Shown one piece after another: positions 1 through 64,000 of a DNA stretch of 64,000 nucleotides. Within the stretch, counting starts at the first letter, position 1, and every line of letters starts with the position of its first letter. A model generated the notes under the pieces. The model was not told the origin of the DNA and did no database searches. It saw only the letters and a list, made by a program, of their open reading frames with translations. This stretch comes from Dethiosulfovibrio peptidovorans (lineage in GTDB: Bacteria; Synergistota; Synergistia; Synergistales; Dethiosulfovibrionaceae). The position numbers and the translations under genes were made by a program. The DNA is taken from NCBI GenBank assembly GCA_002748665.1, contig PDTB01000016.1, positions 56,659 to 120,658 of the forward strand. The letters run 5' to 3'.

Positions 1-739
1 TGGCGTTCTCATAACAAAAACAAAATTTATACTTGGACAGAGCCTGTATTTTGGAGTTGATAGCGCCCCTGTACACAGGAGAAACGTCGACTGGCAACGG
101 AAACTCACCCCTAAGATAACGCGGTATGTTTCTTATATGTTTTTTCAGTCGAACCATTGCGCCATAATCCCATCCCCACCCATACAGGTCGAAGTTCTCA
201 GGGCTATTTTTTATGAACCAATCTATGGTATGGAGCCTCTCCGTGTAGAGTTCGAGGGGATGCTTTTTTCTCTTATCTGAAACAACCATCACAAAGTCTT
301 TCTTACGAGACGTAAACGGCTGAGTCTGTACAGAATACGGCAATGAATGCGGCCAAAAAAAGTGTACAAATTTCTCCCTGGGGTGCAGTTGAATATCCTC
401 GTCCCATGTCAAGATCACGTCAAATTTTGAATAAGTGACGGGAGACCAATTTTCCGGCATCACGACCTCGGACTCAAAAACCATCAAAAATTTTTTTGCA
501 CTCGGATCCCTTTTATGTACCTTGCGATAGACGGCCCCATCATAATTCATAAAAAGATACCCATAGGGTTTCGTGCTCTCTCGTATATTTTTGTAATAGA
601 CAGGGCTGATGCCGCATGAAGAGATCCTCTCCAGCAAAAATTTCCACGGTCCCAGAGAGTTATCTGGATCAACTTTAGAATATAGAAGCCTCTTATCGCA
701 CAGATCTTCAGAGCCGACAAGCCCGAGCACCTTCCCCAT
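1..739 (-). CDS. GT10-family (fucosyltransferase-like) glycosyltransferase, C-terminus cut by the window edge
   Basis: My own reading of the minus strand from an ATG at 737-739 gives an uninterrupted 246-codon frame that runs off the left edge at the start of the GT10 donor-binding block (KFCFCYENA). Upstream of it are an ELYTERLHTIDWF segment and a DLYGWGWD segment, both paralleled in the next gene (ELYSERRRVLDWF, DLYGTGW). The two are therefore paralogues. GT10 enzymes transfer L-fucose or related sugars from GDP-sugars at the cytoplasmic membrane. With GDP-mannose-derived sugar genes next door, a role in O-antigen assembly is likely. The start lies 14 bp after the stop of the neighbour, with only a weak AGGG upstream. 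The DNA is visibly AT-richer than the lipid A genes, suggesting acquisition by transfer. Donor and acceptor are unknown. Confidence 0.75.
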   Translation of the reverse strand, partial: MGKVLGLVGSEDLCDKRLLYSKVDPDNSLGPWKFLLERISSCGISPVYYKNIRESTKPYGYLFMNYDGAVYRKVHKRDPSAKKFLMVFESEVVMPENWSPVTYSKFDVILTWDEDIQLHPREKFVHFFWPHSLPYSVQTQPFTSRKKDFVMVVSDKRKKHPLELYTERLHTIDWFIKNSPENFDLYGWGWDYGAMVRLKKHIRNIPRYLRGEFPLPVDVSPVYRGAINSKIQALSKYKFCFCYENA

Positions 740-753
740 AATAAAGCCACACC

Positions 754-1800
754 CTAACTTATCAGAATATTTTTAATTAAACTATTCATAAAAGCATCAC
801 CGCTAAATAAGGCCGACTTTTGGCTAGCCAGAAAAGAAACAGCTGCATCAAGGTACTCTTTATGGCGCGTCTCATCCATCGAGGAAATAAAGCTGTACAG
901 ATCCCCGACAGAGTCAAAGCGACTGGCGTCTATAAAGGTCTCCTCGGGAATCAGAGACGATACCTCGTCCCAACCCCAATATATTGGGACGATACCACCG
1001 GAGAAAGAGTCAAATATTTTTTCAGTGATATAACCGGGGACATCCTTCATGTTTTCGTAGCAAAAATTGAATTTATACTCACAAAGAGCCTCCTCTTTGG
1101 AGGAGAGTAACCCTTTATAAATCGAATAGTCCTTGATTCTGACTGGATATTGATCCCTGATCCTCCTGATTCTATTTTTAAAGAGCTCTTTTACCTTCTT
1201 CCGTACACTCAAATTCCATCCAGTACCATAAAGGTCGAGATCGGCAGAACGGTTGGCCTCAAACCAATCCAAGACCCTCCTCCTCTCTGAGTAGAGCTCC
1301 TTCCTGGACTTATTTTTCTTATTCCCGGCAACCATAATACACATTTTCTTGTCTTGAAAAGAGAGTCCTGAAGGCCTCGGCAAAGTGAGTTTGTTCGGCC
1401 AATAGTATCGTACGAACCTGTCTCCCTTAAGCTCTGGGTTCCAGGTAAAAATTTTTTCAAAAAAGCTGTAGTTCGATTCTTTCCCATTATCAGGGACAAT
1501 TTGAGGGCATTCTGTCAAAACCAGATATTTCTGATGGGGACCGTTCAGGATCTCCTTAAAGCAGGGCCTCTTTTTATCTGGCATGTCGAAGAAGAGTATC
1601 TTTTGAAAGCCCAACAGAGAATCCGTTTCAGGATCAGGAGCGGATAAAGACCATCCATGTCTTGCCATTCTCTCTTTAAGTTCACAAAAATAAAAACCCC
1701 AGCTATTGCCTAAAGGAAAGTTTTTCATCCAGTCATAGTCAAATATTTTTTCATTGCCATAATACACGTTTCCATATGCAAAAAGAGCAATCTTTTTCAT
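754..1800 (-). CDS. GT10-family glycosyltransferase (fucosyl/colitosyl transferase-like)
   Basis: This 348-residue protein starts at ATG 1800 (MKKIALFAYGN) and overlaps the stop of manC by 4 bp (ATGA). A longer open frame upstream exists but would run antisense-like through manC. The C-terminal third carries the GT10 signature: KFNFCYENMKDVPGYITEKI followed by GGIVPIYWG, matching the family pattern FxxxxEN...YITEK...G.VPIY.G. GT10 enzymes are GDP-fucose-dependent alpha-1,3/1,4 transferases, usually peripheral on the inner membrane. Because the operon encodes a ColD-like dehydratase, the true donor may be GDP-L-colitose (inference). It is paralogous to the truncated gene that follows it. AT-rich composition contrasts with manC upstream. 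Confidence 0.82.
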   Translation of the reverse strand: MKKIALFAYGNVYYGNEKIFDYDWMKNFPLGNSWGFYFCELKERMARHGWSLSAPDPETDSLLGFQKILFFDMPDKKRPCFKEILNGPHQKYLVLTECPQIVPDNGKESNYSFFEKIFTWNPELKGDRFVRYYWPNKLTLPRPSGLSFQDKKMCIMVAGNKKNKSRKELYSERRRVLDWFEANRSADLDLYGTGWNLSVRKKVKELFKNRIRRIRDQYPVRIKDYSIYKGLLSSKEEALCEYKFNFCYENMKDVPGYITEKIFDSFSGGIVPIYWGWDEVSSLIPEETFIDASRFDSVGDLYSFISSMDETRHKEYLDAAVSFLASQKSALFSGDAFMNSLIKNILIS

Positions 1801-3185
1801 TGTACGTTGTCCCCATGTACGTCTATACGCACAATATCGTCCTCCCCAAGGTATGCGCCGTTTTGGACCTCTATGACCTCCAGGGGGATCCGGCCAGGGT
1901 TGCTCAGTCTGTGGAGTTGTTTTTTTTCTATGAACGTGCTTTCCCCTTCGCGGAGATAGAGGGTTTCTTCCCCTCGCGTGACCTGGGCAATTCCCCGAAC
2001 GACGACCCAATGCTCCGTCCTGTGATAGTGATACTGGAGACTCAGGGATTTTCCCGGAAAGACGGTCAACCTTTTGACCTTGACCCCATCTCCCTCGTGG
2101 AGTATGCGATATTCTCCCCACCTTCGAGCGGCTTCCGGGGTCTGCCACAGTTCCCGACGCTCATCCTTTTTCAGTCTAGCGACGATTTCCCGAACATCCT
2201 GAGATCGTCCTCTGGGCGATATGTACAGGGCATCGGCTGTGTCCACCACCGAGAGGTCGTGGGTCCCCACAAGGGTCACCAGTCTCCGATCACCACGTAC
2301 AAGACATCCCGAGCTGTCCTGAAGGAGGACGTCTCCCATGACAGCGTTGCCCTCGGCGTCCTTGGGGCTCCGATCATACACGGCGTCCCAGCTCCCCAGA
2401 TCCGACCATCCAGCGTCCAATGGCACCACGGCCACGTTAGTCGCTTTCTCCATGACGCCATAGTCCAGAGACAGAGAGGGAAAATCACGGAAGGCATCTG
2501 AAACGGCCTTGCTTCCTCCCTCCATAGCAGCGAAGATGGAGGGCAGAAATTCTCTGAAGGCCTCTATCATGTCACCCAAACGGAAGAGGAAGATCCCAGC
2601 GTTCCACAGATAGGTTCCCTGTCTCAGGTACACCTCTGCCGTCTTCCGGTCCGGCTTTTCGACAAACCGTCGTACATCTCGCCAACCGTCGTGCTCATCG
2701 CCGCTTTGGATATAGCCGTATCCGGTCTCGGGGCTATCGGGAACCACACCGAAGGTGACCAGTTTCCCTCGATGCAGAGCTTTAAGACCAATCTGAACGG
2801 CTCTGTAAAAAGCGGCCTCGTCATCCATGACGTGGTCGCTGGGGCAAAGCACTATCGGGGTGTGATCGTCAGCGCCCTTTTCAACCAGACGAGCCAGTCC
2901 AAGGGCAACGGCAGGAGCTGTATTTCGCCCCACCGGTTCGACAATCAGGATGTCTCCAATTAAACCGACTTCGCTGGCCTGGTAGTTAATCTGGCTATCC
3001 CACCGCTCTCCACTGACCACGATGATTTGGTCTCCGCAGAGGGGAAAAAGCCGCCTTACAGTAATCTGGAACAAGGTGAGTTCTCCAGTAAGCCGCAAAA
3101 ACTGCTTCGGCACCTCATCCCGGGAGAGAGGCCAGAGCCGGGTTCCTCCTCCTCCGGCAAGAACGAGCCCCTGAAGTGACGTCAC
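1797..3185 (-). CDS. manC: Mannose-1-phosphate guanylyltransferase / mannose-6-phosphate isomerase (bifunctional type II)
   Basis: The 462-residue protein makes GDP-D-mannose from mannose-1-phosphate and GTP; the fused C-terminal cupin normally interconverts fructose-6-P and mannose-6-P. Seen: the N-terminal nucleotidyltransferase motif LVLAGGGGTRLWPLSR, the sugar-binding FVEKPD and WNAGIF motifs, and a C-terminal cupin with YHYHRTEHW and a VIEVQNG ending typical of the PMI domain. The start is GTG at 3185, overlapping the stop of the ColD-like gene by 4 bp (GTGA). It supplies the precursor for the Gmd, ColD-like and ColC/Fcl-like enzymes encoded just upstream. No separate phosphomannomutase is visible in the window. 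Confidence 0.93.
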   Translation of the reverse strand: MTSLQGLVLAGGGGTRLWPLSRDEVPKQFLRLTGELTLFQITVRRLFPLCGDQIIVVSGERWDSQINYQASEVGLIGDILIVEPVGRNTAPAVALGLARLVEKGADDHTPIVLCPSDHVMDDEAAFYRAVQIGLKALHRGKLVTFGVVPDSPETGYGYIQSGDEHDGWRDVRRFVEKPDRKTAEVYLRQGTYLWNAGIFLFRLGDMIEAFREFLPSIFAAMEGGSKAVSDAFRDFPSLSLDYGVMEKATNVAVVPLDAGWSDLGSWDAVYDRSPKDAEGNAVMGDVLLQDSSGCLVRGDRRLVTLVGTHDLSVVDTADALYISPRGRSQDVREIVARLKKDERRELWQTPEAARRWGEYRILHEGDGVKVKRLTVFPGKSLSLQYHYHRTEHWVVVRGIAQVTRGEETLYLREGESTFIEKKQLHRLSNPGRIPLEVIEVQNGAYLGEDDIVRIDVHGDNVQ

Positions 3186-4366
3186 GCCTGGCCTCCCAGA
3201 CAGCCTTCCAGAAAGGTCAGCTCTTCGTCGTCATAGTCTGGATGGTTGCCGCAGTAGAGGCCGCAATCGTGGATAAAGTCGGCCTCCGGGAGGTCCCGAA
3301 GGACCGAGGCATATCGACGATAGAAGGGCTGTCTTTGGATGTTCCCGGCAATAAGAGGACGAATTTCGACACCGGCGGCAGACAGCTTATCGGCGTAGGT
3401 CCGTCGAAGATCGGGAGTTCGACAGAGGATGGGGACAGCGAAATTGGAGATCCGGCTCAGATGATCTCGCCTCACCGTCAGGAGGTCGGAGTTTTGGGCC
3501 ATGGCCTCCTCCATTCGAAGATACGCCCGTTCTCTCCGAACAATGGACAACGGCAGGTAGGAGAGTTGACGACGCCCTAAAAAACCTGTGATCTCCGTTG
3601 GACGAAGATTATACCCCAGGTCGTAGAAGGTGTATTTAGCGTCCAACTCGGAGTCGACGCCGTATTGCCCTCGGAGGGTTTGTTTTTCGTCGTCCGTGAG
3701 GTTCCGATCCCAGCCGTTGGCTCGGACGAGTTTGAGCATGGCAGCCAGGTCGGGATCGTCGGTGCAGACCATTCCCCCCTCCACCGTGGACATGTGATGG
3801 GAGACAAAGAAGGAAAAAGAGCTTCCCAGCCCGAAATTGCCCAGTTTGGTGCCTTTCAGCTCCGATCCCAGGGATTCACAGTTATCCTCGAGGAGGAGAA
3901 GCCTCCTGTCCTCGCAGATGTCCCGGATCCGATCCAGATCACCGGCAAAACCCAGAGCGTTAGTTATGAAGAGAGCCTTCAGATCCAGTTTGTCCATACA
4001 TCTCTCAACATCCCGAGAGTCCACGTTCAGGGTATCCCTGGAGCAGTCAAGAGCCACAGGCACCATGCCAAGCTGAACGATGGGCATGATGTTGGTGGAC
4101 CAGGTGACAGCCGAGAAGCCGATCCGATCCCCATTTTTCAGCTTCCTCTCGTTTTTCAGGGCCTGGAGAAGAGCCAGGTTGGCACTCCCACCACTGTTGA
4201 AGAGAACAGCGTGGCTCCGCCCCTGGTACCGGGCAAAATCGCTCTCGAAGGCTCGACATTGGGTTCCCATACTGAAGATGTCGGCCTGTTCCACAAAGCG
4301 GGCCAGAGCGTTTTTCGTCTCTTGTTCGTGCAAAAAGGTGTTTTTCACCAAGGGGATTCGATACAC
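3182..4366 (-). CDS. colD: PLP-dependent GDP-4-keto-6-deoxy-D-mannose 3-dehydratase-like protein (ColD type)
   Basis: A 394-residue member of the DegT/DnrJ/EryC1 aminotransferase fold. The position normally holding the PLP-binding lysine is instead in an SHHMSTVEGGM motif (His190/His191). Replacement of that lysine by histidine is the hallmark of the sugar 3-dehydratases ColD and RfbH, which remove the C3 hydroxyl rather than transaminate. Length matches ColD (about 388). With gmd and a GDP-fucose-synthase-like reductase in the same operon, the likely role is conversion of GDP-4-keto-6-deoxymannose to the 3,6-dideoxy intermediate of GDP-L-colitose. RfbH-like use of another substrate cannot be excluded. 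The start is GTG 4366, directly after the TAG of the upstream gene, with GGAG about 10 nt before. Confidence 0.72.
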   Translation of the reverse strand: MYRIPLVKNTFLHEQETKNALARFVEQADIFSMGTQCRAFESDFARYQGRSHAVLFNSGGSANLALLQALKNERKLKNGDRIGFSAVTWSTNIMPIVQLGMVPVALDCSRDTLNVDSRDVERCMDKLDLKALFITNALGFAGDLDRIRDICEDRRLLLLEDNCESLGSELKGTKLGNFGLGSSFSFFVSHHMSTVEGGMVCTDDPDLAAMLKLVRANGWDRNLTDDEKQTLRGQYGVDSELDAKYTFYDLGYNLRPTEITGFLGRRQLSYLPLSIVRRERAYLRMEEAMAQNSDLLTVRRDHLSRISNFAVPILCRTPDLRRTYADKLSAAGVEIRPLIAGNIQRQPFYRRYASVLRDLPEADFIHDCGLYCGNHPDYDDEELTFLEGCLGGQA

Positions 4367-5293
4367 CTATTGTCTCTCCTCTCTCTGACAGTACAGGCTC
4401 ACCATCTCGACAACACCCCGAGCCAGGTCATATTTGGGACTGAAGCCGAGTTTCCGCAAGATGGAGACGTCCAAACATTTTCTGGGCATGCCGTCGGGCA
4501 TGGAGGAATCCCAGAGGATATCCCCATGATACCCTGCCGCCTTTCGGACGGTCTCCGCCAGCTGGGCAATGGTGACGTCCTCTCCACTGCCCACGTTCAC
4601 GATACCCGGTCCCTCCCACCGGTCCATGAGAAGCATGACCGCCTCTGCCATGTCGTCCACATGGAGAAATTCCCGTCGAGCTTGTCCTGTTCCCCACAGG
4701 GTTACGGTCGGGGCGCCTTTTTTCTTTGCCTCGACGAAGCGTCTGACCAGGGCGGCGATGACGTGCGCGTTTTCCGGGTCAAAGCTATCCCCCGGACCAT
4801 ACAGATTACAGGGCATAACACATAGCCCACTGATTCCATACTGTTGTACAAGATATTGAACCAATCGGAGACCAGCGATCTTCGCCAGTGCGTAGCCTTC
4901 GTTGGTGGGCTCCAGAGATCCCGTAAGTAAAAAATCCTCTTTCATCGGCTGAGGGCATTCTCTGGGGTATATGCATGAACTCCCCAAGAAGACCAGTTTT
5001 TTCACGCCGTTTTTGGCCGCTCCGTTGATGACGTTGTTCTGGATTTGGAGGTTTTCATATAAAAACCCATACGGATCGGCAACGTTGGCCCCAATGCCTC
5101 CCACTCTGGCCGCTGCAAGGACAACCACCTCGGGCCGGTTTTCGATAAAAAAATTTTCCGTCGCTTTCTGATCCAGCAAATCCAGTTCACGACGGGTTCT
5201 CGTCAGTATATCCCTGATTCCCCGATCTTTCAGGGCACGAACGATGGCACTTCCTGCCATACCCCTGTGACCGGCTACGTAGATTTTTTTCAT
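4367..5293 (-). CDS. GDP-4-keto sugar epimerase/reductase (GDP-L-fucose synthase or GDP-L-colitose synthase ColC)
   Basis: A 308-residue short-chain dehydrogenase of the GMER/Fcl family. Seen: NADP-binding GHRGMAGSAI at the N-terminus, SSCIYP with the catalytic Cys, YALAK (the Tyr-x-x-x-Lys pair), MPCNLYGPGDSF and an AHVIAALVRRF segment with the second catalytic residue (His). The enzyme epimerises C3/C5 or C5 and reduces the C4 ketone of a GDP-4-keto-6-deoxyhexose. ColC and fucose synthase share these motifs, so the sequence alone does not separate them; the ColD-like gene directly downstream favours colitose. I chose ATG 5293 (MKKIYVAGHRG), 8 bp after the nuclease-like gene, over an upstream in-frame codon that would overlap it. 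Confidence 0.85.
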   Translation of the reverse strand: MKKIYVAGHRGMAGSAIVRALKDRGIRDILTRTRRELDLLDQKATENFFIENRPEVVVLAAARVGGIGANVADPYGFLYENLQIQNNVINGAAKNGVKKLVFLGSSCIYPRECPQPMKEDFLLTGSLEPTNEGYALAKIAGLRLVQYLVQQYGISGLCVMPCNLYGPGDSFDPENAHVIAALVRRFVEAKKKGAPTVTLWGTGQARREFLHVDDMAEAVMLLMDRWEGPGIVNVGSGEDVTIAQLAETVRKAAGYHGDILWDSSMPDGMPRKCLDVSILRKLGFSPKYDLARGVVEMVSLYCQREERQ

Positions 5294-5301
5294 GAGTTGG
5301 A

Positions 5302-5808
5302 TCACTTCCAAAATTTTGGTTCAGCATCGGGATCTTTATTGCTCTGTATTTTAGGATGAGGATCGATGGACCTCAGGCTTTTTTTAAGAACCTGATAAAA
5401 ACGAGCTCCATCAATTACAGGAGGGAAAAGACGACTTGGATTTTGAGGTTGTTCCAGATGAAAAATAACCCGTATTTTTTTAGCGCCTAAACACTTCTTT
5501 GCCATCTTTTTTTCCTCGAAATTATTCGCATTCAAAGAGGCAGGAAGAAGGGCCGACAGGGTTCCCAGAACCTTATTTATGATGACATCCTGAATTGGCA
5601 CATCGTCTTTCCTGCGATGAAATCGGTAGTCCTTGACCTCGATCAAATAGAGCGTTCTGCCCGGACTCAACGCGATCAGATCCAGAGCTTTGATACCATT
5701 CTTCATCTTTGAAAAATGTTTCCTGTAAAATTTCCAGTCGTCGAATTTTGAGACCTTCCAGTCATCAGGAAATTCAAAGCTCAGAGAGTCCACCTGATAT
5801 CGTGTCAT
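5302..5808 (-). CDS. Hypothetical PD-(D/E)xK nuclease-like protein paired with an AAA ATPase
   Basis: I do not recognise this 168-residue protein by family. It contains the spacing of a PD-(D/E)xK nuclease core: Asp43 in a hydrophobic strand (ALDLIAL), then Glu57-Val-Lys59 in LYLIEVKDYR. The rest is rich in Lys/Phe/Trp and ends in a charged tail. ATG 5808 overlaps the stop of the ATPase gene by 4 bp (ATGA), implying translational coupling and a joint function. The pair interrupts the deoxy-sugar genes and looks AT-richer than manC or gmd. An ATPase plus nuclease of this size resembles two-gene anti-phage modules, but no known system name is assigned. Nuclease activity is an inference from the motif alone. 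Confidence 0.6.
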   Translation of the reverse strand: MTRYQVDSLSFEFPDDWKVSKFDDWKFYRKHFSKMKNGIKALDLIALSPGRTLYLIEVKDYRFHRRKDDVPIQDVIINKVLGTLSALLPASLNANNFEEKKMAKKCLGAKKIRVIFHLEQPQNPSRLFPPVIDGARFYQVLKKSLRSIDPHPKIQSNKDPDAEPKFWK

Positions 5809-6857
5809 GACTCTTCCTGCCAATCCTCTGAAAGATAACGATTCGACTGGTCAACATTCTCATCAAGGGAGACCAGATGTTCTATATCGTCGATTGAATC
5901 TCCCTGTTCTACAACCACACCACTCTCTTCTCCGTGCAAGCCTATAAACCTGACAGGGAGTTTTTTATAAGCATTTTTTTGCAACGCCAATTCTCTGAGC
6001 AGAAAAAGGTCGTGAGTTGCCATGAAAACCTGCACACCATACTTACATAGATTCAGGGTTGTCTTAACGATCAACTTTACCAACCTGGGATTGAGGTTCG
6101 CTTCCGGCTCGTCCCAAAAAAGGCAGCTATTTTTCCTGAGGCCACCGGATGCCACCAGATGAGCGACCATTGCAAGTTTTCTGTGCCCTTCCGCAACAAG
6201 ATGGATCTCCATCTTGCCGTCTTTTTTTTGAATGTAGAAGCGTCCGTCCGAAACGATGAGTTTTCCCGACATCCCTTTCTCCAGGGGATCCAGAATTCCC
6301 CGCATGAACGCATTCCTGGGACCCTTCATGAGAGGAGTACCCAACAACAGACACGTATCCCTCCAGGTCTCTTCAAATTCCAGGTAATGCCTTTCGTACG
6401 TTGACACGAAATTGGGGTACAGGGACATCAGTTCTCTTGTAGGGAAAAAGAGTGGCTCCGTATCGCTCCACGATAAAGGAGCCTTCTCGACCGAGACTTC
6501 TGTTTTACTGTTTGATGCAAAGCCACACGAGAGATCGCAAGAAGAATTCGTGAACCGAAGCGAGATATCGCATCTGGCTCTGCCCTGACGACGTCGGGTC
6601 AACCTTCCCAAATTTTCGGGTCGAAAAACACCCACCAATTTTTCAGCAATAGCCATCTGGAGGTATTTTTTAGACGGGGCTTCTCCCTTGAACTTACGTC
6701 TTCCCTCGGCCAGTACAGCCGAAAGGCTATAAGCGACCTTAAGAAGGTGGCTTTTACCAGTCCCGTTCATACCAACGACAACGTTCAATTTAGGGGAAAA
6801 ATCAATCTGTGCTTCGGAGAAAACGGTGAGATTTTTTATGGTAAGTCCTTTAAGCAC
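5805..6857 (-). CDS. AAA family (RecF/OLD-like, AAA_15/AAA_21 type) ATPase
   Basis: A 350-residue ABC/SMC-type ATPase. Seen: the N-terminal LKGLTIKNLTVFSEA strand pattern of RecF/OLD-like ATPases, Walker A GMNGTGKS (residues 29-36), an AEGHRKLAM segment in the signature position, Walker B CLFWDEPEANLNP, and a switch histidine in FMATHD. No TOPRIM domain is visible, unlike true OLD nucleases; the nuclease function may instead reside in the coupled downstream gene. Translation starts at GTG 6857 with a GGAGGGAG box about 8 nt before. It lies 24 bp after gmd, so it is probably read on the O-antigen transcript. Members of this ATPase class recur in phage-defence operons, but a defence role here is inference. 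Confidence 0.8.
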   Translation of the reverse strand: MLKGLTIKNLTVFSEAQIDFSPKLNVVVGMNGTGKSHLLKVAYSLSAVLAEGRRKFKGEAPSKKYLQMAIAEKLVGVFRPENLGRLTRRRQGRARCDISLRFTNSSCDLSCGFASNSKTEVSVEKAPLSWSDTEPLFFPTRELMSLYPNFVSTYERHYLEFEETWRDTCLLLGTPLMKGPRNAFMRGILDPLEKGMSGKLIVSDGRFYIQKKDGKMEIHLVAEGHRKLAMVAHLVASGGLRKNSCLFWDEPEANLNPRLVKLIVKTTLNLCKYGVQVFMATHDLFLLRELALQKNAYKKLPVRFIGLHGEESGVVVEQGDSIDDIEHLVSLDENVDQSNRYLSEDWQEES

Positions 6858-6881
6858 AACAACTCCCTCCTTCAGGCTACA

Positions 6882-7976
6882 TCATGTGAGCTCTTCTATA
6901 GCAGGACAGATCGTATAGCCGGCATCTCGACAGAGTATGTCTTTCTGAAAGAGGTCCAGATCATGAGAGACCATTTCCGCCACGAGGTCCTCGAAGGAAA
7001 CTTTTCTCTTCCAGCCCAATTTTTCTCTGGCTTTGCTTGGATCCCCCAGAAGGAGCTCGACCTCGGTAGGCCGAAAGTACCGGGGATCGACCTCGACCAA
7101 GGTCTCCCCTGTCTCGGAGTTCAGTCCTTTTTCGTCGACACCGGTACCACTCCAGGTCAGGTGTATTCCGGTCTTTTCGAAGGCAAGGTTCACAAATTCC
7201 CGAACTGAGTGAGTTTCCCCCGTGGCGATGACGAAGTCATCCGGTTCATCCTGTTGCAGCATAAACCACATAGCCTCGACGTAGTCTCGGGCATGTCCCC
7301 AGTCCCGCTTAGCATCCAGGTTACCCAGGTACAGTTTACTCTGAAGTCCAAGGGATATCCGGGCTGCCGCTCGAGTGATTTTTCTGGTGACGAAAGTCTC
7401 TCCCCGAAGGGGCGATTCATGGTTAAAGAGGATACCGTTGCAACCGTAGATACCGTAAGCCTCCCGATAGTTGACGGTGATCCAGTAGCCGTAGAGTTTG
7501 GCAGCTGCATAAGGACTTCTGGGGTAAAAGGGAGTTGACTCTCTTTGAGGAACCTCCTGGACTTTGCCATAGAGCTCACTCGTGGAGGCCTGATAGAAAC
7601 GGGTGGAGTCCTCCAACCCGAGGATACGAATGCCTTCCAGGAGACGCAGGACACCCAAGCCGTCTCCGTTGGCCGTGTATTCCGGGGTCTCAAAGGAGAC
7701 TTTCACGTGGCTCTGGGCCGCCAGGTTGTAGATTTCGTCAGGTTTGATCTCCTGAAGAAGCCGAACGATGTTGGACGAGTCGGTGAGATCACCGTAGTGA
7801 AGGACCAACCCTCGCCCCTCCTCGTGGGGATCTCGAAAAAGGTTGTCAATCCGTCCCGTGTTGAAGAGGGAGGAGCGTCTTTTCATCCCGTGAACTTCGT
7901 ACCCCTTATCCAACAAGAATTTGGACAGGTACGCTCCGTCCTGACCGGTGATACCGGTAATGAGAGCTTTTTTCAT
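6882..7976 (-). CDS. gmd: GDP-mannose 4,6-dehydratase
   Basis: This 364-residue NADP-dependent extended SDR converts GDP-D-mannose to GDP-4-keto-6-deoxy-D-mannose, the branch point for fucose, colitose, perosamine and rhamnose. Seen: [10 protein letters not shown] at the N-terminus, [16 protein letters not shown] (a GMD-specific NADP-phosphate motif), STSELYG, catalytic YAAAK, and [14 protein letters not shown]. The length matches the family. ATG 7976 overlaps the stop of the upstream GT4 gene by 4 bp. It feeds the reductase and ColD-like dehydratase encoded on the other side of the ATPase-nuclease pair, so that pair splits one pathway in two. Confidence 0.95.
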
Positions 7977-9013
7977 CGTACAGAACCGCCTTTCCGTAGC
8001 GAGCAGACATTCTCGTAGAAATTCTGGACTCGATGGGCCATTTGAGAGATAGACGGGAGCACGTCACTTCGAGGTTCAAAAAAACACCCCGACGGTTTCT
8101 CCATATGGTCAAGAATAGCACGACGCCAAGCGCCTGCAGTCGGAGCGATCAACTCCTTGTCAGGATAAATCTCCCGAAAGGCCGGGATATCAGCGGCCAA
8201 AACAGGGGTTCCCACGGCCAGGGCAGTGAGGAGGACCAACCCTGCCCCCTCGCTCCTGGACGGCAGAAGACAGCAGTCGCATTGGGCCAGTTTTTCCGGC
8301 ACGTCGTCGCAGTAGCCCGAGAAGGACACCCGTTTCTCCTGTCCTGAAGCAGTCACCAAAGACCGAAGTTCACCCTCCAAAGGCCCCTCTCCCACAATCT
8401 CCAAGGTCCACCGAGGATCCCTGGCCAAGTTTCGACAGAAGAGGGAGACCAAAAAATCCACTCCCTTGACCTTGGTCAGGCGACCAACGTACAGAAAACG
8501 AACCGGGCCATCTCCACTCCGAGGGGACCAGCGCACCCCAGGAATGGGGGTGCCATGGGGGATTACCTGAACCGTCGGAGGCAGCCAATCCGTGAGGTAC
8601 TCCATCACAGTTCGAGAAACGCATACGGCCCCATGAGCCCGTTTGTAGGGGATGAGCCCTCGGTTGAGCGAGTACATGGCATGGGCCGTGACCACGAAAG
8701 GAACACCCGAAAGGGACGATGCCCACCAGGCCACCCATGCCGGCACCCTCGAGTGAGCATGGAGCACCTGCCATCCCTGAGAGCGAGCCTTCCATGCCAA
8801 CCTTAAGGCGCAGATTCCACCGGTAAGGGGGTCTTTCCTGTGGACGGGAAGACAGACGTGCTCTACTCTGGAGGGGAGTTCGGAGACCATTCGGCCACCA
8901 TGGGATATCACGGTGACGTCATGCCCTGCTCTGATCTGTTCCGAGGTCAGATCCACCACGTGACGTTCCACGCCCCCCACGTTCAACCCGGGAAGAAGAT
9001 GAGCGATCCTCAC
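7973..9013 (-). CDS. GT4 (GT-B fold) glycosyltransferase
   Basis: A 346-residue glycosyltransferase of the group-1/GT4 type, acting on the cytoplasmic face in LPS core or O-antigen assembly. Seen: an N-terminal [15 protein letters not shown] glycine-rich acceptor loop, a central [15 protein letters not shown] motif, and a C-terminal [20 protein letters not shown] segment equivalent to the EX7E nucleotide-sugar motif. The first glutamate lies in SRSEGAG; the second is not conserved, Ala-Leu-Ala replacing the usual MA-E. GTG 9013 gives a 4-bp GTGA overlap with the ELM1-like gene and a normal N-terminus; a longer frame exists upstream but overlaps that gene more. Donor sugar is not predictable. 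Confidence 0.85.
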
Positions 9014-10176
9014 CGCCAGTTCTCCAGGATCCACCGAGCTGCCCGACGGGCTTCGTTGAACTGAGGCGGCTCGGCGACAAAAGACTGAAGAAAAGAGCGC
9101 CAAGCTGCCACGTCAGAGGGCATCTCGGCGATAAGCCCCCTTTCGATAAACTGATCGATCATGCGGTCAAACCGAGGCGCCCCCCAAAGAGACCTCTCGG
9201 ACAAAAGCCGCCACCCTACCAGGCGTTCCGTAAGCCCCTGGAGGATTCGCCGCCACCCTTTTTTTCGTCCCACTCGCAAAAGATACACATTGGTGCCGGC
9301 AGTGGCCGCCTCGGATATCATGGAGACCGAGTCCTCGGTACAAAAGATCTTCTGACAAGCTCCCAAGATACCAGGGACCGGGTTGTCGTCGCTCTGAGAT
9401 GCTAAAAGAAGCATGGCCACCCGGTCGTTGCCCTGACAGAGAGCCTTCAGTCGGGCCTCGGTTGCGGGAGAGGTTCGGCGAGATGTCGTGATGTACAGAG
9501 AGACTTCCCGATCCTCGGCGATACGGAGCAACTCACCCACGATCCTATCGGTCCAGAGAGGGGACAGACGGTAGTTCTGGTCGTCTCCTCCCACGAGTAC
9601 TCCCCACCGAACGTCATCTCCCGGGTAGTCGTTCAGCATTTCCTGAGCCTGATCGGCTAGGTTAGAACGGTTCACCGAGTTGGGAGCTCCCAGGGTCTCC
9701 AGGATTCTTCCGTTTTTGGTCCCATCGTGAGAGGGTACCACAGCATAATCGAAAGGAGAGGTCCCGAGTATGGACGGCGTCATAAGGGTACAACTCTTAC
9801 CTCCCATGGCTCGAGCCAGGGCGAGGGTAAGAGGGGCGGCCGAGCTTCCGGCGGAGATGACCAAGCTCTCCTTACCGGAGACGCCTCGTTCGTCCAGAGC
9901 CATGCGATATCGACTCAAAAGCGTCTGAGCATCGCTCCCAGCAAAACGAAGCCACCGTCGCGCTTTAACGGAACCAGCTCTGAGCAGAGCTCTCCCCAGA
10001 ACTTTAAGCACCCAAAACCGACGACAGCCCTTGTAGGACGGCACGTTCATCTCGACTGAGAACGCCCCACAGAGTTCCGCTAAGTGAGATGCGACCCCCC
10101 GGCTTTGAAAAAGGTGTCCCCGGATTCCATCGGAGAGGATGACAACAAGGGACGGACCTTTACTACCTGTCGTCAT
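9010..10176 (-). CDS. ELM1/GtrOC1-like putative glycosyltransferase (DUF1022)
   Basis: A 388-residue protein of the ELM1 (mitochondrial fission ELM1, DUF1022) family, which in bacteria occurs in envelope loci as predicted GT-B glycosyltransferases. Seen: N-terminal LSDGIRGHLFQSRGVASHL (family pattern DG..GH..Q..G), WGVLVGGDDQNYRLS in the middle, an LYITTSRRTSP strand and a C-terminal CTEDSVSMISEAATAGTNVYLL segment, the family's T.DS.sMisEa motif. It overlaps larC by 14 bp upstream and the GT4 gene by 4 bp downstream. The biochemical reaction is not established; the family assignment is more secure than the function. Confidence 0.75.
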   Translation of the reverse strand: MTTGSKGPSLVVILSDGIRGHLFQSRGVASHLAELCGAFSVEMNVPSYKGCRRFWVLKVLGRALLRAGSVKARRWLRFAGSDAQTLLSRYRMALDERGVSGKESLVISAGSSAAPLTLALARAMGGKSCTLMTPSILGTSPFDYAVVPSHDGTKNGRILETLGAPNSVNRSNLADQAQEMLNDYPGDDVRWGVLVGGDDQNYRLSPLWTDRIVGELLRIAEDREVSLYITTSRRTSPATEARLKALCQGNDRVAMLLLASQSDDNPVPGILGACQKIFCTEDSVSMISEAATAGTNVYLLRVGRKKGWRRILQGLTERLVGWRLLSERSLWGAPRFDRMIDQFIERGLIAEMPSDVAAWRSFLQSFVAEPPQFNEARRAARWILENWR

Positions 10177-11362
10177 CGCTCCATCCTCCCAGTTCCGAGA
10201 TCAGACGAGCTCGAAGGTTCATCAACGGCATGGCATGCCTTTCCGCGAGGAGTTTCAAGTCGTCGTACTCCAAGGTACGCTTGAGGAGCTGATCGCCCCA
10301 ATATGATCGTTTCACCCGGACAGGACCCATAGAAGACTGAAAGACACCCTCATCCCGCCGAAGAATGTAGCGTTGTTCCCGTCGACATCGAAGACCGATA
10401 GACGTAGAGTAACGAAGGATGATCTCCGCCATGCCCTGTTCACCTTCGAGGGGGCCAATACAGGTAATTCGAACTCCGGGGCGTTGTTTTTTCATGATGA
10501 CAGGGGTGAGAAAAACATCCCATGCCCCAGCCTCGAAAAGACGATCCATAAGTTCTGAGAAATCCTGAGGAAGCATGTCGTCCACGTTGGCCTCAAGAAC
10601 AGACGCTTCGCCAGAGATCCAGGGACATGACTCCAGTCGCTCATCGTCCAGATCGACAACCGTGGCTCGAAGCACGTTAGGAAGGTCGGTCTCGGCGTCG
10701 CCCAGTCCGTAGCCGGTCGCGACGATCCGTCCCGATGGCATAGGCCCATACCGACAGTCCGTACTCCGCAGGATAACGGCACCTGTGGGAGTGGTCCGCT
10801 CCATGGGAGCCCCCAGGACCGTCACGGGAGCACCCTCCAACAGGCGGGTCGTTGCAGGCGAAGGGACGGGGAGGATCCCATGGGCACAGGAGACCGAGCC
10901 GGAACCAACGTTGACCGACGAGGCATATACCTGATCGACCCCCGCCAGATGAAGGGCCGAGAAGGCCCCCACGACATCCACGATGGAGTCCACCGCTCCG
11001 ACCTCGTGAAAATGGATGGCCTCAACGTCCACCCCGTGAACCGAGGCCTCGGCCTCGGCCAAAAGGCAAAATGCCCGGATCGAGCCGTTTTGGACGTCCT
11101 CGGGAAGATCGGATTTATGCAAAATATCCAGAATGTCGGAAAGATGTCGGTGACCGTGATCCCCCTCGGCGCAGACCGTAACATCCGTACCTGCCAAAGC
11201 ACCGCGTTGCCCCTTTTGAACGGACAGTTCATAGTCCGTTAGAGCCAAACCGGAGAGGAGTGAACGAAAGTCGTCGAGAGAGAAGACGTTCAGGTCCAGC
11301 ATGGCCCCCAAAAACATGTCACCGGCGATACCGGCGAGGCAATCCAGGTACAGAGCTCTCAT
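10163..11362 (-). CDS. larC: Nickel-pincer cofactor nickel insertion protein LarC (DUF111)
   Basis: This 399-residue protein matches LarC, the CTP-dependent cyclometallase that inserts nickel into the thiocarboxylated pyridinium cofactor (NPN) of lactate racemase and related isomerases. Seen: N-terminal LYLDCLAGIAGDMFLGA, a His-rich GDHGHRHLSDI segment, IHFHEVGAVDSIVDVVG, PTPTGA-like TTPTGAVIL, and a C-terminal LEANVDDMLPQDFSELMDRLF block. LarC of Lactiplantibacillus is made by a programmed frameshift; here the frame is continuous. No larA, larB or larE is visible in the window, so the client enzyme must be elsewhere or the protein serves another epimerase. It is embedded between Kdo and glycosyltransferase genes with overlaps on both sides. 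Confidence 0.85.
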   Translation of the reverse strand: MRALYLDCLAGIAGDMFLGAMLDLNVFSLDDFRSLLSGLALTDYELSVQKGQRGALAGTDVTVCAEGDHGHRHLSDILDILHKSDLPEDVQNGSIRAFCLLAEAEASVHGVDVEAIHFHEVGAVDSIVDVVGAFSALHLAGVDQVYASSVNVGSGSVSCAHGILPVPSPATTRLLEGAPVTVLGAPMERTTPTGAVILRSTDCRYGPMPSGRIVATGYGLGDAETDLPNVLRATVVDLDDERLESCPWISGEASVLEANVDDMLPQDFSELMDRLFEAGAWDVFLTPVIMKKQRPGVRITCIGPLEGEQGMAEIILRYSTSIGLRCRREQRYILRRDEGVFQSSMGPVRVKRSYWGDQLLKRTLEYDDLKLLAERHAMPLMNLRARLISELGGWSDDDR

Positions 11363-12099
11363 ACTCGTTCCTCCCGAATCAGGGCCCGGGCCCGTTCCAG
11401 GTCGGCCGGGCTGTCGATGCCGAAGCCATGGTGCCCCTTGGCCAGAGGTACCAGGATGGTGTATCCCGACTCCAGAACCCGGAGCTGCTCCAGAGATTCG
11501 CTCTCCGACAGGGGAGTGGACTCCAGGCTGACATATCGACTCAAAAAATCCCGACGATAGCCGTAGATTCCGATGTGGCCGAACATGACGGCACTCTTCT
11601 GACGCCGATAAGGAATGGGTGACCGGCTAAAGTACAAGGCCCGGTCGTACCGATCCACCACGACTTTCACTCGATCCGGATTGGATTCGTCTTCGGAAGC
11701 GAGAGGATGTCGAAGTGAGATCATCGGGAACTCGGGCCGTTCCTTCAGACATCGGGCGACCTGGTCCACAAGAGCGGGATCCATGAAGGGCTCGTCTCCC
11801 TGCACGTTGACGACGCCATCACAGGGTATATCGCCCAGGGCCTCAAGAACTCGAGAGGTCCCGTTGGGATGATCCGGGGAGGTCATGACAACCTCCCCGC
11901 CAAACTCCGTCACGGCGCGAGCGATCCGCCGATCGTCGGTGGCGACCAACACCCGGTCCACTAAGGCAGCCTGCGAGGTCAGCCGGTGTACCCAACGGAT
12001 CATGGGCTCCCCTCCAAGGTCACACAGAGGCTTGCCCGGCAGTCGAGATGATCCCCACCGGGCGGGGATGACAGCAACGACGGTCATGACGGCTATCAT
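11359..12099 (-). CDS. kdsB: CMP-Kdo synthetase (3-deoxy-manno-octulosonate cytidylyltransferase)
   Basis: A 246-residue cytidylyltransferase that activates Kdo with CTP in the cytoplasm. Seen: VIPARWGSSRLPGKPL (nucleotide-binding), VATDD, NVQGDEPF, HIGIYGYRRDFL and LEQLRVLESGY, all family-typical. The start at ATG 12099 gives an ATGA overlap with the upstream gene; ATG 12087, four codons in, is an alternative beginning MTVVAVIPAR. The stop overlaps the start of larC by 4 bp. It works with kdsA, kdsC, kdsD and waaA, all within 14 kb in this operon. Confidence 0.95.
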   Translation of the reverse strand: MIAVMTVVAVIPARWGSSRLPGKPLCDLGGEPMIRWVHRLTSQAALVDRVLVATDDRRIARAVTEFGGEVVMTSPDHPNGTSRVLEALGDIPCDGVVNVQGDEPFMDPALVDQVARCLKERPEFPMISLRHPLASEDESNPDRVKVVVDRYDRALYFSRSPIPYRRQKSAVMFGHIGIYGYRRDFLSRYVSLESTPLSESESLEQLRVLESGYTILVPLAKGHHGFGIDSPADLERARALIREERV

Positions 12100-13310
12100 C
12101 CGTTCAGGAGACGATGTTCGGCCGCCCTGGCCCGCATTTTGGCGGGGTCGATGGGACGAATCTCCCGGACGATCCACTCCCTCATGGCCTTGCCTTCGTC
12201 GGTCTCCTGCTTGTAGCTCATGAAATCCAGTTCAATACCCAACGCGTCAGCAACTCTCAGAGCCATAACAGGCCAGACCTCGCCGATATCGCCGATGATA
12301 GGAATGCTCCCCTCGTGGCGAGCGAAGGCGGACATCTCCATGCGAAAGGGAATGCCGGATATTTTGGTCTTAGGCAATCCTTTACTGATAGCCTCCTGGA
12401 TCTTGGCACTCTCTTTCTGCTGATCCTGAGCCTTCCGAAGGTTTTCGTCCAGGTCGATGCGGACCAGGGTCTTGTCCCTGAGATGATACGTGTGAATCCC
12501 CTTCCACCACGCCCAGATACCGTGTCCTGTATAGTTCTCGAATGGGCCGTCGTGAAGTTCCTGAGAAAGGGCGATGGCCGATTCGATGATGACGTCGGCA
12601 TCCTCCAACATTCGGGCCAGCCTCATGCACCGATTGGCTATTGAGATACTGTCACCTATGGAGATGCCGATATTGCCGCCCCCTACCATCTGGGGAATGC
12701 TGACGATGACCGACAGGTTTTTTTCCGCTCCGATGCCGATCATGGTTCGACGGTCCGCGCCCCAGCCCGCCACGGTCTCGAAGGGTAAACCATATGTTCG
12801 CGATATCTCCAGGATCTCCGAGGCCAGTCTCTCGTTCCACAGCCCCATGGGGTAGGCCATGTTTCCCGCCGCCTTGATGACGTCGTGACCTTCGACAACG
12901 TCTTCCTTGGCCAGAAGGTCCTCGTCCAGGACCATCTCCCTGCGGAGCGCAGCACGCTCTTTCGGCGTCATCCTGGTGAACTCGAACACGTTGCCCCGGG
13001 GCATCCTCTCCTCGGGAAAACCCAGCTGGGCTGCGTCACACATCTTGACCCGATCGAGGGAACCTGCCATCTCATGTCCGATGACAGCCGAGCTGGTGGT
13101 GACACCGTCGATAATTCCCTTGTCCATCAGTTCAGCCACCAGGGTCGTGACCCCCTCGTGGATGTTGGGACCGCTCCCGGACGCAACGACGATTTTCCCG
13201 CCACGACGCTTGACCGTTATCATGGTCTCGATGGCCCTGTCCACCGCCTCTCGGGAACGATCGTCCAGGTTACGATAAAAGGTCTCTATAAGATCTCTGT
13301 GTACGATCAT
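12096..13310 (-). CDS. Conserved protein of unknown function, faintly deoxyhypusine synthase-like
   Basis: I do not firmly recognise this 404-residue soluble protein. An N-terminal Rossmann-like stretch, GGKIVVASGSGPNIHEGVT then GVTTSSAVIGHEM, resembles the NAD-binding TTSG region of deoxyhypusine synthase folds. The central part has many Gly/Ile repeats (GGGNIGISIGDSISIANR) and a FENYTGHGIWAWW motif that look like an active site. There are no membrane segments. It is locked into the Kdo genes: its stop overlaps kdsB by 4 bp and it begins 56 bp after waaA. ATG 13310 is preceded by GGAGG at about 12 nt; a TTG further upstream is less convincing. An enzyme feeding envelope or sugar metabolism is a guess. 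Confidence 0.55.
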   Translation of the reverse strand: MIVHRDLIETFYRNLDDRSREAVDRAIETMITVKRRGGKIVVASGSGPNIHEGVTTLVAELMDKGIIDGVTTSSAVIGHEMAGSLDRVKMCDAAQLGFPEERMPRGNVFEFTRMTPKERAALRREMVLDEDLLAKEDVVEGHDVIKAAGNMAYPMGLWNERLASEILEISRTYGLPFETVAGWGADRRTMIGIGAEKNLSVIVSIPQMVGGGNIGISIGDSISIANRCMRLARMLEDADVIIESAIALSQELHDGPFENYTGHGIWAWWKGIHTYHLRDKTLVRIDLDENLRKAQDQQKESAKIQEAISKGLPKTKISGIPFRMEMSAFARHEGSIPIIGDIGEVWPVMALRVADALGIELDFMSYKQETDEGKAMREWIVREIRPIDPAKMRARAAEHRLLNG

Positions 13311-13366
13311 AATATATGGTTTCCTCCTCAAAACATATACATATCATATGTCCTTGCGATACGGGA

Positions 13367-14626
13367 TCAGACGAGAAAAGACGAGATCGTCTCCCAGGAT
13401 CGATCGGCTGCCGATGGAAGCCCCTCAAAATATGCCTTTGCAGCCCGAGCAACTCTGTCTCTCCGTCCTGCTTCCAGATCTCGAAGAAAGGCTCTGCCCA
13501 TCGTATCTCCATCGACGATCACCGTGCCCACACCGGCTTGGTTCAGGGCTTGCGTGGCCTCTATAAAATCCTGATATTGCGGCCCCTGACAGAAAGGGAC
13601 CCCAAAGAGCGCCGGCTCCATGATGTTCTGGCCTCCCCGGGGGACAAGACTTCCACCGATGAAGGCACAATCAGCCTGGGAGTAGAGTCCGAACAGGACT
13701 CCGATTCGATCCACCACCAGAACTCGCCATCCAGGTGAGGGACGGCTGTACAGGGCCACCGGTCCCAGAGAGGTGGCCAGAGCGGCGACCTCGTCAGCCC
13801 GTTCGGGGTGACGGGGAACCAGGATCAAACGAGCGCCGGGATAACGGGCAAGGACCATGCGAAAAGCGAGCAGTACGATCTCGTCCTCGCCTCGATGGGT
13901 GCTTCCCGCCAAGACGATAGGGCGTTCAGCACCCAAAAGTTCTTTCAAAGGAGCCTGATCCAGAAGATCTTTTCGTTCTCTCAGGGCATCGGCCTTGCAG
14001 TCTCCTGTAACGATCACCCTGTCCGAGGGGAGTCCCACACCGATAAGCTTCTCCCTGTCCGAGTCAGCCCTGACCATGAGAATGGTATACAGGGACAGGA
14101 CATCCCTCCAGAACCAAGGGCACCGAGCCATGGCCGTGAATGATCGATCGGAGAATCGACCGTTGATCATGAAGGACGGCGTGCCTTGCCGCCTCATCTC
14201 CCACAGGATGCCCGGCCAGATCTCGGTTTCCACCGTGACGTAGGCCTTGGGGCGAATGGACGTCGAAGCCCGGTGTACGACGAGAGGGCTATCCCAGGGG
14301 GCCGAGAGAACCTGATCGACCACGCCGTCCAACAACTGCGAAGCCATTTCCTTTCCAGTGGCCGTCGTACACGAGAGGATCAGTGGTCTCTGGGTGCAGG
14401 CAGCCGCCCTGCGAAGAAAGGGCGACGCCGATTGGACCTCGCCGACGGAGACAGCGTGGACCCACAGGGGACGTCCCTTTCGACGCAGCATCTGGATCAG
14501 AGACGAGGCATATCGACCCCGCCGTTCCTCCAGACCATGACCGGCATATCGACGGCACAACCATGGAGAGGCGAAGGCAAAGGCAGCCATCGCCACACCT
14601 CTGTAAAGGGCTATGGGCAGGGACAT
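13367..14626 (-). CDS. waaA: Kdo transferase
   Basis: This 419-residue GT30 enzyme transfers Kdo from CMP-Kdo to lipid IVA at the inner membrane. Seen: an N-terminal hydrophobic anchor (ALYRGVAMAAFAFA), LWVHAVSVGEVQSA, VTVETEIWP, MINGRFSDRS, and the diagnostic C-terminal GGSLVPRGGQNIMEPALFG. ATG 14626 (MSLPIALYRG) lies 1 bp after the kdsD stop; an upstream in-frame codon would overlap kdsD by about 60 bp. Whether it adds one or two Kdo residues is not evident from sequence. Confidence 0.94.
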   Translation of the reverse strand: MSLPIALYRGVAMAAFAFASPWLCRRYAGHGLEERRGRYASSLIQMLRRKGRPLWVHAVSVGEVQSASPFLRRAAACTQRPLILSCTTATGKEMASQLLDGVVDQVLSAPWDSPLVVHRASTSIRPKAYVTVETEIWPGILWEMRRQGTPSFMINGRFSDRSFTAMARCPWFWRDVLSLYTILMVRADSDREKLIGVGLPSDRVIVTGDCKADALRERKDLLDQAPLKELLGAERPIVLAGSTHRGEDEIVLLAFRMVLARYPGARLILVPRHPERADEVAALATSLGPVALYSRPSPGWRVLVVDRIGVLFGLYSQADCAFIGGSLVPRGGQNIMEPALFGVPFCQGPQYQDFIEATQALNQAGVGTVIVDGDTMGRAFLRDLEAGRRDRVARAAKAYFEGLPSAADRSWETISSFLV

Positions 14627-14627
14627 A

Positions 14628-15635
14628 TCAGTCGAGTCCGGCCTGAAGGAGCTCGTGAAGATGGACCATTCCCACAGGCCGCTCATCGTCGGAGACGACC
14701 AGAACCGAAATCTCCATGTCCTGCATGATCCGAACGGCTTCCACCGCTAAGGACTCGGAGCCGATGGTCTTAGGGCTGACTGTCATGACGTCCCGGATGG
14801 TCTCTGACAGGGCGGAGACTCCCTGACGCTCGATAAGACGCCTGAGATCGCCGTCGGTGAAGATGCCGACCAAGCAGCCATTCTCATCCACAACCGATGT
14901 CGCACCGTAGTTTTTGCTCGTAATCTCGAAAAGAGCCTCCTGGACGGAGACACCCTGGAACACCAACGGTAAGCGATCCCCCGTTCCCATGACCTCAGCA
15001 ACCCGAAGCAACAGCCGCCGCCCCAGGCTCCCTGCCGGGTGGAACATGGCAAAATCCTCCCGTCTGAGGCACCGCATCTCGGTGACCATCCCGGCAAGGG
15101 CATCGCCCAGGGCCAACTGAACGGTAGTACTGCTGGTAGGAGCCAAATTCAGGGGGTCGGCCTCCCGCTCCACCGATGCGTCCAACACGATATCGGCTCC
15201 CTGAGCCAAGGGTGACTGAAGGTCGCCGGTGATGGCGAGGACCGGTGCTCCGAGACGGCGAAAAAAGGGGATAAGCCCCACCACCTCGGAGGTCCGACCG
15301 CTCTGACTGATCAGGAGAGCTACATCCTCCCGACGAACCATGCCGAGATCGCCATGAGCTGCCTCAACAGCGTGAAGGAAAAAGGACGGCGTCCCCAAGG
15401 ACGCGAGAGTGGCAGCGATTTTCCGACCGATATGGCCCGATTTACCCAGGCCGGAGATCACCAAACGCCCACGACACCCCTGAACGATCCGAGCCGCCCG
15501 AGCCATCTCAGAACCGGCACGCTCCGCCGCTCTCCGAAGGGCCGTCGCCTCGTCTTCGATGACCTGACGGCCGATCTCCACCAAACGATCATCGTCCAAA
15601 ACTGGACACTCTCGGTCAGCAGGGAGGCTCATCAT
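14628..15635 (-). CDS. kdsD: Arabinose-5-phosphate isomerase
   Basis: A 335-residue protein with an N-terminal SIS domain (residues ~35-175: SGLGKSGHIGRKIAATLASLG, HAVEAAHGDLGM, ISQSGRTSEV) and two C-terminal CBS domains (residues ~205-330: VVDENGCLVGIFTDGDLRR and the MTVSPKTI / VVSDDERPVGMVHL pair). It isomerises ribulose-5-P to arabinose-5-P, the first committed Kdo precursor. ATG 15635 overlaps the kdsA stop as ATGA. The catalytic His follows the HAVEAAHGDLGM segment, as in KdsD/KpsF. Gene order kdsA-kdsD-waaA is consistent with a Kdo module. Confidence 0.94.
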   Translation of the reverse strand: MMSLPADRECPVLDDDRLVEIGRQVIEDEATALRRAAERAGSEMARAARIVQGCRGRLVISGLGKSGHIGRKIAATLASLGTPSFFLHAVEAAHGDLGMVRREDVALLISQSGRTSEVVGLIPFFRRLGAPVLAITGDLQSPLAQGADIVLDASVEREADPLNLAPTSSTTVQLALGDALAGMVTEMRCLRREDFAMFHPAGSLGRRLLLRVAEVMGTGDRLPLVFQGVSVQEALFEITSKNYGATSVVDENGCLVGIFTDGDLRRLIERQGVSALSETIRDVMTVSPKTIGSESLAVEAVRIMQDMEISVLVVSDDERPVGMVHLHELLQAGLD

Positions 15636-16492
15636 AGCTCTTTATCCTCCCAGTCAAGTTCGAAAACCCCTAGATCCCCCTTGACCAAATCATCCAGAGC
15701 CTTGAGGGTTCTAAGGTGTTCCTCCAACCGGTGAAGAGGAATCATATTGGGACCATCGCTCAAAGCTGAATCAGGATCAGGATGAATTTCCATAAACAGG
15801 GCATCCACACCCAAGCCCACCGCCGCTCGGGCCAGGGCCGGCACGAAACGTCGGTCACCACCAGAGGTCTCCCCCCGGCCACCGGGCATCTGAACGCTGT
15901 GGGTAGCATCGAAGACAACGGGGCAGCCTGTAGAGCGCATGATAGCCAACGAGCGCATGTCCACCACCAACTGACCATACCCCATGGTGGTCCCCCGCTC
16001 GCAGAGGAGGATCCGATGGTTGCCCACCTCGTGGCACTTGGCTACGACTGCCTTCATGTCGTACGGCGACAGAAATTGCCCCTTCTTGACGTTGAGGGCC
16101 TTACCCGTCTCGGACGCCGCCACCAGAAGATCGGTCTGACGACAGAGAAACGCCGGTATCTGAAGCACATCAGCGACCTGAGCGACAAGCTCGGCCTGCC
16201 ACGTCTCGTGGATATCGGTGAGGACAGGGACATTCAGAGCGGATTTGATCTCGGCAAGCCAGCTCAATCCCTTCTCCAATCCGGGGCCTCGATAGCTATG
16301 GATGGAGGTCCGATTTGCCTTGTCATACGAGGCTTTGAAGATATAGCCGATGTTCATATCACGACAGATACCCCTGATTCGGCGCCCTGTTTCCATCGCC
16401 AGTTCCAGACTCTCCAGAGAGCAGGGACCGGCTATAAGAGCCAGAGCCCCCTGACCGATTCGCACGGACCCAATCTCCACGACGGATGTCAT
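15632..16492 (-). CDS. kdsA: Kdo-8-phosphate synthase (metal-dependent class)
   Basis: This 286-residue TIM-barrel aldolase condenses arabinose-5-P and PEP to Kdo-8-P. Seen: AGPCSLES near residues 21-28, FKASYDKANRTS, LTDIHE, IPAFLCRQTDLL, LLCERGTTMGYG, and VVFDATHSVQMPG. A Cys at the AGPC position is the metal ligand of the class II (Aquifex-type) enzymes; the E. coli non-metallo form has Asn there. The start ATG 16492 overlaps the lpxK stop by 4 bp. Confidence 0.95.
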   Translation of the reverse strand: MTSVVEIGSVRIGQGALALIAGPCSLESLELAMETGRRIRGICRDMNIGYIFKASYDKANRTSIHSYRGPGLEKGLSWLAEIKSALNVPVLTDIHETWQAELVAQVADVLQIPAFLCRQTDLLVAASETGKALNVKKGQFLSPYDMKAVVAKCHEVGNHRILLCERGTTMGYGQLVVDMRSLAIMRSTGCPVVFDATHSVQMPGGRGETSGGDRRFVPALARAAVGLGVDALFMEIHPDPDSALSDGPNMIPLHRLEEHLRTLKALDDLVKGDLGVFELDWEDKEL

Positions 16493-18741
16493 ATGTTTGT
16501 CTCCTCTCTCATTTCATCTTGCCGCATCCGAAGCCGCTTGTACACGGAGCAGCGGAGGGCCCAGCCCAGACGACGGGAACAGTAGCGTATTACGTCATCT
16601 AAAGCCCCTGAGCCTCCCAGGCGAAGCTTCCCCGCCTCTCCCATGGATTGAGCCAGAGATGAATCTCGAAGCACGGTCAACGCAGCATCCGCAAGCTGTC
16701 TGGGGTCGGAGGGGACAAGCCACTCGGCCTGCCCTAACAGTTTTTTCTGCACCAGTTTTCCCTTCTCCAGGATGGAGATCACGGGGACCCCCAGACCAGC
16801 ACACACCTGATTGGCCGTGCCACCCAATCCAAGAAGAACCTGGGCTTCCCGAGCAACGTCAGCCACAGGGCCATCGTACAGATCAACTCGAACATCGTCT
16901 TTGACCAAAGAAGGGCCGTCCAAAAACCAGCCTGGACACCCTTGAACCAGGCGGTCAATGTCCAATGTCGGAGCCAGAACGGCCACGAAGGAACATCTCT
17001 CTCGTCGCGCCATAAGATCCACAGCTCTGAGGAGAAGCCTCATGTCACAGTAAGCTCGTTCCCGACTTCCGGGAAGGATCAGAACAAGCTGCTCCGCCAC
17101 ATCCCGACGAAAGGCACCCTTTGTAGTATCCCCAACCAGGTCCATAATTGGGTTCCCGCCATATCGAGCCCGCACACCGGATCGACAAAGATCCTGAGCT
17201 GTCTCCCTATCCCTGGTCCAAACGATTCTGCATCGACGGCGAAGGATAGCCTGTTCGGCCATAAAGTGCCCGTGAAGGTAGGCGGTTTTAGCCGTGGCAA
17301 CCAGTACTGGAGAGAGACCCTGCCCCCAGAGGGTATGAAGCAAAAGGTAGACATCACCCACACATAGGGGAGTCCGTACGATTCCCCGAAGCCGCCGCCA
17401 CGCCTTAATCTGTGCCTTAATATGCCCCAAGAGACCGGAGCGAATGTCTGAGACCAGATCGTCGAGATGATATTTAACCACGCCACCTGTGGGGGTAACC
17501 GAGGGAGCCGAAGCTACGGGAATGCCTCGCTGACCGTACAACTCACCTCGCCCCACCAGGGGAAACCCCACTACCTGCGCCTGAGGAAAACGACTGTGGA
17601 GTTTTTGCGCCAGCAAGGCTCCCATAGCGTCCTCACCGTACCCGTTTGAGGCGACCACTATCCGAGGCCGCATGAACTCGGTCAGCGTCTTCCAGAAGCG
17701 GGACTCGTCCTCCAACTCGCTCTCCAGTAAGGGGACCAAAAGAGGAAAGGCTGGTTCCCATCGAGACGGCAAATTGTACACATCCTTCTCGGTACAGACA
17801 ACAGCCCAAGTAGCTGTCGTCCTATAGGATTGACCGATCTCTTCGAGATCCCTGAGGTCGTAGCGGTGGTGATCCTTGAAACGATATTCACGAGCAACGG
17901 AGACCCCCTGCTCCTGAAGGGAAACGAGAAAACTTCGGGGACTTCCTATGGCCGAGAAGGCCACCACGGCCCGATTATGAGGTGGAGGCGACGGACAAAG
18001 TTCCGTGCCATTCCAACGGCACCAACGGCTAATCCGAAGGGAGGATCGAAAGAGACGCTCTTCAGGCACGATGACCTTCAGTCGTCGTTCCAGAGAGCGA
18101 AGCTGTGACGGCTCGACCTGATCCACCTTGGTGATCACCACGATATGAGCCCGTCTCAGGCTGTCCAGAGGTTCCCGAAGGATTCCACCGGGAATGAGGC
18201 GACCGTTTCCGAAGGGACACGAGGCATCGATGAGAACCACATCCACATCTCGACCAAGCCGACGGTGCTGAAAGGCGTCGTCGGCCACCACAACCTGTAC
18301 CCCACGGCGTCCCAGAGCTCGGATATCGCCCATGCGATCTCGAGAGACGGCCACGTCGACCTGAGGTAAGCGATGAGAGAGAAGAAGGGGCTCATCACCC
18401 ACCTGATCCCGGTCGGCCCGACCTCCACGAAAGACCACGGGACGGGAGGTCTGGCCGCCGTACCCTCGGCTGACGATTCCCGGTTGGATTCCTCGGGCCA
18501 AGAGGCCTTTACTGAGAAGCTCGACAAACGGAGTCTTGTTGGTCCCCCCTAAGGTGACGTTCCCCACGCTGATCACCGGGAGAGGGGGCTCCTGGCTGCG
18601 TCGAACCCCCCGATCGAAGGCACCGTTTCTACACCGTGTCAGCAGAGAGACAAGCCATCCCAAGGGAGCCAGACAGAGCCAGGGAGAGAGAGGAGCCTCG
18701 CCCCTGGCGTGAGCCAGATAACTTCGAACAAAAGAGTTCAC
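16489..18741 (-). CDS. lpxK: Fusion protein: tetraacyldisaccharide 4'-kinase (LpxK) + LpxB-related glycosyltransferase-like domain
   Basis: At 750 residues this is about twice the length of LpxK. Residues ~1-355 are LpxK: membrane-proximal N-terminus, SVGNVTLGGTNKTPFVELL (modified P-loop), VSRGYGG, VVVADDAFQHRRL, ITKVDQ and FKDHHRY. Residues ~360-735 form a second GT-B-like module beginning VVASNGYGEDAMGALLA, with FPLVGRGELYGQRGIPV, and ending with VSILEKGKLVQKKLLGQAEW. This matches the lipid-A-disaccharide-synthase-related family best known from cyanobacteria. LpxK phosphorylates the 4' position of the lipid A disaccharide in the inner membrane. The role of the second domain is unknown; it may add a sugar. 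ATG 18741 overlaps msbA by 4 bp. Confidence 0.88.
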   Translation of the reverse strand: MNSFVRSYLAHARGEAPLSPWLCLAPLGWLVSLLTRCRNGAFDRGVRRSQEPPLPVISVGNVTLGGTNKTPFVELLSKGLLARGIQPGIVSRGYGGQTSRPVVFRGGRADRDQVGDEPLLLSHRLPQVDVAVSRDRMGDIRALGRRGVQVVVADDAFQHRRLGRDVDVVLIDASCPFGNGRLIPGGILREPLDSLRRAHIVVITKVDQVEPSQLRSLERRLKVIVPEERLFRSSLRISRWCRWNGTELCPSPPPHNRAVVAFSAIGSPRSFLVSLQEQGVSVAREYRFKDHHRYDLRDLEEIGQSYRTTATWAVVCTEKDVYNLPSRWEPAFPLLVPLLESELEDESRFWKTLTEFMRPRIVVASNGYGEDAMGALLAQKLHSRFPQAQVVGFPLVGRGELYGQRGIPVASAPSVTPTGGVVKYHLDDLVSDIRSGLLGHIKAQIKAWRRLRGIVRTPLCVGDVYLLLHTLWGQGLSPVLVATAKTAYLHGHFMAEQAILRRRCRIVWTRDRETAQDLCRSGVRARYGGNPIMDLVGDTTKGAFRRDVAEQLVLILPGSRERAYCDMRLLLRAVDLMARRERCSFVAVLAPTLDIDRLVQGCPGWFLDGPSLVKDDVRVDLYDGPVADVAREAQVLLGLGGTANQVCAGLGVPVISILEKGKLVQKKLLGQAEWLVPSDPRQLADAALTVLRDSSLAQSMGEAGKLRLGGSGALDDVIRYCSRRLGWALRCSVYKRLRMRQDEMREETNI

Positions 18742-20480
18742 GAGAGTCCTCCCTGCTGGATGGCATGAAGACGGCTGTAGAGCCCTCCTGATCGGATAAG
18801 CTCTTCGTGTACCCCCTCCTCAGCTATGACGCCGTTATCCAGGTAAAGAATTCGGTCGGCACCCCGTATGGTCGACAGACGGTGAGCAATGACAAAGGCC
18901 GTCCGTCCCTCCATGGCACGGTCCATAGCTCTCTGGATAGCCTGCTCCACCTGGACGTCTAAAGAGGATGTCGCCTCGTCCATGATGAGAATTCGTGGAT
19001 CACGGATAACCGCTCGGGCGATGGCCACTCGCTGCCTCTGACCACCGCTGAGGGTCACCCCCCGCTCGCCGATCTCAGACTCGTACCCTTGAGGAAGCCC
19101 CTCGATAAACCGTGCGATACCGGCTATCTCCGCAGCCTTCCGAACGTCGTAGTCGCTGGCACCGTCCATTCCGTAGGAAATATTGAACTTGAATGACCCT
19201 TTCATGAGAACAGGATCTTGAGGAACCACCCCGATCTGTCGCCGAAGAACACCCAAGTCGAGGCTTCTGACGTCATGATTGTCCACAGCGACCGTTCCCC
19301 TCTCGGGATCGTAAAACCTCTGGATCAGGTCGACCAGGGTAGATTTTCCCGAGCCAGTAGCGCCAACCAGGGCCACGGTCTCCCCAGGAGCCACCGAGAG
19401 GGAGATCCCCTGAAGCACCCAGGTATCGTCGTACCGAAACCATACGTTGCGAAAGTCCACTGAACCTCGAATAGATCGGAGGACCACGGGATTTTTCGGC
19501 GAGGTCACCCTGTCTCGGTTGTCGACAAGGTCGAAGATCCGTTCAGCAGCGGCAAGACCATGCTGGATCTGACTAACCACCCTTGAGAGAACCGTAACGG
19601 GATGGGCCATAAACCCGAGATATCCCAAAAAGGCGATCAGGTCCCCCGGGGTCATGACCCCGTCGACGACTGATCGACCACCTATCCAGAAGATAATCGC
19701 CAAAGCCACGATGAGCAGAAGTTCAACAGCCCCGGAGAGCACGGAGTTAACCTGAGTTCCCTTCATGAGCGCTTTAAAATGAGAGCGGCTCTGATCCTGA
19801 AAACGACGGAGCTCGGCAGCCTCCGTAGCAAAGGCCCGAACGATACGGATAGCCGAGAGAGCCTCCTCCGTCAGGGCCGACAGCCCCGCCAGGTTTTCCT
19901 GAACCTGGCGCCCCACGATCCGAAGTTTTTTGGAAGCCTTGTCGATCACCCACACGGTCAAGGGGAAAACCCCGAAAGTAACGACGGTCAATCGCCAGTT
20001 TATGTACAAAAGGAAGCCGAGCATTCCCACAGTGGTAATTCCCTGAACCACGAGATCCACCACGGCGTTGGTAACGGTCGTCTGAAGAACCGTGGCGTCG
20101 TTGGTTACCCGAGATATGAGTTCCCCCACCCGACGTCCGTTGATGTACTTCAGGGACATGGATTGGGCCGCAGCATAGGCCTGGACGCGAAGATCCAAGA
20201 CGACCTTCTGCCCCACCCAGGTCATGAGATATTTCTGACCGTACGAGGCCACTCCCTTGATAAGATACACCGCCACCAGGGACACGGCTACAAGGTTAAG
20301 CATGACGATGTCCTTTCGAATAAGGACGTCATCCACGACGTTCTTCATCAGCCACGGAGGCACCACAGCGCAGCAGGAGACCAGAACCATGCAGCCCAGA
20401 GCAGCGACGATCCTTCGAGTATAGGGTTTTGTGTAGGAGAGGACCCGCTTGTAGATGTCCCACGACGACGATGACTTCAT
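18738..20480 (-). CDS. msbA: Lipid A / core-LPS ABC flippase
   Basis: A 580-residue half-transporter. The N-terminal ~320 residues hold six membrane helices (first at GCMVLVSCCAVVPPWLM); the C-terminal ATPase has Walker A GATGSGKST, Q-loop GVVPQDPVLMKG, signature LSGGQRQRVAIARA, Walker B ILIMDEATSSLD and the H-loop IAHRLSTI. It flips lipid A across the inner membrane as a homodimer. Position between lpxK and lpxB/LpxB-like genes supports MsbA rather than a drug exporter. ATG 20480 overlaps the upstream stop by 4 bp. Confidence 0.92.
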   Translation of the reverse strand: MKSSSSWDIYKRVLSYTKPYTRRIVAALGCMVLVSCCAVVPPWLMKNVVDDVLIRKDIVMLNLVAVSLVAVYLIKGVASYGQKYLMTWVGQKVVLDLRVQAYAAAQSMSLKYINGRRVGELISRVTNDATVLQTTVTNAVVDLVVQGITTVGMLGFLLYINWRLTVVTFGVFPLTVWVIDKASKKLRIVGRQVQENLAGLSALTEEALSAIRIVRAFATEAAELRRFQDQSRSHFKALMKGTQVNSVLSGAVELLLIVALAIIFWIGGRSVVDGVMTPGDLIAFLGYLGFMAHPVTVLSRVVSQIQHGLAAAERIFDLVDNRDRVTSPKNPVVLRSIRGSVDFRNVWFRYDDTWVLQGISLSVAPGETVALVGATGSGKSTLVDLIQRFYDPERGTVAVDNHDVRSLDLGVLRRQIGVVPQDPVLMKGSFKFNISYGMDGASDYDVRKAAEIAGIARFIEGLPQGYESEIGERGVTLSGGQRQRVAIARAVIRDPRILIMDEATSSLDVQVEQAIQRAMDRAMEGRTAFVIAHRLSTIRGADRILYLDNGVIAEEGVHEELIRSGGLYSRLHAIQQGGLS

Positions 20481-21583
20481 GTTCTGATACCGACCAACCT
20501 TTCCAGTTCATCGCAGAGACGGGACGACGGCGACGGAGCACTTGCATCGCTCATAGCCTGGAGTGTCCGCCTCTGCCAATTCAGCCACCTCTGGTCGTCC
20601 AGAAGGACATCAATCCGATGGGCTAAATCCACCGGGGAAACATCGCCAACGAGTTCGGGCATGATCTCCTGAGACGCCAACCGATTCGGCCAGGCCAAAT
20701 ACCCCCGTCGGCCAGCCGCACGGCGGAGGAGCGATTCCTTGAGAGCTACTCCACCAGGAAAAGAGAGAAGCCACCCCTTGAGGCCGCTCAGAGGGATCCG
20801 ACGTAAAAATTCAAAGGGAACCACGACCAGAGAGGGGATCCCTGCGTGCATGAGCTCCAACGTGTTGGTGCCTGGCTGAGTCACAGCCAGATCGGCCCCA
20901 GCCAAAGCTGCCCGAGTTCCTCCTGAAAAAGGCCGAACTCCCGAGCGGAGCCAAAGCCGCTTTTCCTGATCATCAACGAAAGGCGGCAGAAGCGAGACGA
21001 CCTGGAGGTCCCGTCTTGGTCGAAGGGCTCTGACAGTTCGTCCCACGTAGGCTCGAACGGCCTCCCGTATGGCCGGCCGACTGCCTGGAAGGATGAGCAG
21101 CCTACGGCCTCCAGGGAGCCAAGGTGTGGGGGCCTTTAAATCCAAAGTCAACCCGTCAGAGACCAGGTCGCCCAGGCTCAGAGTAGAGGGCGTCATGGTC
21201 GATGCCATGTTGGGAAAGGCCGTGGCCGACAGGTCACATCGATTCAAGCCCCTCTTGGGGCCATAAGCATAGCAAGCCAGAGGGGACCGGTTCAACGCCG
21301 AGGCGATCCTGCCAAAGAGGAGGTCGCCTCCAAGCTGGACAAACAGATCATAGCGACCATGCCCCAAAGCCACGATACTCTTTAATGGCTGACAGGGCCC
21401 AACCACAGCCCTTGTCCATGAGAAATGCCGAGCGGCCCGACGTTCCATACCTGAAGCAAAAGGACACGCTAACAGGTGGACATCCACAACCCACCTCCGG
21501 CGAGCCATTTCTGTTCCCAGAGGACGGGCCCAGCCCCAGAGCTCGCCAGGACCATTGACCAGGAAAGCGACCTTTTTTCTCAC
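20477..21583 (-). CDS. LpxB-like putative glycosyltransferase
   Basis: A 368-residue protein related to, but distinct from, LpxB. Seen: an N-terminal VAFLVNGPGELWGWARPLGT motif (pattern NGPGE..xW.RP) and LLILPGSRPAIREAV, which resembles the LPGSR loop of LpxB. A C-terminal VTQPGTNTLELMHAGIPSLVVVPF parallels the donor-binding site of GT19/GT28-like enzymes. A similar protein occurs in cyanobacteria next to LPS-type genes. GTG 21583 gives a GTGA overlap with lpxB, the standard spacing in this operon. Substrate is unknown. It and the LpxK fusion domain are two additional LpxB-type proteins beside true LpxB. Confidence 0.65.
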   Translation of the reverse strand: MRKKVAFLVNGPGELWGWARPLGTEMARRRWVVDVHLLACPFASGMERRAARHFSWTRAVVGPCQPLKSIVALGHGRYDLFVQLGGDLLFGRIASALNRSPLACYAYGPKRGLNRCDLSATAFPNMASTMTPSTLSLGDLVSDGLTLDLKAPTPWLPGGRRLLILPGSRPAIREAVRAYVGRTVRALRPRRDLQVVSLLPPFVDDQEKRLWLRSGVRPFSGGTRAALAGADLAVTQPGTNTLELMHAGIPSLVVVPFEFLRRIPLSGLKGWLLSFPGGVALKESLLRRAAGRRGYLAWPNRLASQEIMPELVGDVSPVDLAHRIDVLLDDQRWLNWQRRTLQAMSDASAPSPSSRLCDELERLVGIRT

Positions 21584-22656
21584 GGCGTCAGCACCAAGCT
21601 TGCCCAAAATTCCGAGGCCCCCGAACGGCCCATCTGCCTCCGACAGATGGACAGGCTCCGATGAACTGGCTCAGGACATCGTGTATATTCAGCCAAAGCT
21701 CGAAGAATAGCCGGAACGGTGCATCGATCCTGGAGAAGCTCAGGGTAAACCATTCTCCCGGCCATGACGTTGGGAATCGAGACGAAAGGAAGGTTCACAA
21801 AGGCTCGATACACAACCCATTCCAAAGGTGTACCTCGATAGAGCACCGTCATAAACCGATCGGCTATCATGGCCTCTACGGCCACGGTCCCACTGGCACC
21901 GACAGCCATGGACGTCTCGGCTAAAAGACGGGGGACATCGCCACACCGTACCGTCCACCCGGCAAGAGCCTCCAACACCTGTGCCCTGAAAACCCCCTGT
22001 ACATTGTCGGCAAGGGAAAACACAGGGGACCAGCCCCCATCAGCCAGTCTCTCGGCCAGCGAACGAAGTACAGGAAGAAGCCTGGAGATCTCGGAGTGGC
22101 GGCTTCCGGGAAGCAGGGCTACACCATGGGGATCGGCGGCTCTTTTGGGAAGGGAGCGACCCACCATAGGATGTCCCACCCACGCTGTCGGCACCCCGTG
22201 GTCCTGAAGGAAGCGATGTTCAAAACCAAACAGGGGAAGACACATATCGAAGAGTTGTCGCAACGGGACGACCCTCCGACGGCGCCAAGCCCAGACAGTA
22301 GGCGGCGAGAGGAAAAAAACCTTTCCCGCATACCCTTTACGACGAAGTCGCCGAACCAGGGGGATGTGAAAATCTGGACTATCGGCCACGACGACAGCAC
22401 GAGGGCGTCGACGAAGCACCTCCGAGACCATCTGGTCGGCCAGACACCAGAGCCGAGGAAGGGCCGCTGCCGCCTGGGAAATCCCCATGATCTGAAGTTC
22501 GGAGCTGGACCATCGAAGCCGGACACCGGCCGCTCGGGATCGCTCGCCAGCCATTCCCCACAAGATACCCGTATATCCCTGACGTCGAAGTCCCCGAGCG
22601 AGGTCAGCGATGAGAGTATCGCCCGAGGCCTCGCCACAGCTCAGGAAGATGGACAC
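21580..22656 (-). CDS. lpxB: Lipid-A-disaccharide synthase
   Basis: This 358-residue GT19 enzyme joins UDP-diacylglucosamine and lipid X. Seen: FLSCGEASGDTLIADLARGL at the N-terminus, ELQIMGISQA, ADSPDFHIPLVRRLRRKG, SPPTVWAWRRRR, WVGHPMVG, ALLPGSRHSEI and VGASGTVAVEAMIADRFMTVLYRG. These are the canonical LpxB blocks. The start is GTG 22656, overlapping lpxI by 16 bp, and matches the usual M-x-IF-x-S-x-GEASGD N-terminus. It is slightly shorter than the E. coli enzyme (382). Confidence 0.94.
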   Translation of the reverse strand: MSIFLSCGEASGDTLIADLARGLRRQGYTGILWGMAGERSRAAGVRLRWSSSELQIMGISQAAAALPRLWCLADQMVSEVLRRRPRAVVVADSPDFHIPLVRRLRRKGYAGKVFFLSPPTVWAWRRRRVVPLRQLFDMCLPLFGFEHRFLQDHGVPTAWVGHPMVGRSLPKRAADPHGVALLPGSRHSEISRLLPVLRSLAERLADGGWSPVFSLADNVQGVFRAQVLEALAGWTVRCGDVPRLLAETSMAVGASGTVAVEAMIADRFMTVLYRGTPLEWVVYRAFVNLPFVSIPNVMAGRMVYPELLQDRCTVPAILRALAEYTRCPEPVHRSLSICRRQMGRSGASEFWASLVLTP

Positions 22657-23462
22657 GGCTCCACCCCGATCACAGAGATCCCCAGCTCATTGGCCAGAGA
22701 GACAAAGTATTCCCTCTCAACGATAAGCCCATTGCCCGCTTCGATAGCCATGCAGGAGAGGCCAGCCTCCGCCATGACACGAAGGGTATCTCCTCCAACC
22801 ACGGGGATGTCAAACCGACGATCCTGATCGGATCGCATGCCCTTAACCAGGACTCCAGACGGAACGATCCCCCCAGCGCGCCTGATCGTCCGGTCCGTCC
22901 CCTCCATGGCTTCCACGGCAACCACAGCACACTTGGAGACGACCAAGGACTGACCGAAAGACAGGGGAAGCAACCGCCCCAGGATCTTTCGACCATACTC
23001 AACGTCCTCCAGATCGGCGGATGACGGCTCGGGCCCTGCCACGGTTCCCAGAGGCACTATCATCTCGGGGACCACCGATTCGTAGCCTAAAACCAAGATG
23101 CCCAGCTTTTCAAGACGTTGGATGACAGCCCCCAAAAGGGCATGATCGTTGCGATCAGCCAAGCCGGAGACGAGGCTGTCTGCCTCTCTATCCAAAGAGG
23201 AGCCGTAGATCATCGTCTTGGGCACGTATCCAGCCAGAAGGACCCGTTTGACCCGACGCAGAGCGAAACTGGCAAAAATCTTAACAAGATTTACATCCTT
23301 AACAGGGAGGAGCGTCGCACCGGGAAGGTCAAGTTCGGAATAATCAGCCCGCAAGGCATAGACCAATGGGCGCTCTCCTCTGGCCAGCAGGTTCCGAAGG
23401 ATAAATAGGGGCAGAGTACCTTCCCCGGCCACCAAAGCCAGTTTGCCAGATCCCATGCTCAT
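22641..23462 (-). CDS. lpxI: UDP-2,3-diacylglucosamine pyrophosphatase LpxI (DUF1009)
   Basis: A 273-residue LpxI, the non-homologous alternative to LpxH. It hydrolyses UDP-2,3-diacylglucosamine to lipid X and UMP. Seen: LALVAGEGTLPLFI, the NDHALLGAVIQRLE block, FGQSLVVSKCAVVAVEAMEGTDRTI and C-terminal MAIEAGNGLIVEREYFV; the glutamates and aspartates of VEAMEGTDRTI are typical of the family. I placed the start at ATG 23462, where the permease TGA and this ATG share one base (TGATG). A much longer frame upstream lies inside the permease gene. It provides lipid X to LpxB directly downstream. Confidence 0.92.
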   Translation of the reverse strand: MSMGSGKLALVAGEGTLPLFILRNLLARGERPLVYALRADYSELDLPGATLLPVKDVNLVKIFASFALRRVKRVLLAGYVPKTMIYGSSLDREADSLVSGLADRNDHALLGAVIQRLEKLGILVLGYESVVPEMIVPLGTVAGPEPSSADLEDVEYGRKILGRLLPLSFGQSLVVSKCAVVAVEAMEGTDRTIRRAGGIVPSGVLVKGMRSDQDRRFDIPVVGGDTLRVMAEAGLSCMAIEAGNGLIVEREYFVSLANELGISVIGVEPCPSS

Positions 23463-24559
23463 CACCTGTTGGCCCGAACGGTTAACACACCGCCACAGAC
23501 CAAAAAAACGATGTTCGGAAGCCACGCCGCAAGGAAGGGCGGCATGTGTCCGCTCTCTCCCAAAGCCCGCCCCATGGACATGACCACATAGTAGGCAAAA
23601 ACGATGAGGACGCTCAGGCCAAACCCCATGCCCATGCCCCCCTTTCTCTGGGGTCGAACCCCCAGAGCCGCCCCGATCAGAGCGAGGACCAAGCTGGCCC
23701 ACGGCACGGCCAGATGAAGATGATAGGATACCCACAAGGGAGCAAGGTTCGCTCCCTGAGCTTTCATGACCCTTATGTGACGGCGAAGCTCCTTAATGCT
23801 CATCTCGTCGGGTTTTTGGGAGGTTCGATCGACCTGGGATGGACTGAGGTTAAGAGAAAGCTTCTGAGACTTGAACCCAAAGAGAAAAGTCACCTGTCCC
23901 ATATCGTCGACGGAAAAGACCTGTCCGTCGGACAGAGACCAGACACCACGAGCCCACCCCCCTTTTTCGGCAGTGGTGATCCGGTGAAGACGTCCTTCCT
24001 CGAACTCCTGAACGACCACATCGTTCATGGTCCCGCTCCTTGGCCGAAGTTGGCCGATGTAGATCACCCTGTTCAGCCGTCCTCCGTGCTCGTCCTTGAG
24101 AAAGACTCTTTCCTGAAGCAGTGCGGGCTTTTCATGGAGCACGTCAAAACGAAGCACGTTATCGGCAGCTCGATTGGCCAGAGGGACCAGAGTCTCGTTA
24201 AGCAACAGGGCTGAGAGAGCCACCAGGGCAGCCCCAAACAGGACAGGCACTGCAATCCGCTGAAAAGAGATTCCAGACGCCTTGAGGGCCACGACCTCGC
24301 TGTTCACCGACAGGCGACCAAAGGTAAGCAAGGTGGACAGAAGACAGGACATGGGGAGGGTGAGAACCACGACTGCCGGAAGCTTGTACAGGAAAAGCTT
24401 GGAGACTGTTAAGAGGGAGATTCCCCTCTCCACGACCATCTCGGCGACCTTGAAGAGCAGGTCGCCAGCCACCAGGATGACTGTGAAGGTCAAGACACCA
24501 AAGAGGAAAGCCCCTCCCAGTTCCCTGAGGATGAATCGGTCAAGGATCCGCCCCTTCAC
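23462..24559 (-). CDS. LPS export permease, LptF/LptG (YjgP/YjgQ) family
   Basis: A 365-residue inner-membrane permease subunit of the LPS bridge. Seen: MKGRILDRFILRELGGAFLFGV, the usual N-terminal cytoplasmic helix plus first TM; MSCLLSTLLTFGRLSVNSEVVALKASGIS, the coupling-helix region; a periplasmic beta-jellyroll of ~150 residues; and three C-terminal TM helices. Only one LptF/G gene is visible here; E. coli uses two different ones, so the partner is elsewhere or this acts as a homodimer. GTG 24559 overlaps the kdsC stop as GTGA. Confidence 0.88.
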   Translation of the reverse strand: MKGRILDRFILRELGGAFLFGVLTFTVILVAGDLLFKVAEMVVERGISLLTVSKLFLYKLPAVVVLTLPMSCLLSTLLTFGRLSVNSEVVALKASGISFQRIAVPVLFGAALVALSALLLNETLVPLANRAADNVLRFDVLHEKPALLQERVFLKDEHGGRLNRVIYIGQLRPRSGTMNDVVVQEFEEGRLHRITTAEKGGWARGVWSLSDGQVFSVDDMGQVTFLFGFKSQKLSLNLSPSQVDRTSQKPDEMSIKELRRHIRVMKAQGANLAPLWVSYHLHLAVPWASLVLALIGAALGVRPQRKGGMGMGFGLSVLIVFAYYVVMSMGRALGESGHMPPFLAAWLPNIVFLVCGGVLTVRANR

Positions 24560-25029
24560 CGAAGCCCCTCCGCGATAAGGCGATCAACGACCTCCCGGAG
24601 AGCTCCTCTACCGCCGGGGCAACGGGTTACCCAGTCAGCAGCGGCCTTGGCCTCATCCACGCCATCGGCAACGACAACCCCCATCCCGGCCCACCTGAGG
24701 CACTCGATATCGTTGACGTCGTCTCCCACGTAGACCACCTGATCGGGGGAGAAGCCCAAGGATTGAGCCAGTGCCATGAGATCACCTAACTTATCCTTTG
24801 TACCGTTATAGAGGTGTTGGACCTCAAGCTCAGCAGCTCGAGCGACAGTGGACGCCGAGGTTCGGCCGCTGATAAAGGCGACCACACCGCCCCGTTTTCG
24901 GAAAGTAACCAACGCCGTGCCGTCCTTCACGTCGTACCGTTTCATCTCTCGACCATCACCCGACAGGTAGATGGCCCCATCGGTCAGGGTTCCATCCACA
25001 TCGAGAGCCAGAAGCTCCACGGTCTTCAT
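24556..25029 (-). CDS. kdsC: Kdo-8-phosphate phosphatase
   Basis: A 157-residue HAD-family (C0) phosphatase giving Kdo from Kdo-8-P. Seen: the catalytic DVDGTLTDGAIYL, then DVKDGTALVTFRKRGG, FISGRTS, and the C-terminal metal site VVYVGDDVNDIECL. The small size without a cap domain is typical for KdsC tetramers. ATG 25029 overlaps lpxA by 4 bp (ATGA); a GTG three codons upstream is possible. Together with kdsD, kdsA, kdsB and waaA it completes Kdo biosynthesis in this operon. Confidence 0.94.
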   Translation of the reverse strand: MKTVELLALDVDGTLTDGAIYLSGDGREMKRYDVKDGTALVTFRKRGGVVAFISGRTSASTVARAAELEVQHLYNGTKDKLGDLMALAQSLGFSPDQVVYVGDDVNDIECLRWAGMGVVVADGVDEAKAAADWVTRCPGGRGALREVVDRLIAEGLR

Positions 25030-25808
25030 CGACACCACGAGGCCAGGCCCCGTCGACTGGATCCCAAGAAATCAAGTATCTCGGAAGCATAGGTGCTTTC
25101 TCCCATCTCCTGTTTAAGTATCTCTGCGGCTTCTTTCATGGGATGGCCGGAACGATACAGGAGACCATACACCTCTTTAATCTCTTTTCGCTGAGCGGCG
25201 GAAAAGCCAGCCCGACGGAGTCCCACGACGTTCAAGCCGTATATCCTGGCAGGATGCCCATCGGCGGTGACATAGGGGGGGATGTCCTTGACCACTTTGG
25301 TCGCCCCACCGATCATACAGTATCGCCCCACAGAGACAAACTGATGGAGCCCGGAGAGCCCACTCATGACCGCCCCGTCTCCCATAGACGAATACCCTGC
25401 AAAAGCCGACTTATTGGCCACGGTGACGTGAGAACCGATAACCACGTTATGTCCAACATGGACAGCCTCCATGAGCAGAGTACCGTCACCGACAACAGTC
25501 TCCTTGCCCACCCCAGAGGCCCGATGGACAGTGACGGCTTCTCGAAGGACAACGTCATCACCGACACGAACCCAGGATTCCTCTCCCTTGAAATCATGGT
25601 CCTGAGGCTCACCACCAAGGACGGTATGCTCGTAGATACGGCATCGGGCCCCAACGGACACATAGTCCATAATCCTGACAAAGGCTCCCAGAACGGTCCC
25701 GGGACCAATGGAGACAGCCCCGTCAATCACCGAGTACGGACCGACGATCACATCGTCAGCCAAAGACGCCTGGGCTGAGACCAATGCCGTAGGATGCACG
25801 AGAGACAC
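25026..25808 (-). CDS. lpxA: UDP-GlcNAc acyltransferase
   Basis: A 260-residue left-handed beta-helix acyltransferase starting lipid A synthesis by adding the 3-O acyl chain. Seen: N-terminal VHPTALVSAQASLADDVIVG hexapeptide repeats, the catalytic histidine in MEAVHVGHNVVIG, VMSGLSGLHQFVSVG and a C-terminal helical domain. The gene starts at GTG 25808, 4 bp after the fabZ TAA, with GGAG 8 nt upstream; this gives a length equal to E. coli LpxA (262). A longer frame upstream lies within fabZ. Confidence 0.95.
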   Translation of the reverse strand: MSLVHPTALVSAQASLADDVIVGPYSVIDGAVSIGPGTVLGAFVRIMDYVSVGARCRIYEHTVLGGEPQDHDFKGEESWVRVGDDVVLREAVTVHRASGVGKETVVGDGTLLMEAVHVGHNVVIGSHVTVANKSAFAGYSSMGDGAVMSGLSGLHQFVSVGRYCMIGGATKVVKDIPPYVTADGHPARIYGLNVVGLRRAGFSAAQRKEIKEVYGLLYRSGHPMKEAAEILKQEMGESTYASEILDFLGSSRRGLASWCR

Positions 25809-25812
25809 CGCA

Positions 25813-26244
25813 TTACTCCAGTCTATCGTCCACGACGAAACCCAGCTGGGCCTCGGCAACCACGTCACCGTCAACTGTCCCCACGGTCCTGACTTTACCG
25901 ACCTTACCTCGAAGTTTAGTGAGGGTAGCCGTCGTGACAAGTTGATCTCCAGGACGAACGGGCCGACGAAACCGGGCCTTCTCTACCGAGGTCAGATAGA
26001 TAACTTTCCCCTGGAATTTCGGCTGCGAGAGGAGCACGACCGCCCCCGTCTGTCCCATCGCCTCTACGATGAGGACTCCGGGCATCACGGGCTCCCCAGG
26101 GAAGTGCCCCATGAAAAAAGGCTCGTTAATGGAGACGTTTTTTATTCCCACAGCCGAATCGTCCTGAACCTCAACAATCCGATCCACCAGAAGGAAGGGG
26201 TATCGATGAGGCAGAAATTCCATGATTTTGTGGATATCGAACAT
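25813..26244 (-). CDS. fabZ: 3-hydroxyacyl-ACP dehydratase
   Basis: A 143-residue hotdog-fold dehydratase of fatty-acid elongation. Seen: FLPHRYPFLLVDRI, GHFPGEPVMPGVLIVEAMGQ with the catalytic His and Glu, and ARFRRPVRPGDQL. It competes with lipid A synthesis for 3-hydroxyacyl-ACP, which explains its conserved place between lpxC and lpxA. ATG 26244 is preceded by GGAGG at 10 nt; a TTG at 26253 would put the ribosome site too close. The gap to lpxC is 5 bp. Confidence 0.96.
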   Translation of the reverse strand: MFDIHKIMEFLPHRYPFLLVDRIVEVQDDSAVGIKNVSINEPFFMGHFPGEPVMPGVLIVEAMGQTGAVVLLSQPKFQGKVIYLTSVEKARFRRPVRPGDQLVTTATLTKLRGKVGKVRTVGTVDGDVVAEAQLGFVVDDRLE

Positions 26245-26249
26245 AACCT

Positions 26250-27092
26250 TCAAACCTCCATCTCGTGTTGCACTTTAATTCGGCACACCAGCTTTTGATG
26301 GATTTGGTGACCGGCCTTCAAAGCTATGACATGACCGAGAACAGGGCGGCCAAGAAGGGCAAGATCCCCGATCAGGTCCAGAATTTTATGACGAACGAAC
26401 TCGTCGGTAAAACGAAGACCACCATCGGCCAACACCCGATCCTGATCTACCACGACAGCGTTCTCCAAAGATCCTCCCAGGGACAGCCCCATCTCCCGCA
26501 GCCCCTGAACCTCATCCATAAGAGCGAACGTCCGACAGCACGCGATCTCTCTTTTAAAAGTATCCCCCGTCACGTCCACGGAGAGGGCCTGACACCCAAT
26601 GGCCGTCCCAGGATAATCGATGACGTAGGTCACACGAAATCCATCGTGAGGCAGAAGAAGCACTGATCGTCCCCGAGCCAGGTCGTCCACGGCTAAGGGG
26701 CTCTCCACTGAGAGGGCGGAGATAACTCCGTCCCGACGAACACCTGCGTCTAAAAGCCCCCGAACGAAGGGTTCGGCACTGCCATCCATCGCGGGGATCT
26801 CTTCTCCCCTTACTTGAAGGGTTACCCCGTCAAGACCAAGTCCAGCGAGAGCCGCCAGGATGTGTTCCACCGTATGGACCTCCTGTCCATCAGGAAAGGA
26901 GAGGACCGTGCCCCGACCATCACCTCGAAATCGAGCTTGAGTCACGGGAAAAACCTGAGAGCCGAGACGGAAGGAAATCCCCGAAGAAGCTTGAGGGAGG
27001 AGATCCACCTCACAGGGACATCCAGAATGAAGGCCGATACCTCGAAAAAAACAGGGTTTCTCCAGTATAAAACGAGGGACCAAAGACCTCAC
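26250..27092 (-). CDS. lpxC: UDP-3-O-acyl-GlcNAc deacetylase
   Basis: A 280-residue zinc metalloamidase, the committed step of lipid A synthesis. Seen: VHTVEHILAALAGLGLD (zinc His), AMDGSAEPFVRGLLDAG, RTFALMDEVQGLREMG, GLRFTDEFVRHKILDLIGDLALLG (second zinc His and Asp) and catalytic GHQIHQKL at the end. GTG 27092 overlaps the lpxD stop by 4 bp. Somewhat shorter than E. coli LpxC (305) but with all metal ligands. Confidence 0.96.
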   Translation of the reverse strand: MRSLVPRFILEKPCFFRGIGLHSGCPCEVDLLPQASSGISFRLGSQVFPVTQARFRGDGRGTVLSFPDGQEVHTVEHILAALAGLGLDGVTLQVRGEEIPAMDGSAEPFVRGLLDAGVRRDGVISALSVESPLAVDDLARGRSVLLLPHDGFRVTYVIDYPGTAIGCQALSVDVTGDTFKREIACCRTFALMDEVQGLREMGLSLGGSLENAVVVDQDRVLADGGLRFTDEFVRHKILDLIGDLALLGRPVLGHVIALKAGHQIHQKLVCRIKVQHEMEV

Positions 27093-28111
27093 GATCGTTC
27101 CTCGACGGGAAACCGGGCCTCAAGTTCCCTGACCCGAAGAAATAGCTCGTCCAAGCGACGAAGAAGAGCCCTTTGGCGGAGTTCCTGACGATGATCCCTG
27201 GCGGGGAAACCCGAGACGACCGCCCCAGAAGAGACGTCCTTAGTGACGCCCCCCAAAGCGGCCACGGTGGCCCCTTCGCCTACCGTGACATGATCCTGAA
27301 CTCCACTTCGAGCTCCCATAATCACCCGATCCTCCAGGACAGCACTGCCAGAGACACCGGTCTGGGCCACCAACAGACAGTCATGACCGATAGAGACATT
27401 GTGACCAACCTGAACGTGATTGTCCAGTTTGGTCCCTGCCCGGATAACCGTATCGCCGATGGTTCCACGATCCACGGTGCTTCCCGAACCAATTTCCACG
27501 CCGTCGCCCAGGACCACGCCCCCGATCTGAGGAACTTTGATCACATTCGAGCCCTTAGAAGCCGGAATATGACCAAACCCGTCAGCGCCGATAACCACGT
27601 TGCCATGAAGCAGCACCCGACGCCCCAGGGTACAACCACTGTAGATCACTACCCCGGGCTCCAGAATCGACCCTTCCCCCACTGAGACTCCCTCACCTAA
27701 AAAGACACTGGCCCTCAGAACCACGGCAGATGCCACCACAGCGTCCTTGGAGACCACACAGAGAGGTCCGATGGAGGCGTCAGGAGCCACCTGAGCGGTC
27801 GGATGAACCACCGCCGAGGAGTGAATTCCCCGTTGTGTCTCGGGCAGACGCTGAAACAGCGAGAGAAGAGATGCCATCGCAACCCGAGGTTCGGGAACGA
27901 TCACACCCGATCGCCCTGAATTAAAGCAATCCTCTCTCCCAACCACCGCCACGCTCGTTGGAAGGGCTTCAGCCCCGGACGCCCTCAGCAACACCACAAT
28001 ACCTTCAGGGTCGTGATTCGACGGCTCTGAGACCCGCCGTATCACCCGTCGTCCATCGCCGACAACACGCCCGGACAGTCGTTGAGCCAGTTCGTCTATA
28101 GTGTATTCCAT
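27089..28111 (-). CDS. lpxD: UDP-3-O-acylglucosamine N-acyltransferase
   Basis: A ~340-residue left-handed beta-helix acyltransferase adding the N-linked acyl chain. Seen: N-terminal uridine-binding domain MEYTIDELAQRLSGRVVGDG, hexapeptide repeats, catalytic His in LDNHVQVGHNVSIGHDCLL and a C-terminal helix. I prefer ATG 28111, with AGAGAGG about 9 nt upstream; ATG 28135, adding eight residues and lying 2 bp from the preceding gene, is possible. Its neighbours bamA and the barrel-like gene upstream match the bamA-(skp)-lpxD arrangement of many diderms. Confidence 0.94.
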   Translation of the reverse strand: MEYTIDELAQRLSGRVVGDGRRVIRRVSEPSNHDPEGIVVLLRASGAEALPTSVAVVGREDCFNSGRSGVIVPEPRVAMASLLSLFQRLPETQRGIHSSAVVHPTAQVAPDASIGPLCVVSKDAVVASAVVLRASVFLGEGVSVGEGSILEPGVVIYSGCTLGRRVLLHGNVVIGADGFGHIPASKGSNVIKVPQIGGVVLGDGVEIGSGSTVDRGTIGDTVIRAGTKLDNHVQVGHNVSIGHDCLLVAQTGVSGSAVLEDRVIMGARSGVQDHVTVGEGATVAALGGVTKDVSSGAVVSGFPARDHRQELRQRALLRRLDELFLRVRELEARFPVEERS

Positions 28112-28137
28112 CTTGAAGGACCTCTCTTCATTCATCG

Positions 28138-29439
28138 TTACAGATCACCGACGGCTCGCAGACTCCATCTGTCGTCGAAACGATCGTCGTACTGAAGCTC
28201 CAGAGACACGGTCTCGTTGATCCGGTACCCCAAAGAGCCCTGATTTTCCCGGTCCTGACTGTGACGCCACCAAAGATACGGTCCTTTTCGGTGACCGGTT
28301 AGCCATAAACGATACCACAGGGACGATCGATCACCCCAAGCGTACTCGGCACCGATCCATACAGGGGAACAGGGAGACCAGCGGAACCCCAGACGAGATT
28401 CTATGTCCCAGTCATCCAGCTCACAGATGAACTCACCGTAGAATTCGGGCTCTACTCCAGAAAAGATCTGGGCAAATCTCCCAAAGTGAAGTCCGAACTC
28501 GGGAACCCGATCCTGAGCCCCTGCCTGTACGGCAACCCAGGCCCGAAGAGAATATCTCCTGCTCTCTACCGAAGCGTCCACCTGAGCAATCTGATCAGGA
28601 CGAAGCTCCACGTCCACCCGGGCATTCACCGCAGAAACAGTGCTTCGCTCCTGGGCCATACCTCTGGCCCAGCGATTCACCTGCTCCCGATGACGATCAA
28701 TCCACGCGACGGGAAGCCCTACCAAGGGGGACAGATCTTTCAGAAAGGACTCTCGAAGCCGATCCCGAAGGACATTCGGAAGGGTAGAGGAAGTGATACG
28801 GGGATCGGTAGCCAGAACAAAAGGAGGGGACGGAAGCAGGGCAATATCCAAGATAACCTGACCTTCATCGATCCGAACCACGGACGTTCCACGCCACCCA
28901 GGAAGACAGTCCTCCATCAAGGTATGAAGTGACGATCTGAAAGCCTCATCTCCCCAACTTAACGCCCTGTAAGGAACTCCCTTGAGGAGGTGAGACAGTT
29001 TTTGAGCCAACATTTGCCCGTCCTCCTGAATCCAGCGCGTGAGAGGCGACTGAAGCTCAGGTGGCGTCACCGTAACCACCCAAGGTAAGGAAAGGGTGGG
29101 GTGAAAGCTCAACAGGGGACCCTTTTCTTCCAGAGAGATGGTCACATCGTACCCAGAGAAGAGCCGCTGCGCCACAACAGCCAGGGCGTCGAGCGCCGAA
29201 ACAGGAGGCACGTTTCGCTGGGACAACTCAGTCCATACGGCCTGGGCAGCTCGTTGAGCTCTGGGAACCAACCACGGAGGAAGCCCCTCCACCGTCGAGA
29301 CTGAAGCCCCCCAGGCACACAACGGACAAAGAAAGGCTGCGGCGGCTGCCACGGCCACCACAGCCCTCCCAAGATCCCGAAACAGCGTTATTCGACTAGA
29401 AGATTTCGCCAAACCCGAAGTGGAACTGGGAATCGTCAT
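28138..29439 (-). CDS. Secreted/outer-membrane protein of unknown function between bamA and lpxD
   Basis: I do not recognise this ~433-residue protein. It has a signal-peptide-like segment (AVVAVAAAAAFLCPLCAWGA, cleavage after AWGA). A soluble N-terminal half follows, then a C-terminal half (from about residue 290) of alternating polar/aromatic strands such as SLRAWVAVQAG, EYAWGDRSSLWYRLWL and VSLELQYDDRF. That pattern suggests an outer-membrane beta-barrel or beta-sandwich. The ATG at 29439 overlaps the bamA end by 44 bp; other in-frame starts are TTG or GTG nearby. It occupies the position that skp holds in Proteobacteria, but shares no visible similarity with it. An envelope-assembly role is inference from position. 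Confidence 0.6.
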   Translation of the reverse strand: MTIPSSTSGLAKSSSRITLFRDLGRAVVAVAAAAAFLCPLCAWGASVSTVEGLPPWLVPRAQRAAQAVWTELSQRNVPPVSALDALAVVAQRLFSGYDVTISLEEKGPLLSFHPTLSLPWVVTVTPPELQSPLTRWIQEDGQMLAQKLSHLLKGVPYRALSWGDEAFRSSLHTLMEDCLPGWRGTSVVRIDEGQVILDIALLPSPPFVLATDPRITSSTLPNVLRDRLRESFLKDLSPLVGLPVAWIDRHREQVNRWARGMAQERSTVSAVNARVDVELRPDQIAQVDASVESRRYSLRAWVAVQAGAQDRVPEFGLHFGRFAQIFSGVEPEFYGEFICELDDWDIESRLGFRWSPCSPVWIGAEYAWGDRSSLWYRLWLTGHRKGPYLWWRHSQDRENQGSLGYRINETVSLELQYDDRFDDRWSLRAVGDL

Positions 29440-31126
29440 CACCCTCAGCGTAGTCAAGGCGGAGATTTCCGAGAGGAGTCCTTACCCGAACACCCAGACC
29501 ATAGTCGTCTTTCATATCGGAGAAACTCAACTCGGTGTTCCCCACATCGTAGAACAGGACTAAAGAGAAAGCGTCCTCTACAGGGACGTGCAATTCGAAG
29601 TTCCCCAACAGAAGTTCATCACCCTTAAACTGCGCAGAGTCGTACCCCCGAAGAGTTCTGGCCCCTCCTAACATGTAGCGCTCCATCCACGGCACAGAAC
29701 CACTGGACGAACCAACTTTGATCCTGGCAGCAAATAACATGGGGTTATCCTTCTCGATCCTGAGATCTATCAGATCCTCCAACCCCTTGATGGGCACAAA
29801 GACCTTCCCCTCAAACCAGTACTTTGTAAAACTCCAATCGCCGCCAAGAAACTCCATAGCCTGCTCCACCGCGACTGTCTCCAAGTCACCTTTTCGGTAT
29901 TGCAGATAGGGATCCAGGTTATTCCTGGTAAGCTCCCCCATCACGGTAAAGGCACTTCCTCCTGTCCCACCATTACTTGTAACCAAGTCAAACATATCCC
30001 TTGACCCGCTTTTAAACTGGACATCGCTGTCATGCCAATCAAGGGTTATGAACCAGCTGAGCTTATCGTTACCCCGAAACTTCTTCCCAGCACCGATGTA
30101 CACGCCCTTTCGATCTTCGTCATACTCAAAAAGTTGCCGGGGTCCCAAGTCCTTGTCCCAATACGTTCGATCCTCGTACTCCCGACTGTAGGCGCCTATT
30201 TTCCAGGCATAGGCCTTCTGGTCCATATACGAGTCGGAGACGCTGGCCCAATACCCCTCGTACTCACCTAAGTCAAACCCCACATCAAGATGAATACCCC
30301 GACCGGCCAGGTTAGAGTCCGAGTACGAAACACCGCCACCCCAACCGCTGCTGGAACCGTGGCTCACTGAGAACGAGACCTTGCCGGTCTTCTGTTCCTC
30401 AACGGTAAGGATAAGATCCACGGAGCCCGAACCATCCTCAGAGGGCTCAAACCCCACACTCACATCCTCGAAATACCCGAGGGCTCGTATTTTCCCCAGA
30501 GAGTGACGAAGAATCATGGAGTTGAAAAGGTCTCCCTCCTTGATACCAATGATACGCCGGACGACGTAGTCCTTGGTTTTCTTGTTACCCTGGATCACAA
30601 TCTCACCGATACGAGGTTCTTCAATATAGACCTTCACCAGCCCGCCATTAACCTGAACGTCCTTGATTCTATTCATAACATATCCGTCTTCCTGAAATTT
30701 TTCTTTAATCCTTTGAAGGTCGTGACGGAAAAATACTCTGTTAAAAACGGACCCAGGAGTGGTGAATACCTGTTTTCGAAGGTCCTCATCGCTATAGACG
30801 GTATTACCGATAAACTGGACCTCGGTCACTACAGGATTTTCGGTAACAACGTACATCACTGAGACATCGTCCTGTCGGGGATCAAGACGAGCATCGACAT
30901 AGGAGAAAAACCCAAGACCGTATATGGCCTCAATATCCTTTCGGATGGTCTCTTGGTCCAGAGGCTCACCGACCTTGGTCTCGACCACACCTAATATATG
31001 CTGGGAGACGACCTCCTCGTTCCCTTCAACAGAGACCTCGGCGACCACGGAAGCTGCTTCACCGGCAAACGCCATGGAAGAAACCAGCACGGCAGCCACC
31101 AACAACGATATGGATATCCTCCTCAC
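29396..31126 (-). CDS. bamA: Outer-membrane protein assembly factor BamA (Omp85)
   Basis: A 576-residue Omp85 protein: signal peptide (ISLLVAAVLVSSMAFAGEAA), about three POTRA domains (residues ~27-255; e.g. VTEVQFIGNTVYSDEDLRKQ and IGEIVIQGNKKTKDYVVRR) and a C-terminal 16-strand barrel. The barrel has the GGARTLRGYDSAQF motif (the VRGF/Y family signature) and ends in Phe. It is shorter than E. coli BamA because there are fewer POTRA repeats. It inserts beta-barrel proteins into the outer membrane. The start is GTG 31126 with GGAGAGGG upstream. It heads the lipid A operon, just after the sigma/membrane-protein pair. Confidence 0.94.
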   Translation of the reverse strand: MRRISISLLVAAVLVSSMAFAGEAASVVAEVSVEGNEEVVSQHILGVVETKVGEPLDQETIRKDIEAIYGLGFFSYVDARLDPRQDDVSVMYVVTENPVVTEVQFIGNTVYSDEDLRKQVFTTPGSVFNRVFFRHDLQRIKEKFQEDGYVMNRIKDVQVNGGLVKVYIEEPRIGEIVIQGNKKTKDYVVRRIIGIKEGDLFNSMILRHSLGKIRALGYFEDVSVGFEPSEDGSGSVDLILTVEEQKTGKVSFSVSHGSSSGWGGGVSYSDSNLAGRGIHLDVGFDLGEYEGYWASVSDSYMDQKAYAWKIGAYSREYEDRTYWDKDLGPRQLFEYDEDRKGVYIGAGKKFRGNDKLSWFITLDWHDSDVQFKSGSRDMFDLVTSNGGTGGSAFTVMGELTRNNLDPYLQYRKGDLETVAVEQAMEFLGGDWSFTKYWFEGKVFVPIKGLEDLIDLRIEKDNPMLFAARIKVGSSSGSVPWMERYMLGGARTLRGYDSAQFKGDELLLGNFELHVPVEDAFSLVLFYDVGNTELSFSDMKDDYGLGVRVRTPLGNLRLDYAEGDDDSQFHFGFGEIF

Positions 31127-31147
31127 AAGACCCTCTCCTTCCGGTCA

Positions 31148-31732
31148 TTACAGTTCATTCGTATCTTCCAAAATCACGAGGCTGTCACCACCCCGAAGAG
31201 CCCGTTGTCCAATCTCAATGAGACTCATCATTTCATCCAAGGGAACTGTTCTTTGAGATGACGTACTCTTTGGCATAGAAGGGAGCTCCTCTGACCGAGA
31301 AACCCGATGCCTTTGACGCTGAAATTCCTTGGGGGGCTCAGAGACCGACGAGGGCACCTCAACGAGATTGGCCCCACTCAGGTTATTTCTGAGTGCTCTT
31401 AAAAGTTTTCGTTCATCCAAAGTGACCAGCTCCAACAAGGCTTTTTGGTCTTGCCAGAGCAACGCCTCCCCTCTCAGGTCGGACGTTGATAGAGGAAAGG
31501 CTGCCATGAGGACAAACACCGTTGCCGCAAGCACCGTGCCTACAGATCGAGTTCCCCTTCGTCTGGAGAATGTATGGGGCTGATCGACGACAGACCACAG
31601 GACACGACGGGCATTTTCAAGCTCAGCGGCAGCACACTCCATGTCAGACAGGGCATTTTCCCAAGACCGGGACCTACAGGCAAGAAGACATCGATCCAGC
31701 CATCTCTGTACGGTATGTATTCTCTTTTCCAT
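31148..31732 (-). CDS. Single-pass membrane protein of unknown function (candidate anti-sigma factor)
   Basis: A 194-residue protein with a helical N-terminus of ~60 residues (Arg/Cys/Trp-rich, RWLDRCLLACRSRSWENAL), one membrane segment (SVGTVLAATVFVLMAAFPL) and a ~110-residue polar C-terminus. This topology and its place immediately after a sigma-70 gene resemble anti-sigma factors, although no ASD or zinc motif is recognised. ATG 31732 has GGAGG 6 nt upstream. The stop is 22 bp before bamA, so it is probably co-transcribed with the outer-membrane genes. The function is not established. Confidence 0.6.
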   Translation of the reverse strand: MEKRIHTVQRWLDRCLLACRSRSWENALSDMECAAAELENARRVLWSVVDQPHTFSRRRGTRSVGTVLAATVFVLMAAFPLSTSDLRGEALLWQDQKALLELVTLDERKLLRALRNNLSGANLVEVPSSVSEPPKEFQRQRHRVSRSEELPSMPKSTSSQRTVPLDEMMSLIEIGQRALRGGDSLVILEDTNEL

Positions 31733-31789
31733 AGGGAGCCTCCGAAGACTTCAATAGTATTTTTTGTTTTGTGTCTTCAGTATCCCCTG

Positions 31790-32359
31790 CTACCGCTGCG
31801 GAGTGGCATCCCGAACTACAAGCCAATTTTTTAGCCACGCCAAGGCTTTTCGGCGAAGGCGATAGACGTGGCTCACATCGAGATCCTCGTCCTTGGCCAC
31901 ATCCTTAGCTTTTCTTCCTTCCATAATCAGCTCGGAAAGAATCCGACACTCCCTGTCAGGCAAGGACTCCAAGGCGCTCCAAAGGTCCAGAGCCGCATCA
32001 ATGCTCTCGGGAGAAACAGGGGCTCGAAGCTCTTCGTCTACATCCTCCATGGGCAAAGGGGCCTTAGCCTCCTTCCGTTGAAGAAAGTTGAGCATTTGCC
32101 CCTTAATTCTATAATAACCGTAGGTGGTAAAACGATAGCCTCTCTCTGGCTTGAAACGATCCACCCCGTTGATCAGAGCCATCATCCCTTCCTGCACTAT
32201 GTCGGGGTACAGACCTGGAGCGACATGAAATTTCTTAGCGATCCAAAACACCAAGGGACGATACAAAAGGATCAACGCCTCTCGAGCTTCTTTATTCCCA
32301 TTCTTATGTCGGATCCACAAAGCACGTTCTTCTTCCGGGGATATTCGGTTCTTCTGCAC
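31790..32359 (-). CDS. Sigma-70 family RNA polymerase sigma factor
   Basis: A 189-residue sigma factor with region 2 (DIVQEGMMALINGVDRF, then RFTTYGYYRIKGQM, the -10 recognition helix) and a C-terminal region 4-like helix-turn-helix (GRKAKDVAKDEDLDVSHVYRLRRKAL). No region 1 is present and region 3 is reduced. That is the architecture of alternative sigma factors, though closer to FliA/SigH-type region 2 than to classical ECF. GTG 32359 follows a GGGGG box at 7 nt. An extended -10 promoter lies at 32391-32399. Followed by a single-pass membrane protein and bamA, it may control envelope genes. Confidence 0.85.
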   Translation of the reverse strand: MQKNRISPEEERALWIRHKNGNKEAREALILLYRPLVFWIAKKFHVAPGLYPDIVQEGMMALINGVDRFKPERGYRFTTYGYYRIKGQMLNFLQRKEAKAPLPMEDVDEELRAPVSPESIDAALDLWSALESLPDRECRILSELIMEGRKAKDVAKDEDLDVSHVYRLRRKALAWLKNWLVVRDATPQR

Positions 32360-32388
32360 AGATCCACCCCCTCAATAAAATCCAACGC

Positions 32389-32400
32389 TTATTGTACCAG
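32389..32400 (-). promoter_or_regulatory. Extended -10 promoter of the sigma-factor gene
   Basis: On the minus strand, CTGGTACAATAA contains TGG followed by TACAAT (32391-32396), an extended -10 with no good -35. The sigma-gene start lies about 32 bp downstream. The identical 12-mer occurs at 56222-56233 in front of the WecA-WecG/V-ATPase operon. Confidence 0.4.
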
Positions 32401-32427
32401 CAAGTCAGCAAAAAAGGGGTACAGTCA

Positions 32428-32470
32428 CAAAAAACGCCCCAAGAGAGAGATAGGAGAGACCACTCTCTGG
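32428..32470 (-). terminator. Putative intrinsic terminator after ribF
   Basis: Arms CTCTCTGG (32463-32470) and CCAAGAGAG (32439-32447, one bulge) could pair; the minus strand then reads GGGGCG and six Ts (32429-32434). It lies 15 bp past the ribF stop and separates it from the sigma-factor promoter. The loop is long (15 nt), so the call is moderate. Confidence 0.45.
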
Positions 32471-32484
32471 AATCAGAACACACG

Positions 32485-33447
32485 CTAACGGTGCCTTGTC
32501 GTAAGAAACAAGCCTCCGTTCTGAGGTAAAAATCTCCGACATAACCAGAAAACGGGCATCTCCTCGTCATTCTCACTTTGAAAAAGCCTTCTGGTTTGCT
32601 CTACGTCGAGCCTGATCTGTCTCGATAGACAGCCAGGATCGTCAAAACGCTGGCTCGCTCTAAGGCGATGATATAAAAAGACGGTGAGCCGCCTGTCGTA
32701 GAGGTCTCCATCAAAGTCGACCAAATGGACCTCGACCTGAGGAACGGTCACGTCACCAAAGGTGGGATTGATCCCCACGGAGATAGCCGCAGCGGATATC
32801 CTCTCATCAACGATGGCCTTTCCGGCATACACCCCCGAGGCGGGAAGCGCCTTCGATTCGGGAACCTTGAGGTTCGCAGTGGGGACAGCCATGAATCGTC
32901 CTCGGCCACGGCCCCTTATGACGGAACAAGTCATAAAGAACGGATATCCCAAGAAAGTCCGCACCCTGTACACATCTCCCCGAAGAAGCAGGTCTCTAAT
33001 TCCCGTGCTACTTACCACCGTCCCCTCAAGCTTGAAGGGGGAAACGACCTCTAAAGGAATTCCTCGCATCCTGCAGAGTTTTTGCAAAACTTCTGGATTT
33101 CCCAAACGAGCTCTGCCGAAACGAAAATCATGACCCACGACAACCCCTGAGAGGCCGATATGACTGTCCAGATATTGGAAGAATTCCTCGGGAGCCATGG
33201 ACGATAGATCAGGAGAAAAAAGCAAAGAATGAACCCGGGGGATTCCCAAGAAAGCCGCGATGCGCTCCTTTTCCTCATCGGTAAATAGCAGAGGCATCTG
33301 TCCCCCAGACAGGACCCATCGAGGATGAGGGGTAAAGGATACAACCGACCAGGGCACGCCCTCCCTTTCCGCCAAGGCCGACGCCCTGACCAGCAGCCTC
33401 TGATGCCCTCGATGATACCCGTCGAAAGCACCGAGAACGACGATCAC
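32485..33447 (-). CDS. ribF: Bifunctional riboflavin kinase / FAD synthetase
   Basis: A 320-residue enzyme making FMN and FAD. Seen: the N-terminal adenylyltransferase with GAFDGYHRGHQRLL, VVGHDFRFGRARLG and STGIRDLL, and the C-terminal kinase with GRGRGRFMAVPTANL and GVYAG...VGINPTFG. The last ~25 residues (after the DVEQTRRLF region) look like a non-conserved tail. GTG 33447 overlaps truB by 4 bp, the usual truB-ribF pairing. Confidence 0.93.
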   Translation of the reverse strand: MIVVLGAFDGYHRGHQRLLVRASALAEREGVPWSVVSFTPHPRWVLSGGQMPLLFTDEEKERIAAFLGIPRVHSLLFSPDLSSMAPEEFFQYLDSHIGLSGVVVGHDFRFGRARLGNPEVLQKLCRMRGIPLEVVSPFKLEGTVVSSTGIRDLLLRGDVYRVRTFLGYPFFMTCSVIRGRGRGRFMAVPTANLKVPESKALPASGVYAGKAIVDERISAAAISVGINPTFGDVTVPQVEVHLVDFDGDLYDRRLTVFLYHRLRASQRFDDPGCLSRQIRLDVEQTRRLFQSENDEEMPVFWLCRRFLPQNGGLFLTTRHR

Positions 33448-34400
33448 AACGGCTCCCCTCCTGAAAAAACGTTGGTCTCAGGGACGAGCATTCCCCTTTG
33501 CTCCACGACCTCGAAACGACACATGGAAAGGACACCATCTCCCAATACCATGAGAGGACCGTCGGGAACTGTCGCTCTGGAGACAACCTGAGCTCGGTCC
33601 AGAGGCACGGGAAGACCGTTTCGTAACCGCTCAGCCAGATCGCTCGAAATCTGGTATGTCGCATACGCCCGAGAGATCGTCGTCAAAGGCAACAGAGCAC
33701 CCAGCAAATCTGACCGATCCGGCGGGATCTCGGGATCGAACGGAATACCGTGATAAGCGAGATCGAAGGGGCCCGTAGCAGTTCGTTTAAGAGATCGGAG
33801 ATGGCCACCACAGCCCAGAAAATCCCCGATATCCCGCGCCACACTCCTGATATAGGTCCCCTTGTGACAAATCACCTGAAGGCCAATCTCCGGCGGATCG
33901 CTGGTCACGCTGAGAACGCGGATCGACTTGATGTACACTGGCCGAGGAGAGAGAACGACATCCTGCCCCTGGCGAACTATGGTATGAGCCCTCTGTCCCT
34001 GTACTTTAAGCGCCGAGACAGCGGGGGGGCGCTGCATTCGTACTCCCAAAAATGAGGGCAGAATCTTCCGAACAAGATTCTCGGAGAGGTTTGGGACCTC
34101 TGATTCTGCCAGGATCTCTCCCGCCCCATCGTCGGTGGAGGTCGTTATTCCAAGACGGACGGTCCCCACGTACGTCTTGGGCAAGGCCATGACATACTGG
34201 CAGAATCTGGTAGCCTTTCCTACAAGGACGATAAGCTGCCCTTGGGCCGTAGAGTCCAGGGTCCCGGCGTGACCTACTTTGTTTTTTTTGCCTACAATCC
34301 GTCTCACAGCCGAGACACATTGGGTACTCCGGACACCAGAGGGTTTATGGAGGACGAGGAAGCCTCCATCACAATCGGTTTTGAATTTCACCGATGACAT
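33444..34400 (-). CDS. truB: tRNA pseudouridine-55 synthase
   Basis: A 318-residue enzyme modifying U55 of the tRNA T-loop. Seen: GGFLVLHKPSGVRST, KVGHAGTLDSTAQG with the catalytic Asp (Ser replaces the usual Pro after it), KTYVGTVRLG and GTYIRSVARDIG. ATG 34400 overlaps nrnA by 32 bp and has GAGGTGA 6 nt upstream; no later in-frame start preserves the conserved N-terminus. Confidence 0.94.
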   Translation of the reverse strand: MSSVKFKTDCDGGFLVLHKPSGVRSTQCVSAVRRIVGKKNKVGHAGTLDSTAQGQLIVLVGKATRFCQYVMALPKTYVGTVRLGITTSTDDGAGEILAESEVPNLSENLVRKILPSFLGVRMQRPPAVSALKVQGQRAHTIVRQGQDVVLSPRPVYIKSIRVLSVTSDPPEIGLQVICHKGTYIRSVARDIGDFLGCGGHLRSLKRTATGPFDLAYHGIPFDPEIPPDRSDLLGALLPLTTISRAYATYQISSDLAERLRNGLPVPLDRAQVVSRATVPDGPLMVLGDGVLSMCRFEVVEQRGMLVPETNVFSGGEPL

Positions 34401-35319
34401 CGTCGATCACCTCGTTCATGGTACCGCTCAGTCGGCAACCCGATGCATTTGGATGCCCACCACCACCCCACAAGCTGGCAACCGATCTAACGGACAGATC
34501 GCCTACGGATCGAAGACTCACCTTAATGTCGTCACCAGCCTCGACGAACAGTACTCCCACCACGGTGTCGGAGATTCGCATGAGGGCGTTGATCAATGTC
34601 TCGGTATCATCGGGAACAGTGCCAGTCTCATCGAAATCCCTCATCCCCAGCCAGGAGTAACACACCCCATTACGCCAAACTATCCGTTGAAACGCCCTTC
34701 CCCACAGGTGCAATCTCGAGGGCGAATCATTATGATACAGAAGACGATTCATACCTTGAGGAGAGACCCCCTGATCCAGAAGTTCGGCCACAACCCGGAG
34801 AGTTTCCCCCGTGGTATTTGAAAAGGAAAGCCCTCCCGTGTCAGTGACGATAGCGACGTAGATGGCCTCCGCCATAGGAAGAGTCGGAATCACTCCCAGA
34901 TCAGAGACCAAACCATGGATCATTTCCCCTACCGACGAGACCGACGCAATCCAGTTGACCGTTCCAAATCGGGGATTATCCCCGTGATGGTCGATTACCA
35001 CCAGATTCGCAGCTTTCTCAATGCCAGGAAGCCCCCTGTCGGGGGTGCTAACATCCACGGTCACCACAAGCCTTTGAGCCAGGTCGTCACTCAAGGAGGG
35101 CATCACACGATAGAGATCCCCACAGGGGATGAAGTCGTACCGATGAGGAAGAGGGTCGGCGCCTCCCCAGAGCACGTTCTTTCCGAGGAACTGCCCGATC
35201 TGCAAAAGAGCACTGGCCGCCCCCAAAGTATCCCCATCGGGTTTGACGTGGCTGATCAGCAACCATTCAGGAGCTTCCTTCAAGGCAGCGACGACTCGAC
35301 GCCGATCCTCAGAGGTCAT
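34369..35319 (-). CDS. nrnA: DHH phosphoesterase, NrnA-type oligoribonuclease / pAp phosphatase
   Basis: A 316-residue DHH/DHHA1 protein degrading short RNA oligonucleotides and pAp. Seen: ISHVKPDGDTLGAASAL, a DVS metal site, the signature VVIDHHGDN, IVTDTGGLSFSNTT, and the DHHA1 motif SLWGGGGHPNASGC. I chose ATG 35319 (GGAG 6 nt upstream), overlapping rbfA by 11 bp; the open frame continues upstream through rbfA. It sits in the classic rbfA-nrnA-truB-ribF string. Confidence 0.92.
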   Translation of the reverse strand: MTSEDRRRVVAALKEAPEWLLISHVKPDGDTLGAASALLQIGQFLGKNVLWGGADPLPHRYDFIPCGDLYRVMPSLSDDLAQRLVVTVDVSTPDRGLPGIEKAANLVVIDHHGDNPRFGTVNWIASVSSVGEMIHGLVSDLGVIPTLPMAEAIYVAIVTDTGGLSFSNTTGETLRVVAELLDQGVSPQGMNRLLYHNDSPSRLHLWGRAFQRIVWRNGVCYSWLGMRDFDETGTVPDDTETLINALMRISDTVVGVLFVEAGDDIKVSLRSVGDLSVRSVASLWGGGGHPNASGCRLSGTMNEVIDDVIGEIQNRL

Positions 35320-35680
35320 CGTCATCTCCGCCTTTTGAAGGGAGCGATACGACCTGATCCAAAAGCCGGTCAATAGAGCGACCGTATTCCGCACTGCTAT
35401 CGTAGACAAAACGAAGCTCAGGCACCGTACGCATCCTTAGGCTTTTGGCAAGAGAACTCCGGATAAAAGAACGAACCTTTTTCAACGCATCGGCCACAGC
35501 ACGACGATCTTCGGGGAGCAATGTCGTGAAGTACACCTTGGCAAATTTAAGATCCTTGGCACAATCGACCCCGGTGATCACTGCCCCTCTGACCGCCTCA
35601 TTCTTGACCGAGAACTCCAGGAGGCGGGAAATCTCCCTCTGCAATTCCTTGTTCACTCGGTCGATACGGAAAGCCGCCAC
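35309..35680 (-). CDS. rbfA: Ribosome-binding factor A
   Basis: A ~123-residue KH-type 30S maturation factor. Seen: FRIDRVNKELQREISRLLEF, KFAKVYFTTL, LRMRTVPELRFVYDSS and a terminal LLDQV. GTG 35680 with GAGG 8 nt upstream is my choice; GTG 35689, three codons earlier, is possible. It is separated from infB by a terminator, so it must have its own promoter or depend on read-through. Confidence 0.92.
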   Translation of the reverse strand: MAAFRIDRVNKELQREISRLLEFSVKNEAVRGAVITGVDCAKDLKFAKVYFTTLLPEDRRAVADALKKVRSFIRSSLAKSLRMRTVPELRFVYDSSAEYGRSIDRLLDQVVSLPSKGGDDDDL

Positions 35681-35700
35681 GACGATCACCTCGTTTCATA

Positions 35701-35714
35701 TAGTGAATTCACTA
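35701..35714. repeat. Perfect 14-bp palindrome between infB and rbfA
   Basis: TAGTGAATTCACTA reads identically on both strands. It lies between the rbfA start and the infB-proximal hairpin and overlaps a weak promoter-like TATATG, so it could be an operator or chance. Confidence 0.5.
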
Positions 35715-35750
35715 AAAAACTGTCGGAGGCCCCTACAGGAGACCTCCGAC
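35712..35750 (-). terminator. Intrinsic terminator-like hairpin between infB and rbfA
   Basis: Arms GTCGGAGG (35722-35729) and CCTCCGAC (35743-35750) pair perfectly and are followed on the minus strand by a T6 tract (35714-35719). It lies 18 bp past the infB stop. Confidence 0.75.
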
Positions 35751-35767
35751 TCGGCGGTTTCTCTATA

Positions 35768-37720
35768 CTACAGGGTTCTCTTTTCTTCAATCAACTCGTA
35801 GGCCTCGACCACGTCACCTTCCTTAATATCCTGGAACTTGGCAAAGCTCATACCACACTCGTATCCTGAGGAAACTTCCTGGACATCGTCCTTAAAGCGA
35901 CGGAGAGCTGACAGCTCCCCTTCCCAGAAGACGACCCGATCCCGTACGAGCCGAACCTTGGATCCCCGTTTAATAGATCCTTCGGTGACCATGCACCCCG
36001 CAACCTTGCCCACCTTGGGGACCTTAAAGATCTCCCGAATCTCGGCCTGCCCGACAACGCTCTCTCGAATATGAGGTGCCAACATACCCTCCATGGCCGC
36101 TTTAATATCGTCGATAATGTCATAGATAACCCGGTAGAGACGGATCTGAACATGCTCTTTCTCCGCCATCTTCTTCGCGTTGGCGTCAGGACGAACGTTG
36201 AAACCGATAACGATAGCGTCTGACGCTGAAGCCAGCATAATATCGGACTCTGAAAGGCCTCCGACCCCGGTGTGAACGATGTTGATACCAACCTCGTCGG
36301 TAGCCAGCTTATCCAGCGAACCAATAAGGGCCTCCACGCTGCCTTGAACATCGCATTTGAGAAGCAAGTTCAGCAAGGGAGTCTCTCCATCCCGCATTTT
36401 TGTGTAGAGCTCCTCCAAAGTCATCCGAGGGGCGATCTTGTTGGCCTCCCGACGACGTTCCTGTTCTCTGGCCGAGATGCAATCCCTGGCTTCCTTTTCG
36501 TTTTCAGCGACTACAAAACGCTCACCTGGCTGAGGAACGTCATTCAGGCCCAGAATCTCCACGGCCGTGCTGGGCCCAGCGGTCTTCACCTGCTTGCCCG
36601 ACGCATCAATCATGGCTCGAACCTTTCCCCAGGCCGAGTCCAGGAGGACGATATCCCCCCGGCGCAGAGTTCCCTGTTGGACCAGAACAGTTGCCACCGA
36701 GCCCTTGCCCTTGTCCAACTCAGCCTCAATGACCACGCCCTCGGGCGTCACGGTAGGATCGGCTTTCAATTCCTCCATCTCTGCCACCAGGAGGACCATC
36801 TCCAACAACTGGTCCAGGTTCTCGCCTGATTTGGCGGACACATGAACCATGATGGTGTCGCCTCCCCAGGCTTCTGGCACCAGACCGTGATCACTCAGCT
36901 GTTGTTGCACTCTATCGGGGTTGGCACCAGCTTTGTCAATTTTGTTGACCGCCACAATGATAGGGACACCCGCCGCCTTAGCATGATTAATCGCTTCCAC
37001 TGTCTGGGGCATGACACCATCGTCAGCTGCGACAACGAGGATGGCAATGTCCGTACACTGGGCTCCTCTGGCTCTCATGGACGTAAAGGCCGCATGTCCC
37101 GGCGTATCTAAGAAGACGATGTCCTTATCACCATGACAAACCCTGGAGGCTCCAATATGCTGGGTAATACCACCAGCCTCCCTCGCAGTAATGTTGGTGT
37201 TCCTGATGGAATCCAGGAGGGTTGTCTTACCGTGATCTACGTGCCCCATAACAGTAACGATGGGAGCCCGAGGACAGAGGTTATCCCCTCGAAGAACCGG
37301 CTTTTTGGCAACAGTGAGAGGCTCCTCCTGAGGCTCTGGTGGAGCCCACTCCAGATCCACCGAATACGCCTCCGAGAGGATGGCTAAAATCGTGTCATCC
37401 ACGGAAGCCGTGGCGGGAGCCATTATCCCCTCAGCGATAAGGGTCTTAACGACCTCGGCAGGAGAGACATCGATCATTTCAGCGACATCCTTGACCGTCG
37501 CCCCCTCGGGCACTGAGCAGGAACAGCGCTCAAGAATACCCTTTTCACCAGAGCCGGAATCTCCGTTTTTGATGTAGTCCTCCACACGCTGAGCCGTCTC
37601 CAGTTCCAGAGAGCTCATATGGCTTTTTGCCTCAATTTCAAGACCTCGCAGAACCTCCATAAGGTCTTTATTGCTCATATCCAGCATCTTTGCCAGTTCA
37701 TATACCCGAATTTTACTCAA
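35768..37720 (-). CDS. infB: Translation initiation factor IF-2
   Basis: A 650-residue GTPase delivering fMet-tRNA to the 30S subunit. Seen: N-terminal IF2N motif [22 protein letters not shown], a second IF2N-like segment ([21 protein letters not shown]), then the G domain: [34 protein letters not shown] and NKIDKAGAN. Domains II-IV follow. The long charged linker of E. coli IF2 is absent. The likely start is TTG 37720 with a strong GGGGGAG 6 nt upstream, overlapping the L7Ae-like gene by 8 bp; a TTG ten codons earlier has no such site. Confidence 0.95.
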
Positions 37721-38048
37721 CGGCCTCTCCCCCTTCGACAAGTTGATCAATGACGAGGCCCGTCAGCCCTTCTCCTTCGGGGAGAGCCACAACCTGACAT
37801 CGAGACAGACCGATAATGGACCCCAGTTCCCTTCGATCAACTCGGCCAAGCCGCACAACCCGATGCTGACAGCCTTTTTGCACACCCAGTGATCGCCTGA
37901 GAGCATCCGAATGATCAGAGGACAAGACGATCACGTATCTTTTTTTCCCTTTTTTAGTCACAGAGAGGACTCGATCCTGACCGATAACCAAAAGCCCTGC
38001 TCTTCTGGCAAGTCCAATAGTTGCCCGCCATGAAGCTTTACCGCTCAT
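37713..38048 (-). CDS. ylxQ: L7Ae/YlxQ-like RNA-binding protein
   Basis: A 111-residue protein of the L7Ae/L30e fold: ATIGLARRAGLLVIGQDRVL and a central YVIVLSSDHSD strand match YlxQ/RplGA, a kink-turn binder of the nusA-infB operon. ATG 38048 overlaps ylxR by 11 bp. Confidence 0.8.
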   Translation of the reverse strand: MSGKASWRATIGLARRAGLLVIGQDRVLSVTKKGKKRYVIVLSSDHSDALRRSLGVQKGCQHRVVRLGRVDRRELGSIIGLSRCQVVALPEGEGLTGLVIDQLVEGGEAVE

Positions 38049-38331
38049 GATGTGGGGCCCCCGAAGCTTGGGTCACCAATGACCGATACACGTCGTCGGG
38101 GACATGACACCGAAGTGCCCGATCCAAGCATCGTCTCCTTCTGGCGGTCTCAATACACAAGAGCTCAGGGCAAACGTAAGCCCCTCGACCATCTGTTTTG
38201 CCCGATTCATCCAGGATAACCGAACCATCGGGACGACGGACAACTCGAATGAACCACCTCGCGACATCTCGGCGTCGGCAACTCACGCACATTCTGGGAT
38301 TTTTCGAGATAGCGTTTCTCCCCCCGGGCAT
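38038..38331 (-). CDS. ylxR: YlxR (DUF448) family protein
   Basis: A 97-residue YlxR protein; seen are PRMCVSCRRRDV, WFIRVVRRPDG and GRGAYVCPELLCIE, the family's RtCv.C and GRGAYvc motifs. YlxR proteins are small RNA/nucleoid-associated regulators in the nusA operon. ATG 38331 lies 14 bp after nusA. Confidence 0.88.
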   Translation of the reverse strand: MPGGRNAISKNPRMCVSCRRRDVARWFIRVVRRPDGSVILDESGKTDGRGAYVCPELLCIETARRRRCLDRALRCHVPDDVYRSLVTQASGAPHHER

Positions 38332-38345
38332 GACCGTACGATCTC

Positions 38346-39446
38346 TCAGGGAATGTCCTCGAAGAGGTCCTGTAACGTGGGCATAGAATCCCTCTCCGGT
38401 GCAGCCATGGAGTTGATATCGACCTTCCATCCTGTCAAGCGAGCTACAAGACGAACGTTCTGCCCGGCCTTACCTATCGCGAGAGAGAGCTGATCAGGTC
38501 TGGCAAAAACCCGGACGGACTTCTCCTGCTCCAGCACCGGCTCCACCCGAAGAATCTTAGCGGGGGACAGAGCATTTCGGATATATTGTAACGGATCGTC
38601 ACTCCAGATAACCACGTCAATTTTCTCACCGTCCAGCTCGTTGCTGATGGTCTTGATCCTGGCCCCTCCGTTGCCGACACAGGCCCCCACAGGATCGACA
38701 TTGGGGTCTAGTGTGCTCACAGCGATCTTAGCCCGAGCCCCTGCTTCCCGAACGATACCGTGGATCTCAACCACGCCATTGGCTATCTCAGGAACCTCAA
38801 GCTCCAAGAGGCGACGCAGAAGGCCCGGATGGGTCCGAGAGACAACGATCCTTGGTCCCCTGGTCGTCTGACGTACATCCAGAAGATAGAACTTCATTCT
38901 CCCACCAAGCTCGTACGTTTCACCGGCCATGCGTTCCTCCCGAGGAAGCATGGCCTCGGTACGATCACTGATTCGAACCAGCACCTGATCGTTTTCAGCC
39001 TTGAAGATCACCCCGTTGACTAAATCACCGATCCGCTCGGAGAATTCGTTGAAGACGATCTCTCGCTCTGCGTCCTTAAGCCTCTGGATAATTACCTGAC
39101 GAGCCGTCTGAGCGGCGATTCTGCCAAATGTCTCTGGAGCAATATCCACAGGCGTCCGAACCATGTCCCCTTCGACCAGACCGGGGTGCCCGAGAGCAGC
39201 GGCCTCCTCCGTAGAGACCTCTCCATCAGAGCTCCTTACATCGTTGACCACCCGACGAATCTCGACGATGGAGATCTCGCCGGTTTCACCGTCGATATGG
39301 ACCTCCGGCTCAAGATTTTTTTCCTTAAACTTCCTGTAGGCCGAGGCTAAAGCAGCCTCAATACTTCCCAGGATGATCTCCTGAGAGAGTTTTCGTTCCT
39401 CGGTGAGCTGTCTCAGAGCTCGAATGAAGTCGCTCCCCAACTGCAT
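38346..39446 (-). CDS. nusA: Transcription termination/antitermination factor NusA
   Basis: A 366-residue NusA: N-terminal RNAP-binding domain (EAALASAYRKFKEKN), S1 domain (residues ~135-200), KH1 (VVEIHGIVREAGARAKIAV, DPVGACVGNGGARIK) and KH2 (ARPDQLSLAIGKAGQNVRL). It lacks the C-terminal AR repeats of E. coli NusA, as in many bacteria. Its ATG shares one base with the rimP stop (TAATG). Confidence 0.95.
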   Translation of the reverse strand: MQLGSDFIRALRQLTEERKLSQEIILGSIEAALASAYRKFKEKNLEPEVHIDGETGEISIVEIRRVVNDVRSSDGEVSTEEAAALGHPGLVEGDMVRTPVDIAPETFGRIAAQTARQVIIQRLKDAEREIVFNEFSERIGDLVNGVIFKAENDQVLVRISDRTEAMLPREERMAGETYELGGRMKFYLLDVRQTTRGPRIVVSRTHPGLLRRLLELEVPEIANGVVEIHGIVREAGARAKIAVSTLDPNVDPVGACVGNGGARIKTISNELDGEKIDVVIWSDDPLQYIRNALSPAKILRVEPVLEQEKSVRVFARPDQLSLAIGKAGQNVRLVARLTGWKVDINSMAAPERDSMPTLQDLFEDIP

Positions 39447-39982
39447 TACCCTTCCTCCTCCTGCCCGTTCCGCTGTTTCTTTCTCTTTTTTCTTCTAGTC
39501 TTGGGTTTTTTCTGCACATCAAACACGTATTTAAGTCGAGCCGACGAGACGACGTCCCAGGGAATCTCCAGCTCTCCCTCGTCGTTTTCGATCCGAACCA
39601 AGCCTTCCTCAGCAGCCACAATCCGACCGGTTATGCGCCGGTGTCCTTGAAAGGATTCCCGAAATTTGACGACAGCTGTCCGGCCAAGGAAGCGAAAAAA
39701 ATCCTCCCAAGAGCACAAAGGCCTCTCAAGACCGGGAGAACTGACCTCCATGTAGTATCGACCATCGAGAAGGTCTTCGCCCCGGGCATCCAGGGTTCGA
39801 TTGATCTCTCGGGAAACGATCTCACAATCTCGTACCGAGACGCCCCCTAAAGTATCGATGTAAATCCTCACGAAAGAAGCTCCAGACTCCTTTTTCAACT
39901 CCACACCGACAAACTCGTACCCCAGATCCTCGACGATCCGTCTGAGATTCTCACGTGAAAAGGTCAATCCCTCTGTATGCAC
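39446..39982 (-). CDS. rimP: Ribosome maturation factor RimP
   Basis: A 178-residue 30S maturation factor. Seen: YEFVGVELKKESGASFVRIYID, CEIVSREINRTLD, YYMEVSSPGLERPL, and a Lys/Arg-rich C-terminal tail (KKPKTRRKKRKKQR). GTG 39982 has GGAG 10 nt upstream. It is the first gene after a terminator and starts the rimP-nusA-ylxR-ylxQ-infB operon. Confidence 0.93.
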   Translation of the reverse strand: MHTEGLTFSRENLRRIVEDLGYEFVGVELKKESGASFVRIYIDTLGGVSVRDCEIVSREINRTLDARGEDLLDGRYYMEVSSPGLERPLCSWEDFFRFLGRTAVVKFRESFQGHRRITGRIVAAEEGLVRIENDEGELEIPWDVVSSARLKYVFDVQKKPKTRRKKRKKQRNGQEEEG

Positions 39983-40011
39983 CCGTCTCGACTCCTTTGA
40001 GTGTACAGCTT

Positions 40012-40045
40012 AAAAAAAAGCGAAGAGTGGGAAGGCCCACTCTTC
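40012..40045 (-). terminator. Strong intrinsic terminator upstream of rimP
   Basis: A perfect 10-bp stem (GAAGAGTGGG, 40022-40031, with CCCACTCTTC, 40036-40045) and 4-nt loop is followed on the minus strand by eight Ts (40012-40019). It ends the guaB/small-ORF transcript. Confidence 0.9.
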
Positions 40046-40118
40046 TCGCATCAGGACAAGTATCCCACGTCCCACCCAGAGTGTACCATGGGGGGGCAAA
40101 AACGACAAGAGCGACCGA

Positions 40119-40313
40119 TTATTCCATAGCTTCATAGAGGAAATCACTCCACCAGAGATCGACTGTGGCAGAAAAATCCTCCTCAGGGAGAATATATAAC
40201 TCACCGTCGCTGAGGACCTCTTCACTGAGACTGGACAGATCGTCCAGATTAGCCCAGTACGGGCTTGTCGCATCCTTAATGCGACTATACAGACGAGCCT
40301 CTTGAGCACTCAC
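40119..40313 (-). CDS. Small acidic protein of unknown function
   Basis: A 64-residue acidic protein (many Glu/Asp/Ser, motif PEEDFSATVDLWWSDFLYEAME) not recognised. GTG 40313 has a good GGGGAG box 7 nt upstream, and the gene ends about 75 bp before a strong terminator, which together support expression. It lies 31 bp after guaB. No catalytic motif or membrane segment is seen. Confidence 0.55.
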   Translation of the reverse strand: MSAQEARLYSRIKDATSPYWANLDDLSSLSEEVLSDGELYILPEEDFSATVDLWWSDFLYEAME

Positions 40314-40344
40314 ATCTCTTCTCCCCTCATCATGGAAGTTCGTC

Positions 40345-41820
40345 CTAGTCTACCCAATAGTTCGGTGCCTCCTTGGTAACAACCACGTCGTGAGGATGAC
40401 TCTCCTTCACCGATGCAGACGATATCTTCACGAACCGGGCCAGATGGTGCAGGTCGTCGATATTCGCAGCGCCAGCATACCCCATGCCGGAGCGAATCCC
40501 ACCGACAATCTGGAACAGAACGTCTCCCGCCGATCCCTTATAGGCTGCCAGTCCCTCGATGCCCTCGGGTACCAGTTTATTTTCCTTCGCGCCTTCCTGA
40601 AAGTATCGGTCGGTACTGCACCCGCTTCTCATGGCTCCCATGGACCCCATCCCCCGATAGTTTTTATAGGAACGCCCATGGTAGATGATGACCTCTCCGG
40701 GGCTCTCTTCAGTTCCTGCAAGGAGCGAACCAATCATGACAGAGTCAGCACCAGCGGCCAGAGCCTTAACAGCGTCCCCTGAGTACCGGATACCGCCATC
40801 GGCGATGACCTTAACTCCTTTGGGCACAGCCACCGAAGCTACGTTCATTATAGCAGCCAACTGAGGAACTCCGATACCAGCAATAATCCTGGTCGTACAG
40901 ATAGACCCAGGCCCTACTCCAACCTTGACGGCGGAAACTCCCCGTTCGATCAGGGCCTCGGCCGCCTCGGCAGTCGCGATGTTCCCCCCCACCAAGGGAA
41001 GGTCAGGGTGACGTTTCCTGATGGCCGAGATGGTATCCAGGACCTTACGGGCATGGCCGTGTGCTGTATCCACCACCACAAGATCGACCCCTGCATTGAC
41101 GAGTCCATCGACCCTGTCGAAAACATCCCGCCCCACTCCCACAGCAGCTCCAACCCGGAGGCGCCCCGATTCGTCCTTGGTCGCATTGGGAAAATCCTTC
41201 GCCTTCTGAAGATCCTTGATGGTGATGAGCCCCTTCAGAATGCCAGAATCGTCCACGATGGGGAGCTTCTCCACCTTGTGACGCATAAGTATATGCTGAG
41301 CATCATCCAGGGTGGTACCCTCGGGTGCGGTCACCAGTTTATCCTTCGTCATCACATTTTGAATAGGCTGATCAAAATCCCGAATGAACCGTAGATCCCG
41401 GTTGGTGATAATCCCCACAAGTCGCTTCCCCTGATCGACGATCGGGACCCCGGAGATATGGTAATACGACATGAGTTCCATTGCCTGGGACAGGAGGTCG
41501 TGAGGATGGAGATAGAAGGGATCGACAATAACCCCTGACTCGGATCGCTTGACCTTATCAACTTCAGCCACCTGACGTTCCGGCGTCGTGTTCCGATGAA
41601 CGACACCCAGTCCACCTTCACGAGCCACAGCGATGGCCAAACGACCTTCGGTGACCGTATCCATAGCAGCACTACAGATGGGTATATTCAAGCCTATCTC
41701 TGGAGTCAACCATGTCTGGACCTGAACCTCCGAGGGAAGGATCTCGCTCTGCCGGGGCTCAATCAAGACGTCGTCAAAGGTAAGCCCCTCATAGGACACG
41801 AATTTCTCATTAAAATTCAT
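40345..41820 (-). CDS. guaB: IMP dehydrogenase
   Basis: A 491-residue enzyme oxidising IMP to XMP, the first step to GMP. Seen: [18 protein letters not shown], two CBS domains (residues ~95-210) inserted in the barrel, catalytic [13 protein letters not shown] with the active-site Cys, [17 protein letters not shown] and [13 protein letters not shown] 41820 has AGGAGG directly upstream. It is preceded by ispDF with a 54-bp gap. Confidence 0.97.
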
Positions 41821-41874
41821 AAAAACCTCCTTATAGATTCAGACCTCTCTCGCCACCATGCCCCACCCAATTCA

Positions 41875-42999
41875 TCAGCAGGGCGTGACCGTGACCACCG
41901 CGTAACACGTCATGGCCTCACCCTGTCCCACCGGGCCAATCCCCTCTCCTGACTTGACCTTCAGGTTAATCCGTCGCCGCCCATCGTTCCACAGACATTC
42001 AAGTTTGTTCACGATATCCTCTACACCATCGCCGATTCTTGGAATCTGAGCATGGAGGACGATGTCGGCCCAGATAACTCCCCATCCGCAGTTTCGAAGA
42101 CGGTTAATCACATCACGAAGCAACTCGTAACTGTCGGCTCCTCGGTAGGTTTCGTCAGACGCCGGGTATAAACGACCAATATCGGGTAAACCAGCAGCCC
42201 CTAAAGCGGCGTCGGAGAGAGCGTGACAGATGACGTCGGCATCCGAGTGACCATCAAGCCCCAGAGGCGATGGAATGGACACACCACCCAGGATCAGAGG
42301 ACGATCGGGGACCAGAGGATGGACATCAAACCCCACCCCGGTTCGCACCGTCGCTCCAGTCGTTGCGAGTTTTTGAGCCATACTCCACTCTCCCTCAGTG
42401 GTGATCTTGAAGTTCTCCGTCTCTCCCAAAACCCAAGTAAGCTCCCGCCCAGAGGCTAGCCATGGCTCAGCTTCATCCCGAACCAACGGAGAGGAAGACT
42501 CCAGAACATCAAGGAGACTCTCCCGGTGGAAACCCTGAGGTGTCTGGGTCATCATCAGTCCATCTCGATCAACGGAGCTCATGACGGATTCCCCCTCACG
42601 AATGCGCTTGGCGGCATCGACCACGGGGAGCAGGGGAATGACTCCTCGACATTCGGTCACAGCGGACATGACGGAGCGACACAAATCCGGAGAGACGAAT
42701 GGTCTGGCCGCATCATGTACGAGCACCCATGAAGCATCGGTTCCTCGAAGAGCGTTTCGAACCGACAGGGAACGAGTCTCTCCACCTCGAATAACCGTTA
42801 CCCTGTCACTCGGGATATCCGGGGGCAATCTCTCAGGCGGGACAGTCAAAATCACGTCATCGATACCGGATGCACGAGCGGCCCCTGCGGCCCATTGCCA
42901 GACAGGACGTTTCCCCAGAAGACGAAATTGTTTTGGTTGGCCACCCAGTCGCTGTCCTGATCCGGCAGCCATGATCAGAAACGCCCACGAATTTTTCAC
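41875..42999 (-). CDS. ispDF: Bifunctional IspD/IspF (MEP cytidylyltransferase / MECDP synthase)
   Basis: A 374-residue fusion acting in the MEP isoprenoid pathway. Residues ~1-210 are IspD (IMAAGSGQRLGGQPKQF, VLVHDAARPFV, TQTPQGFH). Residues ~217-374 are IspF (VGFDVHPLVPDRPLILGG with metal Asp/His, GLDGHSDADVICHALSDAALGAAGLPDIG, and C-terminal KVKSGEGIGPVGQGEAM). Fusion of these two steps occurs in several phyla. GTG 42999 overlaps the yacL stop as GTGA. Confidence 0.95.
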   Translation of the reverse strand: MKNSWAFLIMAAGSGQRLGGQPKQFRLLGKRPVWQWAAGAARASGIDDVILTVPPERLPPDIPSDRVTVIRGGETRSLSVRNALRGTDASWVLVHDAARPFVSPDLCRSVMSAVTECRGVIPLLPVVDAAKRIREGESVMSSVDRDGLMMTQTPQGFHRESLLDVLESSSPLVRDEAEPWLASGRELTWVLGETENFKITTEGEWSMAQKLATTGATVRTGVGFDVHPLVPDRPLILGGVSIPSPLGLDGHSDADVICHALSDAALGAAGLPDIGRLYPASDETYRGADSYELLRDVINRLRNCGWGVIWADIVLHAQIPRIGDGVEDIVNKLECLWNDGRRRINLKVKSGEGIGPVGQGEAMTCYAVVTVTPC

Positions 43000-44138
43000 G
43001 AAAAAACCTCTCGACGCACTCTGCCAAAGATCATTCGCCCGGCCGATGTCTGGAGCATGGACGTGACAACGACCTCCACTCGACGACCTATATACGCCTC
43101 ACCGTCCTCGACGACAAGCATGGTCCCGCTGTCCAGATACCCTATCCCCTGCTGAGGCTCCTTACCCTCCCGAATGACATCCACGATCACGTTCTCCCCA
43201 GGAAGATAGGCAGGCTTCATGGAATTCGCCAGATCGTTGACGTTAAGCACGACGATCTCCTGGATTTCAGCGACCTTGTTCAGATTGTAGTCGGTGGTCA
43301 GGATTTTACCCCCAATCCGACGAGCCAGCGCGATCAGACCACTATCCACCAAGTCCACGTCCAACTCCTTCAATCCAACCTCGGTTATGACCAAATTCAA
43401 GGAAGGAGCCCCTTGAAGAGCTTTAACAACATCCAACCCCCGGCGGCCACGAGCTCTTCGCCCTGGGTCCTTGGAGTCGGCCACCGACTGAAGTTCGGAG
43501 AGAACAAATCGAGGGAGCACGACAACTCCCTCAAGAAAACCGGCGTGAACAACGTCCAGGATTCGTCCGTCGATGACGACGCTGGTGTCCAGGATCTTTG
43601 CAGGCACCGCAAGGGAAAAATCGTCCTTCCCGGACTCTCCACGGTTTTTTCGAAAAAGAAGCCGTTGCCGAAGCGTCATGAAGGACGCAAAAAAGCCCCT
43701 GATATCCTCCTGACGGTTAACGAAAAGCCGAGCCAGGACATACCCGATGACCAAGTTGAGAAAAAACGCTACGTAGGGGCCAAGCGGCAAGCCAGCAAAG
43801 GGCATAGCCATCAAATTCGCCAACAGAAGCCCCACAAAGAGGCCTGTTGTAGCTGCTGTAATGTCCTGCCATTTGGTGGTTTGAAGGTTTTTTTCGAATA
43901 AAGAGCTCATAAAGCCGAGAACCCGAAAGAAGAGCGGAGCAATCAAAAAGCCTATACCGCTGAATATGAGGACGCTCCCCCCGTTGAGGAACGCCTGTAT
44001 CCAAAATCGGTCCACGTCAATCCGTTGAGATAAGAGGGATACCACCATGGCAGACAGCTGGTAGCCAGCGATACCACCCAAAATCGTCAGCAAAGCCCTG
44101 CAGATCCCCCCCATGATTTTAATGAGACCGTCGGTCAT
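42996..44138 (-). CDS. PIN/TRAM-domain membrane protein (YacL family)
   Basis: A 380-residue protein with four N-terminal membrane helices, a PIN nuclease domain (ILDTSVVIDGRI, LSELQSVADS, DYNLNKVAEI) and a C-terminal TRAM domain (PGENVIVDVIREGKEPQQGIGYL). YacL-like proteins are common but their substrate is uncertain; RNA cleavage is expected from the PIN fold. Next to ispDF, as in many Firmicutes. Confidence 0.9.
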   Translation of the reverse strand: MTDGLIKIMGGICRALLTILGGIAGYQLSAMVVSLLSQRIDVDRFWIQAFLNGGSVLIFSGIGFLIAPLFFRVLGFMSSLFEKNLQTTKWQDITAATTGLFVGLLLANLMAMPFAGLPLGPYVAFFLNLVIGYVLARLFVNRQEDIRGFFASFMTLRQRLLFRKNRGESGKDDFSLAVPAKILDTSVVIDGRILDVVHAGFLEGVVVLPRFVLSELQSVADSKDPGRRARGRRGLDVVKALQGAPSLNLVITEVGLKELDVDLVDSGLIALARRIGGKILTTDYNLNKVAEIQEIVVLNVNDLANSMKPAYLPGENVIVDVIREGKEPQQGIGYLDSGTMLVVEDGEAYIGRRVEVVVTSMLQTSAGRMIFGRVRREVFS

Positions 44139-44177
44139 AGAGACACCCCTTTCTCGCCCGATGCGGATGAAATGCTA

Positions 44178-44792
44178 TTATCGACCATCGTCCTGAACGA
44201 CGATCCTGGTATCCATGGCAGCGTGCAAGGTTACCCGATCAGCAAATTCGATGCTGCCCCCAACAGGCAAACCATAGGCGAGTCGGGTTTTTTTCACCGT
44301 TTTTAAAGGCCGAAGGGCTGCCAAGACAGCGTGATAGGTCATATCCCCCTCGACTCTGGGATTGGTAGCGATGATGACCTCGGAAACAGATCGTTCGTTC
44401 ACCAGGTCAAGAAGCCTTTCCAAGACCCCGCTGGGGATGTCCCGACCATCCAAAGGAGAGACATTCCCTCCCAAAACGTAATACAGGCCGTCGTAAACGC
44501 CGGCCTGCTCAATACTGAGAAGATCTTCAATACCCTCGACCACACAGAGAATCGAACGGTCCCTCAAAGGGTCAGAACATACGTGACAAGGCTGTCGGTC
44601 CGTGAGGTTACCGCAGATATGACAGACCGTCAGAGCGTCCTTCAGGGAAAAGAGCGCATCAGCCAATTCCCGAGCATACCCATCGGGAGCCTGAAAAACG
44701 AAGAACGCCATCCTTCGGGCGCTCTTCTCCCCAACCCCGGGAAGCCGCTTCAAGAGCCCAATGAGGCGCTCAAACGGAGAGGGAAGGGCCAT
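44178..44792 (-). CDS. recR: Recombination mediator RecR
   Basis: A 204-residue RecR: N-terminal HhH (LLKRLPGVGEKSARRMAFF), zinc finger (CHICGNLTDRQPCHVC), TOPRIM (LCVVEGIEDLLSIE) and C-terminal RLAYGLPVGGSIEFADRVTL. It loads RecA with RecF/RecO. The ATG follows the ybaB stop directly with no gap. Confidence 0.96.
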   Translation of the reverse strand: MALPSPFERLIGLLKRLPGVGEKSARRMAFFVFQAPDGYARELADALFSLKDALTVCHICGNLTDRQPCHVCSDPLRDRSILCVVEGIEDLLSIEQAGVYDGLYYVLGGNVSPLDGRDIPSGVLERLLDLVNERSVSEVIIATNPRVEGDMTYHAVLAALRPLKTVKKTRLAYGLPVGGSIEFADRVTLHAAMDTRIVVQDDGR

Positions 44793-45107
44793 TTAAAACC
44801 CCAATCCCAGAGCTCCACCCAGTCCGCCGGTAACCTGGCCCATCCTCTCCTGGGCTACCTCCTGCCCCTTTCGGACGGCATCGCTCACAGCCGCCAAGAC
44901 CAGATCCTCCAACATCTCTACATCCTGGGGATCGACCACCTCCGGCGCAATACGCACCGACAGGATCTCGCCATGTCCGTTGGCCACGGCAGTCACCATA
45001 CCACCTCCGGCGTTGCCCTCTACTCGCTCGTCCCCCAGAGACTCCTGAATACGCTGCACCTGGGCCTGCATTCTCTGAGCCTGTTTCATCAGATTGTTCA
45101 TCTTCAC
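44793..45107 (-). CDS. ybaB: YbaB/EbfC family nucleoid-associated protein
   Basis: A 104-residue DNA-binding protein: [18 protein letters not shown] coiled-coil start, [20 protein letters not shown] and a Gly-rich tail. GTG 45107 with GGAGGG 9 nt upstream is chosen; an ATG two codons later is possible. Partner of recR in many genomes. Confidence 0.93.
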
Positions 45108-45134
45108 CTGAATACGCCCTCCGTTTCCTGATGG

Positions 45135-45599
45135 TCACCCATGATGATACGACATCCCTTCCCGTATCGTCCATGCCCGATAGATCTGCTCCGAGAGGAG
45201 GAGAAGACACATCTCGTGGGTCATGGTCATTGGGGACAATGATAGCATCTCGTCGCTCCTTTGGCGAACCTCCCAAGAAACACCGAAGGGACCTCCCACG
45301 ACAAAAACCAGGCGCCCGGAAACGCTCTCCAATGTGGAAAAAAGGTGGGACGAGAAGCGAACGCTTGGCATAGAATCCCCTGCTTCGTCCAGGAGAACTG
45401 CATGATCCCTGGGCGAGAGCTCTTTCAATATGGCCCGACCTGTTCTTTCCATCGCCGTCTCCGGCGCACCTCCTCGAACATCGGGCAGAGAGCGTATGTC
45501 GAGAGGAAAAGACGAGGGAAGTCGCCTAACGTATTCGGCAATACCCTCCCGAATAAATCGCTCTTTGGGTTTCCCAACGGTGATAATGCGAAGTTTCAT
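45135..45599 (-). CDS. rlmH: 23S rRNA (pseudouridine1915-N3) methyltransferase
   Basis: A 154-residue SPOUT methyltransferase. Seen: LRIITVGKPKERFIREGIAEYVRRL, VLLDEAGDSMPSVRFSSHL, FVVGGPFGVSWEVRQRSDEMLSLSPMT and C-terminal RAWTIREGMSYHHG, the RlmH signature tail. ATG 45599 overlaps the V-ATPase subunit D stop by 4 bp. Confidence 0.95.
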   Translation of the reverse strand: MKLRIITVGKPKERFIREGIAEYVRRLPSSFPLDIRSLPDVRGGAPETAMERTGRAILKELSPRDHAVLLDEAGDSMPSVRFSSHLFSTLESVSGRLVFVVGGPFGVSWEVRQRSDEMLSLSPMTMTHEMCLLLLSEQIYRAWTIREGMSYHHG

Positions 45600-46219
45600 G
45601 TCCGTCGCTTCTTTTTAGTCAGTTTTTTCACGGCATACCGCTCCTGTCGTTCTCTTTCCGACAAGGTCTCAGAGATCTTCTTACGCTCAGCCAACAGAGA
45701 GGGCAGTATATTGTGTTCCAAAGTATTAATCTTCAAGTTCGTCTTCTTCAGTTCCCGTTCGAAGGATTGAATCTTGCTCCTAAGGGTTACGAACTCCCAC
45801 AGGAGAGACTCGGATTGAGCGATAAGCTCCAGAAAATCGTCGACGTACAGACAGGAAAGAGCAGGATCCATGGCTAAGGGGAATCGACGAGTTATTGACG
45901 ATGCCTCGGGCTCGAAGACACTGTACCGACATCCCATGACAGATTCTCTGGTACAGCGAAGGGTCACGAGGGGGCGCTGGAGCCTCAAGAGCTGGATCGT
46001 AGAGACTCCATCGTGAATCCTGATCATGCCGTATAGGATACCCAGCCGACGGGAGAGGTCCCTGAACGTCTCCTGAACCTTAATGTAGCGACGACGCTCC
46101 TCCTCAAGAACCCGAAGAACAGCGTCTCGTTTTTTCTCTAAAAGCCCCTTTCCCAGCTGGACATCCCGAATTCTTGCGGAGACCTCAAGGAGCCGATCCC
46201 GAGTGATGGCGGTGGTCAC
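45596..46219 (-). CDS. atpD: V-type ATP synthase subunit D
   Basis: A 207-residue central-stalk subunit made of two long helices: N-terminal TRDRLLEVSARIRDVQLGKGLLEKKRDAVL and C-terminal LRSKIQSFERELKKTNLKINTLEHNILPSL, as in V/A-type D subunits. It transmits rotation between A3B3 and the membrane ring. GTG 46219 overlaps atpB by 4 bp. Confidence 0.92.
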   Translation of the reverse strand: MTTAITRDRLLEVSARIRDVQLGKGLLEKKRDAVLRVLEEERRRYIKVQETFRDLSRRLGILYGMIRIHDGVSTIQLLRLQRPLVTLRCTRESVMGCRYSVFEPEASSITRRFPLAMDPALSCLYVDDFLELIAQSESLLWEFVTLRSKIQSFERELKKTNLKINTLEHNILPSLLAERKKISETLSERERQERYAVKKLTKKKRRT

Positions 46220-47589
46220 GACCGCCTCCCTCTTTGGAGAACCAGTTCACTCGGCAGCTTGTACAGCTCCTGATCGGGAAGTTCTCTCAGGGCCATCCAG
46301 GCTCTCTCGAAGGACTCGCTTATGGTTCGTCCCCCATCGTCCTGCTGGACGAAAGTTTTCTCGAACATTTCCCCGAATCGAATATATCGATGTTCCGTAT
46401 CCGTAAGTCCATCGTCGCCCACGATGAGCCGGAGCTTGACCAGTTCCCGAGCTTTAGCGTATGACGAATATAACTGATCGGCCATAGCACGATGATAGTC
46501 AACGGTCTGCGCCTTGCCAATCCCCTTGTTCATCAAGCGGCTGAGGCTAGGCAGGACGTCAACCGGCGGAAATATCCCCCGATCATGAAGCTCTCGCCCC
46601 AAAACAATTTGCCCCTCGGTGATGTACCCTGACAGGTCGGGCACGGGATGAGTCATGTCATCGTCAGGTATCGTGATGATGGGAATCTGGGTGAGACTCC
46701 CGGGCGAGCCATCGATACACCCAGCCCGTTCGTACAGCTCAGCCAGATCCGAGTACATATATCCTGGGTACCCCCGACGTCCTGGAACCTCCTCCCGGGC
46801 CGCACTGATTTCCCGAAGGGCGTTGCAGTAGTGAAGCATATCCGTCATAACCACCAAAACATCGTAACCTTTTTGAAACGCAAAGTACTCGGCCACTGTG
46901 AGGGCCATCCTCGGGGTTAAGAGACGTTCTGCTGCTGAGTCCCCCGCCAGGTTGATGAAAAAGACGCCTTTTTCTATAGCTCCCGTATCCCGAAAGGAAT
47001 CGAGAAAATACTGAGCTTCACGCTTGGTGATTCCCATTGCGGCAAAAACGACGAGAAACTGTCGATGCCCGCCAGGCTTGGAATGCCTCACGATAGAGGT
47101 AGCTACCTGGTTAGCGGGGAGCCCTGGCCCGGCAAAAACAGGGAGTTTCTGCCCCTTAACCAAGGTATTCATGAGATCCACCGAAGAAAGCCCCGTCTGG
47201 ATAAACGACCGGGGGCTCCTCCGACGAGCCGGATTGATGGGAAGCCCTGATACAGGCAGCCGGTCCTCACAGAAGAGAATTTCCTGACCGTTCTCGTCCT
47301 GCCCCCGTCCGTTGAGGACCTTACCAATCAGGCTGGTCCCCACCGGCACGGTCACCACGTCCCTATCAAGCCAGACGGTGGTCTCGCCGGTAGGGAGCCC
47401 CATGGCCCCGTCGAAGAGTTGGACCACACACAGATCCCCTTCAATCTGAAGGATCTGCCCACGACGGGTCTCCGTCGGATCGACCACGGTTACCAACTGA
47501 CCGTATCCGGCGTTTCGGACCCCTTTAACGAAAAGCAAAGGACCGGCGACAGTTGAGACGGATCTGTATCCTTCTCTATAAAGAGCCAT
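46216..47589 (-). CDS. atpB: V-type ATP synthase subunit B
   Basis: A 457-residue non-catalytic nucleotide subunit. It has GLPINPARRRSPRSFIQTGLSSVDLMNTLVKGQKLPVFAGPGLPAN, with the P-loop replaced (AGPGLPAN), and GYPGYMYSDLAELYERAG as in V-type B. ATG 47589 ([11 protein letters not shown]) overlaps atpA by 14 bp; codons further upstream do not align with the family. Confidence 0.95.
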   Translation of the reverse strand: MALYREGYRSVSTVAGPLLFVKGVRNAGYGQLVTVVDPTETRRGQILQIEGDLCVVQLFDGAMGLPTGETTVWLDRDVVTVPVGTSLIGKVLNGRGQDENGQEILFCEDRLPVSGLPINPARRRSPRSFIQTGLSSVDLMNTLVKGQKLPVFAGPGLPANQVATSIVRHSKPGGHRQFLVVFAAMGITKREAQYFLDSFRDTGAIEKGVFFINLAGDSAAERLLTPRMALTVAEYFAFQKGYDVLVVMTDMLHYCNALREISAAREEVPGRRGYPGYMYSDLAELYERAGCIDGSPGSLTQIPIITIPDDDMTHPVPDLSGYITEGQIVLGRELHDRGIFPPVDVLPSLSRLMNKGIGKAQTVDYHRAMADQLYSSYAKARELVKLRLIVGDDGLTDTEHRYIRFGEMFEKTFVQQDDGGRTISESFERAWMALRELPDQELYKLPSELVLQRGRRS

Positions 47590-49342
47590 TGGGATGCACC
47601 GCCGCGTTTTTGAGAGTTTCGTCCAATTCTTCAAGCCAGTGAGAGAAGGCCGCCTCCAGCTGATTTTCGTCCCGCAAACGCAAGGAGAGGAGATCCTGAA
47701 GCAGGGTCAGACCTGAGAGATCCTCGAATCGCAAACCGTCCTCCATGGCCCGGAGGATACGGGCATCCAGATCCCGAAGTCCCTGAAGGAGCATCGCCTG
47801 TTTTCTGGGGTAGGTGCAGGCGTCCGCTGGATCAAAGGCATTTTGCTGAAGGTAGACCGTCTTTAAGAGATCGACAAACGTAAGAGTCCATTTGTCTAAT
47901 TCCGACAGACCATCCCTCCCCACCAGCTGCACCAGGGATCGAAGCTCCTTCTCAGAGGCAAGCTTATCCCGAAGAAACCCCCTGAGGTCGATCCATTCCG
48001 AGGAAAGCTCCTTCTCGTAAAAACCCTGGAGTTCCTGATCATACAGGCTGTAGCTCTGATTCCAATGGATAGAGGGGAAATGACGTTGCTGAGCTAATCC
48101 CTTGTCCAGCGCCCAGAATACCCCTGAGAGACGCAGGCTCGTCTGGGTGACGGGTTCAGAGAAATCCCCACCTGCCGGAGAAACAGCGTTAATCACGGTC
48201 ACGGAACCTTCCCTGTCAGGCTTTCCCAGAGGACGGCATCGTCCAGCCCTCTCGTAGTACTCGGCCAGGCGACTGCCCAGATAAGCCGGGTACCCCTCCT
48301 CCCCTGGCATCTCCTCAAGGCGACCACCAATCTCCCGCAATGCCTCGGCCCAACGAGATGTGGAGTCCGCCATGAGAGCGACGTTCAACCCCATGTCCCG
48401 ATAGTACTCCGCCACGGTGATGCCCAGATATACGCTCGCCTCTCTGGCAGCGACAGGCATGTTCGAGGTATTCGCTATCAGGACCATTCGATCCATCAGG
48501 GGAGCCTCTCTGTACGGATCCTTAAGCTGGGGAAATTCCTCTAAAACCTCGGTCATCTCGTTACCTCTCTCACCACAGCCAATATAGACGATGACGTCGG
48601 CATCGCACCATTTGGCAACAGCTTGCTGGGTCACGGTCTTGCCCGTTCCAAAACCACCAGGAAGAACGGCAGCCCCACCCATAGCGAGGGGAAATAGGGT
48701 ATCGAGAACCCTTTGACCGGTGATCAGGGGACGTTCGAGAGGGAGACGTCGACTCACAGGCCGAGGACGACGGACATCCCAGCTCTGGACCATGGACAAA
48801 CTCCACCCATCCGTCGTGACAACCTGGGCATCGACGGGATACTCTCCCTCTGGGAGAACAGAGCGAACAACAGATCCAGAGAAGCCTGGGGGGACCATGA
48901 TGGAATGCATCACGGCATCGCATTCCTGAACAGTACCCACCACGTCACCGGAGGCGATCTCGTCACCCACGCTGCTCCGAGGAACAAATCGCCACGTCCG
49001 CTGACGATGTATCGGCGACAGGTATGCCCCTCGTTTCAAGAAGACTCCGTCCTCTCCGAGCACTTTCAGGGGACGACCGATGCCGTCCAGCACCGACCCC
49101 AGAAGCCCAGGAGCGAGCTCCACCGACAGGAGACGACCGGTAAAGGAAAGAGGGTCACCAACCTGAAGGCCATCGGCGTTCTCATAGACCTGGATATCCA
49201 CCTCACCGGCTCGAACGCGGACCACCTCGCCCAAAAGCCGCTGAACCCCCACATGGACAACCTCATACATGATGACAGAAAAGGACACCCGAGACCGTAT
49301 CACCGGCCCGGCAATGCCCCAGACGAACGATTCACGCTTCAT
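47576..49342 (-). CDS. atpA: V-type ATP synthase catalytic subunit A
   Basis: A 588-residue catalytic subunit: [43 protein letters not shown], the A-type insertion (~residues 115-190), Walker [70 protein letters not shown]. It hydrolyses or makes ATP at the A/B interface. ATG 49342 overlaps the F gene by 4 bp. Confidence 0.97.
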
Positions 49343-49611
49343 CCCGCCACCTCCTGCATGTCCAACTCCGGCAAAGGAAGCCAGAGGGGGAGTTCCATGG
49401 TCTCAAGGCGGGATCTGAGCTCGGGTGCTAGACGGGCAAACCAGCCCTCGTCGACGACGACACAGATCAAATCTCGACGCTCTAAGAGCGCTGGAAGAAG
49501 CGACAAGAGGTCGTCGGGGTCCTGACAAAGCACCGGTTCAAGCCCTACAAGACTCCAAAGATCGATAAACAAGGGTTCTCCCAAAACAACCGCTTCCCCC
49601 TGACTCAGCAC
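49339..49611 (-). CDS. atpF: V-type ATP synthase subunit F
   Basis: A 90-residue subunit of the central stalk: AVVLGEPLFIDLWSLVGLEP beginning, DLICVVVDEGWFARL and LPLWLPLPEL matching the F-subunit fold. GTG 49611 has GGGGAGG 8 nt upstream. A 184-bp gap separates it from atpC (see findings). Confidence 0.82.
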   Translation of the reverse strand: MLSQGEAVVLGEPLFIDLWSLVGLEPVLCQDPDDLLSLLPALLERRDLICVVVDEGWFARLAPELRSRLETMELPLWLPLPELDMQEVAG

Positions 49612-49795
49612 GCACGACGCCTCCCCTTGATTTTTTTCTCAACCATCCATAGGGCACCTCTAAAAACCTCCATCCGAGTCTCCCAGCCTCAGGTCGTTCC
49701 GACGGAGCCCCGACCATGCCCAAGAATCCATACAGCCTCAATAGCGGCATTCAATGCGGGGATATTCGCCTGATCGGCGATGGAGGGTACGATGG

Positions 49796-50836
49796 CTACA
49801 TCTTCCCCCCCCTGAAAAAAAGTGAACGAATTTTATCGGCCTCTAAGCCAGAGGCCAAACCTACCGCCAGAATATTCAGATTACGCCACTCAACCATTTG
49901 ACGGGCCATATATGCGATGGCCATGCCTATACTCAGGGGATCGTACGTGCGCTGCTCCAACTGCCATCGAACAAACTTTTCCTGAAGCAAACGTCCAAGT
50001 TCAGGGGGGAGTGAGCCCTCTACGAGCTGCAGGTCACCCCAAGGTGTTCCCCGAAGGAGCTTCTCGATCGACGACTCCTCCATCAGGCTCTTCGTCGAGA
50101 GCCACGCTCCACCGTCGAGGTAAGCCACCGGACAATCTGAGGTGTCAATATCCCGTCGAAACCAGATATGCAGATTCCAGAGATCGACCATCCTGCCAAG
50201 AAACTCGGAGACCATCCGAGCCCCCTGTCCCGAGCGGTCCAGGACCTCTCGACACCTGTCCAAAAGCCCCGAAAGATACGCCCGTTCAGCCCTGGGGACA
50301 GAGCCGTTTTGCCGAAGGATCAAAAAGGCTTCAAACAGGGCCTGGACCACGGGGTTCTCCACGTTATAGCAACGTTCCAAGACATCTACAATCCGATCAC
50401 AGTCAACCCAGAGATCGTGAAAAAAGGAGCTACTCAACATTCCATAGTCATGCCACCGTGGGGGCATATTGGAGAAATTGTTCCCATCGTACTTTCGAAG
50501 CAGCGCCCTGCCGTTAAACACATCGGAGCGAACGCACAAGGGCCACATGAGATCAAACGGCTCGCCATCGGCCAAGGACACGACCCATCGAAACCGCTCA
50601 GAGGACCCGGAAATCAGAGCCACCTCAATTCGATCAAGGGTCGATGCGTCAGAGGTGGCAAGCTCTCTGCGATAGTGGAGAGAATAGAAACTTGAGAGTA
50701 AAGCCTGCTCCACGTCATCCAGAGAGGCCTCAGCCATGCGGTCGAAAAACTCCTCCTCGTAAAATTGTTCCCATCGCCCTCTTAGACGAGCATTAAGATA
50801 TCCGTAATTTTCCCAGGAGAGACCTATCCTCGTCAA
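49796..50836 (-). CDS. atpC: V-type ATP synthase subunit C
   Basis: A ~346-residue subunit C, the socket between the central stalk and the membrane ring. Seen: YGYLNARLRGRWE start, a long helical middle, and the C-terminal MAIAYMARQMVEWRNLNILAVGLASGLEADKIRSLF pattern typical of the family. The best start is TTG 50836, overlapping subunit E by 44 bp; no ATG is available in the right place. The stop follows a T7 and a G8 run. Confidence 0.85.
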   Translation of the reverse strand: MTRIGLSWENYGYLNARLRGRWEQFYEEEFFDRMAEASLDDVEQALLSSFYSLHYRRELATSDASTLDRIEVALISGSSERFRWVVSLADGEPFDLMWPLCVRSDVFNGRALLRKYDGNNFSNMPPRWHDYGMLSSSFFHDLWVDCDRIVDVLERCYNVENPVVQALFEAFLILRQNGSVPRAERAYLSGLLDRCREVLDRSGQGARMVSEFLGRMVDLWNLHIWFRRDIDTSDCPVAYLDGGAWLSTKSLMEESSIEKLLRGTPWGDLQLVEGSLPPELGRLLQEKFVRWQLEQRTYDPLSIGMAIAYMARQMVEWRNLNILAVGLASGLEADKIRSLFFRGGKM

Positions 50837-51416
50837 GAAGCCCTTCGAAGAGGACCGCCAGCTCTCGGACAACCTCCGGGAAAATCTTTTCAAGGCGAAC
50901 CCTGAGGGTGTTCTCAAGGACAATCCCTCCTTCGTCAACGGTCGCCACACAGCCACCCCATGGATCCTCAGATACTGGGGTTACCTTGTAGCCCTCTTGC
51001 GCCATGACCTCCGCCAGATCCTCCGGCACAGCCAGGATGGCATCAGGACCGAGCACCGACAAAGCCTCGTCCGCCAGAATACGAAGCCCTCGAAGACGGG
51101 CCTCTCGGGAGGAAAGACGCTCCATAATGGCCTGCTCCAAAGCCAGCCGAACTTTCGAAAGAAAGTCTGATCGAAGCCGGTCGAGATCCTTTTGGATCGC
51201 TCCCCGGAGGCGAAGATCCACCATACACCGAAGGTCAGCGACCTCCCGTGCGTGTTTTTCCCGAAGACGACCGATCTGAACCTCCACCGCCCGACGACGA
51301 TCAGCGATCATATCGGCGATCTCCTCCTCAAGTTGGGCTCTGGCTCTCGCCAGCTCTTCCTCCCCCTCAGCACGAAGTGCTTTGAGGAAGCCCTCCAGAT
51401 CAGAGTCCTTCGCCAT
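50793..51416 (-). CDS. atpE: V-type ATP synthase subunit E
   Basis: A ~207-residue peripheral-stalk subunit: long coiled coil (EGEEELARARAQLEEEIADMIADRRRAVEVQI) and a C-terminal globular region with GGCVATVDEGGIVLENTLRVRLEKIFPEV, the E-subunit signature. ATG 51416 lies 4 bp after subunit K. Confidence 0.9.
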   Translation of the reverse strand: MAKDSDLEGFLKALRAEGEEELARARAQLEEEIADMIADRRRAVEVQIGRLREKHAREVADLRCMVDLRLRGAIQKDLDRLRSDFLSKVRLALEQAIMERLSSREARLRGLRILADEALSVLGPDAILAVPEDLAEVMAQEGYKVTPVSEDPWGGCVATVDEGGIVLENTLRVRLEKIFPEVVRELAVLFEGLLDEDRSLLGKLRIS

Positions 51417-51420
51417 AGGC

Positions 51421-51639
51421 TCACGCAAATTGAAGTATCAACATAATGGCCACCACAAACCCCAGGATCACCATGGTCTCTGGAATGGCCTCCAGGATAA
51501 TCATGGAACCAGCAGCCTCAGGCTTCTCTGCAAGGGCCCCCACCGCAACACTCCCGATCTTTGCCTGAGCAAAGGCCGTAGCGATCGCAGGAATCCCGAC
51601 GGCTAAAGCCGCAGCAAAAGCGATCAACGCTTTTTCCAC
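51421..51639 (-). CDS. atpK: V-type ATP synthase rotor subunit K (c subunit)
   Basis: A 72-residue two-helix proteolipid, the size of an F-type c subunit rather than the usual four-helix V-type K. Helix 1 holds ...AFAQAKIG; helix 2 holds the ion-binding PETMVILGF with Glu54 and Thr55. Gln25 in helix 1 together with Glu54/Thr55 resembles sodium-binding c rings. The start overlaps subunit I by 16 bp. Confidence 0.93.
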   Translation of the reverse strand: MEKALIAFAAALAVGIPAIATAFAQAKIGSVAVGALAEKPEAAGSMIILEAIPETMVILGFVVAIMLILQFA

Positions 51640-53534
51640 TTGGTCGTCCTCCCTTTCCTTGAAAATGGCCTATATTGGTTCCCCCCACCGCTGTGAAACG
51701 TTCCCATAAACTCGACATAATGCAGACGAGCAGAATGAAGCCCAGACTCAGCGATGGCCAAGACAAAATTAAGAAGGTGAATGGACAAAGCGATGAAGAC
51801 ACCCAGAAAGGAGACCCCCAACACGTCCACAAAGCGAGACGCCACCATTGCCAGGATTGCCGATGACAGACCGATGGCACCTATTCGGACATAACTCAAG
51901 ATACTCCCGAAAGAGCTCATGGACTCCACCAGACCTCCGACACCACCGCCCGCGACCAAAAAGACCAACCCCAGAATCAGCGCCGCTACGGCGACGGTGA
52001 AAAAGCCCTGAGGGATCAGCCCCTTGGCAGCACACAGAGCGCCAACCATGGCAAGAACTATGATCATGTTTCCACCCCGCTCCATCCACATATGACGAGA
52101 TCGGTTTCGGATTCCTTCCCAGACACCGAGAGCGAGCCCCATCAGGATATGGGCCAAACCCAGGGCTATGGTGAACCCCAGCACCGGGATAACGGCATGG
52201 GATCGCTCAACCCAGAGAGGTTCGAACCCCAAAAGGCGATGAGCGGTGTCCCCAAAACACTCGCCATAGGCGACACCCCAGGCGACACCCCAAAAAGCCA
52301 CGATCAGGAGCACGAAAGCTCCGTCGGCTATCAGAGGCTTCTTCGTTTTTTTTCGAATCGTCCAGGCCAGAATCGCCAGGATCGAACCGTACCCCACATC
52401 TCCGATGATACAACCGGCAAAGAACGGGAAGAAAATTCCGATCATCACCGTAGGATCCGTCCCATGATATCGAGGCAGGGGAACCAACCGAAGAAAAATC
52501 TCAAATGGGCGAAAAATATCTCGATTAGACAGGGCAGTGGGGACAGCGTGCCACTCGTCGGAGACTGGATATCGCCAACGGACAAAAACCTGCTCGCCAA
52601 ACGCCTCGGACAGGGCCGTCAGAAGTGGATCAAGCTCGTCCTCAGGGAGCCACCCCTCCAAGAGGAAGGTCTTCCCCATTGAGGTACCCTGTTGTTCCAC
52701 CACCAGCTGCTCAAGCCGTTCGTCCATAAACATGAACAAAGCTCCAAGCTTGGGACCCCATTCCTCTCTGACCCGGTCCAACGTGGCATTGATTTCAGCC
52801 ACTTGTTGAGGATGTTTTGTCAGCTCCCTCTCGATCTCGTCGATACACCACAGGAGACCATGCTCCTCGGAGGAGAGCGGCGCAGTCCATGCGATGAGGC
52901 CAGAAGCTTCAAGTTCCTGTCGTATCAGGGCTCGATACTCGACGGGCACACCTATTGCGATTAAAGCCTCCTGATCGCCAAGAAAAAACGAATGATGATG
53001 GAGCTCCAGTGTCGGCCCCTGAGCGCTTTGGGACGTCAGAAGCTCCTGGAGTTTTGAGAGAAGGGATGGTATCTGGTCGTGGCGAACCCACCACAGGGAG
53101 GAGTCCCTATTGGCCTCAGTCTCAGCGGCCATGAAGGAACGAAAATGGACGGTCACATCGTGAGCAGCATGTAGTCGATCCCCATCCCGCCCCAGATCGG
53201 CCCTCCGTTGAAGGAGAGTGGAAAGCTGCTCCTTAAAATGATCCAGGCTCCTGTCGATCTCTACGATCATCTGATGAAGAGAGATGTCCGTAGCCGGCTC
53301 GACGTCAAAGAGGGAACGATCATCCAGAAGATCCCACCGATCCCACTTCAGACTTTCGATCATTCCCAGGAGTTTGCTCCTGAGAAGCCGAAGGGCATCT
53401 GCGTCCTCATCGGATATTCTGACGGCCTCTCCGTGCTCCACATGGAGCACTCCCTGGCCTTGAAGAAAGGCCACCAGATCCCTTTGCCGGGAGGCCAAGC
53501 CCCAAATCGCAAGCCGAACCATCGTTCGAATCAC
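51624..53534 (-). CDS. atpI: V-type ATP synthase subunit I (a subunit)
   Basis: A 636-residue subunit I: a soluble N-terminal half with coiled coil (residues ~1-330), then about seven membrane helices with MIGIFFPFFAGCIIGDVGYG, WGVAWGVAYGECFG, and VLGFTIALGLAHILMGLALGVWEGIRNR, containing the conserved Arg for ion translocation near the end (SYVRIGAIGLSSAILAMV). GTG 53534 overlaps the G/H gene by 4 bp; ATG 53522 is possible. Confidence 0.93.
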   Translation of the reverse strand: MIRTMVRLAIWGLASRQRDLVAFLQGQGVLHVEHGEAVRISDEDADALRLLRSKLLGMIESLKWDRWDLLDDRSLFDVEPATDISLHQMIVEIDRSLDHFKEQLSTLLQRRADLGRDGDRLHAAHDVTVHFRSFMAAETEANRDSSLWWVRHDQIPSLLSKLQELLTSQSAQGPTLELHHHSFFLGDQEALIAIGVPVEYRALIRQELEASGLIAWTAPLSSEEHGLLWCIDEIERELTKHPQQVAEINATLDRVREEWGPKLGALFMFMDERLEQLVVEQQGTSMGKTFLLEGWLPEDELDPLLTALSEAFGEQVFVRWRYPVSDEWHAVPTALSNRDIFRPFEIFLRLVPLPRYHGTDPTVMIGIFFPFFAGCIIGDVGYGSILAILAWTIRKKTKKPLIADGAFVLLIVAFWGVAWGVAYGECFGDTAHRLLGFEPLWVERSHAVIPVLGFTIALGLAHILMGLALGVWEGIRNRSRHMWMERGGNMIIVLAMVGALCAAKGLIPQGFFTVAVAALILGLVFLVAGGGVGGLVESMSSFGSILSYVRIGAIGLSSAILAMVASRFVDVLGVSFLGVFIALSIHLLNFVLAIAESGLHSARLHYVEFMGTFHSGGGNQYRPFSRKGRTTKWKKR

Positions 53535-53878
53535 GGGACCACCCCCCTCGAAAATCCGGTGACTCGGTCGACAGCCCTCTCGATCAAGGAATTGAGCGAG
53601 AGAGACTCTAAACGCTTCTCAAAGGCCTGGAGTTCAATCCGATCCTCTTCTCTCCTACGGACCTCCTCGTCGAGAAGCTCCGACTCAAGAGCGCTCTTCT
53701 CCGACGCAACAGCGTCCCATGTCCGTTGAACCATCTCGTCAAGGTTGCGTATCGCCTCGGCTCTCTCGTCCTCAAGGGCCCGTCGTTTCCGCTCAAACTC
53801 GTTCTCGATCTCCAAACGACGACGCTCAAGCTCGGGGCTCTCACTCCACCCTAAACCAGTCAGCCGGTCAGACTCCAT
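53531..53878 (-). CDS. Putative V-type ATP synthase subunit G/H (coiled-coil stalk protein)
   Basis: A ~115-residue helix-rich protein: ELERRRLEIENEFERKRRALEDERAEAI and EVRRREEDRIELQAFEKRLESL, resembling V-type subunit G/H peripheral-stalk coils. ATG 53878 overlaps the CBS gene by 11 bp. Its place directly before subunit I supports the assignment; sequence alone is weak. Confidence 0.7.
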   Translation of the reverse strand: MESDRLTGLGWSESPELERRRLEIENEFERKRRALEDERAEAIRNLDEMVQRTWDAVASEKSALESELLDEEVRRREEDRIELQAFEKRLESLSLNSLIERAVDRVTGFSRGVVP

Positions 53879-54332
53879 GTGCGGATCCGCCTTCCATAAG
53901 GAACTCACAAAACGCCCCTCGATCGATGACCCCAACCAACTTACCTCCGTCCACAACGGGAAGACGCTTTATCTTTTTCCGGAGCATGAGGTCAGCAACC
54001 GTCATGATGCTGCTCTCTGGAAAGACCGAGACGGGATCCTTCTGCATCACCGTCTCCACAGGGTCGTCCTTCATGGCACCAAAGCGCTGAAACAACAGAT
54101 TTCCATCGTTGCCCAAAAAGGTGCTCTGAGCCAGGACCTCCAGATACGTGGGGATCGTGGGCTTGAGAATATCCGATTCAGAAAGATACCCAACCAGCGC
54201 CCACGAATCATCGATAACAGGCACACCTGCCAGACCATGCGAGTAGAGGATGTGCAGGGCGTTCAAAAGCCGATCCTCTGGACTGACCGCAGTCAGATCC
54301 CGGCTCATTATCTCCCTAGCTATGACGGACAT
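53868..54332 (-). CDS. CBS-domain pair protein
   Basis: A 154-residue protein made of two CBS domains: IMSRDLTAVSPEDRLLNALHILYSHGLAGVPVIDD and VMQKDPVSVFPESSIMTVADLMLRKKIKRLPVVDGGKLVGVIDR. CBS pairs bind adenine nucleotides or S-adenosylmethionine and act as sensors. ATG 54332 has GGAGG 10 nt upstream and overlaps the WecG fusion by 17 bp. It lies between the glycosyltransferase fusion and the ATPase genes, so it may tune the ATPase to cell energy; this is inference. Confidence 0.8.
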   Translation of the reverse strand: MSVIAREIMSRDLTAVSPEDRLLNALHILYSHGLAGVPVIDDSWALVGYLSESDILKPTIPTYLEVLAQSTFLGNDGNLLFQRFGAMKDDPVETVMQKDPVSVFPESSIMTVADLMLRKKIKRLPVVDGGKLVGVIDRGAFCEFLMEGGSAHGV

Positions 54333-56049
54333 CGTCCAATTTCCTCCGACGGCCAAGACCAACTTTTTCCAAAAGGACAGCCACAATAAACCACACGAGA
54401 GCCCCGTCCTGTTTAAGGCGCCACGGCTCCTGAATAAGACGGTACAGCCACTCCATTCCGACTTTTTGCCACAACTGGGGAGCTCTCTTGAGACGACCGG
54501 AAATAACGTCAAAACTGCCACCGACACCGACAGCCACGACATCGGGAAGGTCGTCGAGGTGGCTATCCAGCCAAAGTTCCTGTTTAGGCACCCCCAGGGC
54601 AGCAAACACAAGTCTGGCACCAGAACGACGGATATCTTCGACAACCTCCGTGTCGTCGTCGAAGTAGCCATCCCTGTATCCAGCCACAATCAAACCAGGA
54701 TAGCGATCCTGAAGGACCGAGGCTGTCTGCATCACAACGTGGGCACGACTCCCCAAGAGGTAGATCGGCCATCCCTCCGACGCAGCCAGCCGGCAGAGCC
54801 TCTGCATGAAGTCGATCCCGGCAACTCGCTCGTTAACCTTCATTCCCAGAAAACGAAGCCCCCAGACCAACCCAACACCGTCCGGCAAGGTGAGCCACGC
54901 TCCATCGGCCACGGAACGATACTTTTCATCGTGCCGCGCTCGGATCAGAGACAGAGCGTTAACGGTCACCACCAACGCAGAGGCCCCCCGTGCCAGAAGC
55001 TGAGCCCGAACTTTAGAGAGAGCATAGTTCATGGAAATACCGTCAACCGACACCCCCCACAGGCTGGAGCTCTCTCGAAAATGCGATCTCCGAAGGCAGG
55101 AGACCTTAACCGAAATGGAAACGACCAGAACAGCCAAGAGGGCCGGTCGAGTCGTCTCGTCGATACCGATCTGGAGGAAGGAGATCAAGGCTCCGATGGA
55201 AAGGCACAAAAACGTGACAAACTTCACCGCCTCCGGGTGGTCAGCTCCTCGATCCATCATTCTATGATAGATGGACAGCTGGCCCCAGCGTCCCAAGGGC
55301 ACTGCGTGAGCGATGAGATTCAAAGACACCTCAACCAGGGGAAGAGCGTAGAGCCCCAGAGGGATCACCATCAACGTCGTGATGGTCACCCCTTTTGAGA
55401 CTCCCACCAGGGACGTCCCTGCCACCAGAACCCCCCAAAAAGCCGAAAGGGACGTACCAAGCCGTCGGTAATTATGCCCCAGACGACTCCAGAACACGGC
55501 GGTAAAAGCCAAGCCCGCCAACGACATGACAAAAGCACCCCCCAGGGATTGGCCGGATACGGACGAGATCAGAAGGATTAGGGAGAAACTTACGCCCAGC
55601 AAATGCCCCGCAAGACCAGGCACCTCGTCAAGGCGATGAAAAAGCAGGGGAAAGACGGTGACCCACAGGGCAGTAGCCCCAATGGAGCCAGCCCTGGAGA
55701 GGTAGAGATACTCACCACCGGGAAGGCCAATGAAGCTGATCCGGGGCCCCACGAAAGCGAACAGGATACCGAGAAGACCGTATAACCACAGAGAATCCCT
55801 TTGCGGCAACAGCATATGCTGAAAGAGACCGACGACAGCCCCTAAAAGAGCCATGGCAGCAACGACACGAATATCCCCCCTGCCGGTCCAGAGGGAAAAA
55901 ACCATCCAGGCTCCGACGAGAGTCAAATCTCGCATATAGTGGTATCTTTCCTTAGTCAGGGTCCTTCGATAAATACGCTGGAGCACAAAGGAGACGAGAA
56001 CCAGAAGGGACAGGACCAGGAAAAGCATTGACGGCATGGAGTGGATCAC
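54316..56049 (-). CDS. Fusion: catalytically degenerate WecA/TagO-like membrane domain + WecG/TagA (GT26) glycosyltransferase
   Basis: A 577-residue protein. Residues ~1-325 have many membrane helices and follow the WecA/TagO/MraY pattern, but its active-site motifs are lost. NLIDGLDGLA becomes HRLDEVPGLAG, NPAKIFMGDTGS becomes NYRRLGTSLS, and the HLHHR motif becomes SIYHR. Residues ~335-577 form an intact GT26 domain (VVTVNALSLIRARHDEKYRS, LPDGVGLVW, VNERVAGIDFM, IYLLGSRAHVV, VFAALGVPKQELW, GVGGSFDVISGRLKRAP, EWLYRLIQEPWR). WecG/TagA enzymes transfer ManNAcA or ManNAc to undecaprenyl-PP-GlcNAc. The start is GTG 56049. Confidence 0.85.
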   Translation of the reverse strand: MIHSMPSMLFLVLSLLVLVSFVLQRIYRRTLTKERYHYMRDLTLVGAWMVFSLWTGRGDIRVVAAMALLGAVVGLFQHMLLPQRDSLWLYGLLGILFAFVGPRISFIGLPGGEYLYLSRAGSIGATALWVTVFPLLFHRLDEVPGLAGHLLGVSFSLILLISSVSGQSLGGAFVMSLAGLAFTAVFWSRLGHNYRRLGTSLSAFWGVLVAGTSLVGVSKGVTITTLMVIPLGLYALPLVEVSLNLIAHAVPLGRWGQLSIYHRMMDRGADHPEAVKFVTFLCLSIGALISFLQIGIDETTRPALLAVLVVSISVKVSCLRRSHFRESSSLWGVSVDGISMNYALSKVRAQLLARGASALVVTVNALSLIRARHDEKYRSVADGAWLTLPDGVGLVWGLRFLGMKVNERVAGIDFMQRLCRLAASEGWPIYLLGSRAHVVMQTASVLQDRYPGLIVAGYRDGYFDDDTEVVEDIRRSGARLVFAALGVPKQELWLDSHLDDLPDVVAVGVGGSFDVISGRLKRAPQLWQKVGMEWLYRLIQEPWRLKQDGALVWFIVAVLLEKVGLGRRRKLDDVRHS

Positions 56050-56223
56050 AGTGCAGAACGACCCCCTTCAAGTAATTCTGAACAAAACATACCCCAAAAT
56101 ACAGGGCTATCGCATAAATTCCACAAATAAATATTCTCGAAAGACAAAAAACCGCAGCAGGAGCAAAACCATGGGCAGCTCGACACTCGATAAAAGTCTA
56201 TCGACAGCACAATGATGTACATT

Positions 56224-56252
56224 ATTGTACCAGTGAGCACAGGCTTTTTCCA
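56224..56252 (-). promoter_or_regulatory. Sigma-70-like promoter of the WecA-WecG / V-ATPase operon
   Basis: Minus-strand TGGAAA (56247-56252), 17-bp spacer and TACAAT (56224-56229) with extended-10 TGG directly before it. The fusion gene begins about 170 bp downstream. The 12-mer CTGGTACAATAA is shared with the sigma-factor promoter. Confidence 0.45.
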
Positions 56253-56330
56253 TGCCATACGGCGATTTCCGTGGAAATAAACGGGCATTTTTCCGACAAA
56301 TCAACGACAGAGGAAACGTATAGAGCCGAG

Positions 56331-56375
56331 TTTCCAGGTCAGACGTCGGCTGAAAGCCGACGTCTGACCTGGAAA
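56331..56375. repeat. Perfect 20-bp inverted repeat directly after serS
   Basis: Arms 56331-56350 and 56356-56375 are perfect reverse complements (TTTCCAGGTCAGACGTCGGC and its partner) around a 5-nt loop. It begins 2 bp past the serS stop. No T-run follows on either strand, so it is not a textbook intrinsic terminator, but may still stop or stabilise the serS transcript. Confidence 0.85.
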
Positions 56376-56377
56376 AA

Positions 56378-57664
<1,287 letters not shown>

Positions 57665-58135
57665 CTACTCCTCCCCAACGATTCGGATCTCCCGCAGGAG
57701 ATTGACCATCTCCAACGCCGAGACAGCCGCCTCAGCCCCTCTGTTACCGCCCCTCCATACGCCTGAGCCGTCACCGGAAGAGCCCGATAACGACACCTCC
57801 CATATGACGGGCACCCGCTGTTCCAGACCAACCCGCAGGGCACCGGCCGCGGTCTCCGGGAGCCCCTGAGCGTCGGTCCACTTCTCTGAGGGGACGACAC
57901 CTAAAGCTATGACAGCATCGTATTTTCCCGTCAATGCCAGCTCCTTGGCGATCAACGGGATCTCCCGAACTCCGGGAACCCAGACTACGTCCCAGTCGTT
58001 CCCTTTGACTCCATGTCTGGAGAGGGCATCCTTAGCCCCCTCCAGCAACCTGGACGAGACAAAATCATCGGACCGGGCCACCACGATCCCGAAGTGCCCC
58101 CCCTGAAAGGTCAATTTTCCCTGATAGACTTTCAC
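57665..58135 (-). CDS. Lumazine synthase-like protein with an altered catalytic segment
   Basis: A 156-residue protein clearly of the RibH fold: VARSDDFVSSRLLEGAKDALSRHGV, VPGVREIPLIAKELALTGKYDAVIALGVV, and C-terminal GGNRGAEAAVSALEMVNLL. The block that should read IRG-T-HFDYV (with the proton-transfer His) is instead PSEKWTDAQGL, and FGVLT is WEVSL. Classical lumazine synthase joins diaminouracil and a butanone-4-phosphate in the step before riboflavin; this protein may have lost or changed activity. GTG 58135 has GGGAGG 8 nt upstream. Confidence 0.75.
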   Translation of the reverse strand: MKVYQGKLTFQGGHFGIVVARSDDFVSSRLLEGAKDALSRHGVKGNDWDVVWVPGVREIPLIAKELALTGKYDAVIALGVVPSEKWTDAQGLPETAAGALRVGLEQRVPVIWEVSLSGSSGDGSGVWRGGNRGAEAAVSALEMVNLLREIRIVGEE

Positions 58136-58152
58136 GATAGCTGCCTCCCTCT

Positions 58153-58158
58153 ATTGTA
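58153..58158 (-). promoter_or_regulatory. Possible -10 element upstream of the RibH-like gene
   Basis: Minus-strand TACAAT lies 17 bp before the GTG start. A matching -35 is poor, so this is tentative. Confidence 0.25.
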
Positions 58159-58234
58159 TGTAAAAGATTCAGCGCACAAGGATATGCCCTCGAACCCAGT
58201 GCGTCGTTTACCCCATAGCCGACAACCTCATACC

Positions 58235-59683
58235 TCAGCTCCCCCCGAGATAATTCAGGATATTCTCGGCGTGCTTGTCACCGATACCCGGAACGACCAT
58301 GAGCTCCTCCGGGGAAAGACGGGATATCTGATGGACGCTGCCGAACCGGGCTAGAAGAGCTGCGGCCCGCCTCTTGCCGATGCCGGGAATATCCTCCAGA
58401 GCCGATCTCCTGAGACGTTCCTGGCGCTTGCCCCGATGGGTCGTGATGGCGTATCGGTGAGACTCATCCCGAACGCGTTGAAGCAGCCGAAGAGCCGGGT
58501 CATTTCTCTCCAGAACAAGCGGTTGGTCGGAACCGAGGGTGAAGATCAGCTCCTCACGCTTGGCCAGGGATATGATCGGGACGGCCAGGCCCAGATCGGT
58601 CAGAGCGTCGGCGGCAAAGCGAAGCTGCTCCGGGCCTCCATCGATGAGGATGAGCTGAGGCAGGGGAGCCTCGCCGTCCAGACACCGACGATATCGTCTG
58701 GTCACTGTCTCCCTCATGGATCGAAAATCGTCGATCCCCTCGACATCGCGAATGGCAAACCGACGATACAGAGAGGGATTGGGCAGCCCCTGCTCAAAGA
58801 CCACCGCGACTCCATACGTCTCGTGCCCCGAGGAGTGAGAGATATCGAAACCGTCGATCCTCCAGGGAATGGTCGCTAACCCTACAATCTCCTGAAGACG
58901 GACCAGGACCTGCCAGGTATCCTCGTCCAGATCCGCCGAGAGGGTCGCCGACACCCTCTGCCTCGAGAATCGCCACAGAGCCCGGAGGGTATCCCGAAGC
59001 CGGGCGGCCCCCTCAAAATCGAGGTTTTGGGCCGCCTTGTCCATCCGGCGGCGAAGCCGTTCCGTGACGTCGAGGGTCTGACCTCGAAGCAGCAGCAGCA
59101 CGTCGTCCAGGATATCCCTGTAGTCCCCAGGCGAACACAACCCGGCACAGGGAGCCTGACATTTTCCAAGCTCATGCCGGATACAGGGCCGCTTCACCGT
59201 GACGCGTGAGAGATCCTGAGCGCACGTCCTCAGGGGAAAGTATCTCTCGATAAGTCGAAGAAGCCGCCGAAGTTCGCCGGCGCTCACGAAGGGACCGATA
59301 TGCAGTCCCTCCCCCTTATGAAGGCTCACCTTCAGCCTGGGAAAAGCCTCGTCCGTGACGTGGACGTATGGATACCGTTCGTTGATCTTGAGATCCACGT
59401 TGAAGAAAGGACGCAGCTTCTTGATCAGCCGGGACTCGACGATCAGCGCCTCGGCCTCGGTCTCGGTTCTGATGGTCGATATATCCTCGACGGTCGACAC
59501 CAGCTTTCTCAACCTGGGCGAGGCAAAACCGCTGTGACGAAAATATGAGGACACCCGCTTCTTCAGGGACTTGGCCTTGCCCACATAGATGACGGACCCG
59601 CCGGAGTCGTGCATCAGATAGACCCCGGGCCTGTTCGGAAAGGTCCGAACCAGCTTTTTCAGGCGTTCAACCCGATCAGCCAT
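58235..59683 (-). CDS. uvrC: Excinuclease ABC subunit C
   Basis: A 482-residue UvrC, shorter than the usual ~600. Seen: GIY-YIG domain (NRPGVYLMHDSGGSVIYVGKAKSLKKRVSSYF), UVR motif (DKAAQNLDFEGAARLRDTL), RNase H-like domain (DGFDISHSSGHETYGVAVVFEQG, LILIDGGPEQL), and C-terminal HhH (DIPGIGKRRAAALLARFGSVHQI). It cuts damaged DNA on both sides of a lesion. ATG 59683 (MADRVERLKK) has GAGG 8 nt upstream. Transcribed divergently from cysS. Confidence 0.95.
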   Translation of the reverse strand: MADRVERLKKLVRTFPNRPGVYLMHDSGGSVIYVGKAKSLKKRVSSYFRHSGFASPRLRKLVSTVEDISTIRTETEAEALIVESRLIKKLRPFFNVDLKINERYPYVHVTDEAFPRLKVSLHKGEGLHIGPFVSAGELRRLLRLIERYFPLRTCAQDLSRVTVKRPCIRHELGKCQAPCAGLCSPGDYRDILDDVLLLLRGQTLDVTERLRRRMDKAAQNLDFEGAARLRDTLRALWRFSRQRVSATLSADLDEDTWQVLVRLQEIVGLATIPWRIDGFDISHSSGHETYGVAVVFEQGLPNPSLYRRFAIRDVEGIDDFRSMRETVTRRYRRCLDGEAPLPQLILIDGGPEQLRFAADALTDLGLAVPIISLAKREELIFTLGSDQPLVLERNDPALRLLQRVRDESHRYAITTHRGKRQERLRRSALEDIPGIGKRRAAALLARFGSVHQISRLSPEELMVVPGIGDKHAENILNYLGGS

Positions 59684-59712
59684 AAAGATCACCCTCAATC
59701 GATGGCGAAAAC

Positions 59713-59741
59713 GTGGCAAAAAGCGCGATAAAAAGTATAAT
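59713..59741 (+). promoter_or_regulatory. Sigma-70 promoter of cysS
   Basis: GTGGCA (59713-59718), 17-bp spacer and a perfect TATAAT (59736-59741). The cysS start is about 58 bp downstream with a GGAGG box at 59785-59789. Confidence 0.75.
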
Positions 59742-59798
59742 CAGGGTACATCGGGATCCATTTTCCCGCAACCGATATCAGTATGGAGGTTTTTCGTC

Positions 59799-61214
59799 AT
59801 GACTCTCAGCCTGTATAACGACCTGACCAGGAAGAAAGAACCATTCGTCCCACTGCATGAGAAAGAGGTCCGGTTTTACAGTTGCGGCCCAACGGTATAC
59901 GACTATTTTCACATTGGCAACGCCCGCCCTTTCATCGTCTTTGACGTGCTTCGCCGATACATGGAGTTCTCGGGCTACGACGTGACCTTCGTCCAGAACT
60001 TCACCGACATCGACGACAAGATGATCGACCGGGCCAACGAGAGGGGAATCACCGTTCAGGAACTGGCGGAACAGACCATCGCCGACTACTTCGAGGACGC
60101 CGACGCCCTGGGAATCAAGCGGGCCTCCGTCTATCCCCGGGCGACGGAACACATGGCGGAGATCATCGACCTCGTCAAAAAGCTGAAGACCTCGGGCCAT
60201 GCCTACGAGGTGGACGGGGTCGTCTACTTCGACGTGTCTTCCTTCCCAGGATACTGCAAGCTCTCGGGCCAGAACGTGGAGGAACTTCAGGCCGGCGCCA
60301 GGATCGAGGTCAACAGCTCCAAGAAAAGCCCTCTGGACTTCGTCCTGTGGAAAGCCCAGAAACCGGGCGAACCCGCCTGGGACAGCCCCTGGGGAAAGGG
60401 ACGTCCGGGATGGCACATCGAATGCAGCGCCATGGCAATGAAATATCTGGGAGAGACCCTGGACATCCACTCGGGGGGAACCGACCTTATCTTCCCCCAC
60501 CACGAGAACGAGATCGCTCAGGCGGAGGCCGCCACGGGGCAGCCCTTCGTCCGGTACTGGATCCACAACGAGTATATCCTCATCGACAAGGAAAAGATGT
60601 CCAAATCCCTGGGGAACTTCATGACCGCCCGGGAGGCCCGGAAGCACTATTCCCCCCTGGCCATCCGGATGTTCATGCTCAGCGCTCATTACAGATCTCC
60701 GGTGAGCTTCGGTCCCGAGGGACTTCAACAGGCGACCTCCGCCCTGGAGCGGCTTCACAACAGCTGGTCCGATTTCAGATACGCCGTGGACACCCGTCCC
60801 CAGTCTCCGGGAGAGGTGGGACGTTTCCTGGAGGCCATGGACACCCACCGGAAGAGCTTCGTCACCGCCATGGACGACGACTTCAACACGGCCGGCGCCC
60901 TGGGAGCCGTCTTCGAGGCGATCTCATCCACTAACTCCTACGTCAAAACAGCCGAGACCCTCGACCCCAAAGCGGTTGATGTCATCGGCGGCTTCTTCCG
61001 CGACCTTGACCAGGTCATGGGCCTCATGGCCCTCGACGAGAGCTCGTCGGGGGTCGTCGACGGCGAACGGATTGAAGAGCTCATCCGCAAACGGGAACAG
61101 GCCCGCTCAGCTAAGGACTTCACCACGTCTGACGCCATCCGAGACGAGCTGGCGGCTCAGGGCATCCTCCTGGAGGACACCCCTCAGGGAACCAAGTGGA
61201 AGAAAAAAATATAA
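59799..61214 (+). CDS. cysS: Cysteinyl-tRNA synthetase
   Basis: A 471-residue class I synthetase charging tRNA-Cys. Seen: zinc/ATP site FYSCGPTVYDYFHIGNARPF (HIGN), FTDIDDKMIDRA, GRPGWHIECSAMA, GGTDLIFPHHENEIAQAEA, and KMSKSLGNF. ATG 59799 has GGAGG 9 nt upstream. It is the only intact plus-strand gene; its codons are strongly C/G-ending, unlike the minus-strand neighbours. Confidence 0.97.
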   Translation: MTLSLYNDLTRKKEPFVPLHEKEVRFYSCGPTVYDYFHIGNARPFIVFDVLRRYMEFSGYDVTFVQNFTDIDDKMIDRANERGITVQELAEQTIADYFEDADALGIKRASVYPRATEHMAEIIDLVKKLKTSGHAYEVDGVVYFDVSSFPGYCKLSGQNVEELQAGARIEVNSSKKSPLDFVLWKAQKPGEPAWDSPWGKGRPGWHIECSAMAMKYLGETLDIHSGGTDLIFPHHENEIAQAEAATGQPFVRYWIHNEYILIDKEKMSKSLGNFMTAREARKHYSPLAIRMFMLSAHYRSPVSFGPEGLQQATSALERLHNSWSDFRYAVDTRPQSPGEVGRFLEAMDTHRKSFVTAMDDDFNTAGALGAVFEAISSTNSYVKTAETLDPKAVDVIGGFFRDLDQVMGLMALDESSSGVVDGERIEELIRKREQARSAKDFTTSDAIRDELAAQGILLEDTPQGTKWKKKI

Positions 61215-61237
61215 CACCTTCCAGAAAAACGGCAGAA

Positions 61238-61273
61238 AAGAGGAGCCGCCCCGAGGTCAGGGCGACTCCTCTT
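61238..61273. terminator. Bidirectional terminator-like hairpin between cysS and the beta-helix gene
   Basis: Arms AAGAGGAGCCGCCC and GGGCGACTCCTCTT pair with one mismatch and an 8-nt loop. Short T-rich stretches follow on the minus strand (CTCTTTTCTG). It lies between two convergent genes and probably serves both. Confidence 0.65.
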
Positions 61274-61338
61274 GCGTTATACGCGCTATGCTCTGTCCGG
61301 TGTGTCCGTATGGCTTATTCTCCCGACTCGTGCGTCCC

Positions 61339-63363
61339 TCATCGCCTCAGGAAGACCAGAGGCAGGGCAAGGAGCAGCGACGCCGGGGAAAGACCTATGG
61401 CGCATCCGCCACCGGAGCTTCGATACTCATGAGCATGGGACGGAGGTGATGTCGAGACCGGGCTGAAGAGTGCCTCCACGACGTGCGCTTTCGTGACCTT
61501 GACCCGAAGGGTCTCGACGGCTCCTCGGGACTCTCCGTCGATTTTTACGTCATCGAGGACGTACCCGGCATGTGCCGTTATGCTGAGGTCCACCGTAACG
61601 CCGTTGGAGACCGTCGGGTTCGTCGGGGTGATGCTCCCGGCCCCCTCAGGAATCACGATGGTGCTCAGGATGTGGAGTCCGGGGCATGAACCTCCAGGAC
61701 CGCCGATACCAGGCCCAGTTCCGGGGGGCATGAGAAGGCTGGTGTCGAATTCCTCGTAGGCCCCCATGTCCGGCTTCCAATCACGGGGTTCTCCCCTCTG
61801 GTCCGTCGCGGGGATGCCGCTACCACCGATGCCGGCGTTCCTGGCCGGGCTGTCTTTCCCTATCTCCATCGTCCAGGTGGGACCGCCGTTATTCGCCAAG
61901 GCACTCAGCAGCGGATCCGCATCGATGTTCCCCGTCCCAGAGGTCCCGTCTTCAACAACGGAGTAACTCACTACAGAAGTACTTGTTCCCCCATTATACA
62001 AATCCCCATTCACGTTATCCCAGAAGATGCAGTTCGTCACGGTGGGGCTGCTGTCACCACTGTTCAGTATACCACCACCGTTCTCACTTGCTACATTCCC
62101 CGAGAAGGTGCAGTTGGTCACGATGGGACTACTCCTATCCCAGTTGACCACCCCCCCACCGTCGTTACCTGCCACGTTTCCCGAGAAGGTGCAGTTGATC
62201 ACGCTGGGACTGCTCTCCCAGCCGTCATGCTTCCCATCATTGAACATCCCCCCACCGTCGTTACCTGCCACATTTCTCGAGAAGGTGCAGTTGATCACGC
62301 TGGGACTACTCTCCCAACAGTTATACATTCCCCCACCATCTTGACTTGCCTCGTTCCCAGAGAAAGTACAGTTCATTACGGTAGGGTTGCTGTCGTTGCT
62401 GTACATTCCTCCACCGTGTTTCTGCTCTGCCACATTCCTCAAGAAGGTACAGTTACTCACGAAGGAGTTGCTGTTACTGTTATTCATCCCCCCACCCTCC
62501 TGACTTGCCACGTTCCCCAAGAAAGTACAGCTCATCACGGTAGGGCTGCTTTCCTTGCTGTACATCCCTCCGCCCCACCTTGCCACGTCTCCCGAGAAGG
62601 TACAGTTAATCACTGTAGGGTTACTATCCTCGTTGTACATCCCTCCGCCCCACCTTGCCGCGTTCCCCGAGAAGGTGCAGTTCGTTACGACGGCGTCGCT
62701 GTTCACACGGTTACTCATCCCGCCGCCACTATCACTTGCCATGCTCCCCAAGAAAGTGCAGTCGATCACGGTGGGGTTACTGCTCTCATTGTGCATCCCA
62801 CCACCATATTCCCCAGAGCCTGCACAGATGGTAAAGCCATCCAGGATCGCCGTGCTATCACAACCAGTGGACATAATCACGTGAAGGCTGTTGGTCCCCA
62901 TTATATGATCCGCAGACACGGTGGCTCCGTGAGCATCGTGGATATCATCACCGTAGATGTCACCAGTGAGGACCGTGACGTTGACAGAGGGATCTCGGTC
63001 AGCCGAGTTTGTCTCGGTCCCATCCCCGTTAAATCCGCCGCAGAGAGCTACATTATTGAGCAGGACAAAGGATTCGTTTGGATCGCTCCCAGAGGGGCGA
63101 TAGACACCCTTCGCCACCCAGAACTCCACATCTCCACTGGCAAGGGTGACGGCTTTCAGGATCTTTCGAAACTGATCCTCGTTCAGGGCCTTCACACCCC
63201 AATCGGAACCGTCACCGCCACCGATATTTACAGAGTCAACACGCAAAATCGTCGCCGCCCAAGCGGCTCCGCTCAAGACGACTATGAAGGCCATGGTCAA
63301 AACCAGGATCGGCCCTCCTGATCTCGTCCATACTCCTCTCCCCATGCCTCTGTTTCCATCCAT
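61339..63363 (-). CDS. Secreted parallel beta-helix repeat protein with Synerg-CTERM sorting signal
   Basis: A ~674-residue exported protein: signal peptide (LVLTMAFIVVLSGAAWAA), a short N-terminal domain, then about ten imperfect units of the polymorphic-membrane-protein type (NPTVxNCTFSGNxAxxxGGGMYN, residues ~190-460). A C-terminal domain follows with a VTVDLSITAHAGYVLDDVKIDG repeat of the bacterial 'InlB B-repeat/PASTA-like' kind. The tail SSGGGCAIGLSPASLLLALPLVFLRR has a Gly-Gly-Cys motif, a hydrophobic stretch and terminal arginines: the Synergistota sorting signal. Likely a surface adhesin or passenger. ATG 63363 has GGGAG 8 nt upstream. Confidence 0.88.
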   Translation of the reverse strand: MDGNRGMGRGVWTRSGGPILVLTMAFIVVLSGAAWAATILRVDSVNIGGGDGSDWGVKALNEDQFRKILKAVTLASGDVEFWVAKGVYRPSGSDPNESFVLLNNVALCGGFNGDGTETNSADRDPSVNVTVLTGDIYGDDIHDAHGATVSADHIMGTNSLHVIMSTGCDSTAILDGFTICAGSGEYGGGMHNESSNPTVIDCTFLGSMASDSGGGMSNRVNSDAVVTNCTFSGNAARWGGGMYNEDSNPTVINCTFSGDVARWGGGMYSKESSPTVMSCTFLGNVASQEGGGMNNSNSNSFVSNCTFLRNVAEQKHGGGMYSNDSNPTVMNCTFSGNEASQDGGGMYNCWESSPSVINCTFSRNVAGNDGGGMFNDGKHDGWESSPSVINCTFSGNVAGNDGGGVVNWDRSSPIVTNCTFSGNVASENGGGILNSGDSSPTVTNCIFWDNVNGDLYNGGTSTSVVSYSVVEDGTSGTGNIDADPLLSALANNGGPTWTMEIGKDSPARNAGIGGSGIPATDQRGEPRDWKPDMGAYEEFDTSLLMPPGTGPGIGGPGGSCPGLHILSTIVIPEGAGSITPTNPTVSNGVTVDLSITAHAGYVLDDVKIDGESRGAVETLRVKVTKAHVVEALFSPVSTSPPSHAHEYRSSGGGCAIGLSPASLLLALPLVFLRR
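62033..62830 (-). repeat. Tandem imperfect repeats encoding beta-helix rungs
   Basis: About ten units of roughly 70-100 bp, each encoding a NCTF-SGN-x-A...GGGMYN rung, lie within the beta-helix gene. Several share long stretches at DNA level, for example around 62167-62200 and 62270-62300, suggesting recent duplication or recombination. Confidence 0.8.
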
Positions 63364-63463
63364 GACGCCATCTCCCTTCACATGGATATCATAAGACAAA
63401 CGCATACAACATATGCACTTAACTCAGAATATACATTACGAACTATCTTATCCAAATTTTGTA

Positions 63464-63492
63464 CTTTTATCATACCAATTCTCTTTTGTCAA
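63464..63492 (-). promoter_or_regulatory. Promoter of the beta-helix gene
   Basis: Minus-strand consensus TTGACA (63487-63492), 17-bp spacer and TAAAAG (63464-63469) in an AT-rich stretch about 100 bp before the start. The 157-bp gap holds nothing else I recognise. Confidence 0.5.
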
Positions 63493-63520
63493 GCACCATA
63501 AAACAGGATGCCATTGCTCA

Positions 63521-64000
63521 GTGATATCGTCACCCCATGAAATCAAGCGGATCAAGGTCATGGAGCTGCTGGTCAACGGGGAGATGAGCAATCAGGAGGC
63601 AGCGGAGTCCCTGAGCCTCTGTCGGAGGCGGATTATCAGGCTCAGGAAGAAGTACAAAGCTCGCGGCGAAATGGCCCTCATTCAAGGCAACAGGGGCAAA
63701 CATCCCAGGCAGAGGAAGAGGAAGGGCTGTACTGCTCTTCACGCTTATATCGACGACGCTAGGGGTATCGTCGTCGGTGCGTATTTGACTGAGAATGAGA
63801 GTACCTCAGTCTATGTGTCCGCATTGGCTATGGGGAAGGAACGACGTTTGAGCACGTTTGAACAGGGGGTGAAGTGCCTCGGTACAGGCAAGCTCTTCGC
63901 TCTCTCTCCTGAGGCAAAGGGACGTGTTGAATGTTTGTGGAATGTTCTGCAGGACAGACTGCCTGGAAAGCTAAGGCTCCCTGATGTTTCTGATATTGAG
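63521..64000 (+). pseudogene. Decayed IS transposase (ISNCY/IS1202-like), runs off the right edge
   Basis: My own translation of the plus strand from GTG 63521 gives 160 open codons to the window end. It starts with a helix-turn-helix (HEIKRIKVMELLVNGEMSNQ, EAAESLSLCRRRIIRL, KYKARGEMALIQGNRGK), then jumps to ALHAYIDDARGIVVGAYLTENES and to LSPEAKGRVECLWNVLQDRL. In ISNCY transposases about 90 residues with the first catalytic Asp lie between the first two blocks and the HDRH site between the last two. Both are missing here, so in-frame deletions have removed catalytic residues and the copy is probably inactive. The actual start is uncertain. Confidence 0.7.

What the first reader, a model, noticed from the sequence alone, without database searches (positions are those of the whole stretch)
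5302..6857. ATPase plus nuclease-like gene pair inserted between pathway genes of the O-antigen operon
Seen: an AAA/RecF-like ATPase with intact Walker A and B and a small protein with D43...E57-x-K59, coupled by an ATGA overlap. They lie between gmd and the reductase gene that uses its product, are AT-richer than manC/gmd, and have no role in sugar synthesis. Known: ATPase plus PD-(D/E)xK nuclease pairs form several anti-phage systems (PARIS, Gabija and OLD-like are related in design). Inference: an undescribed defence or mobile-DNA-control module carried in a variable surface-sugar locus and expressed from its promoter.
Basis: partly seen in the sequence, partly recalled or inferred. Interest (0 to 1): 0.7.

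Follow-up and report, generated by a model that had tools for sequence, protein, structure and literature searches.

The report
HEC-02 defence pair inside O-antigen operon
Two neighbouring genes, an ATPase and a small probable nuclease, form a candidate virus-defence system already listed as HEC-02; here the pair sits seamlessly inside an operon for making a cell-surface sugar, and between two sister species it has been exchanged as one block.

Summary
In detail: a 350-aa ABC/RecF-type ATPase (5805-6857 -) and a 168-aa protein with D43...E57-V-K59 (5302-5808 -), joined by an ATGA overlap, lie between gmd and an fcl-type gene. They are not undescribed: PADLOC-DB lists them as HEC-02 (E 1.5e-138 and 1.2e-48), a candidate named for embedding in Hma systems. 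New here: (1) relatives sit inside Hma and BREX operons, but also between housekeeping genes: gmd|fcl in this genus, guaB|guaA in another bacterium; related genomes show the empty sites. (2) Between two sister species the pair differs at 9 of 1590 sites against 531 of 9211 in the flanks: it moved as a block, probably by homologous recombination. (3) The small protein resembles NERD-type PD-(D/E)xK nucleases by profile; no fold could be predicted. (4) The nuclease gene is broken or missing beside an ATPase in eight loci; no reverse case was seen. One homologue fuses a TIR domain to the ATPase and its partner lacks the catalytic Lys. Most likely an ATPase-gated anti-phage nuclease; activity untested.

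The parts
5302..5808 (-). small nuclease-like protein, 168 aa (PADLOC PDLC04145, HEC-02A)
5805..6857 (-). ABC/RecF-type ATPase, 350 aa, GTG start (PADLOC PDLC04146, HEC-02B; Pfam AAA_21/AAA_15)
5805..5808 (-). ATGA stop/start overlap coupling ATPase and small protein
6750..6773 (-). Walker A codons, residues 29-36 GMNGTGKS
   Evidence: G29, G34, K35 invariant in 25 homologues
6108..6122 (-). Walker B codons, residues 246-250 LFWDE
   Evidence: D249 and E250 invariant in 25 homologues
5680..5682 (-). D43 codon of the nuclease-like motif
   Evidence: 21 of 22 aligned homologues
5632..5640 (-). E57-V-K59 codons of the nuclease-like motif
   Evidence: E 22 of 22, K 21 of 22; aligned to NERD ExK
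6866..6872 (-). AAGGAGG ribosome-binding-like site before the ATPase GTG
   Evidence: sequence
6882..7976 (-). gmd (GDP-mannose 4,6-dehydratase), upstream flank, 24 nt before the ATPase
4367..5293 (-). fcl-type gene (GDP-fucose synthase by position and family), downstream flank, ATG 8 nt after the small gene

Best explanation
The pair is a member of the candidate anti-phage system HEC-02. Proposed working: the ATPase (RecF/Rad50/AriA-like ABC type) binds the small NERD-like PD-(D/E)xK nuclease and keeps it off in the healthy cell; a phage cue, or DNA/ATP state, sensed by the ATPase turns the nuclease on, which cuts nucleic acid and stops infection. The pair has no obvious promoter and lives embedded at a gene junction of a host operon, here gmd|fcl of a GDP-fucose/surface-sugar operon, using that operon's transcription and its own ribosome-binding sites. 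Between species it is carried as one block by homologous recombination through the flanking operon genes. Shown: membership by profile, operon position, empty sites, one block transfer, purifying selection, repeated residence in Hma and BREX operons, several loci with the nuclease broken or missing and the ATPase present. Inferred: transcription from the sugar promoter, nuclease activity, complex formation, trigger, the recombination route, and protection from phage.
For: HEC-02 profiles hit both proteins over nearly full length. All 18 loci found with the small-protein profile (10 of 185 and 8 of 398 genomes) have the ATPase directly beside it. Homologues sit between HmaB and HmaC (L044 directly; L022 as two tandem pairs; L049 with two further genes before HmaC) and inside BREX operons (L042, L031, L091, L092, L094, L146, L151). 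One is on a 23.9-kb plasmid with a type ISP restriction enzyme about 5 kb away. Genus (7 genomes): gmd and fcl adjoin without the pair in G002, G003 and G005; full pair in G000, G001, G006; ATPase only in G004. Block exchange G001/G006. Second housekeeping case: guaB-30 nt-pair-13 nt-guaA in G358; of 29 relatives' loci examined 28 have guaB and guaA within 200 nt. NERD similarity: hhalign probability 77 and 80, score 36-37, best of 30 shuffles about 17. Sensor-effector analogy: PARIS AriA sequesters AriB (PMC12409363, passages).
Against: I found no assay of HEC-02 (paper searches; one search listed 15 of 30 papers; the HEC preprint is not held). The fold is not shown, and the NERD alignments cover only 20 (A1) and 44 (A3) columns. 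HMMER alone gives sub-threshold hits to nuclease families (NERD E 0.019; PDB 4qbn E 1.0 and 1gef E 1.3 on the motif); the top-ranked PDB hits are unrelated proteins (E 0.14 and 0.38). Mrr_cat gives no match. Of the 17 further loci L146-L162, 15 show none of my defence markers, though two of these have a TIR-NACHT gene behind the pair. No record of the 'phages' collection matched the small protein.
Confidence: 0.65

Rival explanations
1. Selfish addiction module: the nuclease is a toxin and the ATPase its controller; embedding in a needed operon stabilises the pair, and any phage effect is secondary, as proposed for restriction-modification pairs found inserted in operons.
For: Residence between guaB and guaA and between gmd and fcl; broken small genes beside ATPases in L061, L149, L159, L161, L019 and L088, and no partner found in L041 and L090; precedent: PabI restriction pairs inserted in his and glutamate operons (PMC10273834, passages).
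Against: Recurrent embedding in BREX and Hma systems fits defence better. The operon exists without the pair in 3 of 7 genus genomes, so the pair is not needed for keeping it.
Confidence: 0.15
2. Anti-plasmid or DNA-uptake control rather than anti-phage: the complex attacks incoming or foreign DNA.
For: RecF/Rad50-like ATPase plus nuclease-like protein; homologues of the ATPase on five plasmid records, two of them with a small-protein match to P0001, and a recombinase or integrase gene nearby in three of those read.
Against: Presence on plasmids argues against a general anti-plasmid role; no direct data.
Confidence: 0.1
3. A role in surface-polysaccharide synthesis or its regulation.
For: gmd|fcl in this genus; a neuB/neuC/wzt-type locus (L051); directly behind yjbH in L015.
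Against: Homologous pairs occur in BREX, Hma and gua operons; genus mates have the sugar operon without it.
Confidence: 0.04
4. A neutral passenger in decay.
For: Several homologous small genes are broken.
Against: Both frames are open here with catalytic residues kept and signs of purifying selection; recent block transfer.
Confidence: 0.06

Closest known systems
HEC-02 (Hma-embedded candidate 2, PADLOC-DB 2.0.0; the HEC preprint doi 10.1101/2024.01.29.577857 was not read, it is known to me through PMC12988326, passages)
   Same: Both proteins match profiles PDLC04145 and PDLC04146; homologous pairs lie inside Hma
   Different: Here the host operon is GDP-fucose/surface-sugar synthesis, not a defence system; no defence gene seen next to it by eye (neighbours named by Pfam)
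PARIS (AriA/AriB)
   Same: ABC ATPase plus a second, nuclease-type protein; AriA profile E 1.8e-19
   Different: The AriB effector is a Toprim nuclease (PMC12409363, passages); the small protein here has no AriB or DUF4435 match at E<=1
Septu (PtuA/PtuB) and retron-associated PtuA
   Same: Similar ATPase (PtuA E 1e-9) with a second small protein
   Different: No PtuB match for the small protein at E<=1; that PtuB is an HNH protein is recalled
NERD-domain proteins (PF08378)
   Same: D-x13-E-x-K motif aligned, profile probability 77-80
   Different: HMMER match below the curated cut-off (15.9 against 22.1 bits)
Operon insertion of restriction-modification pairs (PabI family; PMC10273834, passages)
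   Same: A two-gene defence pair inserted into metabolic operons
   Different: PabI is a restriction glycosylase with a methyltransferase partner; neither is here

Membership tests
HEC-02 | ATPase matching the HEC-02 ATPase profile | tested here: met
   PDLC04146 E 1.5e-138, residues 1-343
HEC-02 | Small partner matching the HEC-02 partner profile, adjacent gene | tested here: met
   PDLC04145 E 1.2e-48; ATGA overlap
HEC-02 | Family found embedded in Hma systems | tested here: met
   homologous pairs in L044, L049, L022 flanked by Hma genes; not the case for the window copy itself
HEC-02 | Protects against phage | not tested
   bench experiment needed; no assay of HEC-02 found; preprint not held
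PD-(D/E)xK nuclease | D...(D/E)xK motif, conserved | tested here: met
   D43 21 of 22, E57 22 of 22, K59 21 of 22
PD-(D/E)xK nuclease | PD-(D/E)xK core fold | not testable with these tools
   structure prediction switched off
PD-(D/E)xK nuclease | Sequence-profile relation to a known family of the clan | tested here: inconclusive
   NERD hhalign probability 77-80 against shuffled maximum about 1, over 20 and 44 columns; Mrr_cat not matched; HMMER NERD below cut-off. NERD's place in the clan is recalled
PARIS | AriB-type Toprim/DUF4435 effector | tested here: not met
   no such hit at E<=1
Gabija | OLD nuclease fused to ATPase plus UvrD-like GajB (recalled; GajA/GajB in abstract of PMC10822852) | tested here: not met
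   350-aa ATPase without Toprim match; neighbours are sugar genes
Septu | PtuB partner | tested here: not met
   no PtuB hit for the small protein at E<=1

The most novel reading that the evidence does not exclude
HEC-02 is a general operon-embedding immune cassette: without an obvious promoter or transposase of its own it enters gene junctions of defence, sugar and nucleotide operons, spreads between species by homologous recombination through the host genes around it, and consists of a fixed ATPase sensor with an exchangeable effector, as in the homologue where a TIR domain is fused to the ATPase and the nuclease partner has lost its catalytic lysine.
Probability: 0.3. Interest if true: 0.68.

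Novelty: new member of a known kind. Interest (0 to 1): 0.5.

Why it matters
Defence searches look in defence islands and in embedded positions of other defence systems. If HEC-02 pairs also hide in ordinary operons (surface sugar, gua), such screens miss them, and the host operon would then set when the defence is expressed. The gmd|fcl case gives matched occupied, half-lost and empty sites in one genus, a natural test bed for how promoterless defence genes are gained, exchanged and lost. The single TIR-fused homologue offers a direct test of sensor/effector exchange.

Tried and rejected
Structure prediction: switched off, so no fold search was made; profile-profile comparison used instead. 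Mrr_cat relation: no match. HMMER against PDB with the small-protein profiles: nothing significant; 4qbn and 1gef fall on the motif but at E 1.0 and 1.3, not used as proof. Small protein in the 'phages' collection: no match; in IMG/VR with P0001 alone: no relative; alignments A4 and A3 found 10 and 2 viral-collection loci, of which L031 and L091-L094 carry BREX genes and may be host DNA.

TIR fusions: only G250 found in 48 genomes of its class, in 398 of its phylum (where at most 3 candidates a genome were scored and the limit was E 1e-55) and in IMG/VR, so the link between TIR and the lost Lys is n = 1; another Lys change (to Arg, L080) has no TIR. Nuclease loss without ATPase loss: by ATPase search 3 of 23 matches (L071/L149, L082/L161, L086/L159) have only partner remnants or a shortened frame without the motif and 20 have a partner; by small-protein search 0 of 18 lack the ATPase; other cases (L061, L019, L088 broken; L041, L090 no partner found) came by mixed routes. 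Too few for a firm asymmetry. Whether HEC-02 activity is in print could not be settled: the preprint is not held; Krishnan et al. 2020 not held; searches gave no description of HEC-02; the one listed paper with the term HEC-02 is, by its title, on hydroxyethyl cellulose.

The context tally used 51 loci with duplicates (L163 is the same plasmid as L041; L092 and L093 almost the same) and markers chosen by me, some taken from the loci themselves (L019, L022, L024, L031, L041, L042, L044, L049, L051, L092); BrxC, PglX or PglZ were then confirmed by PADLOC in L042, L091, L092, L094, L146 and L151. Unlabelled loci are not shown to lack defence genes. Rows dropped before the NERD profile: L103, L105, L106 (no motif or wrong strand read) and L104 (stops in the stretch read); L107 and L108 were not taken, so 6 of 12 NERD loci were used. 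Mrr_cat: 21 of 30 fetched loci used. L144 and L145 (ATPase profile E 3.7e-16, no HEC-02 partner) were left out as not HEC-02. guaA: 30 loci were fetched for 46 matching genomes; one is G358 itself; of the other 29 one (L179) has a gap of about 703 nt.

Full report
WHAT IS THERE. On the minus strand of the window the order is gmd (6882-7976), 24 nt, ATPase (5805-6857), ATGA overlap, small protein (5302-5808), 8 nt, an fcl-type gene (ATG at 5293), a DegT-family aminotransferase gene and manC. The ATPase has Walker A and B; 19 columns are invariant among 25 homologues, including N25, G34, K35, D249, E250 and H282. Of 22 small proteins E57 and K79 are kept in 22, D23, D43 and K59 in 21, K40 in 20. 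The pair has GC 0.454 against 0.542 around it. The genome holds one strong ATPase hit; a second is weak (E 1.5e-5, 40 residues).

WHAT FAMILY. PADLOC-DB identifies both as HEC-02: ATPase E 1.5e-138, small protein E 1.2e-48. HEC stands for Hma-embedded candidate (PMC12988326, passages); the Hma system is described in PMC8565338 (passages). PMC12988326 says several HECs including HEC-06 showed antiviral activity; [quoted passage not shown] I found no assay of HEC-02 in the held library, and the source preprint is not held. Pfam gives AAA_21/AAA_15 for the ATPase and a sub-threshold NERD match for the small protein.

NUCLEASE OR NOT. Profile-profile comparison of the small family with six NERD domains taken from the phylum gives probability 77 (alignment A1, 20 columns) and 80 (A3, 44 columns), score 36-37; the printed A1 alignment puts D43...E57xK59 on the NERD D...ExK. 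Thirty column shuffles reach probability about 1 and score 17 at most; reversed columns score 14 and 10; Mrr_cat and the ATPase give nothing. This favours a NERD-like PD-(D/E)xK protein. The fold itself was not predicted.

WHERE ELSE. In the phylum 10 of 185 genomes carry the small protein; in an even draw from the phylum of L003 (Stakelama pacifica) 8 of 398. All 18 have the ATPase next to it. Among 51 loci examined with a set of marker proteins: Hma genes flank the ATPase in L044, L049 and L022, and Hma fragments precede it in L041 (= L163); BREX genes lie next to it in L042, L031, L091, L092, L093, L094, L146, L151; sugar genes in the window, L017, L018, L061 and L051 (a single sugar gene farther off in L019 and L146). 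PADLOC confirmed HmaB in L044, L049 and L022, HmaC in L044 and L022, HmaA in L049, BrxC and PglX in L031, BrxC in L042, L091, L092 and L094, PglX in L091, PglZ in L146 and L151. The joints are tight: the BrxC stop overlaps the ATPase start by 4 nt in L042, L091, L092, L094; HmaB ends 9 and 8 nt before it in L044 and L049.

HOUSEKEEPING OPERONS. In the window's genus (7 held genomes) the pair sits at gmd|fcl in G000, G001 and G006; G004 keeps an ATPase in open frame followed by the first codons of the small gene and then a different fcl allele (55% identity); G002, G003 and one G005 locus have gmd and fcl directly adjoining. In G358 the pair lies 30 nt behind guaB and 13 nt before guaA (IMPDH and GMP synthase by Pfam); in 29 relatives' loci 28 have the two genes within 200 nt, the two nearest relatives at about 31 and 33 nt. 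So embedding is not limited to defence operons. Operon insertion is known for restriction-modification pairs (PMC10273834, passages).

HOW IT MOVES. G001 and G006 differ at 9 of 1590 positions in the pair and 531 of 9211 in the flanks (Fisher p 2e-26); between the last gmd difference before it (8368) and the first fcl difference after it (10221) only those 9 differences lie, so the tract reaches into both flanking genes. Synonymous differences agree: gmd pS 0.214, ATPase 0.017, small protein 0. Conversely G001 and G004 ATPases (pS 0.716) are more diverged than their gmd genes (pS 0.362). The pair therefore turns over separately from its flanks at one site; homologous recombination through gmd and fcl is the simplest carrier (inferred).

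HOW IT MAY WORK. By analogy with PARIS, where the AriA ATPase holds AriB inactive until a phage protein is sensed (PMC12409363, passages), the ATPase is taken as sensor and gate, the small protein as effector. Supporting, in small numbers and by mixed search routes: the small gene is broken beside an ATPase in L061, L149, L159, L161, L019 and L088 and not found in L041 and L090, with no case in reverse. In G250 (L047) a TIR_2 domain (E 6.9e-17, over the cut-off) is fused to the ATPase and the partner reads EVT in place of EVK; only one such case was found, and L080 has EFR without TIR. In L147 and L149 a TIR-NACHT protein follows the pair or its remnant. Trigger and substrate are unknown.

VERDICT. 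Real, well conserved, a new member of the HEC-02 candidate system in an unusual home. The most interesting part is the seamless residence in housekeeping operons and the block exchange at gmd|fcl.

Noticed in passing
L047:9335-11430: HEC-02 ATPase fused to an N-terminal TIR domain; its small partner has EVT instead of EVK, so the catalytic lysine is gone.
   Followed up: partly
L147:8943-11951 and L149:99-2138: TIR_2-NACHT proteins lie downstream of HEC-02 pairs (intact in L147, small gene broken in L149), possibly a further defence gene travelling with them.
   Followed up: no
L022:4098-7048: Two HEC-02-type ATPases, each with a small neighbour, in tandem between HmaB and HmaC.
   Followed up: no
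L020:8700-12626: The pair is followed, with a 7-nt overlap, by a DEAD-box helicase with an MrfA Zn-binding domain: possible three-gene version.
   Followed up: no
PADLOC-DB 2.0.0 models PDLC04145/04146 against PDLC04213-04230: Labels HEC-02A and HEC-02B appear swapped between models: the small protein hits HEC-02A in one model and HEC-02B in others, the ATPase the reverse.
   Followed up: partly
window 10163-11362: A nickel-insertion (LarC-type) gene, PF01969 E 9.7e-122, sits inside the run of sugar genes, next to a cytidylyltransferase gene.
   Followed up: no
L015:6682-10455: In G026 (and by the same layout G034) the pair lies about 40 nt behind yjbH (PF06082, exopolysaccharide), a second surface-polysaccharide neighbour in this phylum.
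   Followed up: partly
L062 and L063 (G005): G005 has two gmd loci; one adjoins fcl (empty site), the other has no fcl match and, by eye, a shortened manC-like gene.
   Followed up: no
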